This document shows positions 1 to 58,442 of a stretch of DNA of 58,442 nucleotides, piece by piece. The notes beneath the pieces were generated by a model, which was given only the letters and a program-made list of their open reading frames with translations, was not told where the DNA came from and ran no database searches. The stretch is from contig CAKZPT010000054.1 of the NCBI GenBank assembly GCA_937139365.1, positions 1-58,442 on the forward strand. Direction: 5' to 3'. The position numbers and the translations under genes were made by a program. The DNA comes from an uncultured bacterium (GTDB lineage Bacteria; Verrucomicrobiota; Kiritimatiellia; PWTM01). Position 1 is the stretch's first letter; every line of letters begins with the position of its first letter.

Positions 1-95
1 CCCTTGCGCGTTGGAGCGTCCTGGGCACGGCCGGCGGGAACGGCGAGGGTGGAGGCGGCAAGGCCGAGGGTATGGATCATCGTTCTGCGTTTCAT
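1..95 (-). CDS. Exported protein, N-terminal fragment (runs off window)
   Basis: Only the first 31 codons are inside the window. The start is an ATG at position 95 with a clear AGGAG ribosome site about 8 bases upstream (around 103-107, minus strand). The peptide begins MKRRTMIHTLGLAAST and has a basic start, a hydrophobic stretch and a likely signal-peptidase site after GRA, so the product is probably exported. The KRRTMI start is faintly Tat-like. The function cannot be told from this fragment. It is divergent from the Tat-dependent oxidoreductase at 229, so the 133-base gap probably holds both promoters. Confidence 0.7.
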   Translation of the reverse strand, partial: MKRRTMIHTLGLAASTLAVPAGRAQDAPTRK

Positions 96-228
96 CGTCG
101 GTCTCCTTTGTGTAAACGACCCTTAGACGTTGCGGCAATATACCCTGCCAACGTGCAGGGAAAAAGCCCGCCGGCCAGGGAGGTGGGGCGGGGTTTCCCC
201 GCTGGGGCCGATTCGATACACTACAGCC

Positions 229-1614
229 ATGAAACGAGGCACTGGATCCTTCTCCCGCCGGCGGTTTCTCGCCTCCGGCGCGGCGGCCGTCGCGCCGCTG
301 ATCGTTCCCTCTTCCGTGCTGGGGCGCGGCGGCCGTCCGCCGCCGTCAGAGCGAATCCGCCTAGCGTGCATCGGGTTCGGCACGATTGCTCACACCACCG
401 CTCGGCAATTTCTGAATCACCCGAAGGTGCAGGTCGTCGCCGTCTGCGACGTCAATCGCCTCTCGGGCCACTACGGCTATCAGGGCGAGCTGGATGGCGG
501 CCGCGAGTACGGCCGGCGGGTGGTCAACGAACACTATGCCAAGCTCGACGGCCGGGATCCGGCCGCCGCCAACTACTGCCGCGTCACCGAGGACTACCGC
601 GAGATCCTCGCCGATGACTCGATCGACGCGGTGAACATCTCGACTCCCGACCATTGGCACGCGGTGATGGCGGTCGAGGCGGCCCGGGCCGGGAAGCACA
701 TCTATTGCCAGAAGCCCCTGTCGCTAACCGTCGCGCACGGCCGGGCGATCGCCAACGCGGCGGCGACAGCCGGGGTGACCTTCCAGACGGGTTCGCAGCA
801 GCGTTCGAGCATTCATTTCCGCAAGGCCTGCGAACTGGTGCGCAACGGCGCCATCGGCCGGGTGCGGACGGTTAGGGTCTATCTGCCGGGCGGCCACAAG
901 GACTGGAGCGGTTTGGGGACTCGACAGGCTCCGGAGCCACCGCCGGAGGGCCTCGCTTGGGACCTCTGGCTCGGGCCGGCGCCGGCGCGCGATTATCGAC
1001 CGGCGCTGCATCCGCTCAACTGGCGTCACAACTACGACTATTCCGGCGGAATGGTCACCGACTTCGGCGCCCACCATTTCGACATCGTCCAGTGGGCGCT
1101 CGACGCCGATTCCTCGGGCCCGGTCCGCTTTTTCAACGGCCGCGCGGAGTTCCCTCCGTCGGATGCCTTGTACAACACGGCGACCTCGTTCTCGTTCGAG
1201 GCGGAGTACGCCAGCGGCGTCCGGATGATCGTGGAGACGGCCGACCCGAAGATGGGCGTCGGCGGCGTGCGGTTCGAGGGAGAGGACGGGCAGTGGATCT
1301 ACTGCAGTCGGGGCGTGTTGGAGAGCCAGCCGGAGGGCCTTCGGCGCGAGAAGCTGCCCGACTCGGCGGTTCGGCTGTACGAGAGCAACGACCACGAGGC
1401 AAACTTCATCGACTGCATCTACAGCGGCCGGCCGACAATTTGTCCGGCGGAGGTCGGGCACCGGAGCATCACGATCGCCCACCTCGGCAACATCCTGTTG
1501 CGGCTGGGCCGCGAGCAGTTGACATGGGATCCCGTGCGGGAACGGATCGAAGGGGACCCGGAGGCGTCCGCGATGCTGGACCGGCCCGCCCGTGACCCCT
1601 GGCGCCTCGCGTAG
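229..1614 (+). CDS. Tat-exported Gfo/Idh/MocA-family oxidoreductase
   Basis: 461 residues. A twin-arginine signal (SRRRFLASGAAA, residues about 8-19) leads into a Rossmann domain with the dinucleotide loop GFGTIA and the strand end VVAVCDVN. The family hallmark of an acidic/lysine-proline dipeptide appears as CQKPLS near residue 160, so Lys-Pro is kept while the usual Glu is Gln. The C-terminal half is the alpha/beta substrate domain. Exported members of this family oxidise or rearrange sugars with tightly bound NAD(P) and are very numerous in Planctomycetes and Verrucomicrobia. The substrate is unknown. I chose ATG 229 because it starts exactly at the Tat peptide; an in-frame upstream start at 130 would only add a non-signal leader. 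The gene is intact, unlike the next one downstream. Confidence 0.9.
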   Translation: MKRGTGSFSRRRFLASGAAAVAPLIVPSSVLGRGGRPPPSERIRLACIGFGTIAHTTARQFLNHPKVQVVAVCDVNRLSGHYGYQGELDGGREYGRRVVNEHYAKLDGRDPAAANYCRVTEDYREILADDSIDAVNISTPDHWHAVMAVEAARAGKHIYCQKPLSLTVAHGRAIANAAATAGVTFQTGSQQRSSIHFRKACELVRNGAIGRVRTVRVYLPGGHKDWSGLGTRQAPEPPPEGLAWDLWLGPAPARDYRPALHPLNWRHNYDYSGGMVTDFGAHHFDIVQWALDADSSGPVRFFNGRAEFPPSDALYNTATSFSFEAEYASGVRMIVETADPKMGVGGVRFEGEDGQWIYCSRGVLESQPEGLRREKLPDSAVRLYESNDHEANFIDCIYSGRPTICPAEVGHRSITIAHLGNILLRLGREQLTWDPVRERIEGDPEASAMLDRPARDPWRLA

Positions 1615-1618
1615 AGCC

Positions 1619-2638
1619 GTGTCGGCGGCCGTTGGCGTGGCAGGGGTGTCGGCGGCGCGTGCCCTCGGCGCTGCGTTGGCCGCCGCGCGAGAAGTGGTGG
1701 TTCTGGCCACCTCGGACTGCCATGATCGCCGCGCCGGATCAGCGGATGTTACAACCATCTGAACCGCGCCACGGTGGACGAGATCAACCGCGTAACGGGC
1801 TTCGAATGGCCGGCGGAGCTGGACGGCGGCCCGATCGGAAAGCCGAGGGGGGCGTCGCGCTCGGCGACCTGGTGGACGACGGCGATCTTTCCTCCGGCGC
1901 GCGGAACCTCACCGGCGAACAGTGGTAGGCCTTCTGTAGAGGATTTCGGACTATGGGGAGGCGATGGGGCCCTGCAGTGGCCGGTGTTCGAAGGATGAGG
2001 TAACCACGACGGCCGCCCGGAGTTGGCGGTGAAACACGGCTTCAGCGTCGAAAAGCGGATTCGCCACCGCACGGCGCTCCGACGCGAAACCGGCTGGTTG
2101 GCCCCCGTTTCGTCGAGCGGCCTTCACTACTCACGAAACTGGGACGATGCCCATTTCGTCCAGCTCAACCTGTATGCCGCCGACGCGGCCGGCACCGCGG
2201 CCAGGTATTGCGCCACATGGCGCGATCCGCAGGGCGCGTTGTCCTTCCTTTGCGAGGATCCGGCCGCGGATGTCACGGAGCGGCGGGTCGTGCTTCTCAC
2301 GCACTGCGGATGTGACACCGATTGGTGGACGCCGGTCCAATGGGAAGGAATGTGCCGGGCCGTCGCCGGGCGCAGGGTGGCGGCCTGGTTGTTCGGCCAC
2401 ACCGGCACCGGCGTTCGGCGGTGGGCTCCACCGGGCGAAACGAACGCATGGCTCTGCCACACAACACCGGCCAGACGGCTGCCGGCTTTTTGTGGTCGAC
2501 ATCGGGGGGGGAGAGGGGCCCCGCGCGGCGTACCGCGAGAAGGAAGGGCTGGACGCCGCCACGGATCCAGGGGGACGGGTCACGTACGAGTGGGGCGGCG
2601 CGTGGCGGTGGCACCACACCGTGCGCGTCGGTTTCTGA
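1619..2638 (+). pseudogene. Decayed exported metallophosphoesterase (calcineurin-like)
   Basis: No single frame is open, but conserved blocks of one family follow each other in order while the frame changes. They are a signal-like start from GTG 1619, LATSDCH (about 1695), NRATVDEINRVTGFEW (about 1758), ALGDLVDDGD (about 1855), DFGLWGGDGALQWPVFEG (about 1943), then an in-frame TGA at 1996, GNHDG (about 2001), WDDAHFVQLNLY (about 2142), THCGCDTDWW (about 2300), LFGHTGTGVRRW (about 2390) and finally FVVDIGGGEG. GDLxDDGD, GNHDG and GHTGTG are the metal-binding motifs of calcineurin-like phosphoesterases. I count at least four frame changes plus the stop, which sits where relatives have Trp. This is a dead gene rather than one sequencing error. 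Confidence 0.75.
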
Positions 2639-2684
2639 TCCGCTCCTTCTCCGATCCCTCAGAGTGCGTGTGGACGGTGGTGCG

Positions 2685-3623
2685 TCAGCTCGCGGAGGAG
2701 CCGGCCAGCGTAAGGTAGCGCTCCTCGAGACGATCGCCGCGGCGGACCGCAAGCAGCGGCGCCCCCGCCGCCAGCAGCCGGGGCAGCAGACGTCGGTTGA
2801 CCTCGTCCGGCGCCGTCTGGTCGGCGTCGAAGCGGCAGGACAATTCCCCGGTGGCGGGGTTCCAGGCCAGCTCGAGCGCGTCGTCCGGGGAGGCCAGCGC
2901 GGCCAGGTCCGGTTCGTAGCCGGAGACGAGTTCGTAGACGAGAAGGTCGCGGCGGCCGGTGAGCGTCTCGATGGGGCCGGACTGCACGGCGCGGCCATGC
3001 TCGATGAAGATCACGTGATCACAGACGAGCTCGATCTCGTGGAGGTTGTGGGAGGAGATGACGATCGTCCGTCGCCGGCGCTGGTCGATAAGAAACTCCC
3101 GCATCCGGGCGACTTCGCGCGGGTCGAGGCCGCTGAGGGGTTCGTCGAGCAGGACGACCTCCGGCGCGCCGAGGAAACACTGGGCGATCATGATTCGTTT
3201 GCGCATGCCGTGGGACAGCGTGCGTACCGGCGAGTGCGCGCGGTCGGACAGGTGGACGAGCTCCAGCAGGCGGTCCGCCTCGCGCACGGCCGTCCGGCGG
3301 TCCAGCCCCTGCAACGCGCCGTAAAAGGCCAGCAGGTCGCGGGGTCGGCTGTCGCGCGGAAGTTCCGAATCTTGCGGCAACAGGGTGAGGCGGCCAGCAT
3401 CCGCGACGGGATCGAACGGCCGGCGGCCGAACACGATCACTTCTCCCTCGTCGGGACGGGTTAGCCCGGCGGCCACGGAAAAGGCGGTGGTCTTGCCGGC
3501 GCCGTTGCTGCCGACAAGTCCGCAAATCGAGCCGGCGGGCACGTCCACGCTCAGCCGGTCCAGGGCGGTCATTCCGCCGAACCGCTTGACGACGCCCCGC
3601 CACGAAATGGCGCTTTTGGTCAC
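2685..3623 (-). CDS. ABC transporter ATP-binding protein
   Basis: 312 residues from GTG 3623. The Walker A motif GSNGAGKTT is at about 38-46, the signature is the LSHGM variant, Walker B with D-loop reads VVLLDEPLSGLD, and the switch His is in SSHNLHE. The LS(H/K)GM signature and a roughly 90-residue C-terminal tail are typical of ATPases that work with ABC-2-type permeases in export or drug/lipid efflux. The start overlaps the permease stop (GTGA), so the two are translationally coupled. It is the last gene of a three-gene minus-strand operon of coiled-coil protein, permease and ATPase. The substrate is unknown. Confidence 0.9.
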   Translation of the reverse strand: MTKSAISWRGVVKRFGGMTALDRLSVDVPAGSICGLVGSNGAGKTTAFSVAAGLTRPDEGEVIVFGRRPFDPVADAGRLTLLPQDSELPRDSRPRDLLAFYGALQGLDRRTAVREADRLLELVHLSDRAHSPVRTLSHGMRKRIMIAQCFLGAPEVVLLDEPLSGLDPREVARMREFLIDQRRRRTIVISSHNLHEIELVCDHVIFIEHGRAVQSGPIETLTGRRDLLVYELVSGYEPDLAALASPDDALELAWNPATGELSCRFDADQTAPDEVNRRLLPRLLAAGAPLLAVRRGDRLEERYLTLAGSSAS

Positions 3624-4525
3624 AGGTCGCGCCTCCGAAGCACCGCGTAACCGCCCATCAAGTAGAGCCACGACAGGGCCACGAGGTGGGCGGCCGCGGG
3701 CAGAAAGCGGGACGGCGCCCATCGCCAGAGGTCGAGCCGGTCCCGTTGGGGGGTGAGCATGTGCGCCAAGTGCCACAACTCGCGCCAGCTCCGGCCGTAC
3801 CAAAGCTCCGACATCCACGACAGAACGCTGAGGGCCAACAGCCCGACCAGCGCCATCGCCGTGGCGCGGCCGGGCGAGCATGTCCAATGGGACAGGCCCG
3901 TGGCCAGTCCCACGTAGACCAAGGCGTACAGCCAGGCCCGGCCGGCGGTGAGGATCATTCCCGACGCCAGTCCCGGCCCCTCCTCCGCCGCCATCCGGAT
4001 CAGCGCGACGATCCACGCCCCGATCCCGCCCAGCAGGATGGCCAGTCCGGCAAGACCGGCTTGGCCCAGAAACTTGCCGCAGCTCCAGGATGCGCGCGAC
4101 GTGCGGATGAGGGCGTAGCGCGCCGAGCCGGCCGCGACTTCCTCGGCCACGCGCGTGGAGGCGATGAGAACGGTCAGCAGCGGCGTGTAGAAAAACGCCA
4201 GCGCCCCATAGATCAGCACGATCGGCGGCGTTCCGAGCAGATCGTCCACCAGGGTGTCGTCCCCCGCCGTCCGAATGACCAACCGCCGGAACCTCGGGGA
4301 GTTCCAGATGGCGCTGCTGACCGCGCCCGCTCGTCCGGAGGACTCCAGTTGCAGAACATCGCCCAGCTCCGCCCCGATTCTCTGCAGCAGGTTGATGGAC
4401 GAGTTCGTGGTCAGCACCGCCGCCGCGACATACAACACCAACACGACGAGCGCCCGGCGGCTACGCAGCGCGTCCGCGAACTCGTTTGCGGTGACGAGCA
4501 GCGTCTGCCGGCAGAAGCGCATCAT
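3620..4525 (-). CDS. ABC-2-type transporter permease
   Basis: About 301 residues from ATG 4525. There are roughly six hydrophobic segments: one near the N-terminus (LVVLVLYVAAAVL), then an extended outward loop of about 80 residues, then a cluster of helices including LIYGALAFFYTPLLTVLIAS and GLAGLAILLGGIGAWIVAL, and a last helix in LVALSWLYLMGGYAVL. This matches the ABC-2 permease layout with a large first periplasmic loop. It overlaps the upstream gene by ATGA and the downstream ATPase by GTGA, so the three products are probably made in fixed ratio. It would form the membrane half of the exporter with the ATPase at 2685-3623. Confidence 0.85.
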   Translation of the reverse strand: MMRFCRQTLLVTANEFADALRSRRALVVLVLYVAAAVLTTNSSINLLQRIGAELGDVLQLESSGRAGAVSSAIWNSPRFRRLVIRTAGDDTLVDDLLGTPPIVLIYGALAFFYTPLLTVLIASTRVAEEVAAGSARYALIRTSRASWSCGKFLGQAGLAGLAILLGGIGAWIVALIRMAAEEGPGLASGMILTAGRAWLYALVYVGLATGLSHWTCSPGRATAMALVGLLALSVLSWMSELWYGRSWRELWHLAHMLTPQRDRLDLWRWAPSRFLPAAAHLVALSWLYLMGGYAVLRRRDL

Positions 4526-5247
4526 CGGGCCAGTTCCGCGTCCGCGCGGCGGAGCGCATCCTCGACGGAGATCAGCGGCTCGGCCACCGACGGATCGATG
4601 AAGTTGCCCAGGTCGAGCGCGCCGGCCTCCGGCGAGCGCCACCGCGGAAGCGTCCGGTCCAGCTCGTCGTAGGTGATCACCACCGCCGCGGATAGGTCCC
4701 GGATCAGGCGCGCGCCGGCCTCGGGGGTGACCCCCTGGCCCGCTTCCACCGCCTGCGCAAAGGCGGCCATGCGGTCGCGGAGCCGGAGGTTCATCGCCTG
4801 CACCAGTACGTCGAAATTGGCCGCCTCCGCCGCGTCAAATCTCGCCCTGGAGACGAACTCGTTGCGGGCGATCTCCGCGCGGACGCGCCAGGCCTCCGCC
4901 GCTGCGTCGATGCGCTCCCGCATGGTCCGTTTGTCGCCCGCCCGGGGCCGGATCCCCGACAGCGGAGTTCGCCGCCAGCCCGATGGGCGATTGGTGGGCG
5001 CTTCGGCGCGCGCGGATGGCGGGGCGCCCGTCGTGGTGCCGGCGGCCTCGGGCAGGGATGGGGACTCCGGCAGGCGGACGAGCCGGGTGAGCTGGCCCAG
5101 CGTGCCAAGGTCGCGGGGCCGCTGTCGGAGCTGGGCTTTCAATTCCTCGATCTCCCGGCGGTATCGGTCCGTCTCGCGCCTTCCGGGCCACGCCCCGATC
5201 GCCATGCCCAGCACCAACAACAATGGCCACCAGGCCGCACCTTTCAT
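4522..5247 (-). CDS. Membrane-anchored coiled-coil protein of the ABC operon
   Basis: 241 residues, not recognised as a named family. The N-terminus has one membrane anchor (AWWPLLLVLGMAIGAW, about 4-19). A charged helix follows (RYRREIEELKAQLRQR), then a proline/alanine-rich linker of about 60 residues, then a helical domain rich in Arg and Glu that ends with conserved-looking acidic helices. The protein therefore sits in the inner membrane facing the periplasm. As first gene of the operon with an ABC-2 permease and ATPase, a role as an accessory or adaptor subunit is likely but is inference. The start could also be ATG 5271, eight codons upstream; I prefer 5247, which places the anchor at the very N-terminus. 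Confidence 0.7.
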   Translation of the reverse strand: MKGAAWWPLLLVLGMAIGAWPGRRETDRYRREIEELKAQLRQRPRDLGTLGQLTRLVRLPESPSLPEAAGTTTGAPPSARAEAPTNRPSGWRRTPLSGIRPRAGDKRTMRERIDAAAEAWRVRAEIARNEFVSRARFDAAEAANFDVLVQAMNLRLRDRMAAFAQAVEAGQGVTPEAGARLIRDLSAAVVITYDELDRTLPRWRSPEAGALDLGNFIDPSVAEPLISVEDALRRADAELAR

Positions 5248-5305
5248 AGCGTTTGAAAACCCTTCGATCATCAAATCATTTGGACAGCGACAAACCCGCG
5301 CGCCG

Positions 5306-5333
5306 TTGCTTTTCGCCGGCGAGTGTATACATT
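5306..5333 (+). promoter_or_regulatory. Possible sigma-70-type promoter before the DUF1080 gene
   Basis: TTGCTT (5306-5311) and TACATT (5328-5333) are separated by 16 bases in the divergent gap between the ABC operon and the DUF1080 gene, about 29 bases before its ATG. The gap is visibly richer in A and T than the flanking genes. Confidence 0.35.
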
Positions 5334-5361
5334 TCCAAGTTACCAATCTGAGACCACAAGC

Positions 5362-5994
5362 ATGAAAGGTAGACGGGCGGCTATGGCGTTGGCGGTCGGG
5401 GTGGCGGCGGCGTCTTCGGCCGCGGAATGGCGGACTTTGTTCAATGGACGGGATCTGGACGGATGGATGGCGTCCGACAAGCGCCCGCCCTCGTCGGGGT
5501 GGACCGTGGCCGACGGGGCGCTGAAGCTGTCCGGCCGTGGAGGATACATCTGGACCCGCGACACCTTCGGCGACTTCGAACTGGAGCTGGAGTACTCCAC
5601 GGAGGGCAACAGCGGCGTGTTCTTCCGGACCGAAAACCCGCGCGACCCCGTTCAGACGGGCATTGAGGTGCAGATCCACACGCCGGGCGGGCCCAACCGC
5701 CACAGCGTGGGCGCGCTCTACGACCTGGTCGCCCCCTCGACGAACGCGGCGCGGGCGGGCTGGAACCGGTTGGTGTTGTCGGCCCGTGGATTAAAGATTG
5801 CCGTCGAGCTGAACGGCGTGAAGATCATCGAGGCAGACCTGGATCGGTGGACCGAGGCCGGCTGCAATCCCGACGGCAGCCGGAACAAGTTCAAACGGCC
5901 ATTGAAGGACTTCGCGCGGCGGGGGCACATCGGGTTTCAGGACCACGGCGCCACCGTCAGGTACCGCAACGTCCGCATCCGACCGCTGGATTAA
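5362..5994 (+). CDS. Exported DUF1080 protein (3-keto-disaccharide hydrolase family)
   Basis: 210 residues. A short signal peptide (MKGRRAAMALAVGVAAASSAAEW) is followed by the jelly-roll hallmark WRTLFNGRDLDGW, then WTVADGALKLSG, FGDFELELEYS, NSGVFFRT and GIEVQI, and the end motif HIGFQDHGATVRYRNVRIRP. This is the DUF1080 / 3-keto-disaccharide hydrolase fold, a concanavalin-like domain that binds or cleaves sugars outside the cytoplasm and is often found with Gfo/Idh/MocA oxidoreductases. Such an oxidoreductase lies 3.7 kb upstream. The gene is intact. ATG 5362 was chosen because it begins the signal peptide. Confidence 0.9.
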   Translation: MKGRRAAMALAVGVAAASSAAEWRTLFNGRDLDGWMASDKRPPSSGWTVADGALKLSGRGGYIWTRDTFGDFELELEYSTEGNSGVFFRTENPRDPVQTGIEVQIHTPGGPNRHSVGALYDLVAPSTNAARAGWNRLVLSARGLKIAVELNGVKIIEADLDRWTEAGCNPDGSRNKFKRPLKDFARRGHIGFQDHGATVRYRNVRIRPLD

Positions 5995-6016
5995 CCCCCC
6001 AGTCGGAGACGCCGCA

Positions 6017-6298
6017 GTGGTAATCGGGCTATTGACGGCGCGGATCAGCCTGCCGGATTCGCGTTCCCTGAAGGACAAGCGCTCGGCGCTGCGGAGCCTG
6101 AAGGACCGGCTGATCGCGCACATGAACGTCAGCGTGGCGGAGGTCGGAGACCAGGACCTGTGGCAGTCGGCCGAGATGGCGTTCGTCACCGTCGCCGCGA
6201 CACGGGACGTGGTCGAACGGCGGCTGGCGGAGGTCCGGTCCTTCCTCGGCTCGACTTCGCGCTGGGTTTTGTTGGACACCGAGACCCAGCTTCTTTGA
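6017..6298 (+). CDS. DUF503 / YlxP-like protein
   Basis: 93 residues from GTG 6017. The family signature of an N-terminal strand, then LKDKRSALRSLKDRL, then NVSVAEVGDQDLWQ and a C-terminal ERRLAEVRSFL helix is complete. YlxP-type proteins are small ferredoxin-like dimers usually linked to ribosome maturation genes (nusA-infB-rbfA). Here the gene stands alone between DUF1080 and a potassium channel, with no ribosome gene next to it. The exact biochemical role of the family is not settled. Confidence 0.85.
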   Translation: MVIGLLTARISLPDSRSLKDKRSALRSLKDRLIAHMNVSVAEVGDQDLWQSAEMAFVTVAATRDVVERRLAEVRSFLGSTSRWVLLDTETQLL

Positions 6299-6352
6299 CC
6301 GCCCCACCCACCGTGCGCTTGCGGCGGCGGGCGGTGCGTCCATATTGGCGGC

Positions 6353-7390
6353 ATGGCAGGCGTCTCCACGGAGGCGATGGCAACGATCAACCGGCGGCTG
6401 GCTGTGCTCGGCGGGTTGGCCCTGGCCATCGTCGCCGTCGGCACGCTCGGATACCGCTGGCTGTCCGGCGGATCGGCGTCGTGGCTGGACTGCCTGTTCA
6501 TGACGGTCATCACCGTCACCACCATCGGCTACGGGGAGGTCATTGATCTCAGCCGTAACGGGCCGGCCATCCGCGCGTTCAGCATGGCCGTGGCGGTCGG
6601 TGGCATCGGCGTGATCACCTACGCGATCGGCAGCCTGACCTCGTTTGCGGTGGATGGGGAGCTGCGGGATCGTCTGCGGAGGCGTCGCATGCAGTCGCGA
6701 ATCGCGGAATTGAAGGACCATTACGTGTTGGCGGGGTGGGGGGAGACGGCGCCGGCCGTCGCGCGGGAACTGGCCCGCACGGCCCGGCCGTTCGTCGCCG
6801 TCGTGCCGGGCGCCGTCCGGGAGCCGGAGGCGCTTCAGGCCGGGGCGGCGGCGACCGTTGTGGGGGACGTGGATGCGGACGAGTCGCTTCGAGCGGCCGG
6901 GGTCGAACGCGCAGCCGGGGTCTTCGCGCTGTGCGACGACGACCGGGCGAACATCGTCATCGCCCTGTCGGCCCGCCGGCTCAACCCCTCCGCGCGAATC
7001 GTCGCCTGCGTCAGGGACGAGTCGAACGCCTCCAAGATGCGCCGAGCGGGGGCCGACGCGACGGTCTCGACCATTGCGATCGGTGGTCTGCGGATGGCCT
7101 CGGAGATGATCCGCCCAACCGTGGTGACGTTCCTCGATACGATGTTGCGCAGCGCCGACCCCGTGCTCCGGGTCGAGGAGGTCCGGGTAGGACCGGCGGC
7201 AGCGGGACGCACCGTGGGTGAGCTCGGCGTGGACGGTCGGCCGGCGACCTTGTTGATGGCGTTGCGTCATGGCCGGGGGGAATGGGAGTTCAAACCCATG
7301 CCCGACCGGCGCGTCGAGGACGGCGACGTGCTCGTGGTCATGACCACGCCCGCCGGCGCGGCCGAGCTGCGCCGGCAACTGGGCTCATGA
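6353..7390 (+). CDS. Potassium channel with RCK (TrkA-N/TrkA-C) domains
   Basis: 345 residues. A first membrane helix (about 15-33) is followed by a pore loop with the K+ filter TIGYGE (57-62) and a second helix (about 73-96), giving a two-helix pore. A cytoplasmic regulator of K+ conductance follows from about residue 122 (VLAGWGETA). The nucleotide loop reads G-W-G-E-T-A, so the third glycine of GxGxxG is Ala. A TrkA-C domain closes the protein (VRVGPAAAGRTVGELG to GDVLVVMT). Tetramers of such proteins form ligand-gated K+ channels in the inner membrane. There is no trk partner nearby. Confidence 0.9.
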   Translation: MAGVSTEAMATINRRLAVLGGLALAIVAVGTLGYRWLSGGSASWLDCLFMTVITVTTIGYGEVIDLSRNGPAIRAFSMAVAVGGIGVITYAIGSLTSFAVDGELRDRLRRRRMQSRIAELKDHYVLAGWGETAPAVARELARTARPFVAVVPGAVREPEALQAGAAATVVGDVDADESLRAAGVERAAGVFALCDDDRANIVIALSARRLNPSARIVACVRDESNASKMRRAGADATVSTIAIGGLRMASEMIRPTVVTFLDTMLRSADPVLRVEEVRVGPAAAGRTVGELGVDGRPATLLMALRHGRGEWEFKPMPDRRVEDGDVLVVMTTPAGAAELRRQLGS

Positions 7391-7458
7391 TCGGCTCGCC
7401 AGCGCCGATGCTTCGGTCGACTTGGTCGGACCGTGGCGGCGGCTTGCAGGGTCAAACA

Positions 7459-7488
7459 TTGAACCAAGAAGAGAGTCCATACTACAAT
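7459..7488 (+). promoter_or_regulatory. Promoter of the grpE-dnaJ-rsmE operon
   Basis: TTGAAC (7459-7464) and TACAAT (7483-7488) are spaced by 18 bases and lie 24 bases before the grpE ATG. A good ribosome site (TAGGAG, around 7497-7502) follows. I see no CIRCE inverted repeat, so HrcA control is not indicated. Confidence 0.6.
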
Positions 7489-7511
7489 AGAGCGATTAGG
7501 AGATTTCGACA

Positions 7512-8108
7512 ATGACGGACGAATTGCAGGCGTCGGAGACGGCCGGGCCGGAATCGCCGGCCGGCTGCTCGCCGCCTCGTCAGGCGGAGGTCGTCGCCGA
7601 CGTGGGGGAGCCGGAGCCGGGCGATGCATCCGCGCCCACGGCGGACCTGCAGGCGGACATCGCGGCGCTCAACGACCGGATGCTGCGGCTGCAGGCAGAC
7701 TTCGACAATTTTCGGAAGCGGACGCAACGCGAGCGCGCCGAACTCCAGCAGCGCGGCGCCGAACGGGTGTTGGCGGACCTGCTGCCGGTCCTGGACCATT
7801 TTGAGATGGGGCTGGCGGCGGCGCGATCCCACGACGCGCCCGAGGCGGTGCTTGGCGGCCTCGATATGGTGCTGGCCCAGTTCCGCGACGTCCTCGCGCG
7901 TCATGGGGTGGAGGCGGTGGAGGCCGAAGGCCGACCGTTCGACCCCCACTGCCATGAGGCCGTCGGCCACGAACCGTCGTCGGCTGTGCCGGCGGACACG
8001 GTGTTGCGCGAGACGCGCCGCGGCTACCGCGTGGGAGGGCGGCTGTTGCGGGCGGCCGAGGTAATCGTCTCCTCCGGCCCTCTGGCGGAGAACGCCGATG
8101 GCGGCTGA
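7512..8108 (+). CDS. grpE: GrpE, nucleotide exchange factor for DnaK
   Basis: 198 residues. A disordered acidic/proline N-terminus (about 1-50) precedes the long dimerisation helix ([29 protein letters not shown]) and the C-terminal beta domain with the family signature, here read as [24 protein letters not shown]. GrpE releases ADP from DnaK. The stop lies 11 bases inside dnaJ, so the two are co-translated. dnaK and hrcA are not in the window, so the chaperone genes are split in this genome. Confidence 0.95.
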
Positions 8109-9270
8109 CCGCGACTACTACGGGATCCTTGGCGTCTCCCGTGACGCGTCGCCGGAGGACATTAAGAAGGCCTACCGGCGACTGGCGCTCCAATACCACC
8201 CTGACCGCAATCCGGGAGACAAGGCCGCGGAGGAACAGTTCAAGAAAATCTCCGAGGCCTACGAGGTGCTCAGCGACCCGGACAAGCGCCGTCGCTACGA
8301 CCAGTTCGGCCCGGCGGCGTTCGGGGCGGGCCCCGGGCCGGCCGGCGGGTACGGCGGCGGGTTCGGCGGCATCGACCTGGAGGAGGCGCTGCGCACGTTC
8401 ATGGGCGCCTTCGGTGGGTCCGGAAGCATCTTCGACGATTTCTTCGGCGGCGCGGCGTCGGAACGAGAGGAGTCGCACCGCGGCGCGGACCTGCGCTTCG
8501 ATCTCGAGATCGATTTCGAGGAGGCGGTTCTCGGCTCGCGGCGGCAACTCGAGCTTCCCATTTTGCAGCCGTGCGCCGAGTGCGGTGGCAGCGGCGCGGA
8601 GCGTGGCAGCCGGCGCGAAACCTGCCGCCAGTGCGGCGGCCGCGGGACGGTCATCAGCTCGCAAGGCTTTTTCCAGGTCCGGCGGACGTGCCCGCAGTGC
8701 CAGGGCACGGGCGAGACTCTCGCCCGGCCGTGCCGCGTCTGCCGGGGCGAGGGCCGCGTGAAGAGCCGCCGGACGATCGAACTGCGCATCCCCCCCGGTG
8801 TCGAGACCGGCTCGCGCCTTCGGCTGACCGGTCATGGCGAGGCCGGCTTTCGCGGCGGTTCGCCGGGCGACCTGTACGTGGTGCTTCACGTCCGGCCCCA
8901 CGAGGTGTTCCAGCGGCACGGTGACGACATCGTCTGCGAGGTGCCCGTTCCGTTCACGGTCGCCGCACTGGGCGGAGAGATCGAAGTGCCGACCATTCAC
9001 GGCCCCGCCAAGCTCAAACTGCCGCCGGGGACGGAGGATGGCCGCGTCTTCCGGCTGCGAGGGCAGGGCGTCGTGGACCGCCGCAACGGCGTCGAGGGCG
9101 ACGCGCTGATCCGCGTCCGTCTGCAAGTGCCGCGACGGTTGACGCAGCGCCAGCGGCGCGCGATGGAGGAGCTGGCGTCGTTGCTGTCCGACGAGGACTA
9201 TCCCGAGATCGCGGACTTCCATCGCCGGGTGGGCCGCTATTATGACCGCAAGGCGGCCATCGAGCGGTGA
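8098..9270 (+). CDS. dnaJ: DnaJ, Hsp40 co-chaperone (type I)
   Basis: 390 residues with all type I parts. The J domain has HPD at 33-35. A Gly/Phe region runs from about 70 to 115. The four zinc-binding CxxCxGxG repeats start at 158 (CAECGGSG), 175 (CRQCGGRG), 197 (CPQCQGTG) and 211 (CRVCRGEG), followed by the two beta-sandwich peptide-binding domains. It delivers unfolded protein to DnaK and stimulates its ATPase. It overlaps grpE by 11 bases upstream and rsmE by 29 bases downstream. Confidence 0.97.
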
Positions 9271-10042
9271 GCTTGCCCGACACCGCCCGCCGCGCTGTTA
9301 CGCCCCGGACCTGCCGGGATCGCCGGCCTCGCTGGAGCTGACGTCCGCCGAGGCGCACCACCTTTCCGCGGTGTTGCGGCTGGGCGTCGGCGACGAGGTC
9401 GAACTCTTCGACGGCCGCGGCGGCTCGGCCTGGGCGCGGATTGTGTTGACGGGGCGTGGGCGCGTCGTCGTCGAGACGGGGCCGGTCCGCCTCGACCCGC
9501 CGCCGGGATGGACGGCCGCGCTTCTCCAGGGACTTCCCAAAAACGAGGCGCGCGATCTGGTCGTGCGGATCGCGACGGAGTTGGGCGCCGCCCGCATGGT
9601 GTTCGTTCACGCCCAGCGCACGGTCGGCCGGCCGTCGCCCGCCGACGTCGAACGCCTGATCTCGCGCTGGCACGCGGTCGCGGTGGCCGCGGCCAAGCAG
9701 TGCGGCAGAAACCGACTGCCGGAGTTGGGCTGGGCGCCGTCGGTGGAGGCGGCCGTCGAGGGCGGATGGACGGGCTTGTCGCTGGCGGGGGAAGCCGGCG
9801 GTCCTCCGCTGCGCGACCGCCTGGCGCCGGCCGCGGCGGGCGGCTGCCGGGCAATCCGGGTTGCGCTTGGGCCGGAAGGGGGGTTCGATCCGGCGGAGCG
9901 CGCGGCGCTGGAGCGCGCAGGCTTTGTGCCCTTCCGGCTCGGGCCGCACATCCTGCGGACTGAGACGGCCGCGGTGGCGGTGCTGGCGGCGCTGGCGTAT
10001 GAACTCGACCGGCCGGCCGGGAGCGGGTCAGCGGTTCCGTAA
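9242..10042 (+). CDS. rsmE: 16S rRNA m3U1498 methyltransferase RsmE
   Basis: 266 residues. The N-terminal PUA-like domain carries the [20 protein letters not shown] block, and the C-terminal SPOUT knot carries GPEGGF (about residue 209) and [20 protein letters not shown], the trefoil-knot SAM site. The enzyme methylates U1498 in the decoding centre of 16S rRNA. Its ATG lies within the last codons of dnaJ, a dnaJ-rsmE pairing that is common in bacteria. The last 15 bases overlap the convergent LptF/G gene. Confidence 0.92.
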
Positions 10043-11119
10043 GGCGAGAGTGGCGCCGGCGGCGAGGTAGACCAGCGTCGGCCCCCATCCGCCGAGCCAT
10101 GCGGGTCGCAACAGTCCCTTCTTGGACGCCCACATCCCCAGGCTCACCGCTGCCCACGACGAAAAGAACAGCGCCAGGCAGAGCATCACGCCCTTCACCG
10201 CCCCCTTCCGGCCGGTGGTCGTGCCGAAGGGCACGCCGAAGAGGACGGCCACCAGGCACCCCCACGGCAGAGCCAGCCGGCTGTGCAGATCCACCGTCAG
10301 CCGCCGTACCGCCGCCGGCGACAGCTCCGGATGCGACCGGATAAAGCGGACCAGCTCCGCCGCGCCGAGGAATTCGGGCTCCTTCACCTCCTGCAGAAAA
10401 TCCTGCGGCCTCTCGTCGAATTCGATCATGTGGCGCACCGGGAACGTCCGCGGCGCGCCGACCGGATTGCCCGTCTCGTCGAAGTACTGCAGCCAGAGGT
10501 CCTGCAACCACCACCCACCGCCCGCCCAGATGCCCCGGGCGGCGGTCGCGCGCCAGATGTCGCGCCCCGCGGGGCTTTGTTGCGTCACGCGAACGTCCTC
10601 CATCTCGAAAGTTCGCGTGTCGAATCGCCGGATCAACCACGATCGGTGGGCGTCGCTGTTCTGATAGGGTAGGGGGCCGGCGATGTACACGCTGTCCTTG
10701 TCCTCCCGGCTTTGCGCACGCACGAACTGCCGCGTCTGGTAAGCGGCCTCGGACCCGATCGTCTCATTCAGCACCAGGACCGTGAGCGATGCGATCACTC
10801 CGACGACGAACAGCGGCGTCATCAGCCGGACCAAGCTGATCCCGCAGGCCCGCATCGCGGTCAGCTCGTTGTGCCGGGTCAGAAGCGACATGGACCACAG
10901 GACCGCCAGGATCAGCGAGACGGGCATGCTGTAGATCAGCGAGGCGGGGATCATCAGCAGGTAGTAGCGCACGAGGCTTCCCAGCGAGGCGCGACCCTGG
11001 AGAAAATCGCCGAGGTTGTTGAACAGGTCGAAGACGATGTACAGCATGGTGAAGGCCGCGAAGCAGAAGGCCAGCGGCACCAGAAACTGGCGCAAAAGAT
11101 AGCGATCGATGATCCTCAC
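10028..11119 (-). CDS. LptF/LptG-family lipopolysaccharide export permease
   Basis: 363 residues. The first helix is LVPLAFCFAAFTMLYIVF, and two more follow (YYLLMIPASLIYSMPVSLILAVLW and LMTPLFVVGVIASLTVLVLNET). A periplasmic beta-jellyroll of about 170 residues comes next, then three C-terminal helices ([43 protein letters not shown]). This is the YjgP/YjgQ layout, the inner-membrane part of the Lpt machine that lifts LPS to the outer membrane with LptBC. The charged motif HNELTAMRACGIS is characteristic. Only one such gene is present here, so LptF and LptG cannot be told apart. Confidence 0.9.
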   Translation of the reverse strand: MRIIDRYLLRQFLVPLAFCFAAFTMLYIVFDLFNNLGDFLQGRASLGSLVRYYLLMIPASLIYSMPVSLILAVLWSMSLLTRHNELTAMRACGISLVRLMTPLFVVGVIASLTVLVLNETIGSEAAYQTRQFVRAQSREDKDSVYIAGPLPYQNSDAHRSWLIRRFDTRTFEMEDVRVTQQSPAGRDIWRATAARGIWAGGGWWLQDLWLQYFDETGNPVGAPRTFPVRHMIEFDERPQDFLQEVKEPEFLGAAELVRFIRSHPELSPAAVRRLTVDLHSRLALPWGCLVAVLFGVPFGTTTGRKGAVKGVMLCLALFFSSWAAVSLGMWASKKGLLRPAWLGGWGPTLVYLAAGATLALRNR

Positions 11120-11181
11120 GCCGCCCGAGCATAGGGGCCGGTCCGGCGGGAGGCAAGAAGCGGACAGCGGGAGGATCGGTC

Positions 11182-12083
11182 ATGGAATATGTGCAGATGG
11201 CGGCGGGCGTGGCGTTCTCGCGCGTGGCGTTCGGGACCTGGCGACTGTGGGAGCGGCGACCGACGGACCAGGAGGCGAACCGGCTGCTCGGCGAATGCCT
11301 TGATGCGGGCATCACGACGGTGGACACGGCCGAGATCTACGGCCGGTATGAGGTCGAGGACCTGCTGGGCCGCGCGATGGCGCTCTCCCCCGGCCTGCGG
11401 GACCGGCTCGAAATCGTGACGAAGGGCGGCATCGAAGTGCCCTGCCCCCGGCGCCCCGGAGCGCGCGTCGCGCACTACAACGCCACCGCGGCCCACCTTG
11501 GCCGGGTGGTGGACGGCGCGCTGACGCGGCTGCGGACCGACCGGGTCGAGATGTTCCTCGTCCATCGGCCCGACTGGTTGACCCTGCGGACGACACGGCC
11601 GCAGCGCTGGGGGCGATGACGCAGTCGGGCAAGATCCGGTCGGTCGGCGTCTCGAATTACACGCTGGCGCAGATGGAGTTGTTGTGCGAGCGGCTGGGCC
11701 GCCCGCCGGCGACCAACCAAGTCGAGTTTCACCTGCTGCACATGGAGCCGATGTACGACGGGACATTCGCGCAGTGCGAGCGGCTGCGGATCCGCCCGAT
11801 GGCGTGGAGCCCGCTGGCTGGCGGTCGCCTGTTCCACGCAGACGAACCGGCGGGGGGTAGGCTGGCGGCGGCGGCCGCTCAGATCGGGCCGCGCTACGAC
11901 ATGGCGGGACTCGCGGAGCTGGCTCTGGCCTGGGTGCTGGCGCACCCCGCCGGACCGGTCGCCGTCGTCGGAACGAGCCGGCCCGCGCGCATCCGGTCGG
12001 CGGCGAAGGCGGCGCGGCTGCAACTCGACCGGCAGGATTGGTACGCCCTGTGGGAGGCAGCCCAGGGCCGGCGGATCCCCTGA
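11182..12083 (+). pseudogene. Aldo/keto reductase, single frameshift
   Basis: Two adjoining frames together make a complete aldo/keto reductase of about 300 residues. The first (11182-11619) has the catalytic tetrad positions Asp and Tyr in DTAEIYGRYE, Lys in VTKGG and His in LVHRPDW. The second (from 11616) carries GKIRSVGVSNYT, TNQVEFH, MAWSPLAGG and the nucleotide-binding end AVVGTSRP. The frame changes near 11580: reading CCT GCG GAC GAC there restores ADDTAAALGAMTQ, so one base appears to be missing. Everything else is well preserved, so this is either a very recent mutation or a sequence error. If whole, it would be a cytosolic NADPH-dependent oxidoreductase of the YdhF type. Confidence 0.8.
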
Positions 12084-12181
12084 GAGGCCACTCGCTGATA
12101 TCTCGCTTACATCGTCGCTCGCAGTCGTACCTTGTCGGGATTGACACGCGGGATAGAATCGATGTGAAAGGAGACAAGAGT

Positions 12182-12586
12182 ATGCCGGGCAAAGTGGTTC
12201 GCTCCTACGACTGGCCGGCGGAGGATCGTCCCGGCCAGTTGCTCAAAACCGCGGAAGAACTGGCCAGACGGAAGGTGGACCTGTTGGCCATCTGGGGGTA
12301 CACCGATCCGAACAAGGTCGCCAAGATCGCCGCGATCGCGAAGAAGCCGGCGAAGCTCGAGTCGGCGCTGAAGGAGATGGGCATCGAGGCCAAGACCTCG
12401 AATTGCCTATACCTGACAGGGACCGATCGCGTCGGCGCCCTCCTCAAACCGCTGGGCGCCCTGGCCGGGGCGGGGATCAACATCACCTGCCTCGACGCCG
12501 TGGCCGTCCGTGGCGGATTCGCCGCGACCATCTGGGTCGCGGACGCCGACCTAGAGAAGGCCAAAAAGCTTCTGAAGATCAAATAG
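12182..12586 (+). CDS. Small ACT-domain protein
   Basis: 134 residues with a strong AAAGGAG ribosome site before ATG 12182. It looks like two ACT-type halves: AEELARRKVDLLAIWGY with the helix KLESALKEMG, then TGTDRVGALLKPLGALAGAGINI ending in AATIWVADADLEKAKKLL. ACT domains bind amino acids or other small ligands. No catalytic domain is attached, so a regulatory or ligand-sensing role is likely, but the ligand is unknown. The stretch just upstream of the ATG is AT-richer than its surroundings and may hold the promoter. Confidence 0.75.
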   Translation: MPGKVVRSYDWPAEDRPGQLLKTAEELARRKVDLLAIWGYTDPNKVAKIAAIAKKPAKLESALKEMGIEAKTSNCLYLTGTDRVGALLKPLGALAGAGINITCLDAVAVRGGFAATIWVADADLEKAKKLLKIK

Positions 12587-12747
12587 CACGGGTGGGTGTG
12601 GGAGCCCTGCCGCCGGCCGACGGCGCGGACCTGGGGCATGATCGCGGGCGCCAAAAATGACGCCGGCGGTCGTCACGGAGGAGGAGAGCGATGGCCGGGG
12701 GCGGCAAGTTCGCCGTTCATGCGCGGCCGGCATGGACGGGGCCGAGG

Positions 12748-13902
12748 AGTATTGCGGTTGATCGTGGCCGCGAGGTCGGGGCCCTGCTGTTGGCGCTGCC
12801 CGTGCTCCGCCCGGCGGCACCAATCAGGAGCGGCAACCTCCGCCGCGCCGGCGATTGCGATCGGCTCGATGTTTCCCGGTCCGGCCAAGGTGTACGCGAA
12901 GTTAGCGTCAACTGGGCTAAGGCGATGGGGACGGAATTCCATATGGGGCGACGTCAAGCCCAACCCGCGCGCGAAGGTGGTGTCGATCGGCCGGCTTCTC
13001 GCCGGCGTGCGCGATGGGCAACCCGATCCCGCCACGGCCATTGGCAACCTGACCTGACGCCAGCCCGGACGCGGGCGATTGAAGGGGCCGTCGCGGACGT
13101 AAAAAACCATTCGACCGCCCCGATCTGTTTGGGGTGGTGGAATCTCAGTGGTTGAGCGACCGAGCGAGATCACGGGCATAGCTCGGTTCCAGCGGGACTG
13201 GACGAAAAAGCGTGGCTGTGAGAAGCCGATCTGGGTGGGCGACGTCAAGCACACCGCGCCCCGTTGATGTTCTGGGGCGAGCCAGTGCCCCCGTGCGCCG
13301 CCGCGCAGACGGTTGGCATTGGCCATATATGCTTTGGCCCTTGTCCCGCCCCGCCCGCCTGCGGCACGGCGAGGCCATGTGCCGGTTCCGAGCGGAGCAG
13401 GCGCACGGGCTGGTGAAAAAAGTCGTTTTGGCCGCTGTCGATGGGCTGGGCGGGATCAACCTGCGAAGCCTGAAGGACGGCGCTTTCGGAGCGGGGCCGA
13501 AAAACGTGGACACCGTTGCCTTTACCGGCATGATCGAAGCCGTTGACATGCCCCTGCCCGCCGGGCCCGCTGCGGCCTGCCGACCACGCGCTGGTGTGTC
13601 GAATGCGGGACAGGCTGCTGACGGCGGCACGGCTTGATGCCGACCCCGGAATGCACGTCCATCGGCTCACGCTCTGTCCTCTCTGGGTCTTCTGGCGCGA
13701 CGACGGCCGCCGTTACCTGGCCGGCGATGTCGAGCCGACTGTGGCCGCCGTGTTGCCGCTGCTCGACGGCGGTTACGGATGACGGAGACATCCACCGACG
13801 CCGCGTCGGCGCATTCGAGGTGTGAGGTCTCCGGCCTCGATGTTCACCTTTCGCTGACGGTCGCTGTCGCGCCGTTGTTTCTGGAGATGGCTCCTCCGAC
13901 GT
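12748..13902 (+). pseudogene. Badly decayed exported glycosidase-like (TIM-barrel) gene
   Basis: No long frame is open, yet blocks that fit one kind of secreted (beta/alpha)8 glycosidase-like protein appear in order in all three frames. They are a hydrophobic leader (LLLALPVLRP, about 12780), FPGPAKVYAKLAS and VNWAKAMGTEFH with WGDVKPNP (12870-12965), RPDLFGVVESQWLSD (about 13120), EITGIARFQRDW with KPIWVGDVKHTAP (13170-13260), GLVKKVVLAAVDGLGGINL (about 13410), FTGMIEAVDMPLPAG (about 13522), LWVFWRDDGRRYLAGDVEPT (about 13682) and VHLSLTVAVAPLFLEMA (about 13840). The early and middle blocks are too close together, so an internal deletion is likely. A 14-base direct repeat (12946-12959 and 13237-13250) lies within it. 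The family call is from memory of similar proteins and is tentative; that it is dead is clear. Confidence 0.5.
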
Positions 13903-14108
13903 CGGGCGTCATCAAACCGCAGGGACTCCCCGCATGCGGATCAGACCGAGCTTTACCGGCACGGACCTCCGAGCGAGGCCGCCCTCCGCGTATCGGAAGG
14001 CCGTGGCGCTGGAATCGGCGAGAAGGAATGGACAAGATGAGGCGGCGCGCCGGCGCCCATGGGTTTGCGGCGGAGGACGCGCCGAACAAGGAGACCACCG
14101 ATGCGGGC

Positions 14109-14155
14109 TTCCAAGGATTGGACAACCGAACGGGACAAGTTTCCAAGGATTGGAA
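14109..14155. promoter_or_regulatory. Paired 15-bp palindromes, 32-bp spacing (copy 1)
   Basis: TTCCAAGGATTGGA followed by C (14109-14123) and the perfect TTCCAAGGATTGGAA (14141-14155) have starts 32 bases apart, about three helix turns, so they lie on the same face of the DNA. The second copy ends 5 bases before a possible TTG start (14161) and 23 before the ATG (14179) of the beta-helix gene. Because 32 is not a multiple of three, the two copies cannot encode the same peptide, so the signal acts as DNA or RNA. The same arrangement recurs at 28411-28457. Confidence 0.75.
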
Positions 14156-14178
14156 CTCCCTTGCGCCGGCTCGGGTGG

Positions 14179-15678
14179 ATGCTCCGAACGGCGGTTACGG
14201 GCGCAGTCGCCGCCGCCACGACCGTAGCGGGCGCGCAAACGTCGGCGCTGTGGGGAGTGGCCGGCGAATTGTGGAGTCCGGCAGGGCGTCTGCCGGACTT
14301 CTCGCTGGCCGGCTACCGCCGCGGGATCGAGCGCTTTCGAATCCCCACCGGATCGGTCTCCGTCGCCGACTTTGGGGCAAAGGGGGACGGGATGGCGGAC
14401 GACACCGCCGCATTTCGCCGCGCGCTGGCCGTCGGGGCGGGGCGGATGGTGACGGTCCCGCCGGGGCGATACCTGCTCAACGATGTGCTGGAGATCGCCA
14501 GCGGCGGCACGGTGCTGCGCGGCGCGGGATCCGACCGCAGTATCCTGATGTTCCGCCGTCCGCTGCAGGAGATCGCGCCGCGGCCGGCGATGACCGATCA
14601 CGGTGCGCCGACCACCGGTTGGTCGTGGTCGGGCGGGCTGATCACGATCCGTGGGCGGATGCCCGATCCCGGACGGCAGTTTGCGCTCGCCGCGCCGGCC
14701 CGCCGTGGCGACCGCCGATTGTCCGTGGCCGGTTCGGCCTTCGAGGCCGGCGACGAGATCGTGTTGGTCGCGCAGGACGACGCGGCCCAGTCGCTCGTGC
14801 GGTACTTGTACCGCGGGGACGCCGGGAACATCGCGGGACTGAGCAATTGGATCGCGCGGCAGGCGTTGCGAGTGACCGGCCGCAGCGGGAATGTCCTCGA
14901 ACTGGACCGCCCCCTGAGGTTCGACGCGCGGCCGGAATGGCGGCCGAGGGTCCACCGTTTCGCGGCGGCCGTGACGGACGTGGGCGTAGAGGGATTGGGC
15001 CTTGAGTTTCCGGCCCGCCCCTACGGCGGCCATTTCCGAGAGGACGGCTACAACGGCATCGCGATGGAGGCGGGCGCCGCCCACTGCTGGGTGCGTGATG
15101 TTCACATCCGCAACGCCGACAGTGGGGTGTTCGTCTCCGGCTGGTTTTGCACGCTTTCGGGCATCCGGCTGAGCGCGGACCCGGCCCGGACACCCGCGGA
15201 CGGGGCGACGGGCCACCATGGGATTTCGTTTTCCGGCCAGGATTGCCTGCTCGAGGACTTCGAGCTTCAAACGAAATTCATCCACGACATCACCGTCTCC
15301 CGCGCCATGGGCTGTGTGATTTCGCAGGGGCGGGCGGTGGACCTCGCGATGGATCATCACCGGTGGGCCCCCTACGAAAACCTGTTCACCGACATCGACG
15401 CTGGCCGCGGTACCCGACTGTTCGCCTCCAGCGGCGGCGGCCACCGCGGTCGGCACTCGGCGGCCGGCGCCACGTTTTGGAATATCCGAGCGGCACGGCC
15501 GGCCGTGCTGCCGGAGGGGTTCAACCACTCGATCCTGGTCGGTGTCGCGCTGGACGAGGCCCGCAGCCGGCTGACGCCCGACGTGTGGCGCGAGCCCATC
15601 AACGCGGGCCGGGTGATTCCGCCAAACCTGTTCGAAGCGATGCGGCGGCGCGCAACGGGCGGTGGAGGGGCGCCGTGA
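14179..15678 (+). CDS. Exported right-handed beta-helix protein (pectate-lyase-3-like)
   Basis: 499 residues from ATG 14179. A signal peptide (MLRTAVTGAVAAATTVAGAQ) precedes the domain hallmark VADFGAKGDGMADDTAAFRRAL, which opens pectate_lyase_3 and phage tail-spike-like beta-helices. GRYLLNDVLEI and the long repeat-bearing C-terminal half (VRDVHIRNADSGVFVSG, GISFSGQDCLLEDFEL, IHDITVSRAMGCVIS) continue the helix. It probably binds or cleaves a uronic-acid-containing polysaccharide outside the cytoplasm; the catalytic residues cannot be fixed from sequence alone. TTG 14161 would give six extra residues. The stop overlaps the start of the next glycosidase-like gene (GTGA), and two palindromes lie just upstream. 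Confidence 0.8.
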   Translation: MLRTAVTGAVAAATTVAGAQTSALWGVAGELWSPAGRLPDFSLAGYRRGIERFRIPTGSVSVADFGAKGDGMADDTAAFRRALAVGAGRMVTVPPGRYLLNDVLEIASGGTVLRGAGSDRSILMFRRPLQEIAPRPAMTDHGAPTTGWSWSGGLITIRGRMPDPGRQFALAAPARRGDRRLSVAGSAFEAGDEIVLVAQDDAAQSLVRYLYRGDAGNIAGLSNWIARQALRVTGRSGNVLELDRPLRFDARPEWRPRVHRFAAAVTDVGVEGLGLEFPARPYGGHFREDGYNGIAMEAGAAHCWVRDVHIRNADSGVFVSGWFCTLSGIRLSADPARTPADGATGHHGISFSGQDCLLEDFELQTKFIHDITVSRAMGCVISQGRAVDLAMDHHRWAPYENLFTDIDAGRGTRLFASSGGGHRGRHSAAGATFWNIRAARPAVLPEGFNHSILVGVALDEARSRLTPDVWREPINAGRVIPPNLFEAMRRRATGGGGAP

Positions 15679-17126
15679 GCCGGCCTGCTGCGGCCGGCCC
15701 TCTTGCGGTGCCGATTCTCCGTCGGTGGGTAGCGGTCGTGCTGGGCGGCCTGCCCAGCGCGGCCTTTGCGGCGGGACCGCTGCGGGTCCATTCGGACAAC
15801 CCGCCATATTTTGCCGATGCCGCGGGTCGTCCTGTCTTCCTCACCGGTTCCCGCGTCTGGAATAACCTTCAGGACATCGGATCCGCCGCCCGCGTTCGAC
15901 TGTGCGGCGTATCTGGCCTTTCTCCAACGGCACGGCCACAACTTCGTACGCCTCTGGCGGTGGGAGCTGCTGGCGTGGGACTCGTCGCAGTGCCCGCAGT
16001 GGACGCTCCACACGATGCTGTACCGCGTCGCGCCGCACCCCTGGGAGCGCACAGGGCCGGGGATGGCCTCGGACGGCCGGCCGCGATGCGATTTGCGCCG
16101 GCTTGACCCGGCCTATTTCCGCCGGTTGCGCGAACGGGTGGCTACGGCGGGGGAGCGAGGCATCTGGGTGTCGGTCATGCTGTTCGAGGGATGGGGGATG
16201 CAACACCTGACCAACGGCTGGCTTCACCATCCGTTTCATCCTTGGAACCCCGTGAATGGATTCGATGCCGACGTGGACGGCGATGGAGGGGGCATCGAGG
16301 TTCATACCCTCCGCGTCCCGGATGTGCTGGCGGTTCAGGAGGCGTATGTGCGGGCGGTCGTCGAGGCGGTGGGCGACCTCGACAACGTGCTGTACGAGGT
16401 CGGCAACGAGGCGGGGATCTATTCTTGGCCGTGGCAAGAGCATTGGGTATTGTTTCTGCGTCGGGAGGAACGCCGAAGGGGGAAGGCGCATCCGATCAGG
16501 CTGGCCTTCCCGTACTCCCGGCGGCCGGAATGGCGCGGGAGCAACTCGTTGCTTTTCGCCAGCGCGGCGGACTGGATCTCGCCTGACGGTGCTGCTGGGC
16601 CTTGGAACTACCGGACCAATCCGCCGCCGGCGACGGGGCGCAAGGTGGTCCTGTCCGACACCGACCACCTGTGGGGCATTGGGGGCACGGTCGAATGGGC
16701 ATGGAAGACGCTCTTCAGGGGACATCAGCCGGTCTTCATGGACTGCTATGACAACGCCGTGCTCGGCCGCTCGCCGCCCGAAGACTGGAATCCCCTCCGG
16801 ACGGCCCCCGGCCGGGCGCGACGGTTCGCAGAGCGGCTGAACCTAGCCGACATCGAGCCGCGCCCGCGGCGGCCTCCACCGGTTATTGCCTCGCCGACCG
16901 CCGGACGGGGGCGATGTTCGTCTACGCGCCAACGGGCGGATCGTTCGAGCTCGACCTCGGTCCGGCCACAAACCGCTGGGCCGGGGAATGGTACGACCCG
17001 CAAGCGGATCGGCCGGCCGGCGAGCTGGTGGTCGAGGGGGCGGGACATGTCCGATTCACGCCGCCGCTGGAGGGGCCGCTGATCATGCGCCTGTTCCGGG
17101 GCCACGGGCGGGCGCCGCAGTCCTGA
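15675..17126 (+). pseudogene. Exported glycosidase-like protein (DUF4038/DUF6298 type), two frameshifts
   Basis: Three consecutive frames build one protein of about 480 residues. From GTG 15675: a signal peptide (VAVVLGGLPSAAFAAG), PLRVHSDNPPYFADAAG and TGSRVWNNLQDIG. From about 15880 in the next frame: DPPPAFDCAAYLAFLQRHG, NFVRLWRWE, GIWVSVMLFEGWG, the likely acid/base block LYEVGNEAG, and VVLSDTDHLWG. From about 16870, back in the first frame: TGYCLADRRTGAMFVYAP and the closing beta-sandwich to 17126. The two indels compensate each other. The body is well conserved, so inactivation is recent or reflects sequence error. The gene is coupled to the beta-helix gene by GTGA and probably acted on the same glycan. 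Confidence 0.75.
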
Positions 17127-17193
17127 AGTCCGTGCGCTCCGCCGAGATTGGAGGATCGAGAACGTTGGGAGTAGATTGGGCGCTTGATGTCCG

Positions 17194-18333
17194 ATGATAC
17201 CGCCCGCCATGTTCGTGCACGGACCGGCGCTGGATGGGGAGGTGTATCCGGAGGGATGTCCCTTCAACACGCGGCGGGCGGGCCGGGTCCGCGAATTGGC
17301 GGAGAGCCTTGGCCTTCTGTCCCCTCCCGATCGGATCATCGTTCCGCCGGTGCCTGCGACGCGCGCGGATCTGGGGCGGTTCCACACCCCGGCGTATCTG
17401 GATCTCCTCGAGCAGGCCGAAAGGGGGGAGCTGGGGTTCGATGGCCTTAAGTCGGGTTTGGGAACCATGGATTGTCCCCTGTTTGCCCGCATGTACCGCT
17501 ATCCGGCCCTCGCGGTCGGCGGCACTCTCGTGGCGGCGCGCGCGCTCATCGACGGCCGCGCCCGGGTCGCCTTCAACCCGTCCGGCGGCTTCCACCACGC
17601 CATGCCCGACCGCGCCGGGGGGTTCTGCTACCTCAACGACGTCGTCCTCGGCGCGATGGAACTGGTCGATGCAGGCCTGCGGGTGGCCGTGTTGGACATT
17701 GACGCGCACCACTCCGACGGCGTCCAGCACGCCTTCTGGTCGCGCCGGGACGTCCTGGTGATCTCCGTGCACGAATCGGGCGCGACGCTGTTTCCCGGCA
17801 CCGGGTTCGAGGACGAGATCGGCGAAGGCGAAGGGAGGGGCTACACGCTGAACGTACCGCTGCCGGCGGCCGCCACGGATCCGGTGTTCGAGGCGGCGAT
17901 GCGGGAGGTTGTGTGGCCGGTGCTCGACGCCTACCGTCCCGACGTCGTGGTCCTCGAAATGGGGATGGACGTGCTGGCGGGCGATCCGCTGACGCACCTG
18001 CGCATGACGAACAACGCGCCGGCCGACGTGGTCAGCCGCCTCGTCCGTTCCGGCCGGCCCGTCCTCGCCGTGGGCGGAGGCGGCTACCATTTCGCGAACA
18101 CCGTCCGTGGCTGGACGCTGTGCTGGAGCATCCTGTGCGGGGCGGGCGACGGCATGGACGACTACGGCGGCGGGGTTGGCGGCATGATGCTGCAGAACAC
18201 CGATTGGCTCGGCGGGCTGCGCGACCGGCCGACGGTGCCGGACCCGGAGGAAACCGCCACGCTGATGGCGGAACTCGCACCGCGGCTGGAACGGATCCGG
18301 CGCGAGGTGTTCCCGATCCACGGGCTCGGCTGA
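17194..18333 (+). CDS. Histone-deacetylase-like (AcuC/AphA-type) amidohydrolase
   Basis: 379 residues. Zinc and catalytic motifs of the class I/II deacetylase fold are all visible: HxAxPDRAGGFCYLND (His pair and Tyr region), the DIDAHHSDGVQ metal-binding block, the second Asp in EMGMDVLAGDP and the C-terminal GGGGYH. Bacterial members remove acetyl groups from lysines (AcuC on acetyl-CoA synthetase) or from acetylpolyamines. The protein target cannot be told here, since no acs or acuA is nearby. The gene converges with infC. Confidence 0.9.
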   Translation: MIPPAMFVHGPALDGEVYPEGCPFNTRRAGRVRELAESLGLLSPPDRIIVPPVPATRADLGRFHTPAYLDLLEQAERGELGFDGLKSGLGTMDCPLFARMYRYPALAVGGTLVAARALIDGRARVAFNPSGGFHHAMPDRAGGFCYLNDVVLGAMELVDAGLRVAVLDIDAHHSDGVQHAFWSRRDVLVISVHESGATLFPGTGFEDEIGEGEGRGYTLNVPLPAAATDPVFEAAMREVVWPVLDAYRPDVVVLEMGMDVLAGDPLTHLRMTNNAPADVVSRLVRSGRPVLAVGGGGYHFANTVRGWTLCWSILCGAGDGMDDYGGGVGGMMLQNTDWLGGLRDRPTVPDPEETATLMAELAPRLERIRREVFPIHGLG

Positions 18334-18347
18334 GCCCGCGGGCGGGA

Positions 18348-19025
18348 TCAGCGAATGACGGGATTGCGGAAGCTCGGCCGCGGGGGTTCGCCCGCCGGCC
18401 CCGGTGGCGGCGGGCGGGGGCCCGCGGAGGGCGAGAATGCGCTCGCGGCGCGATCCGGCGGCGCTCCGGCGGCGGGGCGTTCCTGCGGTGCGGCGGTTCC
18501 CGCGGGCTTTCGGAGGCCCCGGCGCGGCCCGAGCATCATCACCAGCATACGGCCGGCCAGTGTCGGCACCTGGTCCGGCGAGGCGATGTCCGCGCAGTCC
18601 GCCATGACGCGCTGCAGCAGGGCGTAGCCCAACTCCTGGTGGGCGTTTTCGCGCCCGCGGAAGAACAGCGCGACCTTCACGCGATGCCCCTCCTGCACGA
18701 ACTCCCGGACTTTGCGCAGCTTGGTCTGGTAGTCGTGGTCATCCACGTTGGCGTGGAACTGGATCTCCTTGACCCGCGTGGCCACCTGATGACGCCGCGC
18801 CTCGCGCTCCTTTTTCTCCATGTCGTACTTGTACTTGCCGAAATCCATGATCCGACAAACGGGAGGGGAGGCGTTGGGGGCGATCTCCACGAGGTCGAGC
18901 CGTTCCCGCTCCGCCAACGCGAGCGCGTCGCGGGTGCTCATGATTCCGATCTGCTGACCGTCGGGGCCGATAACGCGCACCTCGGGTACCCGGATGCGGT
19001 GATTGGTGCGGATGAATGTCCTGAT
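18348..19025 (-). CDS. infC: Translation initiation factor IF-3, probable ATC start, long C-terminal tail
   Basis: 225 residues if started at ATC 19025. The N domain begins IRTFIRTNHRIRVPEVRVIG and contains GIMSTRDALALAERERLDL, LVEIAPNASPPVCRIMDFGKY is the family signature, and the C domain includes KEIQFHANVDDHDYQTKLRK and KVALFFRGRE. No ATG, GTG or TTG lies upstream in a place that would include the conserved NHRIR block; the first GTG (18980) would remove it. ATC 19025 has a perfect AGGAGG six bases upstream. A rare start codon on infC is the known target of IF-3 self-control. The last 55 residues are a Pro/Ala-rich tail absent from most IF-3 proteins. The gene lies 33 bases after thrS. 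Confidence 0.9.
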   Translation of the reverse strand: MRTFIRTNHRIRVPEVRVIGPDGQQIGIMSTRDALALAERERLDLVEIAPNASPPVCRIMDFGKYKYDMEKKEREARRHQVATRVKEIQFHANVDDHDYQTKLRKVREFVQEGHRVKVALFFRGRENAHQELGYALLQRVMADCADIASPDQVPTLAGRMLVMMLGPRRGLRKPAGTAAPQERPAAGAPPDRAASAFSPSAGPRPPPPGPAGEPPRPSFRNPVIR

Positions 19026-19037
19026 GGCGGACCTCCT
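19023..19037 (-). promoter_or_regulatory. Shine-Dalgarno site that decides the infC start
   Basis: On the minus strand AGGAGG (19037-19032) is followed by six bases and then ATC (19025-19023). This strong site has no ordinary start codon in range, which supports ATC as the authentic start and self-regulation by IF-3 at this codon. Confidence 0.65.
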
Positions 19038-19058
19038 GTGTTTCGGGGCGCTGCCCCT

Positions 19059-20810
19059 CTAGGTTGCCGGGGCGGCGCCCATGCTCGCCGCCTCCTCCTT
19101 CAAACGCGCGATCGCCTCGTTCAGCTTCATCGGACCGAGATCGCCGGCGGTCCGGTGGCGGAGCGCCACCTGGTCCGACTCGGCCTCCCGCGGGCCGACC
19201 ACGGCCATGTACGGCACCTTGTCCGCCTGCGCCTGCCGGATCTTGGCGCCGATCTTATCCGGCGAGGGATCGATCTCCGCGCGCAGGTCGTGCGCCCGGA
19301 GCCGTCCGGCGACCTCCCGTCCGTACTCCGCCACGCGGTCGCTGACGGGCAAGACCCGGACCTGTTCCGGGGCCAGCCACAGCGGAAAGGCCCCGGCGTA
19401 GTGCTCCACGAGAATGCCGAAAAACCGCTCGAGGCTGCCGAGAAGGGCGCGGTGGACCATGTACGGCCGGTGCGCCGCCCCGTCGGCCCCAACGTAGGTC
19501 ATGTCGAACCGCTCCGGCAGGTTGAAGTCGAACTGGATGGTGCTCATCTGCCACTCGCGGCCGATCGCATCGAGCACCTTCAGATCGATCTTCGGTCCGT
19601 AGAACGCCCCGCCGCCGACGTCGGTCTCGTACGGGATCCCCTCGGCCCGCAACGCCTCCTCCAGCGCCGCGGTCGCCCTTGTCCAGCGATCGGCCTCGCC
19701 GACCGCCTTCTCGGGCCGGGTGGCGAGGTAGGCGGCGATGTCCTCGAACCCGAACGCCCGCCACATCGCGCGCGCGAAGCGGATGACCTCGCGGATCTCG
19801 GACTCCATCTGCTCCGGCGTGCAGATGATGTGTGCGTCGTCCTGCGTGAACCCGCGGACCCGCAACAGCCCGTGCAGGACGCCGGCCTTTTCGTAGCGGT
19901 ACACCGTGCCCAGTTCTGCGTACCGCACCGGCAGATCGCGGTACGACCGCCGACGCCCCTTGTACACCTGGATATGGAACGGGCAGTTCATCGGCTTGAT
20001 GAAGTACTCGGCCTCGTCGATCTTCATCGCCGCGTACATGCTCTCGCGGTAGAAGTCGAGGTGGCCGGAGGTTGCCCAGAGGTCCGCCCGACCGATGTGC
20101 GGCGTGTAGAGCAGCTCGTAGCCGGCGCGGAAATGCTCGCGACGCCAGAACTCCTCGATCAAGCAACGGACGCGGGCCCCCTTCGGATGCCAGTGGATCA
20201 GGCCGGGCCCGACCGCCTCCTCGACGCTGAACAGATCCAGCTCGCGGCCCAGCCGGCGATGGTCACGCCGCCGCGCCTCCTCCAGGCGGCCCAGGTACGC
20301 CTCCAGCTCCTCGCGGGAGGGGAATGCCGTCCCGTACACCCGCTGGAGCATCGGGTTGGTCTCGAGGCCATGAAAATACGATCCGGCGACGCTGAGCAGC
20401 TTGAAGGCCCCGATCCGGCCGGTGCTCTCGACGTGCGGTCCCCGGCACAGGTCCCAGAACTCCCCGCTCCGGTACAAGGTGATCGGCTCGCCGTCCGGGA
20501 TTTCCGCCAGCCGCTCCAACTTGTAGGTCTGCCCCGCCGCCTCGAGCCGCCGCCGCGCCTCCTCCCGCGTCACCTCCTCGCGGACAAACGGATGGTCCTC
20601 GGCGACGATCTTCGCCATCTCGCCTTCGATCCGCTCGAAGTCCTCGGTCCCCAGGCGATGCGGGAGGTCGAAGTCGTAGTAAAATCCGTCGTTGGTGGCA
20701 GGGCCGATGTCGAGCCGGACCGGTTGAAAGAGCCGGCACACCGCGGCGGCCATCACGTGGGCCGCGCTGTGACGCATGCGTTCGATGTCCGGCGCCGTGC
20801 CTCGATTCAT
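19059..20810 (-). CDS. thrS: Threonyl-tRNA synthetase without TGS domain
   Basis: 583 residues from ATG 20810. The editing (SAD) domain starts almost at once (RMRHSAAHVMAAAV, FYYDF). It is followed by the class II catalytic core with motif 2 (RYEKAGVLHGLLRVRGFTQDD), the zinc Cys in KPMNCPFH and motif 3 (HRALLGSLERFF), and then the anticodon-binding domain (VRVLPVSDRVAEYG). Bacterial ThrRS is usually about 640 residues with a TGS domain of about 60 residues first; that domain is missing and no remnant is visible before the start. I see no good ribosome site before ATG 20810. thrS-infC order is the classical one, but rpmI-rplT do not follow. Confidence 0.93.
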   Translation of the reverse strand: MNRGTAPDIERMRHSAAHVMAAAVCRLFQPVRLDIGPATNDGFYYDFDLPHRLGTEDFERIEGEMAKIVAEDHPFVREEVTREEARRRLEAAGQTYKLERLAEIPDGEPITLYRSGEFWDLCRGPHVESTGRIGAFKLLSVAGSYFHGLETNPMLQRVYGTAFPSREELEAYLGRLEEARRRDHRRLGRELDLFSVEEAVGPGLIHWHPKGARVRCLIEEFWRREHFRAGYELLYTPHIGRADLWATSGHLDFYRESMYAAMKIDEAEYFIKPMNCPFHIQVYKGRRRSYRDLPVRYAELGTVYRYEKAGVLHGLLRVRGFTQDDAHIICTPEQMESEIREVIRFARAMWRAFGFEDIAAYLATRPEKAVGEADRWTRATAALEEALRAEGIPYETDVGGGAFYGPKIDLKVLDAIGREWQMSTIQFDFNLPERFDMTYVGADGAAHRPYMVHRALLGSLERFFGILVEHYAGAFPLWLAPEQVRVLPVSDRVAEYGREVAGRLRAHDLRAEIDPSPDKIGAKIRQAQADKVPYMAVVGPREAESDQVALRHRTAGDLGPMKLNEAIARLKEEAASMGAAPAT

Positions 20811-20954
20811 TCGGTTCGGGCGGCCCACTACGGCCGGGCGCGGTACGTGGCGCGCGGCGGAGCCATCCAGCGTGGTCAGTTTCGCCGCTTCTCGAAGGAA
20901 AATCAAGCGTCTCCGTCGCCGGCGTCCCGCCTTGCCTTGCGGGGTGCCGGCCGT

Positions 20955-22043
20955 ATGATGTCCTGCGTTCCCGCGATGCCCCACGACTCCGCCAACGACC
21001 CGGCCCCCTCCGCGGAGGCCATGCCCGTGCCGCTCCGCTGGGTGGGGCCGATCCGACTGGCCGGCCCCGACGCGACGGGCGACGTCCGCGTGCCGCTGGC
21101 GACCTTCGAGTCGCCCCTGTGGCCGTCTGTCGACCGCGGCGCGCGGGCCACGCGCGCGGCCGGCGGGATTCGCGTGGTCGTGCTGCGCGAGGGCATGACC
21201 CGGTCGGTGCTGCTCGAGGCCCCCGACGCGGCCGCCGCGGTCGCGGCGGCCTCGGAGATCGAAGCCCGCCAGGGCGACCTCGCGCAGGCCGCGCAGCACG
21301 GCAGCCGCCATGCCCGGCTCTTGGGCCTGCACGCGGAGGTCTGCGGGGCGTTGCTGTACCTCCGCCTGACGTTGGACACCGGCGAGGCCGCCGGCCACAA
21401 CATGGCCACCCGCGCCGCGCAGCAGGCCCTCGACTGGATCGCCCGGCAATGGCCGACGCTGCGGCCTGTCTCCGTCTCCGCGAACTACTGCGTGGACAAG
21501 AAGGTCTCCGCCATCAACGCGATCCTCGGCCGGGGCCGGCAGGCCATCGCCGAGGCGGTCGTGCCGGCGGAGATCTGCCGGACCGTGCTTCGGGTCGAAC
21601 CCGCCGCCATGGCCGACCTCAATCTGAAGAAGAACCTCGTCGGCTCCATCCTCGCCGGTTCGCTGCGGTCCGCCAACGCGCACCATGCGAACATGCTCTT
21701 GGCGCTCTACTTGGCTACGGGGCAGGATGGCGCCAACGTGGTCGAAGGCTCGCAGGGCGTCACGCTGGCGACGGTGGCGGATGGGGCGTTGAGATTTTCC
21801 GTCACGCTGCCCAACGTCATCGTGGGCGTCGTCGGCGCGGGGAAGGACTGCCCGGCTGCGCGGCGGCACCTCGAGGCCCTCGGCTGCGCGCCGGGCACGC
21901 CGGGGGCTGCGCGGCGGCTGGCCGCCATCGCGGCGGCCGTCGTGCTGTGCGGCGAACTGTCGTTGTTGGCCGCGCTGGCCAACCCCGGCGAACTGGTCCG
22001 ATCGCACTTGCGGCTCGAGCGGAAGGGCAGGGACGCACGATGA
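20955..22043 (+). CDS. mvaA: Hydroxymethylglutaryl-CoA reductase
   Basis: About 362 residues. The catalytic set is present: Glu in TFESPLW, Lys in the block NYCVDKKVSAINAILGRG, Asp in ATGQDGANVVE and His in GELVRSHLRLERK. Other core blocks are GHNMATRAAQQAL and GELSLLAALA. The usual nicotinamide loop GTVGGGT is replaced by GVVGAGK. It reduces HMG-CoA to mevalonate with NAD(P)H, the committed step of the mevalonate pathway. It is the first gene of a coupled four-gene operon, divergent from thrS. The exact start is uncertain: ATG at 20955, 20958, 20976 and about 21021 are all in frame and none has a strong ribosome site. Confidence 0.88.
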   Translation: MMSCVPAMPHDSANDPAPSAEAMPVPLRWVGPIRLAGPDATGDVRVPLATFESPLWPSVDRGARATRAAGGIRVVVLREGMTRSVLLEAPDAAAAVAAASEIEARQGDLAQAAQHGSRHARLLGLHAEVCGALLYLRLTLDTGEAAGHNMATRAAQQALDWIARQWPTLRPVSVSANYCVDKKVSAINAILGRGRQAIAEAVVPAEICRTVLRVEPAAMADLNLKKNLVGSILAGSLRSANAHHANMLLALYLATGQDGANVVEGSQGVTLATVADGALRFSVTLPNVIVGVVGAGKDCPAARRHLEALGCAPGTPGAARRLAAIAAAVVLCGELSLLAALANPGELVRSHLRLERKGRDAR

Positions 22044-23110
22044 GCCCGAAACCGCCCAGCGGCTCCGCGACCCGCCGCCGCAAGGAGGAGGCGATCGACG
22101 CCTTCCGCGACGACCCCGGCATCGAGCGCGGCGGCCGTCACTTCGACCGCATCCGGCTGGTCCACCGATCGCTGCCGGAGGTCGATCTGGAGGAGGTGGA
22201 CACCTCCTGCGAATTCCTCGGGCGCCGCCTGTCCTTCCCGCTGCTGATCTCGTCGATGACGGGAGGCAGCTCCAACCGCCTGCGCCGGATCAACCGCAAC
22301 CTCGCCGAGGCGGCGCAGGCCTGCCGTGTGGCGATGGGCGTCGGCTCGCAGCGGGTCATGCTCGAACACCCCGAGGCGGCGGACAGTTTCGACCTGCGGC
22401 CGCTGGCGCCGGACATTCCGCTGATGGGCAACATCGGCGCCGTGCAACTGAACCTCGGCGTCGGCGTGGCGGAATGCCGCCGGCTGGTGGACCATCTCCA
22501 GGCGGATGCGCTGATCGTGCACTGCAACGCGCTGCAGGAGGCCGTTCAGCCGGAGGGGCAGACGCGGTTCGGGGGCGCGATTCAGCGGATTGGCGAACTC
22601 GTCCGGGGGCTGCCGGTCCCGGTCGTCGTCAAGGAGGTCGGCGCGGGTATGTCGCCGGCCGATGCCAGCCGTCTGCTTGAGGCGGGCGTCCGGATCGTGG
22701 ACGTCGCCGGCGCGGGCGGCACGTCGTGGAGCCGCGTGGAGGATCACCGCCGTCGCGCCGCCGGGATCGCCGACGGCCTCGGTCGCGCGTTTGAGGACTG
22801 GGGCATTCCGACCCCGCTGGCGCTGGAGTTGCTCCGGCCGCTGCGCGGGCGGCTGACCCTGATCGCGTCCGGCGGCGTGCGCAGCGGGGTGGACATGGCC
22901 AAGGCGGTCGTGCTCGGCGCGTCCCTGGTGGGGCTGGCGCGGCCGTTCCTCGAGCCGGCGATGGAGTCCGCCGGGCACGTGATCGAGGTGATCGAACGGC
23001 TTCGGCGCGAGTTTCGGCTGGCGATGTGGCTGACCGGGGCGCGCACGATCGCCGAGCTGTGCGGCAACGACGCGCTGCGGCTGCCCGATCCGACGGAGGC
23101 CCGTCCGTGA
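22040..23110 (+). CDS. fni: Type 2 isopentenyl-diphosphate delta-isomerase (FMN)
   Basis: 356 residues. Hallmarks of the FMN-dependent isomerase are RKEEAIDAFRDDP at the N-terminus, LLISSMTGGS, GVGSQRVML, HCNALQEAVQPEGQTRF (the PEG block with the catalytic region), VKEVGAGMSPADA, VDVAGAGGTSW and LIASGGVRSGVDMAKAVVLGA. It interconverts IPP and DMAPP in the cytosol using reduced FMN. The ATG overlaps the stop of the reductase gene (ATGA) and its stop overlaps the next start (GTGA). Confidence 0.93.
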   Translation: MSPKPPSGSATRRRKEEAIDAFRDDPGIERGGRHFDRIRLVHRSLPEVDLEEVDTSCEFLGRRLSFPLLISSMTGGSSNRLRRINRNLAEAAQACRVAMGVGSQRVMLEHPEAADSFDLRPLAPDIPLMGNIGAVQLNLGVGVAECRRLVDHLQADALIVHCNALQEAVQPEGQTRFGGAIQRIGELVRGLPVPVVVKEVGAGMSPADASRLLEAGVRIVDVAGAGGTSWSRVEDHRRRAAGIADGLGRAFEDWGIPTPLALELLRPLRGRLTLIASGGVRSGVDMAKAVVLGASLVGLARPFLEPAMESAGHVIEVIERLRREFRLAMWLTGARTIAELCGNDALRLPDPTEARP

Positions 23111-24267
23111 ACCCCGGCATCGACCGGCTCAGCTTTTACTGTCCCGCCTACGCGCTGGACCTCCGGCGGCTGGCCGAGGCGCGCGGGGTGGACCCGGACA
23201 AGTACCTGTCGGGGCTGGGGCAGGAGACGATGGCTGTCGCACCTCCGGACGAGGACATCGTCACGATGGCCGCCAGCGCGGCCCTGCCCATCGTGGAAGC
23301 CGATGGTGCGGACGACTTCGACTGGATCCTCGTGGCGACGGAGACCGGGGTGGACCAGTCGAAGGCCGCCGCGACCTTCGTCCACGGCCTGCTGGAGCTG
23401 CCCTCCACCTGCTCGGCGTTGGAGTTGAAGCAGGCCTGTTACTCGGCCACCGCCGCGCTGCACATGGCCTGCGCCTGGGTGGCGGCCCGTCCCGACCGCG
23501 CCGTGTTGATCGTCGCCTCCGACATCGCCCGCTACGAGCTTTGCAATCCGGGCGAGCCGACGCAGGGCGCCGGCGCCGTCGCGATGCGCATCACGGCGCG
23601 GCCGCGCGTCCTCGAGATCGATCCGTTCCGGGGCGTCCACGCCGACGACGTCTTCGACTTCTGGCGGCCCAACTATCGGGAGGAGGCCCTCGTGGATGGC
23701 CAGTACTCCACGCGCATGTACCTGGCCGCCCTGACGGCCGCCTGGGAGCGCTACGGGGCCGCGTCGGGGCTTGATTGGACGGCCTTCCGCCGCCAGTGCT
23801 TCCACCTGCCGTTCACGCGCATGGCCGAGAAGGCGATGCTGCACCTGCAGCGCACGGCGCGCTGGCCTTCTGAGGGGTTTCGCGACCGGATCGCCGACGG
23901 CCTGGCCTACAACCGCCACACCGGCAACACCTATGCGGCGTCGCTGTACGAGTCGTTGACCTGCCTGCTCGAAACCGCCGCGGAGGACCTGGCCGGGGCC
24001 CGCGTGGGGCTGTTCAGCTACGGATCCGGTTGCACGGCGGAATTCTTTAGCGGCGTGGTGCGTCCGGGCTATCGGGAGGTCCTCCGGGCCGAGGCGCACC
24101 GCCGGCAACTGGCCGACCGGGTTGCGCTGGACTATCGGCAGTATGAGGATATCGTACGGTTGCCGCTGCCGAAGGACGGCGGGGAGCACGTGTTCGCCCA
24201 GTACCGCACCGGCCCTTTTCGGTTCGCGGGATTGAGCCAGCACAAGCGGGTCTACGAACGGCTGTGA
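23107..24267 (+). CDS. mvaS: Hydroxymethylglutaryl-CoA synthase
   Basis: 386 residues from GTG 23107. The thiolase-fold catalytic triad is visible: Glu/Thr block VATETGVDQSKA, nucleophile Cys in ELKQACYSATAAL and His in HLPFTRMAEKAML. RLAEARGVDPDKYLSGLGQ at the start and GLFSYGSGCTAEFF near the end fit bacterial HMG-CoA synthase. It condenses acetyl-CoA with acetoacetyl-CoA to HMG-CoA, which the reductase two genes upstream then uses. It is GTGA-coupled on both sides. Confidence 0.94.
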   Translation: MNPGIDRLSFYCPAYALDLRRLAEARGVDPDKYLSGLGQETMAVAPPDEDIVTMAASAALPIVEADGADDFDWILVATETGVDQSKAAATFVHGLLELPSTCSALELKQACYSATAALHMACAWVAARPDRAVLIVASDIARYELCNPGEPTQGAGAVAMRITARPRVLEIDPFRGVHADDVFDFWRPNYREEALVDGQYSTRMYLAALTAAWERYGAASGLDWTAFRRQCFHLPFTRMAEKAMLHLQRTARWPSEGFRDRIADGLAYNRHTGNTYAASLYESLTCLLETAAEDLAGARVGLFSYGSGCTAEFFSGVVRPGYREVLRAEAHRRQLADRVALDYRQYEDIVRLPLPKDGGEHVFAQYRTGPFRFAGLSQHKRVYERL

Positions 24268-25277
24268 AGGCGATCGCGCCGGGCAAGCTGATCCTGAGCG
24301 GGGAGCACGCGGTGGTGTACGGCCGCCCCGCCGTGGCAATGGCCATCGACCGAAGCGCCGTCGCGGAGATCTTCGCCGGGACGGGGCCCGAGGGAGAGGT
24401 GTCCTTCGACCTGGCCGACCTGCGCCTGCGCGAATCCTACACCCTGATGGCGCTGCGCGACTTTCAGCGCCGCGTCCGCCGCAACTACGAGCTGTTCCTC
24501 GAGGGCCGGCTCGGCATCCGCCAGGTGCTGCGCAAGCCGATCGAGCTGTTCCAGTATGCCTTCATCATCGTCCTCGATGGCCTCCACCTGAAACTGGCGC
24601 ACGGCCTGGACATCCGCCTACGGTCGAACATCCCCATCGGCTGCGGACTGGGCTCGTCCGCGGCGACCATCCTCTCCCTGCTGCGCGCGGTGGGCCACTA
24701 CTTCCGCGTGGAGTTCCGGCCCGACTGGTACTACCAGTACAGCCTGGAGGTCGAGCGCCTGCAGCACGGCTTCCCCAGCGGCGTGGATACGCAAATCTCC
24801 CTGCATGGCGGCTGCGCCCGCTTCCGCTCGGGACAGGTCGAACGCCTCCCGCTGCCCCGCGTGCCGATCTCGCTCGTGCAGACGGGCGCTCCTGTCACCA
24901 CCACCGGCGAATGCGTGGCGGAGGTCCGCCGCCGGCACGCGTCGGACGGAGCCCTCTGGGACGACTTCGGCGCCGTCGCCACCGACATGGAGACCGCGAT
25001 CCGGGCCGACGATCATGACGGCGTCGTTCGCGCGGTGCGGCGCAACCACCGCCTGCTGCGGCGGATCGGCGTGGTCCCCGAGAAGGTGGCCCGGTTTGTC
25101 GAGGAGGTCGAGCGGTGCGGCGGCGCGGCCAAGATTTCCGGGGCCGGCGCGGTGGCCGGCGACGCGGCCGGGATCGTCATGGTCGTCGGCTCGGCGCCGC
25201 CGGCCGATCTCTGTCGCGCCTTCGGCTACTCCATCGTCAACGTCCGCGGCGAGCCGCTCGGGGCGCGAATCGTCTGA
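24264..25277 (+). CDS. mvk: Mevalonate kinase (GHMP family)
   Basis: 337 residues from GTG 24264. GHMP motif 1 APGKLILSGEHAVVYGRPAVA is at residues 5-25, the ATP loop is IPIGCGLGSSAATILSL, and motif 3 reads KISGAGAVAGDAAGIVMVVG. An insertion of mostly charged helix (about 55-95) lies before the ATP loop. It phosphorylates mevalonate to mevalonate-5-phosphate. It closes the coupled operon. Phosphomevalonate kinase and diphosphomevalonate decarboxylase are not in this operon, so they must be elsewhere or replaced. Confidence 0.9.
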   Translation: MKAIAPGKLILSGEHAVVYGRPAVAMAIDRSAVAEIFAGTGPEGEVSFDLADLRLRESYTLMALRDFQRRVRRNYELFLEGRLGIRQVLRKPIELFQYAFIIVLDGLHLKLAHGLDIRLRSNIPIGCGLGSSAATILSLLRAVGHYFRVEFRPDWYYQYSLEVERLQHGFPSGVDTQISLHGGCARFRSGQVERLPLPRVPISLVQTGAPVTTTGECVAEVRRRHASDGALWDDFGAVATDMETAIRADDHDGVVRAVRRNHRLLRRIGVVPEKVARFVEEVERCGGAAKISGAGAVAGDAAGIVMVVGSAPPADLCRAFGYSIVNVRGEPLGARIV

Positions 25278-25422
25278 GCCCGTCCCGTTTGGGCGTTCCT
25301 TTGCGCCTCCGCATGGTTGGCACGAGGCGCGGCCCTGAGTTTCCTCGGCCGTGATGCGCGCCGCGGTCGGCCCGTTCGGGCCGGGAAGCGCGAACGAGCG
25401 AGACGAGAAAGGAGACGTCGCG

Positions 25423-25788
25423 ATGAGCATGTTGGCCGAGTTCCGGGAGTTCGCGGTCAAAGGCAACGTGGTGGACATGGCCGTTGGGATCATCATCGGC
25501 GGCGCGTTCGGCAAGGTGGTGACGTCGGTGGTCAACGACGTCCTGATGCCGCCGATCGGCCTTCTGCTGGGTGGCGTCAATTTCCGCGACCTGGCGGTGA
25601 CGCTGAAGCCGGCCTCCGGCGAGGCGGCCGCGGTGAAGCTGACCTACGGCAACTGCCTGCAGACGGTCGTCGACTTCCTGATCGTCGCGTGGGCGGTGTT
25701 CTTGTTGATCAAGGCGCTGAATGCGCTTCGCCGCGCCGCGGAGGCGGCGGCCCGAAAGTCGGCCGCGGCGGATTCGTCCTCCCGGTAG
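25423..25788 (+). CDS. mscL: Large-conductance mechanosensitive channel MscL
   Basis: 121 residues from ATG 25423, with a GAAAGGAG ribosome site upstream. [27 protein letters not shown] forms the amphipathic start and pore helix TM1, [17 protein letters not shown] is the loop signature, and TM2 is [18 protein letters not shown], followed by a charged C-terminal bundle. As a homopentamer in the inner membrane it opens under strong osmotic down-shock. It stands alone after the mevalonate operon. Confidence 0.95.
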
Positions 25789-26042
25789 GGTGGGGGACCA
25801 TCGTCGTCGCCAGCTTTGTCCGTGCCACTTGTTCCTCGTCCGTGGGGTAGGGCCAACGGTCGATGCGGGGGGCGGCGCTGCGCGTCACGTCCGGTTTCAC
25901 ATGCAGCTCGTAGGGCTCGACCTTGGTCGAGCCGCGGCCATCGACCTCGCCAAGGGGCGCACCACAGTGCACATGCGGGCCCATTTCCCGGTAAGGCAAG
26001 CGCTTGCTCGAACCGCAACTGTGCGGAGAACGGTCGCTGCCG
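25789..26042. other. Intergenic stretch between mscL and pilT
   Basis: About 250 bases between convergent genes. A 96-codon minus-strand frame (25999 to 25709) begins MPYREMGPHVHCGAPLGEV, but its 3' part runs over the end of mscL and I recognise no family. It may be a remnant of another gene. No clear terminator hairpin with a T-run is visible. Confidence 0.3.
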
Positions 26043-27137
26043 TCAGGTGGCCAAAATCCTCCGGGCTTCGTCGAGGAAGACGCCCTTGAGGTTCATCCGC
26101 AGCGCCTCGGGGTTGCCGGCGTTCCGCAGCCCCGTTTCCTCGGTGATCTCGCCGGAACGGATCAACGCGTAGAGCGACTGGTTGAAGGTCTGCATCCCGT
26201 CCTCCGTCCCGGTCTCGATCGCGGCAGGCAGCTTGTCCAGCCGGTCTTGCTCCAGCAGTTTCCGCACCGTGGGCGTGTTGATCAGGATCTCGACCGCCGG
26301 CCGGACGCCGCCGTCCGTCGAGGGCACGAGTCGCTGGCAAAACACGGCGCGCAGGTTGTCGGCCAGCGACATCCGGATCGCGTCGCGCTCGGTCGCGGGG
26401 AAGAAATCGAGAATGCGCGGAACCGCCTGCGACGCCGTGCCGGTATGCAACGTGCTGAAGACCAAATGCCCCGTCTGCGCCGCGGTCAGGGCGGCGAGGA
26501 AGCTGTCGGCGTCGCGCATCTCGCCGATCATGATCACGTCGGGGTCCTGTCGCAGGATGTGCTTCAGGGCCGCGTGAAACGAAGGGGTGTCGATGCCGAC
26601 CTCGCGCTGGGAGATGATCGAACGCTTCGGCGCGAACAGATACTCGATCGGGTCCTCGACCGTCAGAATGCGCCGCACCAGCGTGGCGTTGATCTTCTCC
26701 AGGATCGCGGCAAGGCTGGTGGACTTGCCACAGCCGGTCGTCCCGGCCGCCAGAACGATCCCCCTCGGGAGCATCGCGAAGGAGGACAACTGCGACGGTA
26801 GATGCAGCTCCTCGAACGAGGGAATCCGGTCCTTCACATACCGCAGCGCGATCGACGCGCGGCCGGTGGCCTGGAACAGGTTGACGCGGAAGCGGCCCAC
26901 CCCCGGCTCGGCAAAGGAAAAATCGGCGTCGTGCCGCGCGCGAAAATCGTCCGCCAGGTGCGCGGGCAGCAGCCTGGCCGCCATCTCCTCGACCTCCTCG
27001 TCGGACAGGGGGGGAACGGCGGCCTCCTCCTTCAACTCTTGGTGGACGCGGTACGCCGGCGGCCGCCCGCCCACGAGGTGGAGGTCCGAGGCGCCGAGTT
27101 CGACCGTCCGCTTCAGTAGTTCATGCAGTGCGGGCAT
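26043..27137 (-). CDS. pilT: PilT-type twitching-motility ATPase
   Basis: 364 residues from ATG 27137. The N-domain begins LHELLKRTVELGASDLHLVGG. The Walker A motif is GTTGCGKST, the Asp box and Walker B read RQDPDVIMIGEMRDADSF, the His box is HLVFSTLHTGTA, and the arginine-finger region follows. It is a hexameric ATPase that retracts type IV pili or powers a related secretion filament. The start lies 25 bases inside the preceding small gene, so the two are co-translated. A pseudopilin gene lies 9 kb away at 36.5-37.3 kb. No pilB, pilC or pilQ is in the window. Confidence 0.92.
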   Translation of the reverse strand: MPALHELLKRTVELGASDLHLVGGRPPAYRVHQELKEEAAVPPLSDEEVEEMAARLLPAHLADDFRARHDADFSFAEPGVGRFRVNLFQATGRASIALRYVKDRIPSFEELHLPSQLSSFAMLPRGIVLAAGTTGCGKSTSLAAILEKINATLVRRILTVEDPIEYLFAPKRSIISQREVGIDTPSFHAALKHILRQDPDVIMIGEMRDADSFLAALTAAQTGHLVFSTLHTGTASQAVPRILDFFPATERDAIRMSLADNLRAVFCQRLVPSTDGGVRPAVEILINTPTVRKLLEQDRLDKLPAAIETGTEDGMQTFNQSLYALIRSGEITEETGLRNAGNPEALRMNLKGVFLDEARRILAT

Positions 27138-27481
27138 TGCGTCCCGAGCCGCTTCGATACGCACTTCATGCGCTCGAGGAACTCCTTCGGCGCGTCGGTG
27201 AAGAGGATCCAGACCCGGTACAGTCCCTTCGCCGGAACCCGCACGGACTGTACCGCGATCCCACGACATTGCGCCCGCAGCTCGTTACCCGATTCGTCGG
27301 GATAGGCCACGTCGAGGGCCAGAATCTTATACGGCCGGATCTCCTCCTCGGAGTAAAACTGCACGCCCAGCGGGCAACAGCGGAAGGTGCCGGTGTCCTG
27401 AGGAGTCTCCCCGTGGCCGAAGCACACGACGACTCGATTTAACGTTTGGGATGAGTTCGACGCGCTCACGTTGTCACCCAT
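27113..27481 (-). CDS. Small PilZ-like protein coupled to pilT
   Basis: About 122 residues, not firmly recognised. The middle, KILALDVAYPDESGNELRAQ, followed by CRGIAVQSVRVP and YRVWILFTDAPKEFLERM, resembles a PilZ-type beta barrel without a clear RxxxR c-di-GMP motif. The C-terminus has a CPHC pair (TQCPHCMNY) that could bind metal. Overlap with pilT by 25 bases suggests a role in pilus control. The start is unsure: ATG 27481 lies inside a good -10 element, GTG 27469 is almost at the predicted transcript start, and TTG 27505 lies in the -35 element. Confidence 0.6.
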   Translation of the reverse strand: MGDNVSASNSSQTLNRVVVCFGHGETPQDTGTFRCCPLGVQFYSEEEIRPYKILALDVAYPDESGNELRAQCRGIAVQSVRVPAKGLYRVWILFTDAPKEFLERMKCVSKRLGTQCPHCMNY

Positions 27482-27505
27482 ACGAGGGTGCAGGATGGTT
27501 GTCAA
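27477..27505 (-). promoter_or_regulatory. Probable promoter for the PilZ-like-pilT pair
   Basis: On the minus strand a perfect TTGACA (27505-27500) is followed by 17 bases and TATGGG (27482-27477). Transcription would begin around 27470, next to GTG 27469, which would make the message leaderless or nearly so. Confidence 0.45.
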
Positions 27506-27523
27506 CCCTTAGGGAGGGAAAAA

Positions 27524-28406
27524 TTAGCGGGCCTCTGACGGCCGCATCGGTCCGATATACTCGGTCGTGATCACCACGTTATCGAACCACACGGTCTGCC
27601 GCCTTCCCCAGTGCTCGGGGGTCGGGTCGCTGGAACCGTAGCCGTAATGCTGGAGCCAGAAGCAATCGATCTTCAAACCGGGGCCGAACCGCCACCGAAT
27701 GCCGTCGAACTCCGCGACCTTCCGTCCGTCGAGCCACATCGCCTGGCCGCCATCCGTCCGATCCGGCGCGGTGTTGGCCCGCACCATGAACTCCCGGCAC
27801 TGTTAGACGCCAAGGCGAGGGACGACGCGGTCCGGCCCCGCCGCCCGCCCCCGGCCGGGGCCGGGCGGAAAAATGATTGCCATAGTACCGCCGGGTCTTC
27901 GAATCCATCTCCATGTCGGGGAAATAGCTGTACATGCACAGCTCCCCCGGTGGCGGGTTTCGGCCCCACGCAAACCATGGCTCCATGCCGGAACAAAACC
28001 ACGTGCCATCCGGCTTCCGACCTGCCTTGCCGAAGGCCGACCATCGCTGGCCGGGTTGGTTGGCCAGCAGCGTCAGGAAATGATGGTTGTAGCGGTAGTC
28101 CTCCGAGAACCGCACGTAACAGCGCGCGTGGACCCGGTCGGCGCCGCGAAACCATTTCTTGGCGTCCTGACCGGTGTTCAGGCCCCGGATCATCTCCATG
28201 CGCGCGCAAAACCGGCCGGCCCAGGGGCGGTCGTTGGCCACCGCCACATCGCCTCGGCAGTCGTCCTATTTCGAGAGGTCGCCGGTCTCGAAGTCGTCGA
28301 AGAAGAGGACGGCCGGGTCCCGCACAATACTGGCGTCGGCGGGATAGCGGGCGGCCAACTCCTCCTCCGCCCCGACCGCCTCCGCGAACGCGAAAAGCGC
28401 CACCAC
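27524..28406 (-). pseudogene. Decayed exported jelly-roll (LamG-like) sugar-type protein
   Basis: The reading order is clear but interrupted three times. From GTG 28406: a signal peptide VVALFAFAEAVGA, then DPAVLFFDDFETGDLSK, then TAG (28268-28266) where relatives have Trp. The same frame then runs on with GDVAVANDRPWAG, NTGQDAKKWF, VHARCYVRFSEDYRYNHHF, WSAFGKAGRKPDGTWF and YSYFPDMEMD. Near 27875 the frame shifts (FPPGPGRGRAAGP), a TAA lies at about 27803-27805, and the end is FMVRANTAPDRTDGGQAMWL with KIDCFWLQHYGYGS and WFDNVVITTEYIGP. It looks like a secreted concanavalin-like domain protein of unknown substrate. A palindrome pair lies just upstream. Confidence 0.7.
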
Positions 28407-28410
28407 GGCC

Positions 28411-28457
28411 GTCCAAGCCTTGGAACACGGGCCGCCACATCCGTCCAAGGATTGGAC
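28411..28457. promoter_or_regulatory. Paired 15-bp palindromes, 32-bp spacing (copy 2)
   Basis: GTCCAAGCCTTGGAA (28411-28425) and GTCCAAGGATTGGAC (28443-28457) start 32 bases apart, exactly the spacing seen at 14109-14155. The pair lies in the 89-base gap between the end of the ThuA-like gene and the start of the decayed jelly-roll gene on the minus strand. The nearer copy ends 4 bases before the GTG start at 28406. The arms TCCAA/TTGGA are conserved, while the middle three or four bases vary between copies. Confidence 0.75.
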
Positions 28458-28495
28458 GGCGCCGCGCGCCCGCCGCGTCGCCAAGCGGCACGCGC

Positions 28496-29249
28496 TCATG
28501 GTGACGGCGCGGGGTCTCGCCGGGCGGTCCAGAACATCGCCTGGCGCACGAGGCGCGACCAGGCGGGGTGACGGTACGCCGTCGCGTCGTGGCCGAGCTG
28601 CAGATACGCCACGCGCGCGCGGCCGTGCTCACGAGCCCACGCCAGCTCGCGATTCGATTTCGGGTGGTCGGTGGTCAACAAGACATGGACGTCCGGGGCC
28701 ACCCACATCCCCCCCGTAGGTCTCGTCGTGGATGATAAAGTCCTCCACGCCGCGCACGATCGGGTGCGTGCGGTCGGCGATCCTGACGGGGACGGTCTCG
28801 CCGTGGCTGTAGGTGCTCTTGGACCGCTCCGCGCCCTCCCAGACCTGCGGCTTGAGCAGGTATTTCCCCCCGATCAGCCGAGCATAGTCGGGCCAGTCGG
28901 GATGGGAGGCGATCGCATGGTGCAGCGCTACGAGCCCGATGCCGGTCTCGATCAGCGCAAGAAAATAGCGCCGTTCCTCCTCGCTGGCCGGCCCGAACAT
29001 GTCGTAGCGGACCAGCACATCGAAGTCCCCTTCGAGGCCGGGTCGCAGGCGGGCCGCGACCCTGGGGAACTGGTCGAACTCGACCTCCACATCCGGCATC
29101 GCGCGGAACGCGGCCATGAATTCGTTGGTCGGGAATCCGTGGCCACCGTACACCACCAGCGCCCGAAGCGGCCGGTCGGCCGCCCGGCTGGCGCCGAACG
29201 TCAGGGCCACGGCCAGAGCCAATAGAACACCGCGTCGCAGGAGATTCAT
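28496..29249 (-). pseudogene. Exported ThuA-like protein, frameshift at a G7 tract
   Basis: Two frames join into one protein of about 250 residues. From ATG 29249 (ribosome site GGAGGTG): a signal peptide LLALAVALTFGASRAA, LRALVVYGGHGF, FDVLVRYDMFG, GLVALHHAIASHPDWPDY and VEDFIIHDETYGG. The frame is lost in a run of seven G (minus strand, about 28709-28715). The next frame continues MWVAPDVHVLLTTDHP, AYLQLGHDATAYRHPAW and ends at 28496. The GxGHxF, ALHHA and LGHD blocks are those of ThuA (trehalose utilisation), a class I glutamine-amidotransferase-like fold. One base in a homopolymer is the only defect, so slippage, a sequence error or real decay are all possible. Confidence 0.8.
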
Positions 29250-29409
29250 GAACACCTCCATGGCACGTATAGGCAATCTAACCCGCGTGCGGAGCTCCGG
29301 CAACCTTCCCCCACGACGGACCCGCCGGACGCGCTCCGCCAGAGGCCGGCGGGTGCGCCACCGGTGGGGAAGGGGAATGGGCCGCGGCCGGGCCCCGTCC
29401 GGATCTCGA

Positions 29410-32067
29410 TCAGGCGCCGCGCAGCAGCGAACGGAAGACGTAGGGAAGGAGTCCGCCGTGCCGGAAGAATTCCAGCTCCTGGGCGTTGTCCACCCTCGCC
29501 CGCGCGTCGAATTCGGTCGCCGTGCCGTCCGAACGCCTTAGAATGACGCGAACGCTTCCGCCCGGCATCAACGACGGCAGGCCGGCGAGGGTCACGCGTT
29601 CTCGGCCGGTCAGGCCAAGCTTCTCGGCGTCGAGGCCATCCGGCAGCTCCACCGGCAAGACGCCCAATTCCACAAGGTTGCTGCGGTGGATTCGCTCAAA
29701 GCTGGCCGCCAGCACCGCCCGCACGCCGAGCAGCGCGACCCCCTTCGCCGCCCAGTCCCGCGAGGAACCCGCACCGTACATCCGTCCCGCCACCACCACC
29801 AGCGGCACGCCGTCGCGGCGATACTCCTCGGCCGCCTCGAAGAAACTCATCGGGCGGCCGTCGGGCCAGTGAAGGGTTCGGTTCCCCTCTTGGTCCACCA
29901 TGCGATTGCGCAGTCGTGGATTGCCGAAGGTCCCGCGGACCATCACTTCGTGGTTTCCACGCCGCGCGCCGTAGGTGTTGAACTCGGACGGTGGGACGCC
30001 CTGCCCGGCCAGGTACCGCGCGGCGGGGCTGTCGGTCGCAATTCGCCCGGCCGGCGAAATATGGTCCGTGGTGATGAAATCGCCGAACAGGCCAAGGATG
30101 GCCGCCTCGCGAATGTCCTCGAGCGGTGCAGGCTGTGGGCCGACGCCGTCGAGAAACGGCGGCCGCCGGATGTACGTCGAAGCCGGGTCCCACGGATACA
30201 CGTCCGCCGCGATGTCGGGCAACGCCTCCCACTCGATCCGGCGGAGATTCTCGGGGGCGTAGGCCGAGCGGAAATCCTCGGGGCACACGGCCGCCGCCAC
30301 CGCGGCCGCGACCTCCGCGGCGGAGGGCCAGAGGTCGTGAAGGGTCACAGGGCGCCCTTGGAGGTCGAGGCCGATGGGATCGCGCGTCAGATCGCCTCTC
30401 ACGGTGCCGCGCAACGCGTACGCGACCACCAGCGGCGGCGAGCAGAGATAATTGGCACGGGTGAGGGGGTGGACCCGCCCCTCGAAATTCCGGTTGCCGC
30501 TGAGCACGGCCGCGACCACCAATTTGCGGCGGCGGATCTCCTCCTCCACCTCCGGCCGCAGCGGGCCGCTGTTGCCGATGCAGGCGGCGCATCCGTAGGC
30601 GGCGACGTGGAAGCCCAGACGTTCGAGGTCCGCCAGCACCTCCGCGCGCCGCAGAAAGGCCACGGCCGCGCGCGAGCCGGGCGCGAAGGAGGTCGTCACG
30701 TGAGGAGGCACGCGGAGGCCCCGCGACGCCGCCCGCCGCGCGAGGAGCCCCGCCGCAATCAGCAGCGCAGGGTTCGAGGTGTTCGTGCAGGATGTGATGG
30801 AGGCCAGAACGACCGAGCCGTGATCGACCCCGCCCGCGGCCGGGGAGTCCACCGCCGCCACGCCGAACCCCTCTCGCGGGTCCGGGCTGGCCATCGCCGC
30901 CTCGAATCGCCGGCCGACGTCACGCAGGGGCTGCCACTCGTGCGGCCGTCGCGGACCCGCCACCGATGGCTCAACGGTGCCCAGATCAAACTCGACGACA
31001 CGGTCAAACACCGGCGCCGGCCCCGCGGGATCGTGCCACAAGCCGGATTCGCGGGCATAGGATGCCACCCGCCTCACCAGGTCTTCGGGGCGGCCGGTCA
31101 GCCGCAGATAGCGCAACGTGGCCTCGTCCACGGGAAAGAAACCGGTCGTCGCGCCGTACTCCGGGGCCATGTTCGCCAGCGGGGCGCGGTCCTCGACTGA
31201 AAGCGCGGGCAACCCCGGGCCAAAGAATTCGACGAAGCACTCGACGACGCCGACCTCCCGCAACCGCCGCGTCAGGGCCAGCGCCGCATCGGTTGCCGTC
31301 GCCCCTCCGCCCAGCGCGCCGATCACCCGTACGCCCACCGTCCTCGGCGGCGCCAGCGAAATCGCATGACCGAGCATCGCGGCCTCCGCCTCGATGCCGC
31401 CCACCCCCCAGCCGAGCACGCAAAGGCTGTTGATCATCGTGGTGTGCGAGTCGGTGCCCACGACGCTGTCCGGCCGGGCGAGGCGAATCCCCGTGGGATC
31501 GTCTTCGACGCACACCACCTCGGCGAGATGCTCCATGTTCACCTGATGGCAGATGCCGACGCCTGGGGGGATCACGCGCAGCCGCGAGAAGGCGCGGCAC
31601 CCCCAGCGCAACAACTCGTACCGTTCGCGGTTGCGCTCGAACTCGAGCCGCATGTTGTGCGCCAGCGCCTCGGGCGAGCCGGTGGCGTCGAGCTGGACGG
31701 AGTGATCGATGACGAGGTCGACCGGAATCTCAGGTTCGACCTTCGCCGCCCGGCCGGCCCGCCGGACCGCGTCGCGCAGCGCGGCCAGGTCCGCCACGCA
31801 GGGTACGCCGGTGAAATCCTGGAGAAGGACGCGGGCGGGGCGGAAGGGGATCTCGGCGCCAGGATCGCGGCCCGCCAGCGCGCGGAGTCCGGCGAGGCCG
31901 GCCTCGTCGTTGACGGCGTGCCGGAGCACGTTTTCGGCGAGCACAAGGAGGCAGCGGGGCCATCGTGAAACGTCGAGGCCGGCCTCGCCGGCCGCCGTCG
32001 CCACGTCGATGCGGTGAAGGCCGGGTTCGACGGCCGGCAGTGGACACCACCAGCGGGAGTTGGGCAT
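29410..32067 (-). CDS. acnA: Aconitate hydratase (AcnA type)
   Basis: 885 residues, normal for AcnA. The three [4Fe-4S] cysteines lie in ITSCTNTSNP and GCAACIGNSGPL. Other family blocks are VLLQDFTGVPCVADLAALRD, HMV-type IDHSVQLD, DSVVGTDSHTTMINSLCVLGWGVGGIEAE, GDFITTDHISPAG, FNTYGARRGNHEVMVRGTF and the swivel-domain GAGSSRDWAAKG. It interconverts citrate and isocitrate in the TCA cycle; iron-free AcnA can also bind mRNA. ATG 32067 has a GGAGT site upstream. It stands as a single transcription unit, divergent from the aldolase gene at 32241. Confidence 0.96.
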   Translation of the reverse strand: MPNSRWWCPLPAVEPGLHRIDVATAAGEAGLDVSRWPRCLLVLAENVLRHAVNDEAGLAGLRALAGRDPGAEIPFRPARVLLQDFTGVPCVADLAALRDAVRRAGRAAKVEPEIPVDLVIDHSVQLDATGSPEALAHNMRLEFERNRERYELLRWGCRAFSRLRVIPPGVGICHQVNMEHLAEVVCVEDDPTGIRLARPDSVVGTDSHTTMINSLCVLGWGVGGIEAEAAMLGHAISLAPPRTVGVRVIGALGGGATATDAALALTRRLREVGVVECFVEFFGPGLPALSVEDRAPLANMAPEYGATTGFFPVDEATLRYLRLTGRPEDLVRRVASYARESGLWHDPAGPAPVFDRVVEFDLGTVEPSVAGPRRPHEWQPLRDVGRRFEAAMASPDPREGFGVAAVDSPAAGGVDHGSVVLASITSCTNTSNPALLIAAGLLARRAASRGLRVPPHVTTSFAPGSRAAVAFLRRAEVLADLERLGFHVAAYGCAACIGNSGPLRPEVEEEIRRRKLVVAAVLSGNRNFEGRVHPLTRANYLCSPPLVVAYALRGTVRGDLTRDPIGLDLQGRPVTLHDLWPSAAEVAAAVAAAVCPEDFRSAYAPENLRRIEWEALPDIAADVYPWDPASTYIRRPPFLDGVGPQPAPLEDIREAAILGLFGDFITTDHISPAGRIATDSPAARYLAGQGVPPSEFNTYGARRGNHEVMVRGTFGNPRLRNRMVDQEGNRTLHWPDGRPMSFFEAAEEYRRDGVPLVVVAGRMYGAGSSRDWAAKGVALLGVRAVLAASFERIHRSNLVELGVLPVELPDGLDAEKLGLTGRERVTLAGLPSLMPGGSVRVILRRSDGTATEFDARARVDNAQELEFFRHGGLLPYVFRSLLRGA

Positions 32068-32240
32068 CTGGACGACTCCGAAACCGCCGCCGACCGGCGG
32101 CCGGCGGGGGATGCTAGAGGGGGGCCGTCCGCGGTGTCAAATGCGGGAGCACGAGGGTGGCGCCCTGCGCGGCGGAACCCAGCCAGCGCTTTTGACTGGC
32201 CAGCGCCCGCCGATGACGATGAGCCCTTGGAGGACGCGAT

Positions 32241-32921
32241 ATGCCGGGATTCGATCCGGAGTTGCAAGCTCGACTAGAAAACGCGGGCGTCGTGGCGGTC
32301 CTGGTCGTGGACCGGGCCGAAGACGGGCCGCCGCTGGGTCGGGCGCTGTTCGAGGGTGGCGTCGGCGCCATGGAGCTGACGCTGCGAACACCCGCCGCGC
32401 TCGAGGCGTTGCGGCGGATTCGGTCGGAGGTGCCCGACATGCTCGCGGGGGTGGGCACCATCCTGACGCCCGCACAGGTCGGCGACGCGATCGCGGCCGG
32501 GGCGGCGTTTGGCGTCTCGCCGGGCTGCCATTCTCGGGTGATCGAGGCGGCGTTCGCGGCGGGACTGCCGTTCGCGCCGGGCGTGGCGGTGCCCTCGGAC
32601 GTGGAGCGGGCGATCGAGCTGGGCTGTTCGTTGCTGAAGTTTTTTCCCGCGATGCCGCTGGGGGGACTGGCCTACCTGAAGGCGATGGCGGCGCCGTACA
32701 TCCATCTCGGCGTGCGGTTCATTCCGCTGGGCGGCCTGACTCAGGGGAACCTGACGGAATGGCTGGCCGACCCGCTGATCGCCGCGGTGGGCGGCTCATG
32801 GTTGGCGCCGCTGGACGCGATCCGGCGCCAGGACTGGGCGGCGATCCGCGCGCTGGCGGCCGAGGCCGCGCTCGCGGTGCAGCAGGTGCGAGCCGCGCGC
32901 GCGAACGGGGCGGGGCGGTGA
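32241..32921 (+). CDS. eda: KDPG/KHG aldolase
   Basis: 226 residues. Class I aldolase signatures are present: Glu in GVGAMELTLRTPAALE, the GVGTILTPAQVGDAIAAGA block, FGVSPGCHSRV, the Schiff-base Lys in CSLLKFFPA and the phosphate loop FIPLGGLTQGNLTEWL. It splits 2-keto-3-deoxy-6-phosphogluconate to pyruvate and glyceraldehyde-3-phosphate, the last step of hexuronate and sugar-acid breakdown. The matching kinase gene follows 34 bases downstream but is frameshifted, so the branch may no longer run from free KDG. Confidence 0.92.
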   Translation: MPGFDPELQARLENAGVVAVLVVDRAEDGPPLGRALFEGGVGAMELTLRTPAALEALRRIRSEVPDMLAGVGTILTPAQVGDAIAAGAAFGVSPGCHSRVIEAAFAAGLPFAPGVAVPSDVERAIELGCSLLKFFPAMPLGGLAYLKAMAAPYIHLGVRFIPLGGLTQGNLTEWLADPLIAAVGGSWLAPLDAIRRQDWAAIRALAAEAALAVQQVRAARANGAGR

Positions 32922-32955
32922 TCGCCCGGCGCCGCGGACCCTCGGGGGGATGCCC

Positions 32956-34039
32956 ATGAGGCGAGTGGTCACGTTCGGCGAAGTGATGCTGCGGCTTTCG
33001 CCGCCCGGCCACCTGCGGCTGCCGCAAGCCCTCCCTGGCACGCTGCAGGCGACGTTCGGCGGAGCGGAGGCCAATGTCGCGGCGTCGCTGGCGCGGCTCG
33101 GCGCCGAGGTATCGTTCGTTTCGGCCCTGCCGGATAACCCGGTCGCCGAAGCCTGTCTGATGCAATGGCGCGGGCTGGGGGTGGACGTCTCGCGCGTCGT
33201 CCGGGTAGCCCGCGGTCGCGTCGGAATCTATTTTGCCGAGACCGGTCCGAATCAGCGGCCCAGCCTACGATCGCGAGCATTCGGCGCTGGCCCTGGCCGG
33301 CGCCGACGCCTACGACTGGCCGCGGTTGCTGGACGGCGCCGATTGGTTTCACACCACCGGCATCACGCCGTCCCTGTCGGCCGCGGCCGCCGCGGCGACC
33401 CGGGCCGCGATGCGGGCGGCGAGGGAGCGGGGCATGACCGTCTCCTGCGACCTGAATTTCCGCCGCAAGCTCTGGCGGTGGCAACCGGGCGTCGCGCCGC
33501 GCGATCTGGCGGAGGCGACGATGCGCGAACTGCTCCCGCTCATGGACCTGGTGATCGCGAACGAAGAGGACGCGGCCGAGGTATTGGGCATCCGGGCCGA
33601 GGGGACCGACGTGGACGCCGGCCGGTTGGCCGTGGAACGCTATCCCGGGGTGGCGCGGGAGATCGTCCGGCAGTTCCCGAACCTCCGCCACGTCGCGTTC
33701 ACGCTGCGGGAGAGTGTCAGCGCCGACCACAACCGCTGGGGCGGCATGTTGTACGCGGCCGACGGCGACGGGGCTGTGTTCGCGCCGGTCCGCGACGGCC
33801 GCTACGCGCCGTACGAGATCCGGGACATCGTGGACCGGATCGGCGGCGGCGACGCGTTCGGCGCGGGGCTGATCTTCGCGCTGCGGACGTGGGGACTCGA
33901 CTCGCCCGGGCGCGCGGTCGCATTTGCCGCGGCGGCATCGTGCCTGGCCCACACCGTCGTCGGCGACTACAACTACGCCACGCGCGCCGAAGTCGAGGCC
34001 CTGGCGGAGGGGGCCGGAACGGGGCGCGTGCAGCGCTGA
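32956..34039 (+). pseudogene. kdgK: 2-Keto-3-deoxygluconate kinase (PfkB family), frameshifted
   Basis: Two frames make one PfkB kinase. From ATG 32956: VVTFGEVMLRLSPPGH, FGGAEANVAASLARLGAEV, LPDNPVAEACLMQW and RVGIYFAETGPNQRPS. After about 33262 the other frame takes over: AYDREHSALALAGADAYDW, GADWFHTTGITPSLS, VSCDLNFRRKLW, VIANEEDAAEVLGI, and the phosphate-binding GGGDAFGAGLIF with the catalytic Asp. A few bases seem to be missing where relatives read RPS-x-V-Y-D. It should phosphorylate KDG made from uronic acids and feed the aldolase just upstream. The remainder is intact, so the lesion is recent or a sequence error. Confidence 0.8.
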
Positions 34040-34056
34040 ACGCAGCAGTGGATGCG

Positions 34057-34227
34057 TCAGTCGCGGTCCGGGGGCGGCCCGAATTCGCCGTGCTCCAGGT
34101 GGGCGATGTCCTCTTTCGGGTTCTGCCAGTGCTGGCGCGAGGTGAGGACCCGCACGAGGCACCAGCCTGTGAGGACGAGGATGATGCCCCAACTGACCCC
34201 CATCAGAATCCAACCGGCCCGCGTCAT
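34057..34227 (-). CDS. Small single-span subunit of the NSS transporter (MetS-like)
   Basis: 56 residues: a short start, one membrane helix (ILMGVSWGIILVLTGWCLVRVL, about 7-28) and a polar tail ending EFGPPPDRD. The ATG overlaps the stop of the NSS transporter by ATGA. Small one-helix partners coded directly after an NSS transporter are known for MetP/MetS-type methionine/alanine importers, so I infer the same role. The sequence alone cannot prove the pairing, and such short proteins are easily missed in annotation. Confidence 0.65.
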   Translation of the reverse strand: MTRAGWILMGVSWGIILVLTGWCLVRVLTSRQHWQNPKEDIAHLEHGEFGPPPDRD

Positions 34228-35762
34228 GTGGACTTCTCCCGGCGGGCCCAGGCGCGCCGAATCAGCGCGACGGTGACCGCGATCATCCCGATCAGCATCA
34301 GCCGGGCCGCCCACCGCCACGGCCGCGCCTCGGGCGGCACCTCGCGCATCCGCACGACGTCCCACCCCTGCTGCCAGGCCCACGCCGCGAGGATGCCCGC
34401 CAGCAACAGCGGGGTCGCGTATTTCATGACGTAAAAGAAGGGGCGGGGCAGCCGGACTTCGGCGCCGACGTGGATCTCGCTCCAGGCGCGTTCGGCGCCG
34501 AAGATCCAGAGAAAGATCACGCTTTCGACCAGGGCGAACAACGCCAGCCCGATCGTGCCGGCCCAGAAATCCACCTCGTCCAGCGCTCCGCCGGCGAACC
34601 CCAGGATTGGGATGTGGCTGGCCAGGAAGAGAAAGATCCAGACCGACCGGACCGCCCGCTGGTGGCTCCAGCCCAGCTCGTCCTCGAGGAAGGCCACCGC
34701 CGGCTGGGCGAGGGCGACGGACGAGGTCAGGCCGGCGATGAACAGCAGGAAGAACCAGATCCAGCCGAAAAAAGCCCCGCCCGGCATTCGAAGGAAGATC
34801 GAGGGCATCGCCGCGAACCCGAGGTTGAACGCGCCGCTGCGGGCGACCTCGACCGTGCCGGCATGGCCGAAAAAAACGTAGGCGGCCGGGATGGCGATCG
34901 TCGCCCCGAGGATCACCTCGACAAACTCATTCATCATCGAGGCCGACAGGCTCGTGACGACGACGTCGTCGCGACGCCGGAGGTAGCTGGCATAGCACTG
35001 GATGGCACCGAACCCCACGCTCAGGGTAAAGAAGACCTGCCCCGCCGCCGCCAGCCAGACCCGTCCGTTGCGCAGGCTGGCCAGGTCCGGGTTCCAGATG
35101 AAGCCGAGGCCGTTGACCACGTTCTGTTCCGGCGGCGCGCCCGACGGAGGATCGAGCGTCAGCACGCGCACGACCAGGCCGATCGCCATCAGAAACAGCG
35201 CAGGCATCCCGATGCGGGCCAGCCGCTCGATGCCCCTGGCGATGCCGCCGGACATGACCCAGTAATTGACCCCGATCGTGATCGCGAAGAAGAGGTAGCC
35301 GATCGCGGAGACGCCCAGCCGATGACCGCCGCCCTGGTAGGCGCCAAGAAAGGCGCGAAAATCCTCGACGGAGGTGCGCCCGATCATGTTCCATATCAGC
35401 GAAAAGAACGAGTAGGCGAGCGACCACGACTCGACGTACAGGTAGTAGGTCAGCACGCCCAGCGGCAAGCAAATGCCCAGCGCCCCGAGGTATTTCGCGG
35501 CGGGGTGCTTCCACAACAGATGAAACACACCCGGCGCGCTGCCGGTGCGATGTGAGCCACCCAGCCGGCCCATCGCCCACTCGCACCAGGCCAGCGGGAC
35601 GCCGAGGAGCAGCAGGGCGACGAAGTAGGGGATCATGAAGGCGCCGCCGCCGTTCTGTGCGGCCTGGACGGGGAAGCGGAGAAAGTTGCCCAACCCCACG
35701 GCGTTGCCCGCCATGGCCAGAACCACCCCCAGCCGCGAAGCCCACAGCTCACGTTTCGGCAT
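34224..35762 (-). CDS. Sodium-dependent NSS-family amino acid transporter
   Basis: 512 residues from ATG 35762. TM1 carries the unwound family signature LAMAGNAVGLGNFLRFP with the Na+ site, followed by GGGAFMIPYFVALLLLGVPL and WAMGRLGG. A further ten or so hydrophobic helices follow, including GYLFFAITIGVNYWVMSGG and FFLLFIAGLTSSVALAQP. This is the LeuT/MetP fold (neurotransmitter:sodium symporter). It imports an amino acid, not identifiable here, with sodium. The small one-helix gene at 34057-34227 follows with an ATGA overlap. Confidence 0.92.
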   Translation of the reverse strand: MPKRELWASRLGVVLAMAGNAVGLGNFLRFPVQAAQNGGGAFMIPYFVALLLLGVPLAWCEWAMGRLGGSHRTGSAPGVFHLLWKHPAAKYLGALGICLPLGVLTYYLYVESWSLAYSFFSLIWNMIGRTSVEDFRAFLGAYQGGGHRLGVSAIGYLFFAITIGVNYWVMSGGIARGIERLARIGMPALFLMAIGLVVRVLTLDPPSGAPPEQNVVNGLGFIWNPDLASLRNGRVWLAAAGQVFFTLSVGFGAIQCYASYLRRRDDVVVTSLSASMMNEFVEVILGATIAIPAAYVFFGHAGTVEVARSGAFNLGFAAMPSIFLRMPGGAFFGWIWFFLLFIAGLTSSVALAQPAVAFLEDELGWSHQRAVRSVWIFLFLASHIPILGFAGGALDEVDFWAGTIGLALFALVESVIFLWIFGAERAWSEIHVGAEVRLPRPFFYVMKYATPLLLAGILAAWAWQQGWDVVRMREVPPEARPWRWAARLMLIGMIAVTVALIRRAWARREKST

Positions 35763-35844
35763 GGTATCGATCCCTCGCGCGCGATGCGGCATCCTGCCGT
35801 GTTCCCGCAATCCGGTCAAGAAATCGGCACGCGGCCGGGCGCGC

Positions 35845-36162
35845 TCAGGGAAGGTAGGGAAGGAGGTCCCGGTGGTTGTCCGGGGTGACCATGCGATACG
35901 CCGATGCGAACAGCGTGGCATCGCTGGCGTCCAGAACGGGCGGCGCGCCGGGGGCGCCGGGCACGATCGCGCACTTCAGCCGTCCTGACTGCATCCACTT
36001 GAGCCACGTTCGTTCGGGCCCCTGATCGAAGGCGAACCAAGGCGGCCCCTGAGCCGGGGGAGAGACGGGCGGCAGCGCCGCCAGCAGGGCCGCCACCGCG
36101 TCGCCGCTGCCCACAGCCGCCGGCGGGAACGGCTCCCCCCGCGCCCAGATGGTCTCCGTCAC
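35845..36162 (-). CDS. Unrecognised protein, possibly the C-terminal part of a split gene
   Basis: 105 residues from GTG 36162, which overlaps the previous stop (GTGA). No membrane helix and no known motif; it ends FASAYRMVTPDNHRDLLPYLP. It can be read as the C-terminal half of the gene just upstream, because one extra base at the junction would join VWEKVIR to VTETIWARGE. I cannot decide between two coupled genes and one frameshifted gene. It belongs to the pseudopilin cluster. Confidence 0.45.
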   Translation of the reverse strand: MTETIWARGEPFPPAAVGSGDAVAALLAALPPVSPPAQGPPWFAFDQGPERTWLKWMQSGRLKCAIVPGAPGAPPVLDASDATLFASAYRMVTPDNHRDLLPYLP

Positions 36163-36506
36163 CGGATGACCTTCTCCCAGACGCCGCCGAAAGCCGGCCA
36201 GCGGGCCGCCACCGGATCCGGGCGGCCGGAGGACGGGGGAGGGGACCGAATCGCTACGACCACTCCGCCGGGGCGGATGTGTCGAGCGATTTGCTCCGCC
36301 AACGCCGCGCCCGCGGCCTCCTCGATCCGGTCATAGAGGGCGGCGTGCGACGAACCGCGATCACTCGGCCGGAAACTGGACCACGTCGACCACCCCGCCG
36401 CCAGCAGGCCCACTGCGGCAAGGGCCCATGCCAGCGGAGCCGAACGACGGACCGCCATGGCGAACGCAAGCGCAAGACCGACAAGGGCGGGCACCCACAT
36501 GGTCAT
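36159..36506 (-). CDS. Small membrane protein of the pseudopilin cluster
   Basis: 115 residues from ATG 36506, overlapping the pseudopilin stop (ATGA). Two hydrophobic helices at the start (VPALVGLALAFAMAV and APLAWALAAVGLLAAGW) are followed by a soluble part with GGVVVAIRSPPPS. No family is recognised. It may be one protein with the following frame (35845-36162). The tight coupling suggests the products work with the pseudopilin. Confidence 0.5.
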   Translation of the reverse strand: MTMWVPALVGLALAFAMAVRRSAPLAWALAAVGLLAAGWSTWSSFRPSDRGSSHAALYDRIEEAAGAALAEQIARHIRPGGVVVAIRSPPPSSGRPDPVAARWPAFGGVWEKVIR

Positions 36507-37268
36507 CGAAGCCCGCCGGCCGCCCTAGGCGTGTTCCAGAGGCGGTTGGGGCGGGGCGCGGTGTTGGCGAGCCAGTAGTAATTCGTCGTCGTGATCCGCT
36601 CCACGTGTCCGTCCGCGCAGGCGATGGTCGCGCGCGAAAAATGCCGCCATGTGACGCCCTCATGAGGAAAGTTGCTCCCGTCCCACCACCATCCGATCGA
36701 GGCGGTCCCCTCCCAGGGCTCCCAGAAGATGACGTCGTCGACCTTGAACTCGCTCACCAGATGCGTACGCCACTGCCGGCGGTCAGTCAGAAACGGCGCG
36801 CCGCCGTAGCGACAGACCGAGCCGTTCATGCAGTAGCTGGTGATCATGCGGGTGTTGTAGGGGCGGTTGGTCACGGCGTCGGGATCACCGAAGTCCGGTT
36901 GCGGATCGGCGGGGCAACGGTACACGCGGTGGTTGCCTAGGTAGCGCCAGAGCTGGCCCGCCTCAAGGTCCTGGAGACGGTCCATCCGCGCCTTGTCATA
37001 GAGCCAGCCGATCTTGGTCCGCTTGCGCCCCACCGCTGCCCCAGTTGGGCCCCGGCCACTCGCCGCGGTTCTGGCCCGCGTACACCAACGCCGCGCCAAC
37101 GATCTGGCGCAGGTTATTGCCGCATCCCAGCAGAAACGCCTCGTCGCGTAGACGCCCCATCGAGGGCAACAGCATCGACATCAGAATCGCGATGACCCCG
37201 ATCACCACCAGCAGCTCGATCAGCGTAAATCCGACCCGCCGGGCGCGCATGTCGTCACCCGGTTCCAT
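36503..37268 (-). pseudogene. Pseudopilin with H-X9-DG motif, one frameshift
   Basis: From ATG 37268 (GGAGG seven bases upstream) the protein begins with a short basic leader and the type III signal [20 protein letters not shown], cleaved after Gly, then [36 protein letters not shown] and EWPGPNWGS. Near 37030 the frame changes and continues with [41 protein letters not shown] and the C-terminal HFSRATIACADGHVE, which is the H-X9-DG motif of the DUF1559-type pseudopilins that abound in Planctomycetes and Lentisphaerota/Verrucomicrobiota. Whole length would be about 250 residues. It stands first in a coupled group with two small genes. Confidence 0.8.
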
Positions 37269-37368
37269 TCTGCGGCCTCCGCCCGTGCCGGCCAACCCGG
37301 CGCGGGCCGGCGCCGCCTTGACGGAGGCCCACGGGATCGATAGCGTGGACCGCTCGATTCGAGCTGCG

Positions 37369-38060
37369 ATGAACGACGACCAGCCGCCGATCCGCATCCT
37401 GCCGTCGTTGCTGGCGGCGGACTTCGGCCGCTTCGCCGACGAGTGCCGTCGGGCGGAGGCGGCGGGAGCCGACGCGTTGCATCTCGACATCATGGACGGC
37501 CATTTCGTCCGGAACATCAGCTTCGGGCCGGACGTGGTGCGGATGGCGCGCAGGTCGTGCGGGTTGCCGTTGAGCGTCCATCTGATGATCGAGCGGCCCG
37601 ACCTCTACGCGGAGGTCTTTGCGGAGGCCGGCGCCTCGATCGTGCTGGTGCACGTCGAGGCCCCCGCTGCGCCCCTCCCCGTGCTGCAACGGTTCCGTGA
37701 GCTAGGGGTCCGGGCGGGGATCACGTTGAATCCCGAGACGCCCTTGGAGCTGGCCTCGGAGTGCCTCGGCAGCGGTCTGGTGGACGAGGTGCTGCTGATG
37801 ACTGTCCATCCGGGGTTCGGGGGGCAGTCGTTTCTGTCCGATGTCCTGCCCAAGATGGAGGGCCTCCGGCGTCGCTGCCCGGATCTGGACATCTCGGTGG
37901 ACGGAGGTATCGGAGACGAGACGGCGGCCCGATGCGCGGCGGCGGGGGCCAACGTGCTGATCGCCGGCACGACGTTGTTCCGGGCGCCAGACATGGCCGC
38001 CGCGATCCGGTCCATGCGATCGTCGGCGGAGGAGGCCCGGCGGGCCGCCGGGGCCGGCGC

Positions 38061-38064
<4 letters not shown>
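37369..38064 (+). CDS. rpe: Ribulose-phosphate 3-epimerase
   Basis: 231 residues from ATG 37369. [37 protein letters not shown] (metal His/Asp), [11 protein letters not shown], the block [24 protein letters not shown] (metal) and [12 protein letters not shown] (phosphate) are the complete active-site set. It interconverts ribulose-5-P and xylulose-5-P in the pentose phosphate pathway. The stop overlaps the lepA start by ATGA. Confidence 0.95.
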
Positions 38065-39862
<1,798 letters not shown>

Positions 39863-39866
<4 letters not shown>

Positions 39867-41047
39867 TGCGCGTGGATGGCGGTGGGTCGCAGCGAGGGGC
39901 ACGGCCGGGGATCCCCGGCGCGCTGCTCGCCGCGTGGCGCCGGCGCCGGCTGCGAAAGCGGGCGAGGGAGGTGCTCCACCACGCCCGGCACGTCCGGGCG
40001 ATGCGCGAGGACGTTGCCTCCACGGAGGATCTGGAGGCGGCAGCCGAACTCGAGCGCCACGTCGAGGCCGCCGCTCGCCGCGGTGATGTGGCCGCGTTCG
40101 ACGCCGAGACACGGCGGCTCGACGAGGCCCTGGCACGCATCGCTCCGCCCAGCAAATGGCCGCGCGTCCGCGAGTTCGTCGAGCTCGTGGCGGTGGCCGG
40201 ATCGGTGGCGATGGGTTTGCGTTGTTATTTTGTACAGCCCTTCCGCATTCCGACGGGCTCGATGCAACCCACCATGTTCGGGGTTCAGGTCGCAGAGCAG
40301 TCGCGGCGTCGCTGGTGGGACCTGCCGCCGTTGTCGCTGGCGGGCTGGGCCCTCTTCGGCGAGGGATACGTCGAGGTCCGGGCCCGGTGCAACGGCTACG
40401 TGGGCATGCCCGTTCCATCAAGCGACGGCGACTACCTCCTGTTGCCGGTGCGGGAACGCCCGGCGGCTCCGGGCGACCGCGATGGAGGAGTCCTCCACCG
40501 CGTTCGCGCACGCCTGCCGTTGCGGGTCACGCTTAACGAGTTCGTGACCGCCGGGCAGGTGCTGGCCTCAGGCCGGGTGACGATCGGAGACCACGTGTTC
40601 GTGGACAAGATCCGCTACAACTTCTTCAAACCCCGCCGCGGCGACATCATCGTCTTCGACACCACCGCGATCGATTATCCGGACCTTCGCGGGGATTTCT
40701 ACATCAAGCGGCTGGCCGGCCTTCCAAACGAGCAGATTTCGATCCGCCCCCCGCACCTGGTCGCCGACGACCGGACGGTCGAGTCGCCCGAGCCGTTCCG
40801 GCGGCTGGTCCACGATCCCCGGTACCATGGATACCAGTTGGCCGGCGGCGCCGCCCACCGCCGTCCCGTACTCGCCGAGCCGGGCGACGTTCTCCAACTC
40901 GGACCTGACGAGTTTCTCCCGTTGGGCGACAACACGCGCAGCAGCCTCGACGGGCGGTATTTCGGCCCGATCCACCGGTCCGCTCTGGTCGGGCCGGCCT
41001 TCATGATCTACTGGCCCCTCTCGCGACGGTGGGGCCCGGTGCGCTGA
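39863..41047 (+). CDS. lepB: Signal peptidase I, enlarged
   Basis: 394 residues, longer than the 250-330 of typical enzymes. An arginine-rich coiled-coil N-terminus of about 100 residues precedes the membrane helix (VELVAVAGSVAMGLRCYFV). The catalytic Ser is in PFRIPTGSMQPTMFG. An inserted domain of about 110 residues separates it from the Lys block VFVDKIRYNFFKPRRGDIIVF, YIKRLAGLPNEQI and the closing LGDNTRSSLDGRYFG. The insertion and N-terminal extension resemble PVC-type SPase I. It releases exported proteins from the inner membrane, of which this window encodes many. It is ATGA-coupled to lepA. Confidence 0.92.
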
Positions 41048-41112
41048 TTCGGCCGGACGCCGTTCTTGCGCCGGTCGCACGCGAAGTCTATGTTGATCGC
41101 GGTCACCGCTTC

Positions 41113-41892
41113 ATGGTGCGCGATCTCCATGTCCACACGTTCTTCTCGCCCTGCGCGGAGCCGACGATGAGTTTCGCCAACGTCATGGAGGCCGCCGCGG
41201 ACGCGAGCCTGGCCGAAGTTGGACTGACGGATCACCCGCACCGCCCCGGCCTCGCACGCCACCTCCAAGCGCTGGACCGGCTCCGGGAGACTCAACGGGG
41301 TCCCGTCCACGTGTGGCTCGGCGCCGAACTGGAGGTGACCGGGTTTCAGCAGCTTGCAATTCCGCCGGCCGAGCTCCCTCACGCGGATTACCTCCTCGCT
41401 GCCGCGTCGCACTACCAACTGCCCGGAGGCGCGATGGTCGTATGGCCGGATGACCCTGTCACCTGGGCGGACCGCCTAATGACCGACCTGGAGAATGCCG
41501 TCGGCTCCGGCGCCCACGTGATTGCGCATCCGTTTTATGCCTACATCCTCGTGCAACCGGTGCCTGGCGTGCGCCGCCCGGCGCTGGACGACATCCTTGG
41601 GGAGATTCGCCCTGCCCGCGTGGACCGTTGGATCGAACGCGTGGCAGAGGAGGGGATGGCGCTGGAGATCAGCCCCCGTTTGTGCGTCCATCTCGGGCTC
41701 GAATCGTTCATCGAGGAGGTGTACCGTCGCGCCCGGCAGGCGGGGGTGCGTTTTGCCCCGGGCAGCGACGCCCACCGGCCGGGCGCGGTCGGCCGGCTTG
41801 GCCAGGCGGAACACCTCGCCCGCCGGCTGGGATTGACCGACGAGGATTGGTGGAGTCCGACTCTTGCCATTCGCGCCCGGCGCAACCGATGA
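41113..41892 (+). CDS. PHP-domain metal-dependent phosphoesterase
   Basis: 259 residues from ATG 41113 (GTG 41116 is an alternative). Metal-binding PHP blocks are RDLHVHTFFSPCAE, VGLTDHPHRPG, GAELEV, the His in ASHYQLPGG, AHVIAHPFYAY and the final GSDAHRPGAVG. This is a three-metal hydrolase fold, with members that act on histidinol phosphate, nucleotides or DNA polymerase domains. The natural substrate is unknown. It sits 21 bases before the HAD phosphatase, probably in the same operon as the nucleoside-salvage genes. Confidence 0.85.
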   Translation: MVRDLHVHTFFSPCAEPTMSFANVMEAAADASLAEVGLTDHPHRPGLARHLQALDRLRETQRGPVHVWLGAELEVTGFQQLAIPPAELPHADYLLAAASHYQLPGGAMVVWPDDPVTWADRLMTDLENAVGSGAHVIAHPFYAYILVQPVPGVRRPALDDILGEIRPARVDRWIERVAEEGMALEISPRLCVHLGLESFIEEVYRRARQAGVRFAPGSDAHRPGAVGRLGQAEHLARRLGLTDEDWWSPTLAIRARRNR

Positions 41893-41913
41893 CGAGGGCA
41901 CGGGGGACGCGCG

Positions 41914-42615
41914 ATGAGGCGTTTCACCGTGGTGTTGGCGGACATCGATGGCACGCTGCTGCACGCCGACGGAGCCGGCCGGCGCGCATTTCAAACCGCA
42001 TTTCGCGAGACTTTTAGCGTGGGAGCGGACTTGGCGAAAGTCGACTTTGCCGGCGCAACGGACCTCGGCATTCTCGCCGGTTTGCTCGCCAGCGATGGCC
42101 GCGCGTTGTCCCGCGAGGACGTCGCCAGGTTTTTTGAGCGCTTGGAGCGCGACCTCGCCGAGGCCCTGGCCGGAGCCACGGTCACCGCCGTGCCCGGCGC
42201 ATCGCCGCTCGTCCGCAAGCTGACGGGGCGGTCCGATGTCGCACTCGGGCTCCTGACCGGCAACGCGCGCCGGTGCGCGCGGCTCAAGCTCGCCGCGGCC
42301 GGTTTTGACCCCGGCTGGTTCCGCTTCGGAGGCTACGGGGACGAATTCGCCGACCGCTGCGACATCGCCCGGGCGGCGGTCGACCGGGCGCCGGCGCCGG
42401 CGGGCGTCCGGCGGACGTTCTGCGTGCTGGGCGACACCCCCGCGGACGTTGGGGCGGCCCGGGCGATCGGCGCCCGCGCGCTGACCGTCGCCGGCGTTCG
42501 GTTTTCCCGTGTGGACCTGGTCCGGGCCGGCGCCGATTTGGTCGTGGATGACCTGAACGACACGAACGGCCTAGAGGCCTGGATCTGCGAAGAGGGAGGG
42601 AGGGAGCGGCCATGA
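41914..42615 (+). CDS. HAD-superfamily phosphatase (phosphoglycolate phosphatase-like)
   Basis: 233 residues. Motif I DIDGT is at 10-14, a four-helix cap follows, motif II Thr is in LGLLTGNARRC, and motifs III and IV include LGDTPADVGAARAIGA. It resembles phosphoglycolate/pyrophosphate phosphatases of the Gph group. As the gene coupled by ATGA to deoC in a nucleoside-salvage operon, it may dephosphorylate a sugar phosphate or nucleotide; this is inference. Confidence 0.85.
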   Translation: MRRFTVVLADIDGTLLHADGAGRRAFQTAFRETFSVGADLAKVDFAGATDLGILAGLLASDGRALSREDVARFFERLERDLAEALAGATVTAVPGASPLVRKLTGRSDVALGLLTGNARRCARLKLAAAGFDPGWFRFGGYGDEFADRCDIARAAVDRAPAPAGVRRTFCVLGDTPADVGAARAIGARALTVAGVRFSRVDLVRAGADLVVDDLNDTNGLEAWICEEGGRERP

Positions 42616-43328
42616 CTGCCAAGCCGCGGCGGCCGGCGGCGCCCGCCATCACGCCGGCCGAAATGGCCCGGCGCATCGATCACACCCTGCTGAAACCTCA
42701 GGCCACCGCCGCCGACATCCTTCGCCTCTGCGACGAGGCACGGATGGCCGCGATGGCCGCCGTGTGCGTGAATCCGGTCTATGTGCCACTGGCCGCCGAG
42801 CGACTGACCGGCAGCGACGTGCGGGTGTGCACGGTGGTTGGATTTCCCCTCGGCGCGACGGCGACCGCCGTCAAAGTCTTGGAGGCCCGTCTGGCGATCG
42901 AGTCCGGTGCCCGCGAGATCGACTCGGTGATGTTCGTCGGAGGGCTGAAGGGCGGCGACGAGACAGCCGTGCTGGACGACCTCCGCGCCGTGGCGGAGGT
43001 TTGCCGTAGCACGGGGGCCCTGTGTAAGGTGATCCTCGAGACCTGCCTTCTGACCGATGAGGAGAAGGACCGAGCGGTTGAGCTCGCCGCCCGAAGCGGG
43101 GCCCATTACGTCAAAACCTCCACCGGTTTTGGTGCCGCCGGCGCGACGGTCGAGGACGTGACAAGGCTGGCCGCACGGGCGCATCCGCTGGGGGTGTGCG
43201 TGAAGGCCTCCGGCGGCATCCGCTCGCTCGACGACGCCCTGCGGATGCTGGCGGCCGGAGCCGACCGCATCGGTACGAGCAACGGCGCCGCAATCCTTCG
43301 CGAACTCGAGGGACGGACGTCAGCGTGA
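42612..43328 (+). CDS. deoC: Deoxyribose-phosphate aldolase
   Basis: 238 residues. ARRIDHTLLKPQATAADI, VCVNPVYVPLAAERL, VGFPLGATATAVKVLEA, the active-site Asp region GAREIDSVMFVGGLKGG, CKVILETCLLT, the Schiff-base Lys in YVKTSTGFGAAGATVEDV, and VKASGGIRSLDDAL form the full set. It splits deoxyribose-5-P into acetaldehyde and glyceraldehyde-3-P. Its stop overlaps the start of deoB (GTGA). Confidence 0.95.
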   Translation: MTAKPRRPAAPAITPAEMARRIDHTLLKPQATAADILRLCDEARMAAMAAVCVNPVYVPLAAERLTGSDVRVCTVVGFPLGATATAVKVLEARLAIESGAREIDSVMFVGGLKGGDETAVLDDLRAVAEVCRSTGALCKVILETCLLTDEEKDRAVELAARSGAHYVKTSTGFGAAGATVEDVTRLAARAHPLGVCVKASGGIRSLDDALRMLAAGADRIGTSNGAAILRELEGRTSA

Positions 43329-44494
43329 GGGCGACCCTGATCGTCCTCGACTCCTGCGGGATCGGCCCAGCGCCCGATGCGGCCGAATACGGGGACGAGG
43401 GGGCGGCGACGCTGCCGCACGTCAGCTCAGCCGTCGGCGGCCTGCGATTGCCCACGTTCCAGCGGCTCGGCCTGGGCAATATCCCCGGACTCTTTGGCGG
43501 ACCGCCGATCGCCGGCGTGCCGCCCGCCGCCGCGCCGCTGGCTTCCTTCGGCGCAATGGAGGAGATGTCTGAGGGCAAGGACACCATCACCGGGCACTGG
43601 GAGATCGCCGGTCTGTGCCTCCGCCCCGGTTTTGCGCGCTTTGCACCGGGGCCGCCGTCGTTCCCGCCGGACCTGATCCGCGAATTCGAAAGCCGTACGA
43701 ACCGCCCCGTCATCGGCAACAAGGCCGCCGACGGCGTCGCGATCATGAACGAGCTGGGCGCCGAGCAGATGCGCAGCGGCGCCTGGATCGTCTACACAAG
43801 CGCCGACTCGGTCTTCCAGATCTGCGCCCACGAGGAGGTCATCCCGCTCGACGAACTGTACCGGGCCTGCAAGATCGCGCGGGAACTTTGCGATCCGCTG
43901 CGCGTGGGCCGGGTGATTGCGCGTCCCTTCCGGGGCCGGCCCGGGGACTTTCGCCGCACCCCAAACCGGCGGGATTTCGCGTACCGGCCCGGCGAGCCGA
44001 CCGTACTCGAGAGGTTGGCCGCGGCGGGCCATTCCGTCGTCGCCATTGGAAAGATCGAGGACATCTTCGCCCGCCGTGGGATCACCGCCTCCGAACACAC
44101 GGGCACCTCTGCGGATTCGCGCGCGGCGGTCGTCCGCTGGTTCCGGGCGATGGACCATGGGCTGCTGTTCGCCAACTTCATCGACTTCGACATGAACTTC
44201 GGGCACCGCCGCGATCCCGTCGGCTATGCGTCCGAACTGGAACGGACGGACCGATGGATGGCGAAATTCCTGCCCGAACTAGGCCCGTCCGACGCCCTCA
44301 TCCTGTGCGCCGACCACGGGAACGATCCGACCTTCCGAGGTTCGGACCATACGCGAGAACGGGTCCCGCTGCTGGTCGTCCGCCCGGGCATGCCAGGCCG
44401 TCCGCTCGGGGTGCGCCGCGGGTTCATGGATGTGGCGGCAACTTTGGCGGACTGGTTTGGCCTCCCCCCATGGCCCCGTGGCCGGCCGTTGTAA
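43325..44494 (+). CDS. deoB: Phosphopentomutase
   Basis: 389 residues from GTG 43325. The alkaline-phosphatase-like metal sites are LDSCGIGPAPDAAEYGD at the start, the phosphorylated Thr block KDTITGHWEI, TSADSVFQICAHEE, FIDFDMNFGHRRD and CADHGNDPTFRGSDHTRE. It moves phosphate between C1 and C5 of (deoxy)ribose, linking nucleoside phosphorolysis to deoC and the pentose phosphate pathway. It is coupled to deoC by GTGA. Confidence 0.95.
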   Translation: MRATLIVLDSCGIGPAPDAAEYGDEGAATLPHVSSAVGGLRLPTFQRLGLGNIPGLFGGPPIAGVPPAAAPLASFGAMEEMSEGKDTITGHWEIAGLCLRPGFARFAPGPPSFPPDLIREFESRTNRPVIGNKAADGVAIMNELGAEQMRSGAWIVYTSADSVFQICAHEEVIPLDELYRACKIARELCDPLRVGRVIARPFRGRPGDFRRTPNRRDFAYRPGEPTVLERLAAAGHSVVAIGKIEDIFARRGITASEHTGTSADSRAAVVRWFRAMDHGLLFANFIDFDMNFGHRRDPVGYASELERTDRWMAKFLPELGPSDALILCADHGNDPTFRGSDHTRERVPLLVVRPGMPGRPLGVRRGFMDVAATLADWFGLPPWPRGRPL

Positions 44495-44564
44495 GCGTCG
44501 GCGGCGCTCAGGGTGGCGGCGGGGGCGTGCGTGTGCCATAGTAGCTACCGGAGCGAGAGCGGCC

Positions 44565-45884
44565 GTGATCGTCCCACAGTGGGTCATCGAGAAGAAGCGC
44601 GACGGGCAGGCGCTCGCTGCCGACGAAATTCGAGAGTTCATCCTCGGATTCACCCGCGGCGAAATCCCCGATTACCAGGCCTCGGCCTTCGCGATGGCGG
44701 TGCTGTTCCGCGGGATGACGCCGGACGAGACCGCCGTTCTCACCGATGCGATGCTGCACTCCGGCGGGCGACTGGACCTCACCCGCATCGCCGGTCCGAA
44801 GGTGGACAAGCACTCCACCGGCGGGGTGGGGGATAAGACCTCGCTGGTTCTGGGGCCGCTGCTGGCCGCCTGCGGCGCGCGGGTTCCCATGATCTCCGGC
44901 CGGGGGCTCGGCCTAACCGGCGGCACGCTCGATAAACTCGAGTCCATTCCCGGCTTCCAGACCCGTCTCTCCGAGGAGCAGGCCGTGGCGGTGTTGGCGG
45001 ACGTCGGGTGCGTCATGATCGGTCCGACCGCCCGGATCGCGCCGGCCGATCGGAAGCTCTACGCGTTGCGCGACGTCACCGGCACGGTCCCCTCAATCCC
45101 GCTGATCGTCGCCAGCATTCTTTCGAAAAAGCTCGCCGAGGGCATTGAGGCTCTCGTCCTTGACGTGAAATGGGGGCGGGGGGCGTTCATGAAGGAGTTG
45201 GATGGCGCCCGCCGGCTGGCGGCGATGCTGGTGGCCACCTCGCACCGCATGGGGCTGCGCGCCCGGGCATTGCTGACGGATATGAACCAGCCGTTGGGGA
45301 GTGCCGTCGGCAACGCTTTGGAGGTGCGCGAGGCGGTGGCGATCCTCACCGGCGCGGCCGGCGGCGATGTGCGCGATCTGGCGATCGAGCTGGGCGCCGA
45401 GCTGCTGGAGATGACGCACCTGGCCTCCAATCGAGCGAACGCCATGGAACGGTTGAACCGGGCGCTGACGTCCGGCGAGGCGGCCATGGTTTTCCAACGG
45501 ATGATCGCGGCGCAGGGCGGCGAGGCTCGGGTCGTGGAGCACCCTGGGCTTCTGCCGGCCGCGGAGATTGTCGCCCCGCTGACGGCGCCCACAACGGGCT
45601 GGATCGGGGCGGTGGACGCGGAAAGGGTGGCGCGCGCCGCGGTGATTCTCGGGGCTGGGCGCCGCACGGTAGACGATGCGGTGGATCCGGCGGTGGGGGT
45701 GGACGAGGTCGCCGGTGTCGGCACAAGGGTGCACCGGGGCGACCCCCTCGCCGTGATCCACGCCAACGACGAGGCGCGCTGCGACGAGGCGCGGCGATGG
45801 TTGTCGGGGGCGTTCGTCTTCTCCGACGAGCCCGTCCCGCGGCCGCAGTGGGTGACCGAACGGCACGAAGGGCCCCCAGCATGA
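44565..45884 (+). CDS. pdp: Pyrimidine-nucleoside phosphorylase
   Basis: 439 residues from GTG 44565. PQWVIEKKRDGQALAADEI opens the alpha domain, DYQASAFAMAVLFRGMT follows, the family signature reads KHSTGGVGDKTSLVLGPL, and SGRGLGLTGGTLDKLESIPG is next. LDVKWGRGAFMKEL and a C-terminal beta domain complete it. It cleaves thymidine, deoxyuridine and/or uridine with phosphate. Whether it is a broad Pdp or a DeoA cannot be settled by eye. It follows deoB after 70 bases and is ATGA-coupled to the purine phosphorylase. Confidence 0.92.
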   Translation: MIVPQWVIEKKRDGQALAADEIREFILGFTRGEIPDYQASAFAMAVLFRGMTPDETAVLTDAMLHSGGRLDLTRIAGPKVDKHSTGGVGDKTSLVLGPLLAACGARVPMISGRGLGLTGGTLDKLESIPGFQTRLSEEQAVAVLADVGCVMIGPTARIAPADRKLYALRDVTGTVPSIPLIVASILSKKLAEGIEALVLDVKWGRGAFMKELDGARRLAAMLVATSHRMGLRARALLTDMNQPLGSAVGNALEVREAVAILTGAAGGDVRDLAIELGAELLEMTHLASNRANAMERLNRALTSGEAAMVFQRMIAAQGGEARVVEHPGLLPAAEIVAPLTAPTTGWIGAVDAERVARAAVILGAGRRTVDDAVDPAVGVDEVAGVGTRVHRGDPLAVIHANDEARCDEARRWLSGAFVFSDEPVPRPQWVTERHEGPPA

Positions 45885-46729
45885 ATGGCACGCTCGGCGC
45901 AATCGATCTGCAGGTGCTCCGCGGCGCCGAGGCCGCCGTTCGGGCTCGATGGCCATCGGTGCCATCGCCAGCGGGCGGAATGATTCTCGGCTCCGGGTGG
46001 GGAGAGGTGGCGGCGGCCTGGGAGGAGGTCGGTTGCCTTTCCTACGACGAGATTCCGGGCCTGGGACGGCCCGGCGTCGCCGGCCATGTCGGCCGACTGT
46101 CGCGGGTGCGGCTGGGCAACGGCGGCGAGCTTTGGATCTTCCAGGGCCGGCGTCACTGGTACGAGGGGGTCGGCTGGACGCCCGTGGCCATCCCCATTCA
46201 TCTGTTGAGGACATTCGGTGCTCGTCGCTGCCTGCTGACCAACGCCGCGGGCGGGATTGCGCCGCACCTTGTACCTGGCCGGCTGATGGCGATCGCCGAC
46301 CACATTTTCACGGCAGGGTGGGGGCCCCTTGTGGGGGGGGCTCCCCCCGAGTGGGCCGCGCCGACGTTTCCCGACATGACCGAAACCTATTCCGCTTCTC
46401 TGCGCGCGCGCCTGAAGATGGCCGCCGACGCATGTGGCATCGAACTGGCCGAAGGTGTGTACGCGGCCGTGGCCGGTCCGCAATACGAGACACCCGCGGA
46501 GGTGCGGGCGCTTCGTGCCCTCGGCGCGGACGCCGTCGGAATGTCGACCGCGCCCGAAGCCCTGCTGGCTCGCGCCGCCGGGATCGAGGTTGCCGCGGTG
46601 AGCTGCATTTCCAATGCGGCGGCCGGCTTGGCCGGCCGGATCCTCGACCATGCCGAGGTGTTGGAGGTTCTCCGTGAGGCGGCCGGCAACGCCGCGCGCT
46701 TGCTGAAACAGTTTTGGGAGATCGCGTGA
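45881..46729 (+). CDS. Purine-nucleoside phosphorylase (trimeric, PNP/MTAP class)
   Basis: 282 residues. GGMILGSGWGEVA is the phosphate loop (usually GSGLG), then GRRHWYEG, LLTNAAGGI, DMTETYSASL, VYAAVAGPQYETPAEVRAL, ADAVGMSTAPEALLARAAG and SCISNAAAGL with the purine-binding Asn. It phosphorolyses (deoxy)guanosine and inosine. It overlaps the pyrimidine phosphorylase before (ATGA) and cytidine deaminase after (GTGA), so both nucleoside classes are handled by one operon. Confidence 0.93.
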   Translation: MNGTLGAIDLQVLRGAEAAVRARWPSVPSPAGGMILGSGWGEVAAAWEEVGCLSYDEIPGLGRPGVAGHVGRLSRVRLGNGGELWIFQGRRHWYEGVGWTPVAIPIHLLRTFGARRCLLTNAAGGIAPHLVPGRLMAIADHIFTAGWGPLVGGAPPEWAAPTFPDMTETYSASLRARLKMAADACGIELAEGVYAAVAGPQYETPAEVRALRALGADAVGMSTAPEALLARAAGIEVAAVSCISNAAAGLAGRILDHAEVLEVLREAAGNAARLLKQFWEIA

Positions 46730-47196
46730 GCCGTCTTTCCAGCGTGCGCGATGCGCTCGTGCGCGCCGCCGATGCCGCGCGTTTAGCGGCGCATGCGCCG
46801 TACTCGGGCTACCGCGTGGGCGCGGCCGTCCTGGCGTCCGACGGGAGGATGTTCAGCGGCGGCAACGTCGAGAACGCCTCCTTCGGGCTAACCATCTGTG
46901 CTGAGCGATCCGCGGTCTGCGCCGCCGTGGGCGCCGGCGTGCGCCGGATCTCCGCGGTGGCCGTCGTGGCCGATGGCCCCGCGCCCCCGACGCCGTGCGG
47001 CGCCTGCCGGCAGGTGCTGGCGGAATTTGCCGGACCGGCGACGCCCGTGTGGACCGCGTCGGCGGGTGGGCGGGGTCTTCGTTGCCGACGCCTGGGTCGC
47101 CTCCTGCCCTTTGTTTTTCGTTTTATTTCCGCATCGCCGCCTGCGGCGGCCGCCTCCCGCCATGTCTGCCCACGCCGCACCCAGTCGGGTTCTTGA
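46726..47196 (+). CDS. cdd: Cytidine deaminase
   Basis: 156 residues from GTG 46726. APYSGYRVGAAVLASDG, then NVENASFGLTICAERSAV with the zinc Cys and catalytic Glu, and the second zinc pair in PCGACRQVL are standard. TPVWTASAGG is followed by LGRLLPFVF as in relatives, but the protein runs on for about 25 residues (SPPAAAASRH and on) over the beginning of the next gene. It deaminates cytidine and deoxycytidine to feed the pyrimidine phosphorylase. Confidence 0.92.
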   Translation: MSRLSSVRDALVRAADAARLAAHAPYSGYRVGAAVLASDGRMFSGGNVENASFGLTICAERSAVCAAVGAGVRRISAVAVVADGPAPPTPCGACRQVLAEFAGPATPVWTASAGGRGLRCRRLGRLLPFVFRFISASPPAAAASRHVCPRRTQSGS

Positions 47197-48223
47197 CGAC
47201 GGGCGCGTCGAGTGCGGGCTGTGCCCGCATCGGTGCCGGCTGAGGGAGGGCCAGCGGGGCGTTTGTTTCCTGCGGCGTGCGCAAAATGGCCGTGTGGCGC
47301 CGGATCCGCCCCGGCGGATCAGTGGGGCGGCGGTGGATCCGATCGAGAAAAAACCCCTCTACCACTTTCTGCCCGGCAGCCGGTCGCTCTCCTTCGGCGC
47401 CATCGGATGCAACCTGCAATGCCGGTTCTGCCAGAACTGGCACATCAGCCGTCCGTCCGACGACTCGGCCCTCGATCCCGACGAGGCCGATCCCGTCCGT
47501 ATCGCGGACCTCGCCATCCGCGGCGGCTGCGCAAGCGTCTCGTACACCTACAACGAGCCCATCGTCAGCTACGAGTTCGTGCTCGAGTGCGCCGACGCTG
47601 CACGCGCCCGCGGAGCGCGCAACGTGGCCGTCACGGCCGGCTACATCGAGCCCGAACCCGGCGCGACTTTCTTCAGTGCGATGGATGCAGCGAACGTGGA
47701 CCTCAAGTCCTTCGACGACCGCTTCTATCGCCGGCTCTGCGGCGCCCGGCTAGGCCCGGTCCTCGACACGCTGGAGCGGATTCGCGCGATGCCCGGCTGC
47801 TGGCTGGAGGTGACCACGCTGGTCATCCCCGGCGAGAACGATTCCGAGGAGGAGCTGCGCGCCTTGGCCGGGTGGTTGGTTTCCCGTCTGGGACCCGACG
47901 TGCCTCTGCATTTTTCCGCATTCCATCCGAACTATCGCCTGCTCGACCGGCCGCCCACCGCACCGGCTGCACTTCACCGCGCACGCGACATAGCCCTCGC
48001 CGCTGGAGTGCACCACGCCTACACCGGCAACGTCCTGGACGACGAGGGTTCGACCACCCGCTGCCATGCGTGTGGAACGGCCTTGATCCGGCGGCGGGGA
48101 TTTCGGGTGGTGGATCACCGGCTGGTGTGCGGCGCCTGCCCCGACTGCGGCGCGGTCTGTGCGGGCGTGTGGGCGGACGCGCCAGCCCGCCGCGACTTCG
48201 GTCGCGCGCCGCCGGCAGGCTGA
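47162..48223 (+). CDS. amrS: AmrS-type radical SAM enzyme (AmmeMemoRadiSam system)
   Basis: 353 residues from ATG 47162. A cysteine-rich start (CGLCPHRCRLREGQRGVC) leads to the radical SAM cluster CNLQCRFC and NWHISRP, then SYTYNEPIVSYEFVLE, the TIM-barrel TAGYIEPEP and NVDLKSFDDRFYRRLCGA. Near the end TGNVLDDEGSTTRCHACG and CGACPDCG form two CxxC pairs. This is the AmmeMemoRadiSam radical SAM protein, related to pyruvate-formate-lyase activase. The usual partners AMMECR1 and Memo are not adjacent. It overlaps cdd by 35 bases, which places it in the nucleoside operon. Its reaction is unknown to me. Confidence 0.88.
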   Translation: MSAHAAPSRVLDDGRVECGLCPHRCRLREGQRGVCFLRRAQNGRVAPDPPRRISGAAVDPIEKKPLYHFLPGSRSLSFGAIGCNLQCRFCQNWHISRPSDDSALDPDEADPVRIADLAIRGGCASVSYTYNEPIVSYEFVLECADAARARGARNVAVTAGYIEPEPGATFFSAMDAANVDLKSFDDRFYRRLCGARLGPVLDTLERIRAMPGCWLEVTTLVIPGENDSEEELRALAGWLVSRLGPDVPLHFSAFHPNYRLLDRPPTAPAALHRARDIALAAGVHHAYTGNVLDDEGSTTRCHACGTALIRRRGFRVVDHRLVCGACPDCGAVCAGVWADAPARRDFGRAPPAG

Positions 48224-48310
48224 CGGGTCGTTGGCGGCGGCCGGTGCCGTCGGATATCATGCGCCGCAACGCGCCGGTCGATCCGCCGGTGCGCAGGAGA
48301 CGAAATCACA

Positions 48311-49060
48311 ATGTGGTGGCTGATCGACGGGACGGCGTTCCCCGTGGTCGCCGACGTGATCCAGGCGTTTCGCGACAGCAATTGGTTGTCCGGGAAGCTG
48401 ATCGTGGTCGTTCTCATCGGCGCGTCGGTCGTCGCATGGTCGGTGATGGTCTCGAAATACCGGGATCTGCGCCGCGCCCAACTGGCCTCGGATGCGTTCC
48501 TCACCGCCTTCCGTAGCGAGGATCACCCGTTGTCGTTGTTCCTGCGCAACCGGACGTACCGGGAAAGCCCCGTCTATGCTGTGTACGAAAGCTGCTGCGC
48601 GGCGATTGGAGCGGAGGTCGGCGAGTCGGAAATGCGCGGATCGGCCGACCTGCTCGAAGGCCAATCCCGGCGTCGCCTGGCCCTGAGCCCTTTGCAGATT
48701 GAGGTGATCCGCCGCGTTGCGGACCGCGCGGTTGCCGACCAGGCCCTCCTGTTGGAGAGCGGCATGGGACACCTGATGATTGCCGTCAGCGCCAGTCCGA
48801 TGCTGGGCCTGCTCGGGACGGTCTGGGGCGTGCTCGACGCATTTGGCGCGATGGCGCACAAGGGCGCGGCCAACCTGTCGGCCGTGGCACCGGGCATCTC
48901 CGGGGCGCTGTTGACCACGGTCGTCGGGTTGCTCGTCGCGCTGCCGTCCTCGGTCGGGTACAACGTGCTGGCCAGCCGCATCCGAGTCCTGGCCGTGCAT
49001 ATGGACAACTTCGCGCAGGAGTTCGTCGCCGAGGTGCAGCGCTCGCTCGGCCGGGAGTAA
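48311..49060 (+). CDS. exbB: ExbB/TolQ/MotA-family proton channel
   Basis: 249 residues with an AGGAG site upstream. TM1 is GKLIVVVLIGASVVAWSVMVSKY. TM2 and TM3 lie in GMGHLMIAVSASPMLGLLGTVWGVLDAF and GISGALLTTVVGLLVALPSSVGYNVL, the MotA/TolQ/ExbB signature with the conserved Thr. With ExbD it makes a proton-driven motor in the inner membrane for TonB. It is the first gene of exbB-exbD-tonB. Confidence 0.93.
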   Translation: MWWLIDGTAFPVVADVIQAFRDSNWLSGKLIVVVLIGASVVAWSVMVSKYRDLRRAQLASDAFLTAFRSEDHPLSLFLRNRTYRESPVYAVYESCCAAIGAEVGESEMRGSADLLEGQSRRRLALSPLQIEVIRRVADRAVADQALLLESGMGHLMIAVSASPMLGLLGTVWGVLDAFGAMAHKGAANLSAVAPGISGALLTTVVGLLVALPSSVGYNVLASRIRVLAVHMDNFAQEFVAEVQRSLGRE

Positions 49061-49066
49061 GGCCCC

Positions 49067-49483
49067 ATGCCCCGCCGGACCACCATCGTCGCCCTGAGCG
49101 AGATCAAGGAGATCAACCTCACCCCGCTAATCGACCTGACGTTTTTGCTGTTGATCACGTTCATCATCACCTTTCCGCTGATCGAGCAGGGCGTCCCGGT
49201 CAACCTGCCGCGGGGCAAGGCCGAGGATCTTCCGGAGCGGTCCACCCGCACCATCACAATCGACGCGAAGGGGGGGCTCTTTCTGGACCGAGCGCCGATC
49301 GAGCTACCCGATCTGGAGGCGCAGATGAGGCAGCTCGGGGCGGCCGATCCCGACGTGACCGTCATGATCCGGGCCGACCAGAAAGTGGAGTACGGTCGCG
49401 TCGCCGAGGTTCTGCGGACGCTACATGCCGCCCGGATTGCGCGGCTGGCCCTGATCCAACAGGCCGAGGGCGCTCCGCAATGA
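49067..49483 (+). CDS. exbD: ExbD/TolR-family proton channel subunit
   Basis: 138 residues. EINLTPLIDLTFLLLITFIIT is the single membrane helix with the essential proton-carrying Asp, followed by a periplasmic domain (PVNLPRGKAEDLPER to VEYGRVAEVLRTLHAARIARLAL) as in ExbD. It begins 6 bases after exbB and overlaps tonB by ATGA. Confidence 0.93.
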   Translation: MPRRTTIVALSEIKEINLTPLIDLTFLLLITFIITFPLIEQGVPVNLPRGKAEDLPERSTRTITIDAKGGLFLDRAPIELPDLEAQMRQLGAADPDVTVMIRADQKVEYGRVAEVLRTLHAARIARLALIQQAEGAPQ

Positions 49484-50166
49484 TGGCAGTCGCCGAGCGT
49501 CGGACGATCGCCCGCAGCGCGGCGGCGCACCTGGCGCTGATCGCGGCCCTGTACGCCGCCTCGACCGTCCGCGGCTGCTTTGCGAAACCGCGCAGGTTCG
49601 AGGCCATCACGGTGTTCACGGTTCCGGACATCTCCGCGCCGCGGGTGGAGATCTCGGCCCCGCAGCCGCCTCCGCCCGTCCCGCAGCCGCCACCTACCCG
49701 CGATATTCCCGAGCCGGCGCCCAAGCCGCCGAAGCCGCAGGTCGAGGTCAGCAGGGTGAAGGTCACGCGACCGCCTCCAGCGCCCCCTCCCAAGCCGCTC
49801 ACAGCAGAGGAGGTACGGCGACTGCTCACGGCGGGCCGGCCGCTGCCGACCCCTTCGGCACGCATAGCCAACCCCGGCGCCGCGCCCGACTTGTATCTGG
49901 CGCTGGTGCGCAAGGCGATGTACGACGCATGGGAGCAGCCGGGCACTTTGCGCCCGGCGCCGGGGATGTCCGTCCTGGCGCAGATTCGCGTGGCGCGCGA
50001 CGGGAGTGTGCTGCGCGCGGAGGTGGTCCGACCCAGTGGCCATCCGGTGATGGACGCTTCGGTCGAAAAGGCGTTGAGGGATGTACGGCGCCTGCCGCCG
50101 TTGCCCGACAGCCACACTGGTTCCCACCGCGACATCCAGATTTCCTTCGAGCTGACCGATTCATGA
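49480..50166 (+). CDS. tonB: TonB-like energy-transducing protein
   Basis: 228 residues. An N-terminal anchor helix (AAHLALIAALYAAS) precedes a proline-rich spacer (PQPPPPVPQPPP, EPAPKPPKP, PPPAPPPKP, about 58-110) that spans the periplasm. The C-terminal TonB domain has YLALVRKAMYDAWEQP, VLAQIRVARDGSVLRAEVVRPSGHP and MDASVEKALRDVRRLPPLP. It transmits inner-membrane proton energy to outer-membrane receptors or a Tol-like process. It is coupled to exbD by ATGA. No receptor gene is present here. TolA-like use is possible. Confidence 0.88.
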   Translation: MMAVAERRTIARSAAAHLALIAALYAASTVRGCFAKPRRFEAITVFTVPDISAPRVEISAPQPPPPVPQPPPTRDIPEPAPKPPKPQVEVSRVKVTRPPPAPPPKPLTAEEVRRLLTAGRPLPTPSARIANPGAAPDLYLALVRKAMYDAWEQPGTLRPAPGMSVLAQIRVARDGSVLRAEVVRPSGHPVMDASVEKALRDVRRLPPLPDSHTGSHRDIQISFELTDS

Positions 50167-50195
50167 AACGATGACCGAAAGGGGCAGGGAAGGCC

Positions 50196-50729
50196 ATGGA
50201 CCGATCCGACTGCGTGCTCGTTGTGGTGGATGTGCAGGAGAAGCTCGCCGCGACGATGCCCGACCGCGATGAGTTAGTCCGGCGATTGCTGGTCCTCATC
50301 CGTGGGGCGCGCATCCTCGGTATACCTGTCTGGCTGACGGAGCAGATCCCCGAAAAACTTGGGGCCACGCTCGCCGAAATCCGCGAGGCGGCCGGCGCGG
50401 CGCCGATCGGGAAATCCACGTTCAGTTGTATGGGCTGCGGCGAGTTTCGCGAACGAGTCGAGGCGGCCTTTCGGCGGACCTTTCTGGTGTGCGGCATCGA
50501 GGCCCATGTGTGCGTTTACCAGACGGCGCGCGACCTGCTCCAGGCGGGCCTGGAGGTCGAGGTGGTTGCGGACGCGGTAGCGTCACGCGACCCGGCCAAT
50601 CGCGGGCTGGCGCTAGATCGGCTGGCTCGGATAGGCGTGGGCATTGCGTCAACGGAGATGCTACTGTTCGACCTGCTCGGCGAGGCCGGGACGGAGGAGT
50701 TCCGCGCCATTCTGCGGCTGGTAAAATAA
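50196..50729 (+). CDS. Isochorismatase-like cysteine hydrolase
   Basis: 177 residues. The catalytic triad is visible as Asp12 in VVVDVQEKL, Lys73 in PIGKSTFSC and Cys106 in GIEAHVCVYQTARDLL, with the cis-peptide region before the Cys. The fold covers isochorismatases, nicotinamidases and N-carbamoyl hydrolases. There is no siderophore cluster here, so a role in isochorismate chemistry is not supported. It begins 30 bases after tonB and may share its message. Confidence 0.88.
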   Translation: MDRSDCVLVVVDVQEKLAATMPDRDELVRRLLVLIRGARILGIPVWLTEQIPEKLGATLAEIREAAGAAPIGKSTFSCMGCGEFRERVEAAFRRTFLVCGIEAHVCVYQTARDLLQAGLEVEVVADAVASRDPANRGLALDRLARIGVGIASTEMLLFDLLGEAGTEEFRAILRLVK

Positions 50730-50781
50730 TCCGGGAGAGCACCGCTCGCTGCCCGAAAACTCCAGGTGGACCGCCATCGGC

Positions 50782-50857
<76 letters not shown>

Positions 50858-50863
50858 GGCGTG

Positions 50864-50892
50864 ATTATCGCAGATCGGAATCCTGAATGCAA
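50864..50892 (-). promoter_or_regulatory. Promoter of tRNA-Lys
   Basis: On the minus strand TTGCAT (50892-50887), 17 bases, then GATAAT (50869-50864), which ends 6 bases before the tRNA 5' end. Confidence 0.6.
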
Positions 50893-51283
50893 CTAAGACA
50901 CCGGATGGACGGATCCACGGAACGGGTGTGACACAGCGCGCGGGACACCCAGAACGTCGCTGAGGATTCAGAAGTACGCCCTCAGTTGAAACTTAGGTCA
51001 GGGCCCGACGGATAGGAGTTTGACGAGATAAGGGCCTCTAAAGCACGAGCATAACCACGTCGCATAATATATGTTATGTCGCATGATGACAGCCAATTGG
51101 CCCAACATCTTGTTGTTTGAGGTTGTTCACAGGGCGCCCACAGCCCTATGACCCTTTAATACGTTTATTCGCAGCCGGAGAATTGATTGTGAATAAGCTT
51201 CTACGTCTCCACGTAGGGGGCTATTGTCCACGGCGGGGTTGTGAAAGTTGTGTCCGATCGCCCGGGCGGGCGATGCTGGCCGG
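50893..51283. other. AT-richer non-coding stretch with repeats
   Basis: About 390 bases without a convincing gene, clearly poorer in G and C than everything around it. It contains CATAATATATGTTATG (51063-51078), whose 5-base ends CATAA/TTATG are inverted repeats; two GTCGCAT direct repeats 19 bases apart (51059-51065, 51078-51084); one exact DnaA-box match TTATTCACA on the minus strand (51196-51188); and two near matches, TTGTTCACA (51123-51131) and TTGTCCACG (51224-51232). It lies between the 3' end of glgA and the tRNA promoter. Confidence 0.45.
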
Positions 51284-52732
51284 TCACCGGGGGGAAGCAA
51301 AAACGGCGTTATAGACCCGCTGATATTCGGTCACAGGTTTTTCCCATGAGTGATCTTCGAGCATGAGGCGCCTCTGGAGTGCGCTCCACGCCCCGCTTTT
51401 TCGAATCGCCAGTCCGCGGTCGAGGGCCTCGAGGAGCGCCGCTCCGGTCAATCCTGTGAAGACGACGCCGTTGCCGGTCGTCGTGTCGTCCGACAAAGCT
51501 TGTACGCTATCTTTGAGCCCCCCCGTGGACCTTACGATCGGCAGCGCCCCGTACTTGAGCGCATACAGATGGCTCAGGCCGCAGGGCTCCAGTCGCGATG
51601 GCATGAGGTAGATATCCGCGGCGCTTTGAATGCGGTGCGCCAGCGCCTCGTTATACCCGATCCATGCGTGGAACCGGTTCGGCCATCGCCTCATCCATTC
51701 GACGCAGAGCCCCTCGTATTTTTGAGCCCCCCGGCCCAGGATCACCATCTGCAGGGGGCGGGACATGATCTCCGGCATTACTTCGGCCAGGAGGTCCAGG
51801 CCCTTCTCGTCCTCTAGCCGGGAAATCATGGCCACCAGGGGCACGTCGTCGTCCCCGGCGAACCCCGCCTCGGCCATCAGGGACCGTTTGCAGATCCCCT
51901 TCCCTTCGGCGTTGTCGGCGCTGTACCGGGCTTCGATCAAGGGGTCGATCGCGGGGTTCCAGATGTCCGTGTCCACCCCGTTGCGAATGCCGATGAAACG
52001 GTCTCCGAGCGACCGGAGGACTCCGTCCAGTCCCATGCCCAGTTCCGGTTGTCGGATCTCGTCCGCGTAACTAGGGCTCACCGTGGTGGAGATGAGGCTC
52101 GAGGTCAGGCCACCCTTAAGGCAATTGATCTTCCCGTAAAACTCCAATCCCGCGATCGAAAAACAACTGAAGGGCAGATTGCTCAACGGAAATTCGGAGG
52201 CCGGGTAAATCCCTTGGTAAGCCAGATTGTGCACGGTGAACACCGTGCCCTCGTGTCCGTTGCGCCCCATGCCGTTGATGCCGTGGCGCAGGTACATCGG
52301 GATCAGTCCGCAGGTCCAGTCGTTTCCGTGGACGATGTCGGGCGCCAGAGCGGCCGCGTCGATCAGCGCGACCACAGCCTTTTGGAAAAACACGAACCGC
52401 TCGAAATTGTCAGTGTACTCCCGGTGCGGCAGCGCGTAGAGTTCGCGGCGGTCGAAATACTCGTCCCGACCGACGAAATAGGTGGTGATCCCGTTCAGAT
52501 CGTGACGGTAGATTTCGGCCACCATCATGCGAAAGCCGACCGGAATGCGAAGCCGCAGGCCGGTGTCCTCCAGTTGTCGGCCGCTGGCGGTCACGTGGCG
52601 GTAAAGCGGCATGATCCGCACGACGTCCACTCCGGCGCGGCCCAGGGCGGCGGGCAGGGAGCGGGACACCTCCCCCAACCCGCCGGTGGAGGCGTACGGC
52701 GCGATTTCGCTGCTGGCGAATAGAACCTTCAT
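51284..52732 (-). CDS. glgA: Glycogen/starch synthase (GT5)
   Basis: 482 residues, normal length. The N-terminal glucosyl-acceptor domain begins KVLFASSEIAPYASTGGLGEV. In most bacterial GlgA this site reads K-T-G-G-L and the Lys contacts ADP-glucose; here it is Ser (residue 15). The rest is standard: HGNDWTCGLIPMYLR, VHNLAYQGIYP, KGGLTSSLISTTVSPSYADEI, GIRNGVDTDIWNP, then the C domain with SRLEDEKGLDLL, YLMPSRLEPCGLSHLYALKYG and PIVRSTGGLKDSV. It extends alpha-1,4-glucan from ADP-glucose or UDP-glucose. No other glg gene is adjacent. Confidence 0.9.
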   Translation of the reverse strand: MKVLFASSEIAPYASTGGLGEVSRSLPAALGRAGVDVVRIMPLYRHVTASGRQLEDTGLRLRIPVGFRMMVAEIYRHDLNGITTYFVGRDEYFDRRELYALPHREYTDNFERFVFFQKAVVALIDAAALAPDIVHGNDWTCGLIPMYLRHGINGMGRNGHEGTVFTVHNLAYQGIYPASEFPLSNLPFSCFSIAGLEFYGKINCLKGGLTSSLISTTVSPSYADEIRQPELGMGLDGVLRSLGDRFIGIRNGVDTDIWNPAIDPLIEARYSADNAEGKGICKRSLMAEAGFAGDDDVPLVAMISRLEDEKGLDLLAEVMPEIMSRPLQMVILGRGAQKYEGLCVEWMRRWPNRFHAWIGYNEALAHRIQSAADIYLMPSRLEPCGLSHLYALKYGALPIVRSTGGLKDSVQALSDDTTTGNGVVFTGLTGAALLEALDRGLAIRKSGAWSALQRRLMLEDHSWEKPVTEYQRVYNAVFASPR

Positions 52733-52774
52733 GGGATCGCGCGCCGCTGCCGCCCGGAGTCGGGCCGTGCTACG

Positions 52775-54907
52775 ATGACGGCGCGCATGTCGGACTGGAT
52801 ACCATCGCTGGAAAGCGTATTCAAACGGTTTCTGGAATCGCCCTCCTACCGGCCGATGAAGCGGAGGGAGTTGGCGGCCGCGCTCGGCCTGCCGGCCCCG
52901 CAGCGAAGGAAGTTGCGGGAACTGTTGCGCCGGATGCGCGAACGGGGCGAACTGGTGGTCCTGCGCAATAACCGCTGGGCCCGCCCCGACCCGGCGCGCC
53001 GCCGCACCGGCACACTCCACGTGGATGGCCGCGGCCGCGCCATGGTGGTCTGCGATGGCGCCGACGGCCTCATGGTGCGAGTCGAAGCGGCTGAGGTCCA
53101 GGCGCTCGTTCATGGGGACCGCGTGGCGGTCGAGTTGACCGGACGCCCGGCCGCCGGCCGCGATCGGGTCAACGGCCGCGTGGTCGCCGTGCTGGACCGG
53201 CCGCGTCCCCGGCTGCCGGGCCTGTTGCGGCGCGGCCATGGGTATTGGTATGTCATCCCCACCCACCGGCGCCATCCTTCCAACGTCCGCATACGGGCGT
53301 TTGTACCCGGCGTCGACCCCGTCGAGGGCCACATCGTCTCCGCTCGGCTCGACCCGTGGGCCCCCGGCCAGCCCGGGCTGATGGGCATCGTTGAGGAGGA
53401 CCTGGGCCGCCCTCGCGATCCCGGCATCGAATCGCGCCAGATCCTCCGCCGGTTGGGGTTGGCCGACGAATTCCCGCCTGCCGCGCTGACCGAGGCCCGC
53501 CGGATTTCGCGCCGCCTCACCCCGGCGGACCTCGATGGACGGCGCGACTACCGTGATCAAAACTGCTTCACCATCGATCCGCCCGACGCACGGGACTTCG
53601 ATGATGCGGTCGCGATCAGCCGCCTTTCGGACGGAGGATGGGAGGTCTGGGTCCATATCGCCGACGTAGCCCATTACGTACCGACCGACTCCGCCGTCGA
53701 CTTGGAGGCCCGGGAGCGGGGCACGAGCGTTTACCTCGCCGATCGCGCCGTCACGATGCTTCCCCCCGACCTGACCGTGGAGGTCTGCAGCCTGTGCCCT
53801 GGCGAGGACCGCCTCTGCCACACCGTGCACGTGGTGCTGGACTCCTCGGGCCGGCCGATCCAGGAGGAGACCCATCCCTCGTGCATCCGCTCGCGAGCTC
53901 GGCTCGATTACGAATCGGTCCAGGCATGGCTCGACGGCGGCGATCCGGCCACCGTGCCCGATGGTGTCCGGAACGACCTGTTGGCGATGGCGGATCTGGC
54001 CGCGCTGTTGCGACGCCGACGGCTGGCGTGTGGGGCGCTCGCGTTCACTTTGCCCGAGGCCCGCTGTGAGATCGACGACACCGGACGGACGGTGGCGGTG
54101 CGCCGGCGCGCGGCGGACCGGGCGTATTCGCTCATTGAGGAGCTGATGCTGTTGGCCAACCGGGCCGTCGCCCGGCGTCTGGCCCGGGCCCGCGTCCCGG
54201 CGATCTACCGGATTCATGAGGAACCAGATGAGCGCCAATGGGAAAACATGGCCGCCGCTCTCGCCGAGCTGCGGTTGGGCCCGCCGCCCACCGATCGTGC
54301 ATCGCTGAACGCGCTCCTCGAACGGGTTGCGGGAACCGATCTCGAGCACGTCGCCGCCATGACGGTGCTTCGCCATCTCAAGCGGGCGGAATACTCGACC
54401 CGCTGCGGGGACCATTTCGGGCTGGCGTTCCGGCCCTACACCCATTTCACGTCGCCCATCCGCCGCTATCCCGATCTGACAGTGCACCGGATCCTGGTCG
54501 CCATCGAGCGCGGCGGCCTGCCGCCGGTCAGCCATCTGGAGGCGGACCGCATCGCCCGTCATTCCTCGGAGATGGAGCGGCTCGCCGACGAGGCGGAGTG
54601 GGAGAGCCTCGATGCGGCCCGCGTCGCCTTCTACCGCGCCCTTCTTGATCGCGGTGAGACCGGCCCTTGGCCCGCCATCGCCGTGGGGCGCACGCCGCGG
54701 GGCGTTTTGGTGGAGGTCATGGAGACGCTCCAGCGCGGGATGGTGCCCAGCGATCTGCTCCGGCACGATCCGTCAATCGGCTCTCGCCTCGACGTGCGCT
54801 TGGTGGCGGTGGAGCCACACCGTCGACAGGTGACCTTCGCCCCGGCCGGGCCGCCGTTCGGCTTACGCCACGGACGCGACCGCCGTCTCGGTCAACGGAT
54901 CAGATAG
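52775..54907 (+). CDS. rnr: Ribonuclease R / RNase II-family exoribonuclease
   Basis: 710 residues from ATG 52775 (ATG 52787 is equally possible). A winged-helix start (RPMKRRELAAALGL), cold-shock domains (RTGTLHVDGRGRAMVV, then VHGDRVAVELTGR) and the RNB catalytic domain with the four-Asp block FTIDPPDARDFDDAVAI are followed by VHIADVAHYVP, LMLLANRAVAR and HFTSPIRRYPDL. A compact S1 domain closes the protein. It degrades structured RNA 3' to 5', including rRNA and mRNA. The long basic tail of E. coli RNase R is absent. It is divergent from glgA with a 42-base gap. Confidence 0.93.
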   Translation: MTARMSDWIPSLESVFKRFLESPSYRPMKRRELAAALGLPAPQRRKLRELLRRMRERGELVVLRNNRWARPDPARRRTGTLHVDGRGRAMVVCDGADGLMVRVEAAEVQALVHGDRVAVELTGRPAAGRDRVNGRVVAVLDRPRPRLPGLLRRGHGYWYVIPTHRRHPSNVRIRAFVPGVDPVEGHIVSARLDPWAPGQPGLMGIVEEDLGRPRDPGIESRQILRRLGLADEFPPAALTEARRISRRLTPADLDGRRDYRDQNCFTIDPPDARDFDDAVAISRLSDGGWEVWVHIADVAHYVPTDSAVDLEARERGTSVYLADRAVTMLPPDLTVEVCSLCPGEDRLCHTVHVVLDSSGRPIQEETHPSCIRSRARLDYESVQAWLDGGDPATVPDGVRNDLLAMADLAALLRRRRLACGALAFTLPEARCEIDDTGRTVAVRRRAADRAYSLIEELMLLANRAVARRLARARVPAIYRIHEEPDERQWENMAAALAELRLGPPPTDRASLNALLERVAGTDLEHVAAMTVLRHLKRAEYSTRCGDHFGLAFRPYTHFTSPIRRYPDLTVHRILVAIERGGLPPVSHLEADRIARHSSEMERLADEAEWESLDAARVAFYRALLDRGETGPWPAIAVGRTPRGVLVEVMETLQRGMVPSDLLRHDPSIGSRLDVRLVAVEPHRRQVTFAPAGPPFGLRHGRDRRLGQRIR

Positions 54908-55833
54908 ACCAGCCGCTGGGGTCTGCCGTCCCGTTCGACCTCGAGCACGACGGCGTTCAATTGCTCCTTGAGAAATTCGCCGATGAAAAACTCGGCGCGC
55001 GAACGACTGGTCATTTTCATCGAGTTCACGGCACGCACGACGTCGCCCTGCCGGAGACCGACGGCCTCCAGAAACTCGCGCTCGCCCAGGATGTCGATCT
55101 GATACCCCGCGATGCGTCCCTCCTCGCGCAGCGGACGAAAGGTCTCGTACAAGCGGGCGATGCGCGCCGGGTCGTCGCGGAGTTCGCGATAGTACTCCAT
55201 CACCTTCGCGCGCTCGATCAGCCAGCGGTCCTCCCGCACGCGGCGGCCGAAGCGATTCGTTTCGATGGCGGCCATGCCCGCAGCGGCCGCCACCACGGGA
55301 TCGGCGGGCGTCCCGCCGGAAGTCGGGCCGGCTCCAAAGTCCATGGTCAGCACAACGGGACGTCCGTCGATTTCCGCCGTTACCCGGTCCAGCTCAATGC
55401 GTACGACGCGAAGCGAGCCGGCGGTCTCCCACTCGGCCAGCAGGTGCTGGCGGCGCTCGGCAAGGTCATCGATCACGGCCCGGCCGTACCGTGCGGGCGA
55501 ATTGGGGCAGTCGTCGTCGCGCATCAAAAGAGTCCCAGCCAGGCGGTAACGGCCCTGCACTGGGTCGGCCGGCGCCGTCGGGGAAGGAGGTGGTCCGCCG
55601 CCGGCGGGTGCCCGCAGCGCCCCCCAGTCGGCCAGGGAAAAACGCGGCGCCGCGGGCCATTCGGCCGAAATGGACGGGGCCAGTCCGTGCGCCGCGGCGG
55701 ACTCCCGCTCCCCCCGGCGGGCCGCCGGCACCAGCCACCGCCCGGCCAGCATCGCCGCCACCATGGCCATGCCCAACGCGATCCGCCGCAACCAGGGCGC
55801 CGCCGACGCGTCCCAATCCTCGCCGCCGGTCAT
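54892..55833 (-). CDS. GspC-like inner-membrane protein with PDZ-type C-terminus
   Basis: 313 residues from ATG 55833. The cytoplasmic start and one membrane helix (ALGMAMVAAMLAGRWLVPA, about 17-36) are followed by a periplasmic GspC-homology-type region (GRYRLAGTLLMRDDD). A middle domain of about 100 residues is not recognised. The C-terminal PDZ-like part reads GYQIDILGEREFLEAVGLRQGDVVRAVNSMKMTS. This order fits GspC of the type II secretion system or a relative. No other gsp gene is next to it, so the system call is tentative. It converges with RNase R with a 16-base overlap. Confidence 0.65.
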   Translation of the reverse strand: MTGGEDWDASAAPWLRRIALGMAMVAAMLAGRWLVPAARRGERESAAAHGLAPSISAEWPAAPRFSLADWGALRAPAGGGPPPSPTAPADPVQGRYRLAGTLLMRDDDCPNSPARYGRAVIDDLAERRQHLLAEWETAGSLRVVRIELDRVTAEIDGRPVVLTMDFGAGPTSGGTPADPVVAAAAGMAAIETNRFGRRVREDRWLIERAKVMEYYRELRDDPARIARLYETFRPLREEGRIAGYQIDILGEREFLEAVGLRQGDVVRAVNSMKMTSRSRAEFFIGEFLKEQLNAVVLEVERDGRPQRLVYLIR

Positions 55834-55847
55834 TGCGTCCCCCCACA

Positions 55848-56211
55848 CCGGCCGACCGGAGCCGTAAGCCGGATTCTGTTGCCCGCGGTCATTTGTCTGA
55901 TGCGGCCAACCCGGAACCGCGCCCCTTCGGGCTTGAGACGGGCCGCCTCCAGTTCCCTATTTGGCCTTGCTCCGGATGGGGTTTGCCATGCGTTCCGCCT
56001 CTCGACGGAACCGGTGGTCTCTTACACCACCGTTTCACCCTTGCCCCGCGCAATCACACGAGGCGGTCTATTCTCTGTGGCACTTTCCGTACCCCCCGAT
56101 CTCGCAGGGGGCCTCCCGCCTTTCGACGGGACATCCTGCCCTGTGGAGTCCGGACTTTCCTCCCCCCCGGCCCGAAGGCTGGGAGAGCGACCGCCCGCTC
56201 CGGCCGGCCGG
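55848..56211 (-). ncRNA. rnpB: RNase P RNA (bacterial type A)
   Basis: About 364 bases on the minus strand. Universal core sequences are present in order: GAGGAAAGTCCGGACTCC near the 5' end, ACAGAGAATAGACCGCC, GGGCAAGGGTGAAACGGTG, GGTAAGAG-type GTGTAAGAGACCACC, and the 3' end ACAGAATCCGGCTTACGG. The outer helix P1 is a 15-base pairing of 56211-56197 with 55862-55848, with one G-U. It is the catalytic part of RNase P, which trims tRNA 5' ends. It lies directly after the zinc-ribbon gene and before the GspC-like gene. Confidence 0.96.
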
Positions 56212-56215
56212 CTTC

Positions 56216-56929
56216 TCACGCCAAGGCTTCGATTGAATATAACATGCGGCCGCAAAACGCGCACACCGCAATTTGCTCGCACCGGCGCGCATCGTGCACC
56301 GCCTGGGGCGGCAGCCGCATGTGGCAGCCTCCGCAGGTCCCATGATCCACCGGCGCCAGGGCGAGCGTGCCGACGTGGTCGCGAATCCGCTCGTAGCGGC
56401 GCAGCCAGTCCGGGTCCACTTCCCCGGCGGCCGCCGTCCGCTCGGCCTCGGCCCTGGCCAGCTCGGAGTCCATCGTCGCCAGCCGACCGTCGAGCTCCGC
56501 ACATTCCCGCTCGACGGTGGCCGACTCGGAGTCTAGGTCGCGTCGCGTGGCCGCAAGCGCGCGCTGGTACCGCTCCACGTTTTCCATCCGCTCAAGCTCC
56601 GCGTCCTCAAGCTGGCGGATGTGCGCGGTGAGCGTATCGATTTCGTGCAACAAGGCGCGGTAGGCGTCGTTGGTCTTCACCTCGAACTGCTGCTGACGCA
56701 GCCGGGCCGCTGTGGCGCGGGCCGCTTCGACCTCCTTCTCCAGCCGTTGGATTTCCGCCAGCTCCTGTTGGCAGGCCGCCTCAGCCCGGGCAAACGCCGC
56801 CTCCCGTTCGGCGAGGCGGCTCCTGGCGCGCTCCTTGCGGGCGGGGATGTCCTGCGCCTCTCGCCGCAACCGGGCCAGGCGCTCGTCGATTTCCTGTACG
56901 CGGATCAATTGTCGCAGCAATTCGCGCAT
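56216..56929 (-). CDS. Coiled-coil protein with C4 zinc ribbon (CT398/DUF164-like)
   Basis: 237 residues from ATG 56929 with a GGAGCG site. A long alpha-helical hairpin runs from RVQEIDERLARLRREA to about residue 170. A zinc ribbon follows with CGGCHMRLPPQ and CAFCGRMLYS, that is CxxC-x(n)-CxxC. This is the layout of chlamydial CT398 and Helicobacter HP0958 relatives, which bind sigma-54 or flagellar/secretion proteins. The partner here is unknown. It ends 5 bases before the RNase P RNA, so both may be on one transcript. Confidence 0.8.
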   Translation of the reverse strand: MRELLRQLIRVQEIDERLARLRREAQDIPARKERARSRLAEREAAFARAEAACQQELAEIQRLEKEVEAARATAARLRQQQFEVKTNDAYRALLHEIDTLTAHIRQLEDAELERMENVERYQRALAATRRDLDSESATVERECAELDGRLATMDSELARAEAERTAAAGEVDPDWLRRYERIRDHVGTLALAPVDHGTCGGCHMRLPPQAVHDARRCEQIAVCAFCGRMLYSIEALA

Positions 56930-56957
56930 TCGCCGCTCCGCTCGAAGACTGTGGAGT

Positions 56958-57638
56958 CTAGACTCCGTCCGCCCCACCGTCAACGGGCGGGAGTTCGGCC
57001 ACCAGCCCCTCTCTCCGCAACCGTTCCCAGGTAATCCCCGGGAAGGCCACGCCGCGTTCGACGAACCGCCGTGCGAATTTGCCGAGCAGGTCCACCTCCA
57101 CGTTCACGATGTCGCCGGGACGGTACACGCCGAAGCAGGTCACCTCGTAGGTATGCGGAATGATGTGGACTCTGATCGAATCTTCCGTCATCTCCGCAAT
57201 GGTGAGGCTGACGCCGTCGATGGCCACGGACCCCTTGAAGACCATGCCATCCATCAGTTCCGCGGGACAGGCGAACTCGAAGCGCCAGTCCCGCCCCACC
57301 GGCTCGATGGTCCGCACTGTGGCCGTCCCGTCCACGTGGCCGACGACGATGTGCCCGCCCAGCGGATCGCCCCATCGCAGCGCCCGTTCGATGTTCACCG
57401 CGTGGCCGGCGGGCAATGCGCGGAGGTTGGTCCGCCGAACGGTCTCCCGCAACACGTCGAAGGACAGGTGAGGGCCGTCGATGGATTTCACCGTCAGGCA
57501 GATGCCCGACACCGCCACGCTCTCGCCGATCTCCACAGGCCGATCCCACTGGTCAGCGTCCACCACGAGCCGTCCCCACTCGCTCGCCAGGTCTTTTTCG
57601 ACGACCCGGCCTCGCCGTTGCACGATCCCCGTAAACAT
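56958..57638 (-). CDS. ribE: Riboflavin synthase, alpha chain
   Basis: 226 residues. It begins with the universal MFTGIVQRRGRV. Two repeated lumazine-binding barrels follow: GESVAVSGICLTVKSIDG with FDVLRETVRRTNL and ERALRWGDPLGGHIVVGHVDG, then GSVAIDGVSLTIAEM with IPHTYEVTCFG and VEVDLLGKFARRF. It dismutates two 6,7-dimethyl-8-ribityllumazine to riboflavin. It begins 10 bases after ribD. No FMN riboswitch is visible in the part of the operon inside the window. Confidence 0.95.
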   Translation of the reverse strand: MFTGIVQRRGRVVEKDLASEWGRLVVDADQWDRPVEIGESVAVSGICLTVKSIDGPHLSFDVLRETVRRTNLRALPAGHAVNIERALRWGDPLGGHIVVGHVDGTATVRTIEPVGRDWRFEFACPAELMDGMVFKGSVAIDGVSLTIAEMTEDSIRVHIIPHTYEVTCFGVYRPGDIVNVEVDLLGKFARRFVERGVAFPGITWERLRREGLVAELPPVDGGADGV

Positions 57639-57648
57639 GGTTCCTCCG

Positions 57649-58442
57649 TCACGCCGGTCTCAGCCGGATCGCCACATCGTCGCCCGCCGCCTGCAAAGCG
57701 ACCCGACGCCAACGTGTCGCACGCCGAAGAGGCTGTGGGGGCCCCGCGATCGCCACTCGCCCCACCCCCAGCGTCAGCGGAGCCACGAACCAGAGCAGTT
57801 CATCCACCAGCTTTGCACGTATGAGCGCCCCCGCCAGCTCGGCTCCACCTTCGCACAGCACATGCATCACGCCTCGCTGCCCCAGTTCGGCCATCAGCGC
57901 GCGAAGGTCCACCCCGCCACCGCACGCGGCCGGCAACACCGCCACCTCGGCCCCCGCTGCGCGCAACGCCCGGATGCGCCGGGCCGGACAGTCTTTGGCG
58001 ACGGCGACAAGAACCGGACCTTTCCGCAGCGTGGCCAACAGCCGCGCTCCTGGCGGGGTGCGACCTCGGGCGTCGGCGACGACACGCCATGGCCGCCGTC
58101 CGAGGGCCGGACGAGGGACGAGGATGGGATCGTCCGCCCGCGCGGTGCCGGATCCGATCAGAATCGCGTCGGCGCGTCGCCGCTCCTGCTGCACCAGCCG
58201 CCGGGCCGCCGGGCCGGTGATCCACCGCGAGTGACCTGCGTGGTCCGCGATCCATCCATCGAGCGTGGCGGCCAGCTTGAGCGTGACCCACGGGCGACGT
58301 TCCAGAATCCATCGTTGGAAGGGTTCGATCAGACGCCGGCACTCCCCGCCACACGGCCCCAGTTCAGCCCGCACCCCGTGCCGCCGCAGCAGTCGCAGAC
58401 CGCGGCCTCGGTGGAGGGGATTGGGGTCGATGGCGCCCACCA
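57649..58442 (-). CDS. ribD: Riboflavin biosynthesis protein RibD, C-terminal part (runs off window)
   Basis: 264 codons are visible; the start is beyond the right edge. The visible part begins in the end of the deaminase domain (DPNPLHRGRGLRLLRRHGV, then GPCGGECRRLIEPF), followed by the reductase domain with RPWVTLKLAATLDGWIAD, SRWITGPAARRLVQ, DAILIGSGTARADDP, MHVLCEGGAELAGALIRAKLVDELLWFVAP and LTLGVGR. It converts the deaminated pyrimidine intermediate to its ribityl form with NADPH, upstream of the lumazine step. ribE follows at once. Confidence 0.93.
   Translation of the reverse strand, partial: VGAIDPNPLHRGRGLRLLRRHGVRAELGPCGGECRRLIEPFQRWILERRPWVTLKLAATLDGWIADHAGHSRWITGPAARRLVQQERRRADAILIGSGTARADDPILVPRPALGRRPWRVVADARGRTPPGARLLATLRKGPVLVAVAKDCPARRIRALRAAGAEVAVLPAACGGGVDLRALMAELGQRGVMHVLCEGGAELAGALIRAKLVDELLWFVAPLTLGVGRVAIAGPPQPLRRATRWRRVALQAAGDDVAIRLRPA

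Follow-up and report, generated by a model that had tools for sequence, protein, structure and literature searches.

The gene for translation initiation factor IF-3, infC, starts at AUU in Escherichia coli, where it lies downstream of thrS and is autoregulated by its own product, and the start codon of its Myxococcus xanthus counterpart, DsgA, is AUC. Titles cited in two papers report that the AUU codon places the E. coli gene under IF-3 control (PMC9845219, PMC2268962). Two further cases are described: Staphylococcus aureus infC starts at AUA, where initiating ribosomes were mapped and a Shine-Dalgarno (SD) site was named, and its autoregulation has been suggested by the authors (PMC13009471); the ATT start of Listeria infC has been experimentally confirmed (PMC13068326). 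M. xanthus InfC/DsgA carries a C-terminal extension of 66 residues that is reported to be needed for development but not for translation (PMC2129111).

Here we analysed infC in a 58,442-nucleotide stretch of DNA (the window) from an uncultured bacterium of the class Kiritimatiellia. Like its E. coli counterpart, the gene encodes IF-3, follows thrS and has a rare Ile-type start preceded by an SD site, but it has AUC and not AUU, a longer C-terminal tail and no rpmI-rplT downstream, and feedback is here a proposal. With the infC genes of S. aureus (AUA) and Listeria (ATT) it shares the rare Ile-type start; these belong to another phylum, use other codons and had their starts mapped experimentally, whereas the start in the window was assigned from sequence. 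Its likeness to M. xanthus DsgA, another IF-3 with a long C-terminal extension, is one of analogy.

The infC locus and its initiation region

The reading frame of infC (18348..19025, minus strand) comprises 225 codons from the putative AUC start, followed by a TGA stop codon (18350-18348, minus strand). Its product matched the IF-3 profile TIGR00168 with 213.5 bits (cut-off 60), and the Pfam domains IF3_N (PF05198) and IF3_C (PF00707) at residues 7-76 and 84-167, respectively. Solved IF-3 chains aligned with residues 6-169, and AlphaFold gave pLDDT values mostly above 90 for this core of N and C domains (about residues 6-169; 18519..19010, minus strand). The product is thus a bacterial IF-3 over both domains. 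Several C-domain residues are important for IF-3 function and, in the numbering of chain 8jsg, which we take to be E. coli IF-3, the alignment showed that Y107, K110, R112, R131, R133, R147 and R168 are kept, and that arginines 99, 116 and 129 are His, Glu and Phe, respectively. The first of these replacements may be neutral, since His is the class consensus at that position. With three arginines replaced, start-codon discrimination by this IF-3 is regarded as putative.

On the minus strand, the initiation region of infC reads AGGAGG (19037-19032), TCCGCC and ATC (19025-19023), which confirms the perfect AGGAGG that the initial annotation had placed six bases upstream of this ATC. Upstream, the infC frame is closed by an in-frame TAG (19061-19059), which is also the end of the thrS reading frame (19059..20957, minus strand; TIGR00418 match to residues 62-622 of the stretch). 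A gap of 33 nt separates thrS from infC and contains the SD site and the six-base spacer. An in-frame scan of the 11 codons between this TAG and ATC 19025 revealed no ATG, GTG or TTG, and the earliest ordinary start codon in the frame is GTG 18980. Because of the upstream stop and the lack of ATG, GTG and TTG before the core, this sequence cannot have an ordinary start that retains the N domain. By its sequence, infC is a gene with a start other than AUG, GUG or UUG; ATC 19025 is its start candidate with a well-placed SD site, and AUC 19025 would be the codon used in the cell. It had also been claimed that only this start keeps the conserved NHRIR block of IF-3. This is correct as regards ordinary starts, none of which lies upstream of the core, but ATC 19013 (Ile5) keeps NHRIR as well; that codon lies 18 nt from AGGAGG, too distant for this SD site.

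Such an arrangement can also arise by chance: a 7-nt SD match at the same spacing precedes 5 of the 1942 ATC triplets on both strands of the window, and the SD-ATC block alone is therefore weak evidence. Across the class, an Ile codon with an SD site just before the core was found in 76 of 101 loci, compared with 43 of the 917 Ile codons read in frame within the core. It is the genomic place and the conservation of the predicted AUC start, rather than the SD-ATC block alone, that decide in its favor.

Regarding gene order, rpmI and rplT were not found downstream of infC in the window, which hence departs from the E. coli-type order thrS-infC-rpmI-rplT; both genes sit together on another contig (C58), away from infC. 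Among 38 class genomes, rpmI is beside infC in 12 and apart in 25, the remaining one (G039) having no infC place listed. The family of the window lacks the infC-rpmI link kept by others, and yet the predicted rare start is present. A dependence of the rare start on rpmI linkage was considered and rejected, since by our own reading Ile-type starts occur in 10 of the 12 linked and 17 of the 25 unlinked genomes, with no clear link. The mechanism of the infC start is independent of rpmI-rplT operon order.

Other features of the neighborhood were also recorded. A histone-deacetylase-like gene (PF00850; 17194-18333, plus strand) is convergent with infC, its end lying 14 bases from the infC stop codon, and histone-deacetylase-like motifs were also detected downstream of infC in the same-genus genome G001. 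The N-terminal TGS domain of the thrS product was not matched in Pfam. Further on (20991-23110, plus strand), an HMG-CoA reductase gene (PF00368) adjoins that of an FMN-dependent enzyme (PF01070) that reads like a type 2 isopentenyl-diphosphate isomerase; together they suggest a mevalonate pathway.

Start codons of infC in the family and the class

Seven of eight family genomes share a block consisting of the SD site followed by ATC, AGG or AGA, and AC, with a spacing of 5-6 nt in all seven: the window genome (G000), two genomes of the same genus (G001 and G002) and four others (G005, G006, G007 and G008). The eighth, G004, has a different region upstream of infC, and a profile search of G003 (68% complete) gave no infC match. 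The predicted AUC start is no oddity of the window genome, and the earlier proposal of an AUC start was well supported by the infC starts of relatives. In all seven genomes sharing the block, codon 2 of infC is AGG or AGA (19014-19025 region in the window), codons used for none of the 118 Arg residues of the same IF-3 cores and for a single Arg residue in the adjoining upstream portions of thrS. The family initiation region might hold, in addition to the rare codon, a signal at the nucleotide level, with ATCAGR tuning AUC initiation and infC self-control being free of ribosomal-protein control, a reading that we consider doubtful. A start-hiding hairpin was also examined: in the window, a 4-bp GUCC/GGAC stem can form around the AUC (z -1.08), but it is broken in G001, G002 and G006, and this reading was dropped.

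The window genome contained two infC matches, the second one on contig C69, whereas the other 36 genomes in which infC was matched had one copy each. One open frame of contig C69 aligns with hisC at residues 2-257 and with thrS at residues 245-442; since pieces of both genes are fused in one frame, this contig is probably chimeric, the result of a misjoin that brought in a foreign thrS-infC. In the loci taken from it (L002 and L121; 154-2144), the second infC accompanies this frame, in which the beginning of hisC is joined to the end of thrS. The infC of contig C69 also seems to start at ATC.

infC was found in 186 of the 193 class genomes searched. Start codons were surveyed in the DNA of 101 loci representing 42 families of the class, a non-random sample made up of the best-scoring matches and about one or two loci fetched per family; the contig C69 copy (L002, L003), a duplicate (L004) and the loci from other phyla (L005-L008) were kept out of the class counts. 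In 52 of these loci, belonging to 28 of the 42 families, the stretch from the upstream stop to the core is devoid of ordinary start codons. Assignment based on SD sites was achieved for 82 loci, giving ATT in 47, ATC in 22, ATA in 7, TTG in 4, and ATG and CTG in one each, the Ile-type counts including three rows of family f7 (two ATT and one ATA) that we disbelieve. Since an ATG at -51 is conserved in f7, the automatic assignments of this family (these three and the CTG) are spurious. Ordinary starts are used by some class members (ATG in f7, f13 and f38; TTG in f9), indicating that the Ile-type start can be lost.

In order to compare starts with internal Ile codons, a start list compiled by hand for 36 of the 42 families was used, which left out f5, f7, f9, f13, f37 and f38, the odd members G004, G034 and G035, and some of f16. 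ATT is the majority start in 23 of these families, against 9.2 expected from internal Ile codons, and none of 10000 draws was as high. Weighted by family, the starts were ATT 24.3, ATC 8.8 and ATA 2.9, and the internal codons ATT 9.2, ATC 24.1 and ATA 2.7. Starts thus favor ATT and internal positions ATC, which sets the start codons apart from ordinary Ile codons. Base composition contributes to the choice between ATC and ATT, since GC3 is higher at ATC-start loci (0.77 vs 0.68, p 0.002, the related genomes not being independent). A tree built from 112 IF-3 cores (101 from the class and 11 other members of the phylum), with start types labeled by hand, required nine changes to account for 87 Ile-type and 25 ordinary starts. 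The class most likely had a rare infC start (AUU, AUC or AUA) ancestrally. Outside the phylum, three of the four loci examined have an SD-served Ile codon before the core, being ATC in an acidobacterium (L005) and a member of Melioribacteraceae (L006) and ATT in Peptoniphilus (L007); no clear SD-served Ile codon was seen before the core in a member of Patescibacteria (L008). A search of open-licence papers, in which absence means little, found no literature that deals with the start codon of infC in the class.

Proposed control of infC and alternative readings

We consider it likely that the window carries an ordinary rare-codon infC, translated from AUC 19025 with the help of a strong SD site and working most likely as the E. 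coli gene with its AUU start. IF-3 would reject initiation complexes formed on codons other than AUG, GUG and UUG, so that rising IF-3 would reduce translation of infC from AUC and lower its own synthesis. With rpmI-rplT located elsewhere in the family of the window, the target of this feedback would there be either infC by itself or thrS-infC. The proposed self-control by IF-3 is consistent with, and supported by, the retention of AUU, AUC and AUA across the class, for which feedback is the most economical reason.

The AUC could instead be used as start and just fix a low rate of synthesis, with no feedback by IF-3. The three C-domain arginines replaced in this IF-3 speak for this reading, but AUU, AUC or AUA is retained in most of the 42 families even though a single base change would give AUG, and a low rate could also be fixed by a weaker SD site, yet that of infC is near perfect; we regard it as unlikely. 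Initiation at GTG 18980, where the frame has its first ordinary start codon, would produce a shorter protein with the N domain cut after NHRIRVPE. As R6, I11 and R12 are invariant in the 51 aligned IF-3 sequences, such a start is extremely improbable.

The remaining alternative concerns the Pro/Ala-rich C-terminal tail (18351..18521, minus strand), for which the initial annotation gave about 55 residues past the usual IF-3 end; it was confirmed in frame, with 57 residues after residue 168. Together with the rare start, it could denote a dual-function IF-3 with a developmental role, like DsgA, whose 66-residue extension reportedly serves development and not translation (PMC2129111). The length of the tail favors this reading, but tails in the other family members range from 15 (G007) to about 43 residues, and those of the three same-genus genomes (G000, G001 and G002) diverge soon after GLRK. 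Among class loci they vary from 2 to 89 residues (limits that are displaced by some residues if an alignment stopped short, as for G001 and G002), and Ile-type starts also occur in members with almost no tail. Similar ends were seen in the window (FRNPVIR) and G006 (FRNPAIR), the other family members being different, and no motif common to the Pro/Ala-rich tails was found across the family. AlphaFold predicted no secondary structure for the window tail (pLDDT 53-70), and its codon make-up differs from that of the core mainly at position 2, as expected for Pro and Ala. The tail is probably a variable, disordered appendage. With AUC, AUU and AUA starts common in the class and not specific to DsgA, the likeness to DsgA that had been drawn proved weak, and a DsgA-like role is highly improbable.

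AUU and AUA starts of infC have already been published for other phyla, and the case of the window widens the known range modestly. It has a consequence for annotation, since gene callers limited to ATG, GTG and TTG would miss or shorten this essential gene in the 52 class loci devoid of an ordinary start before the core. For the biology of the group, the predicted starts would extend the range of rare-start infC genes, known from a few model species, to an entire class, in which such a start would be kept even where infC lies apart from rpmI-rplT.
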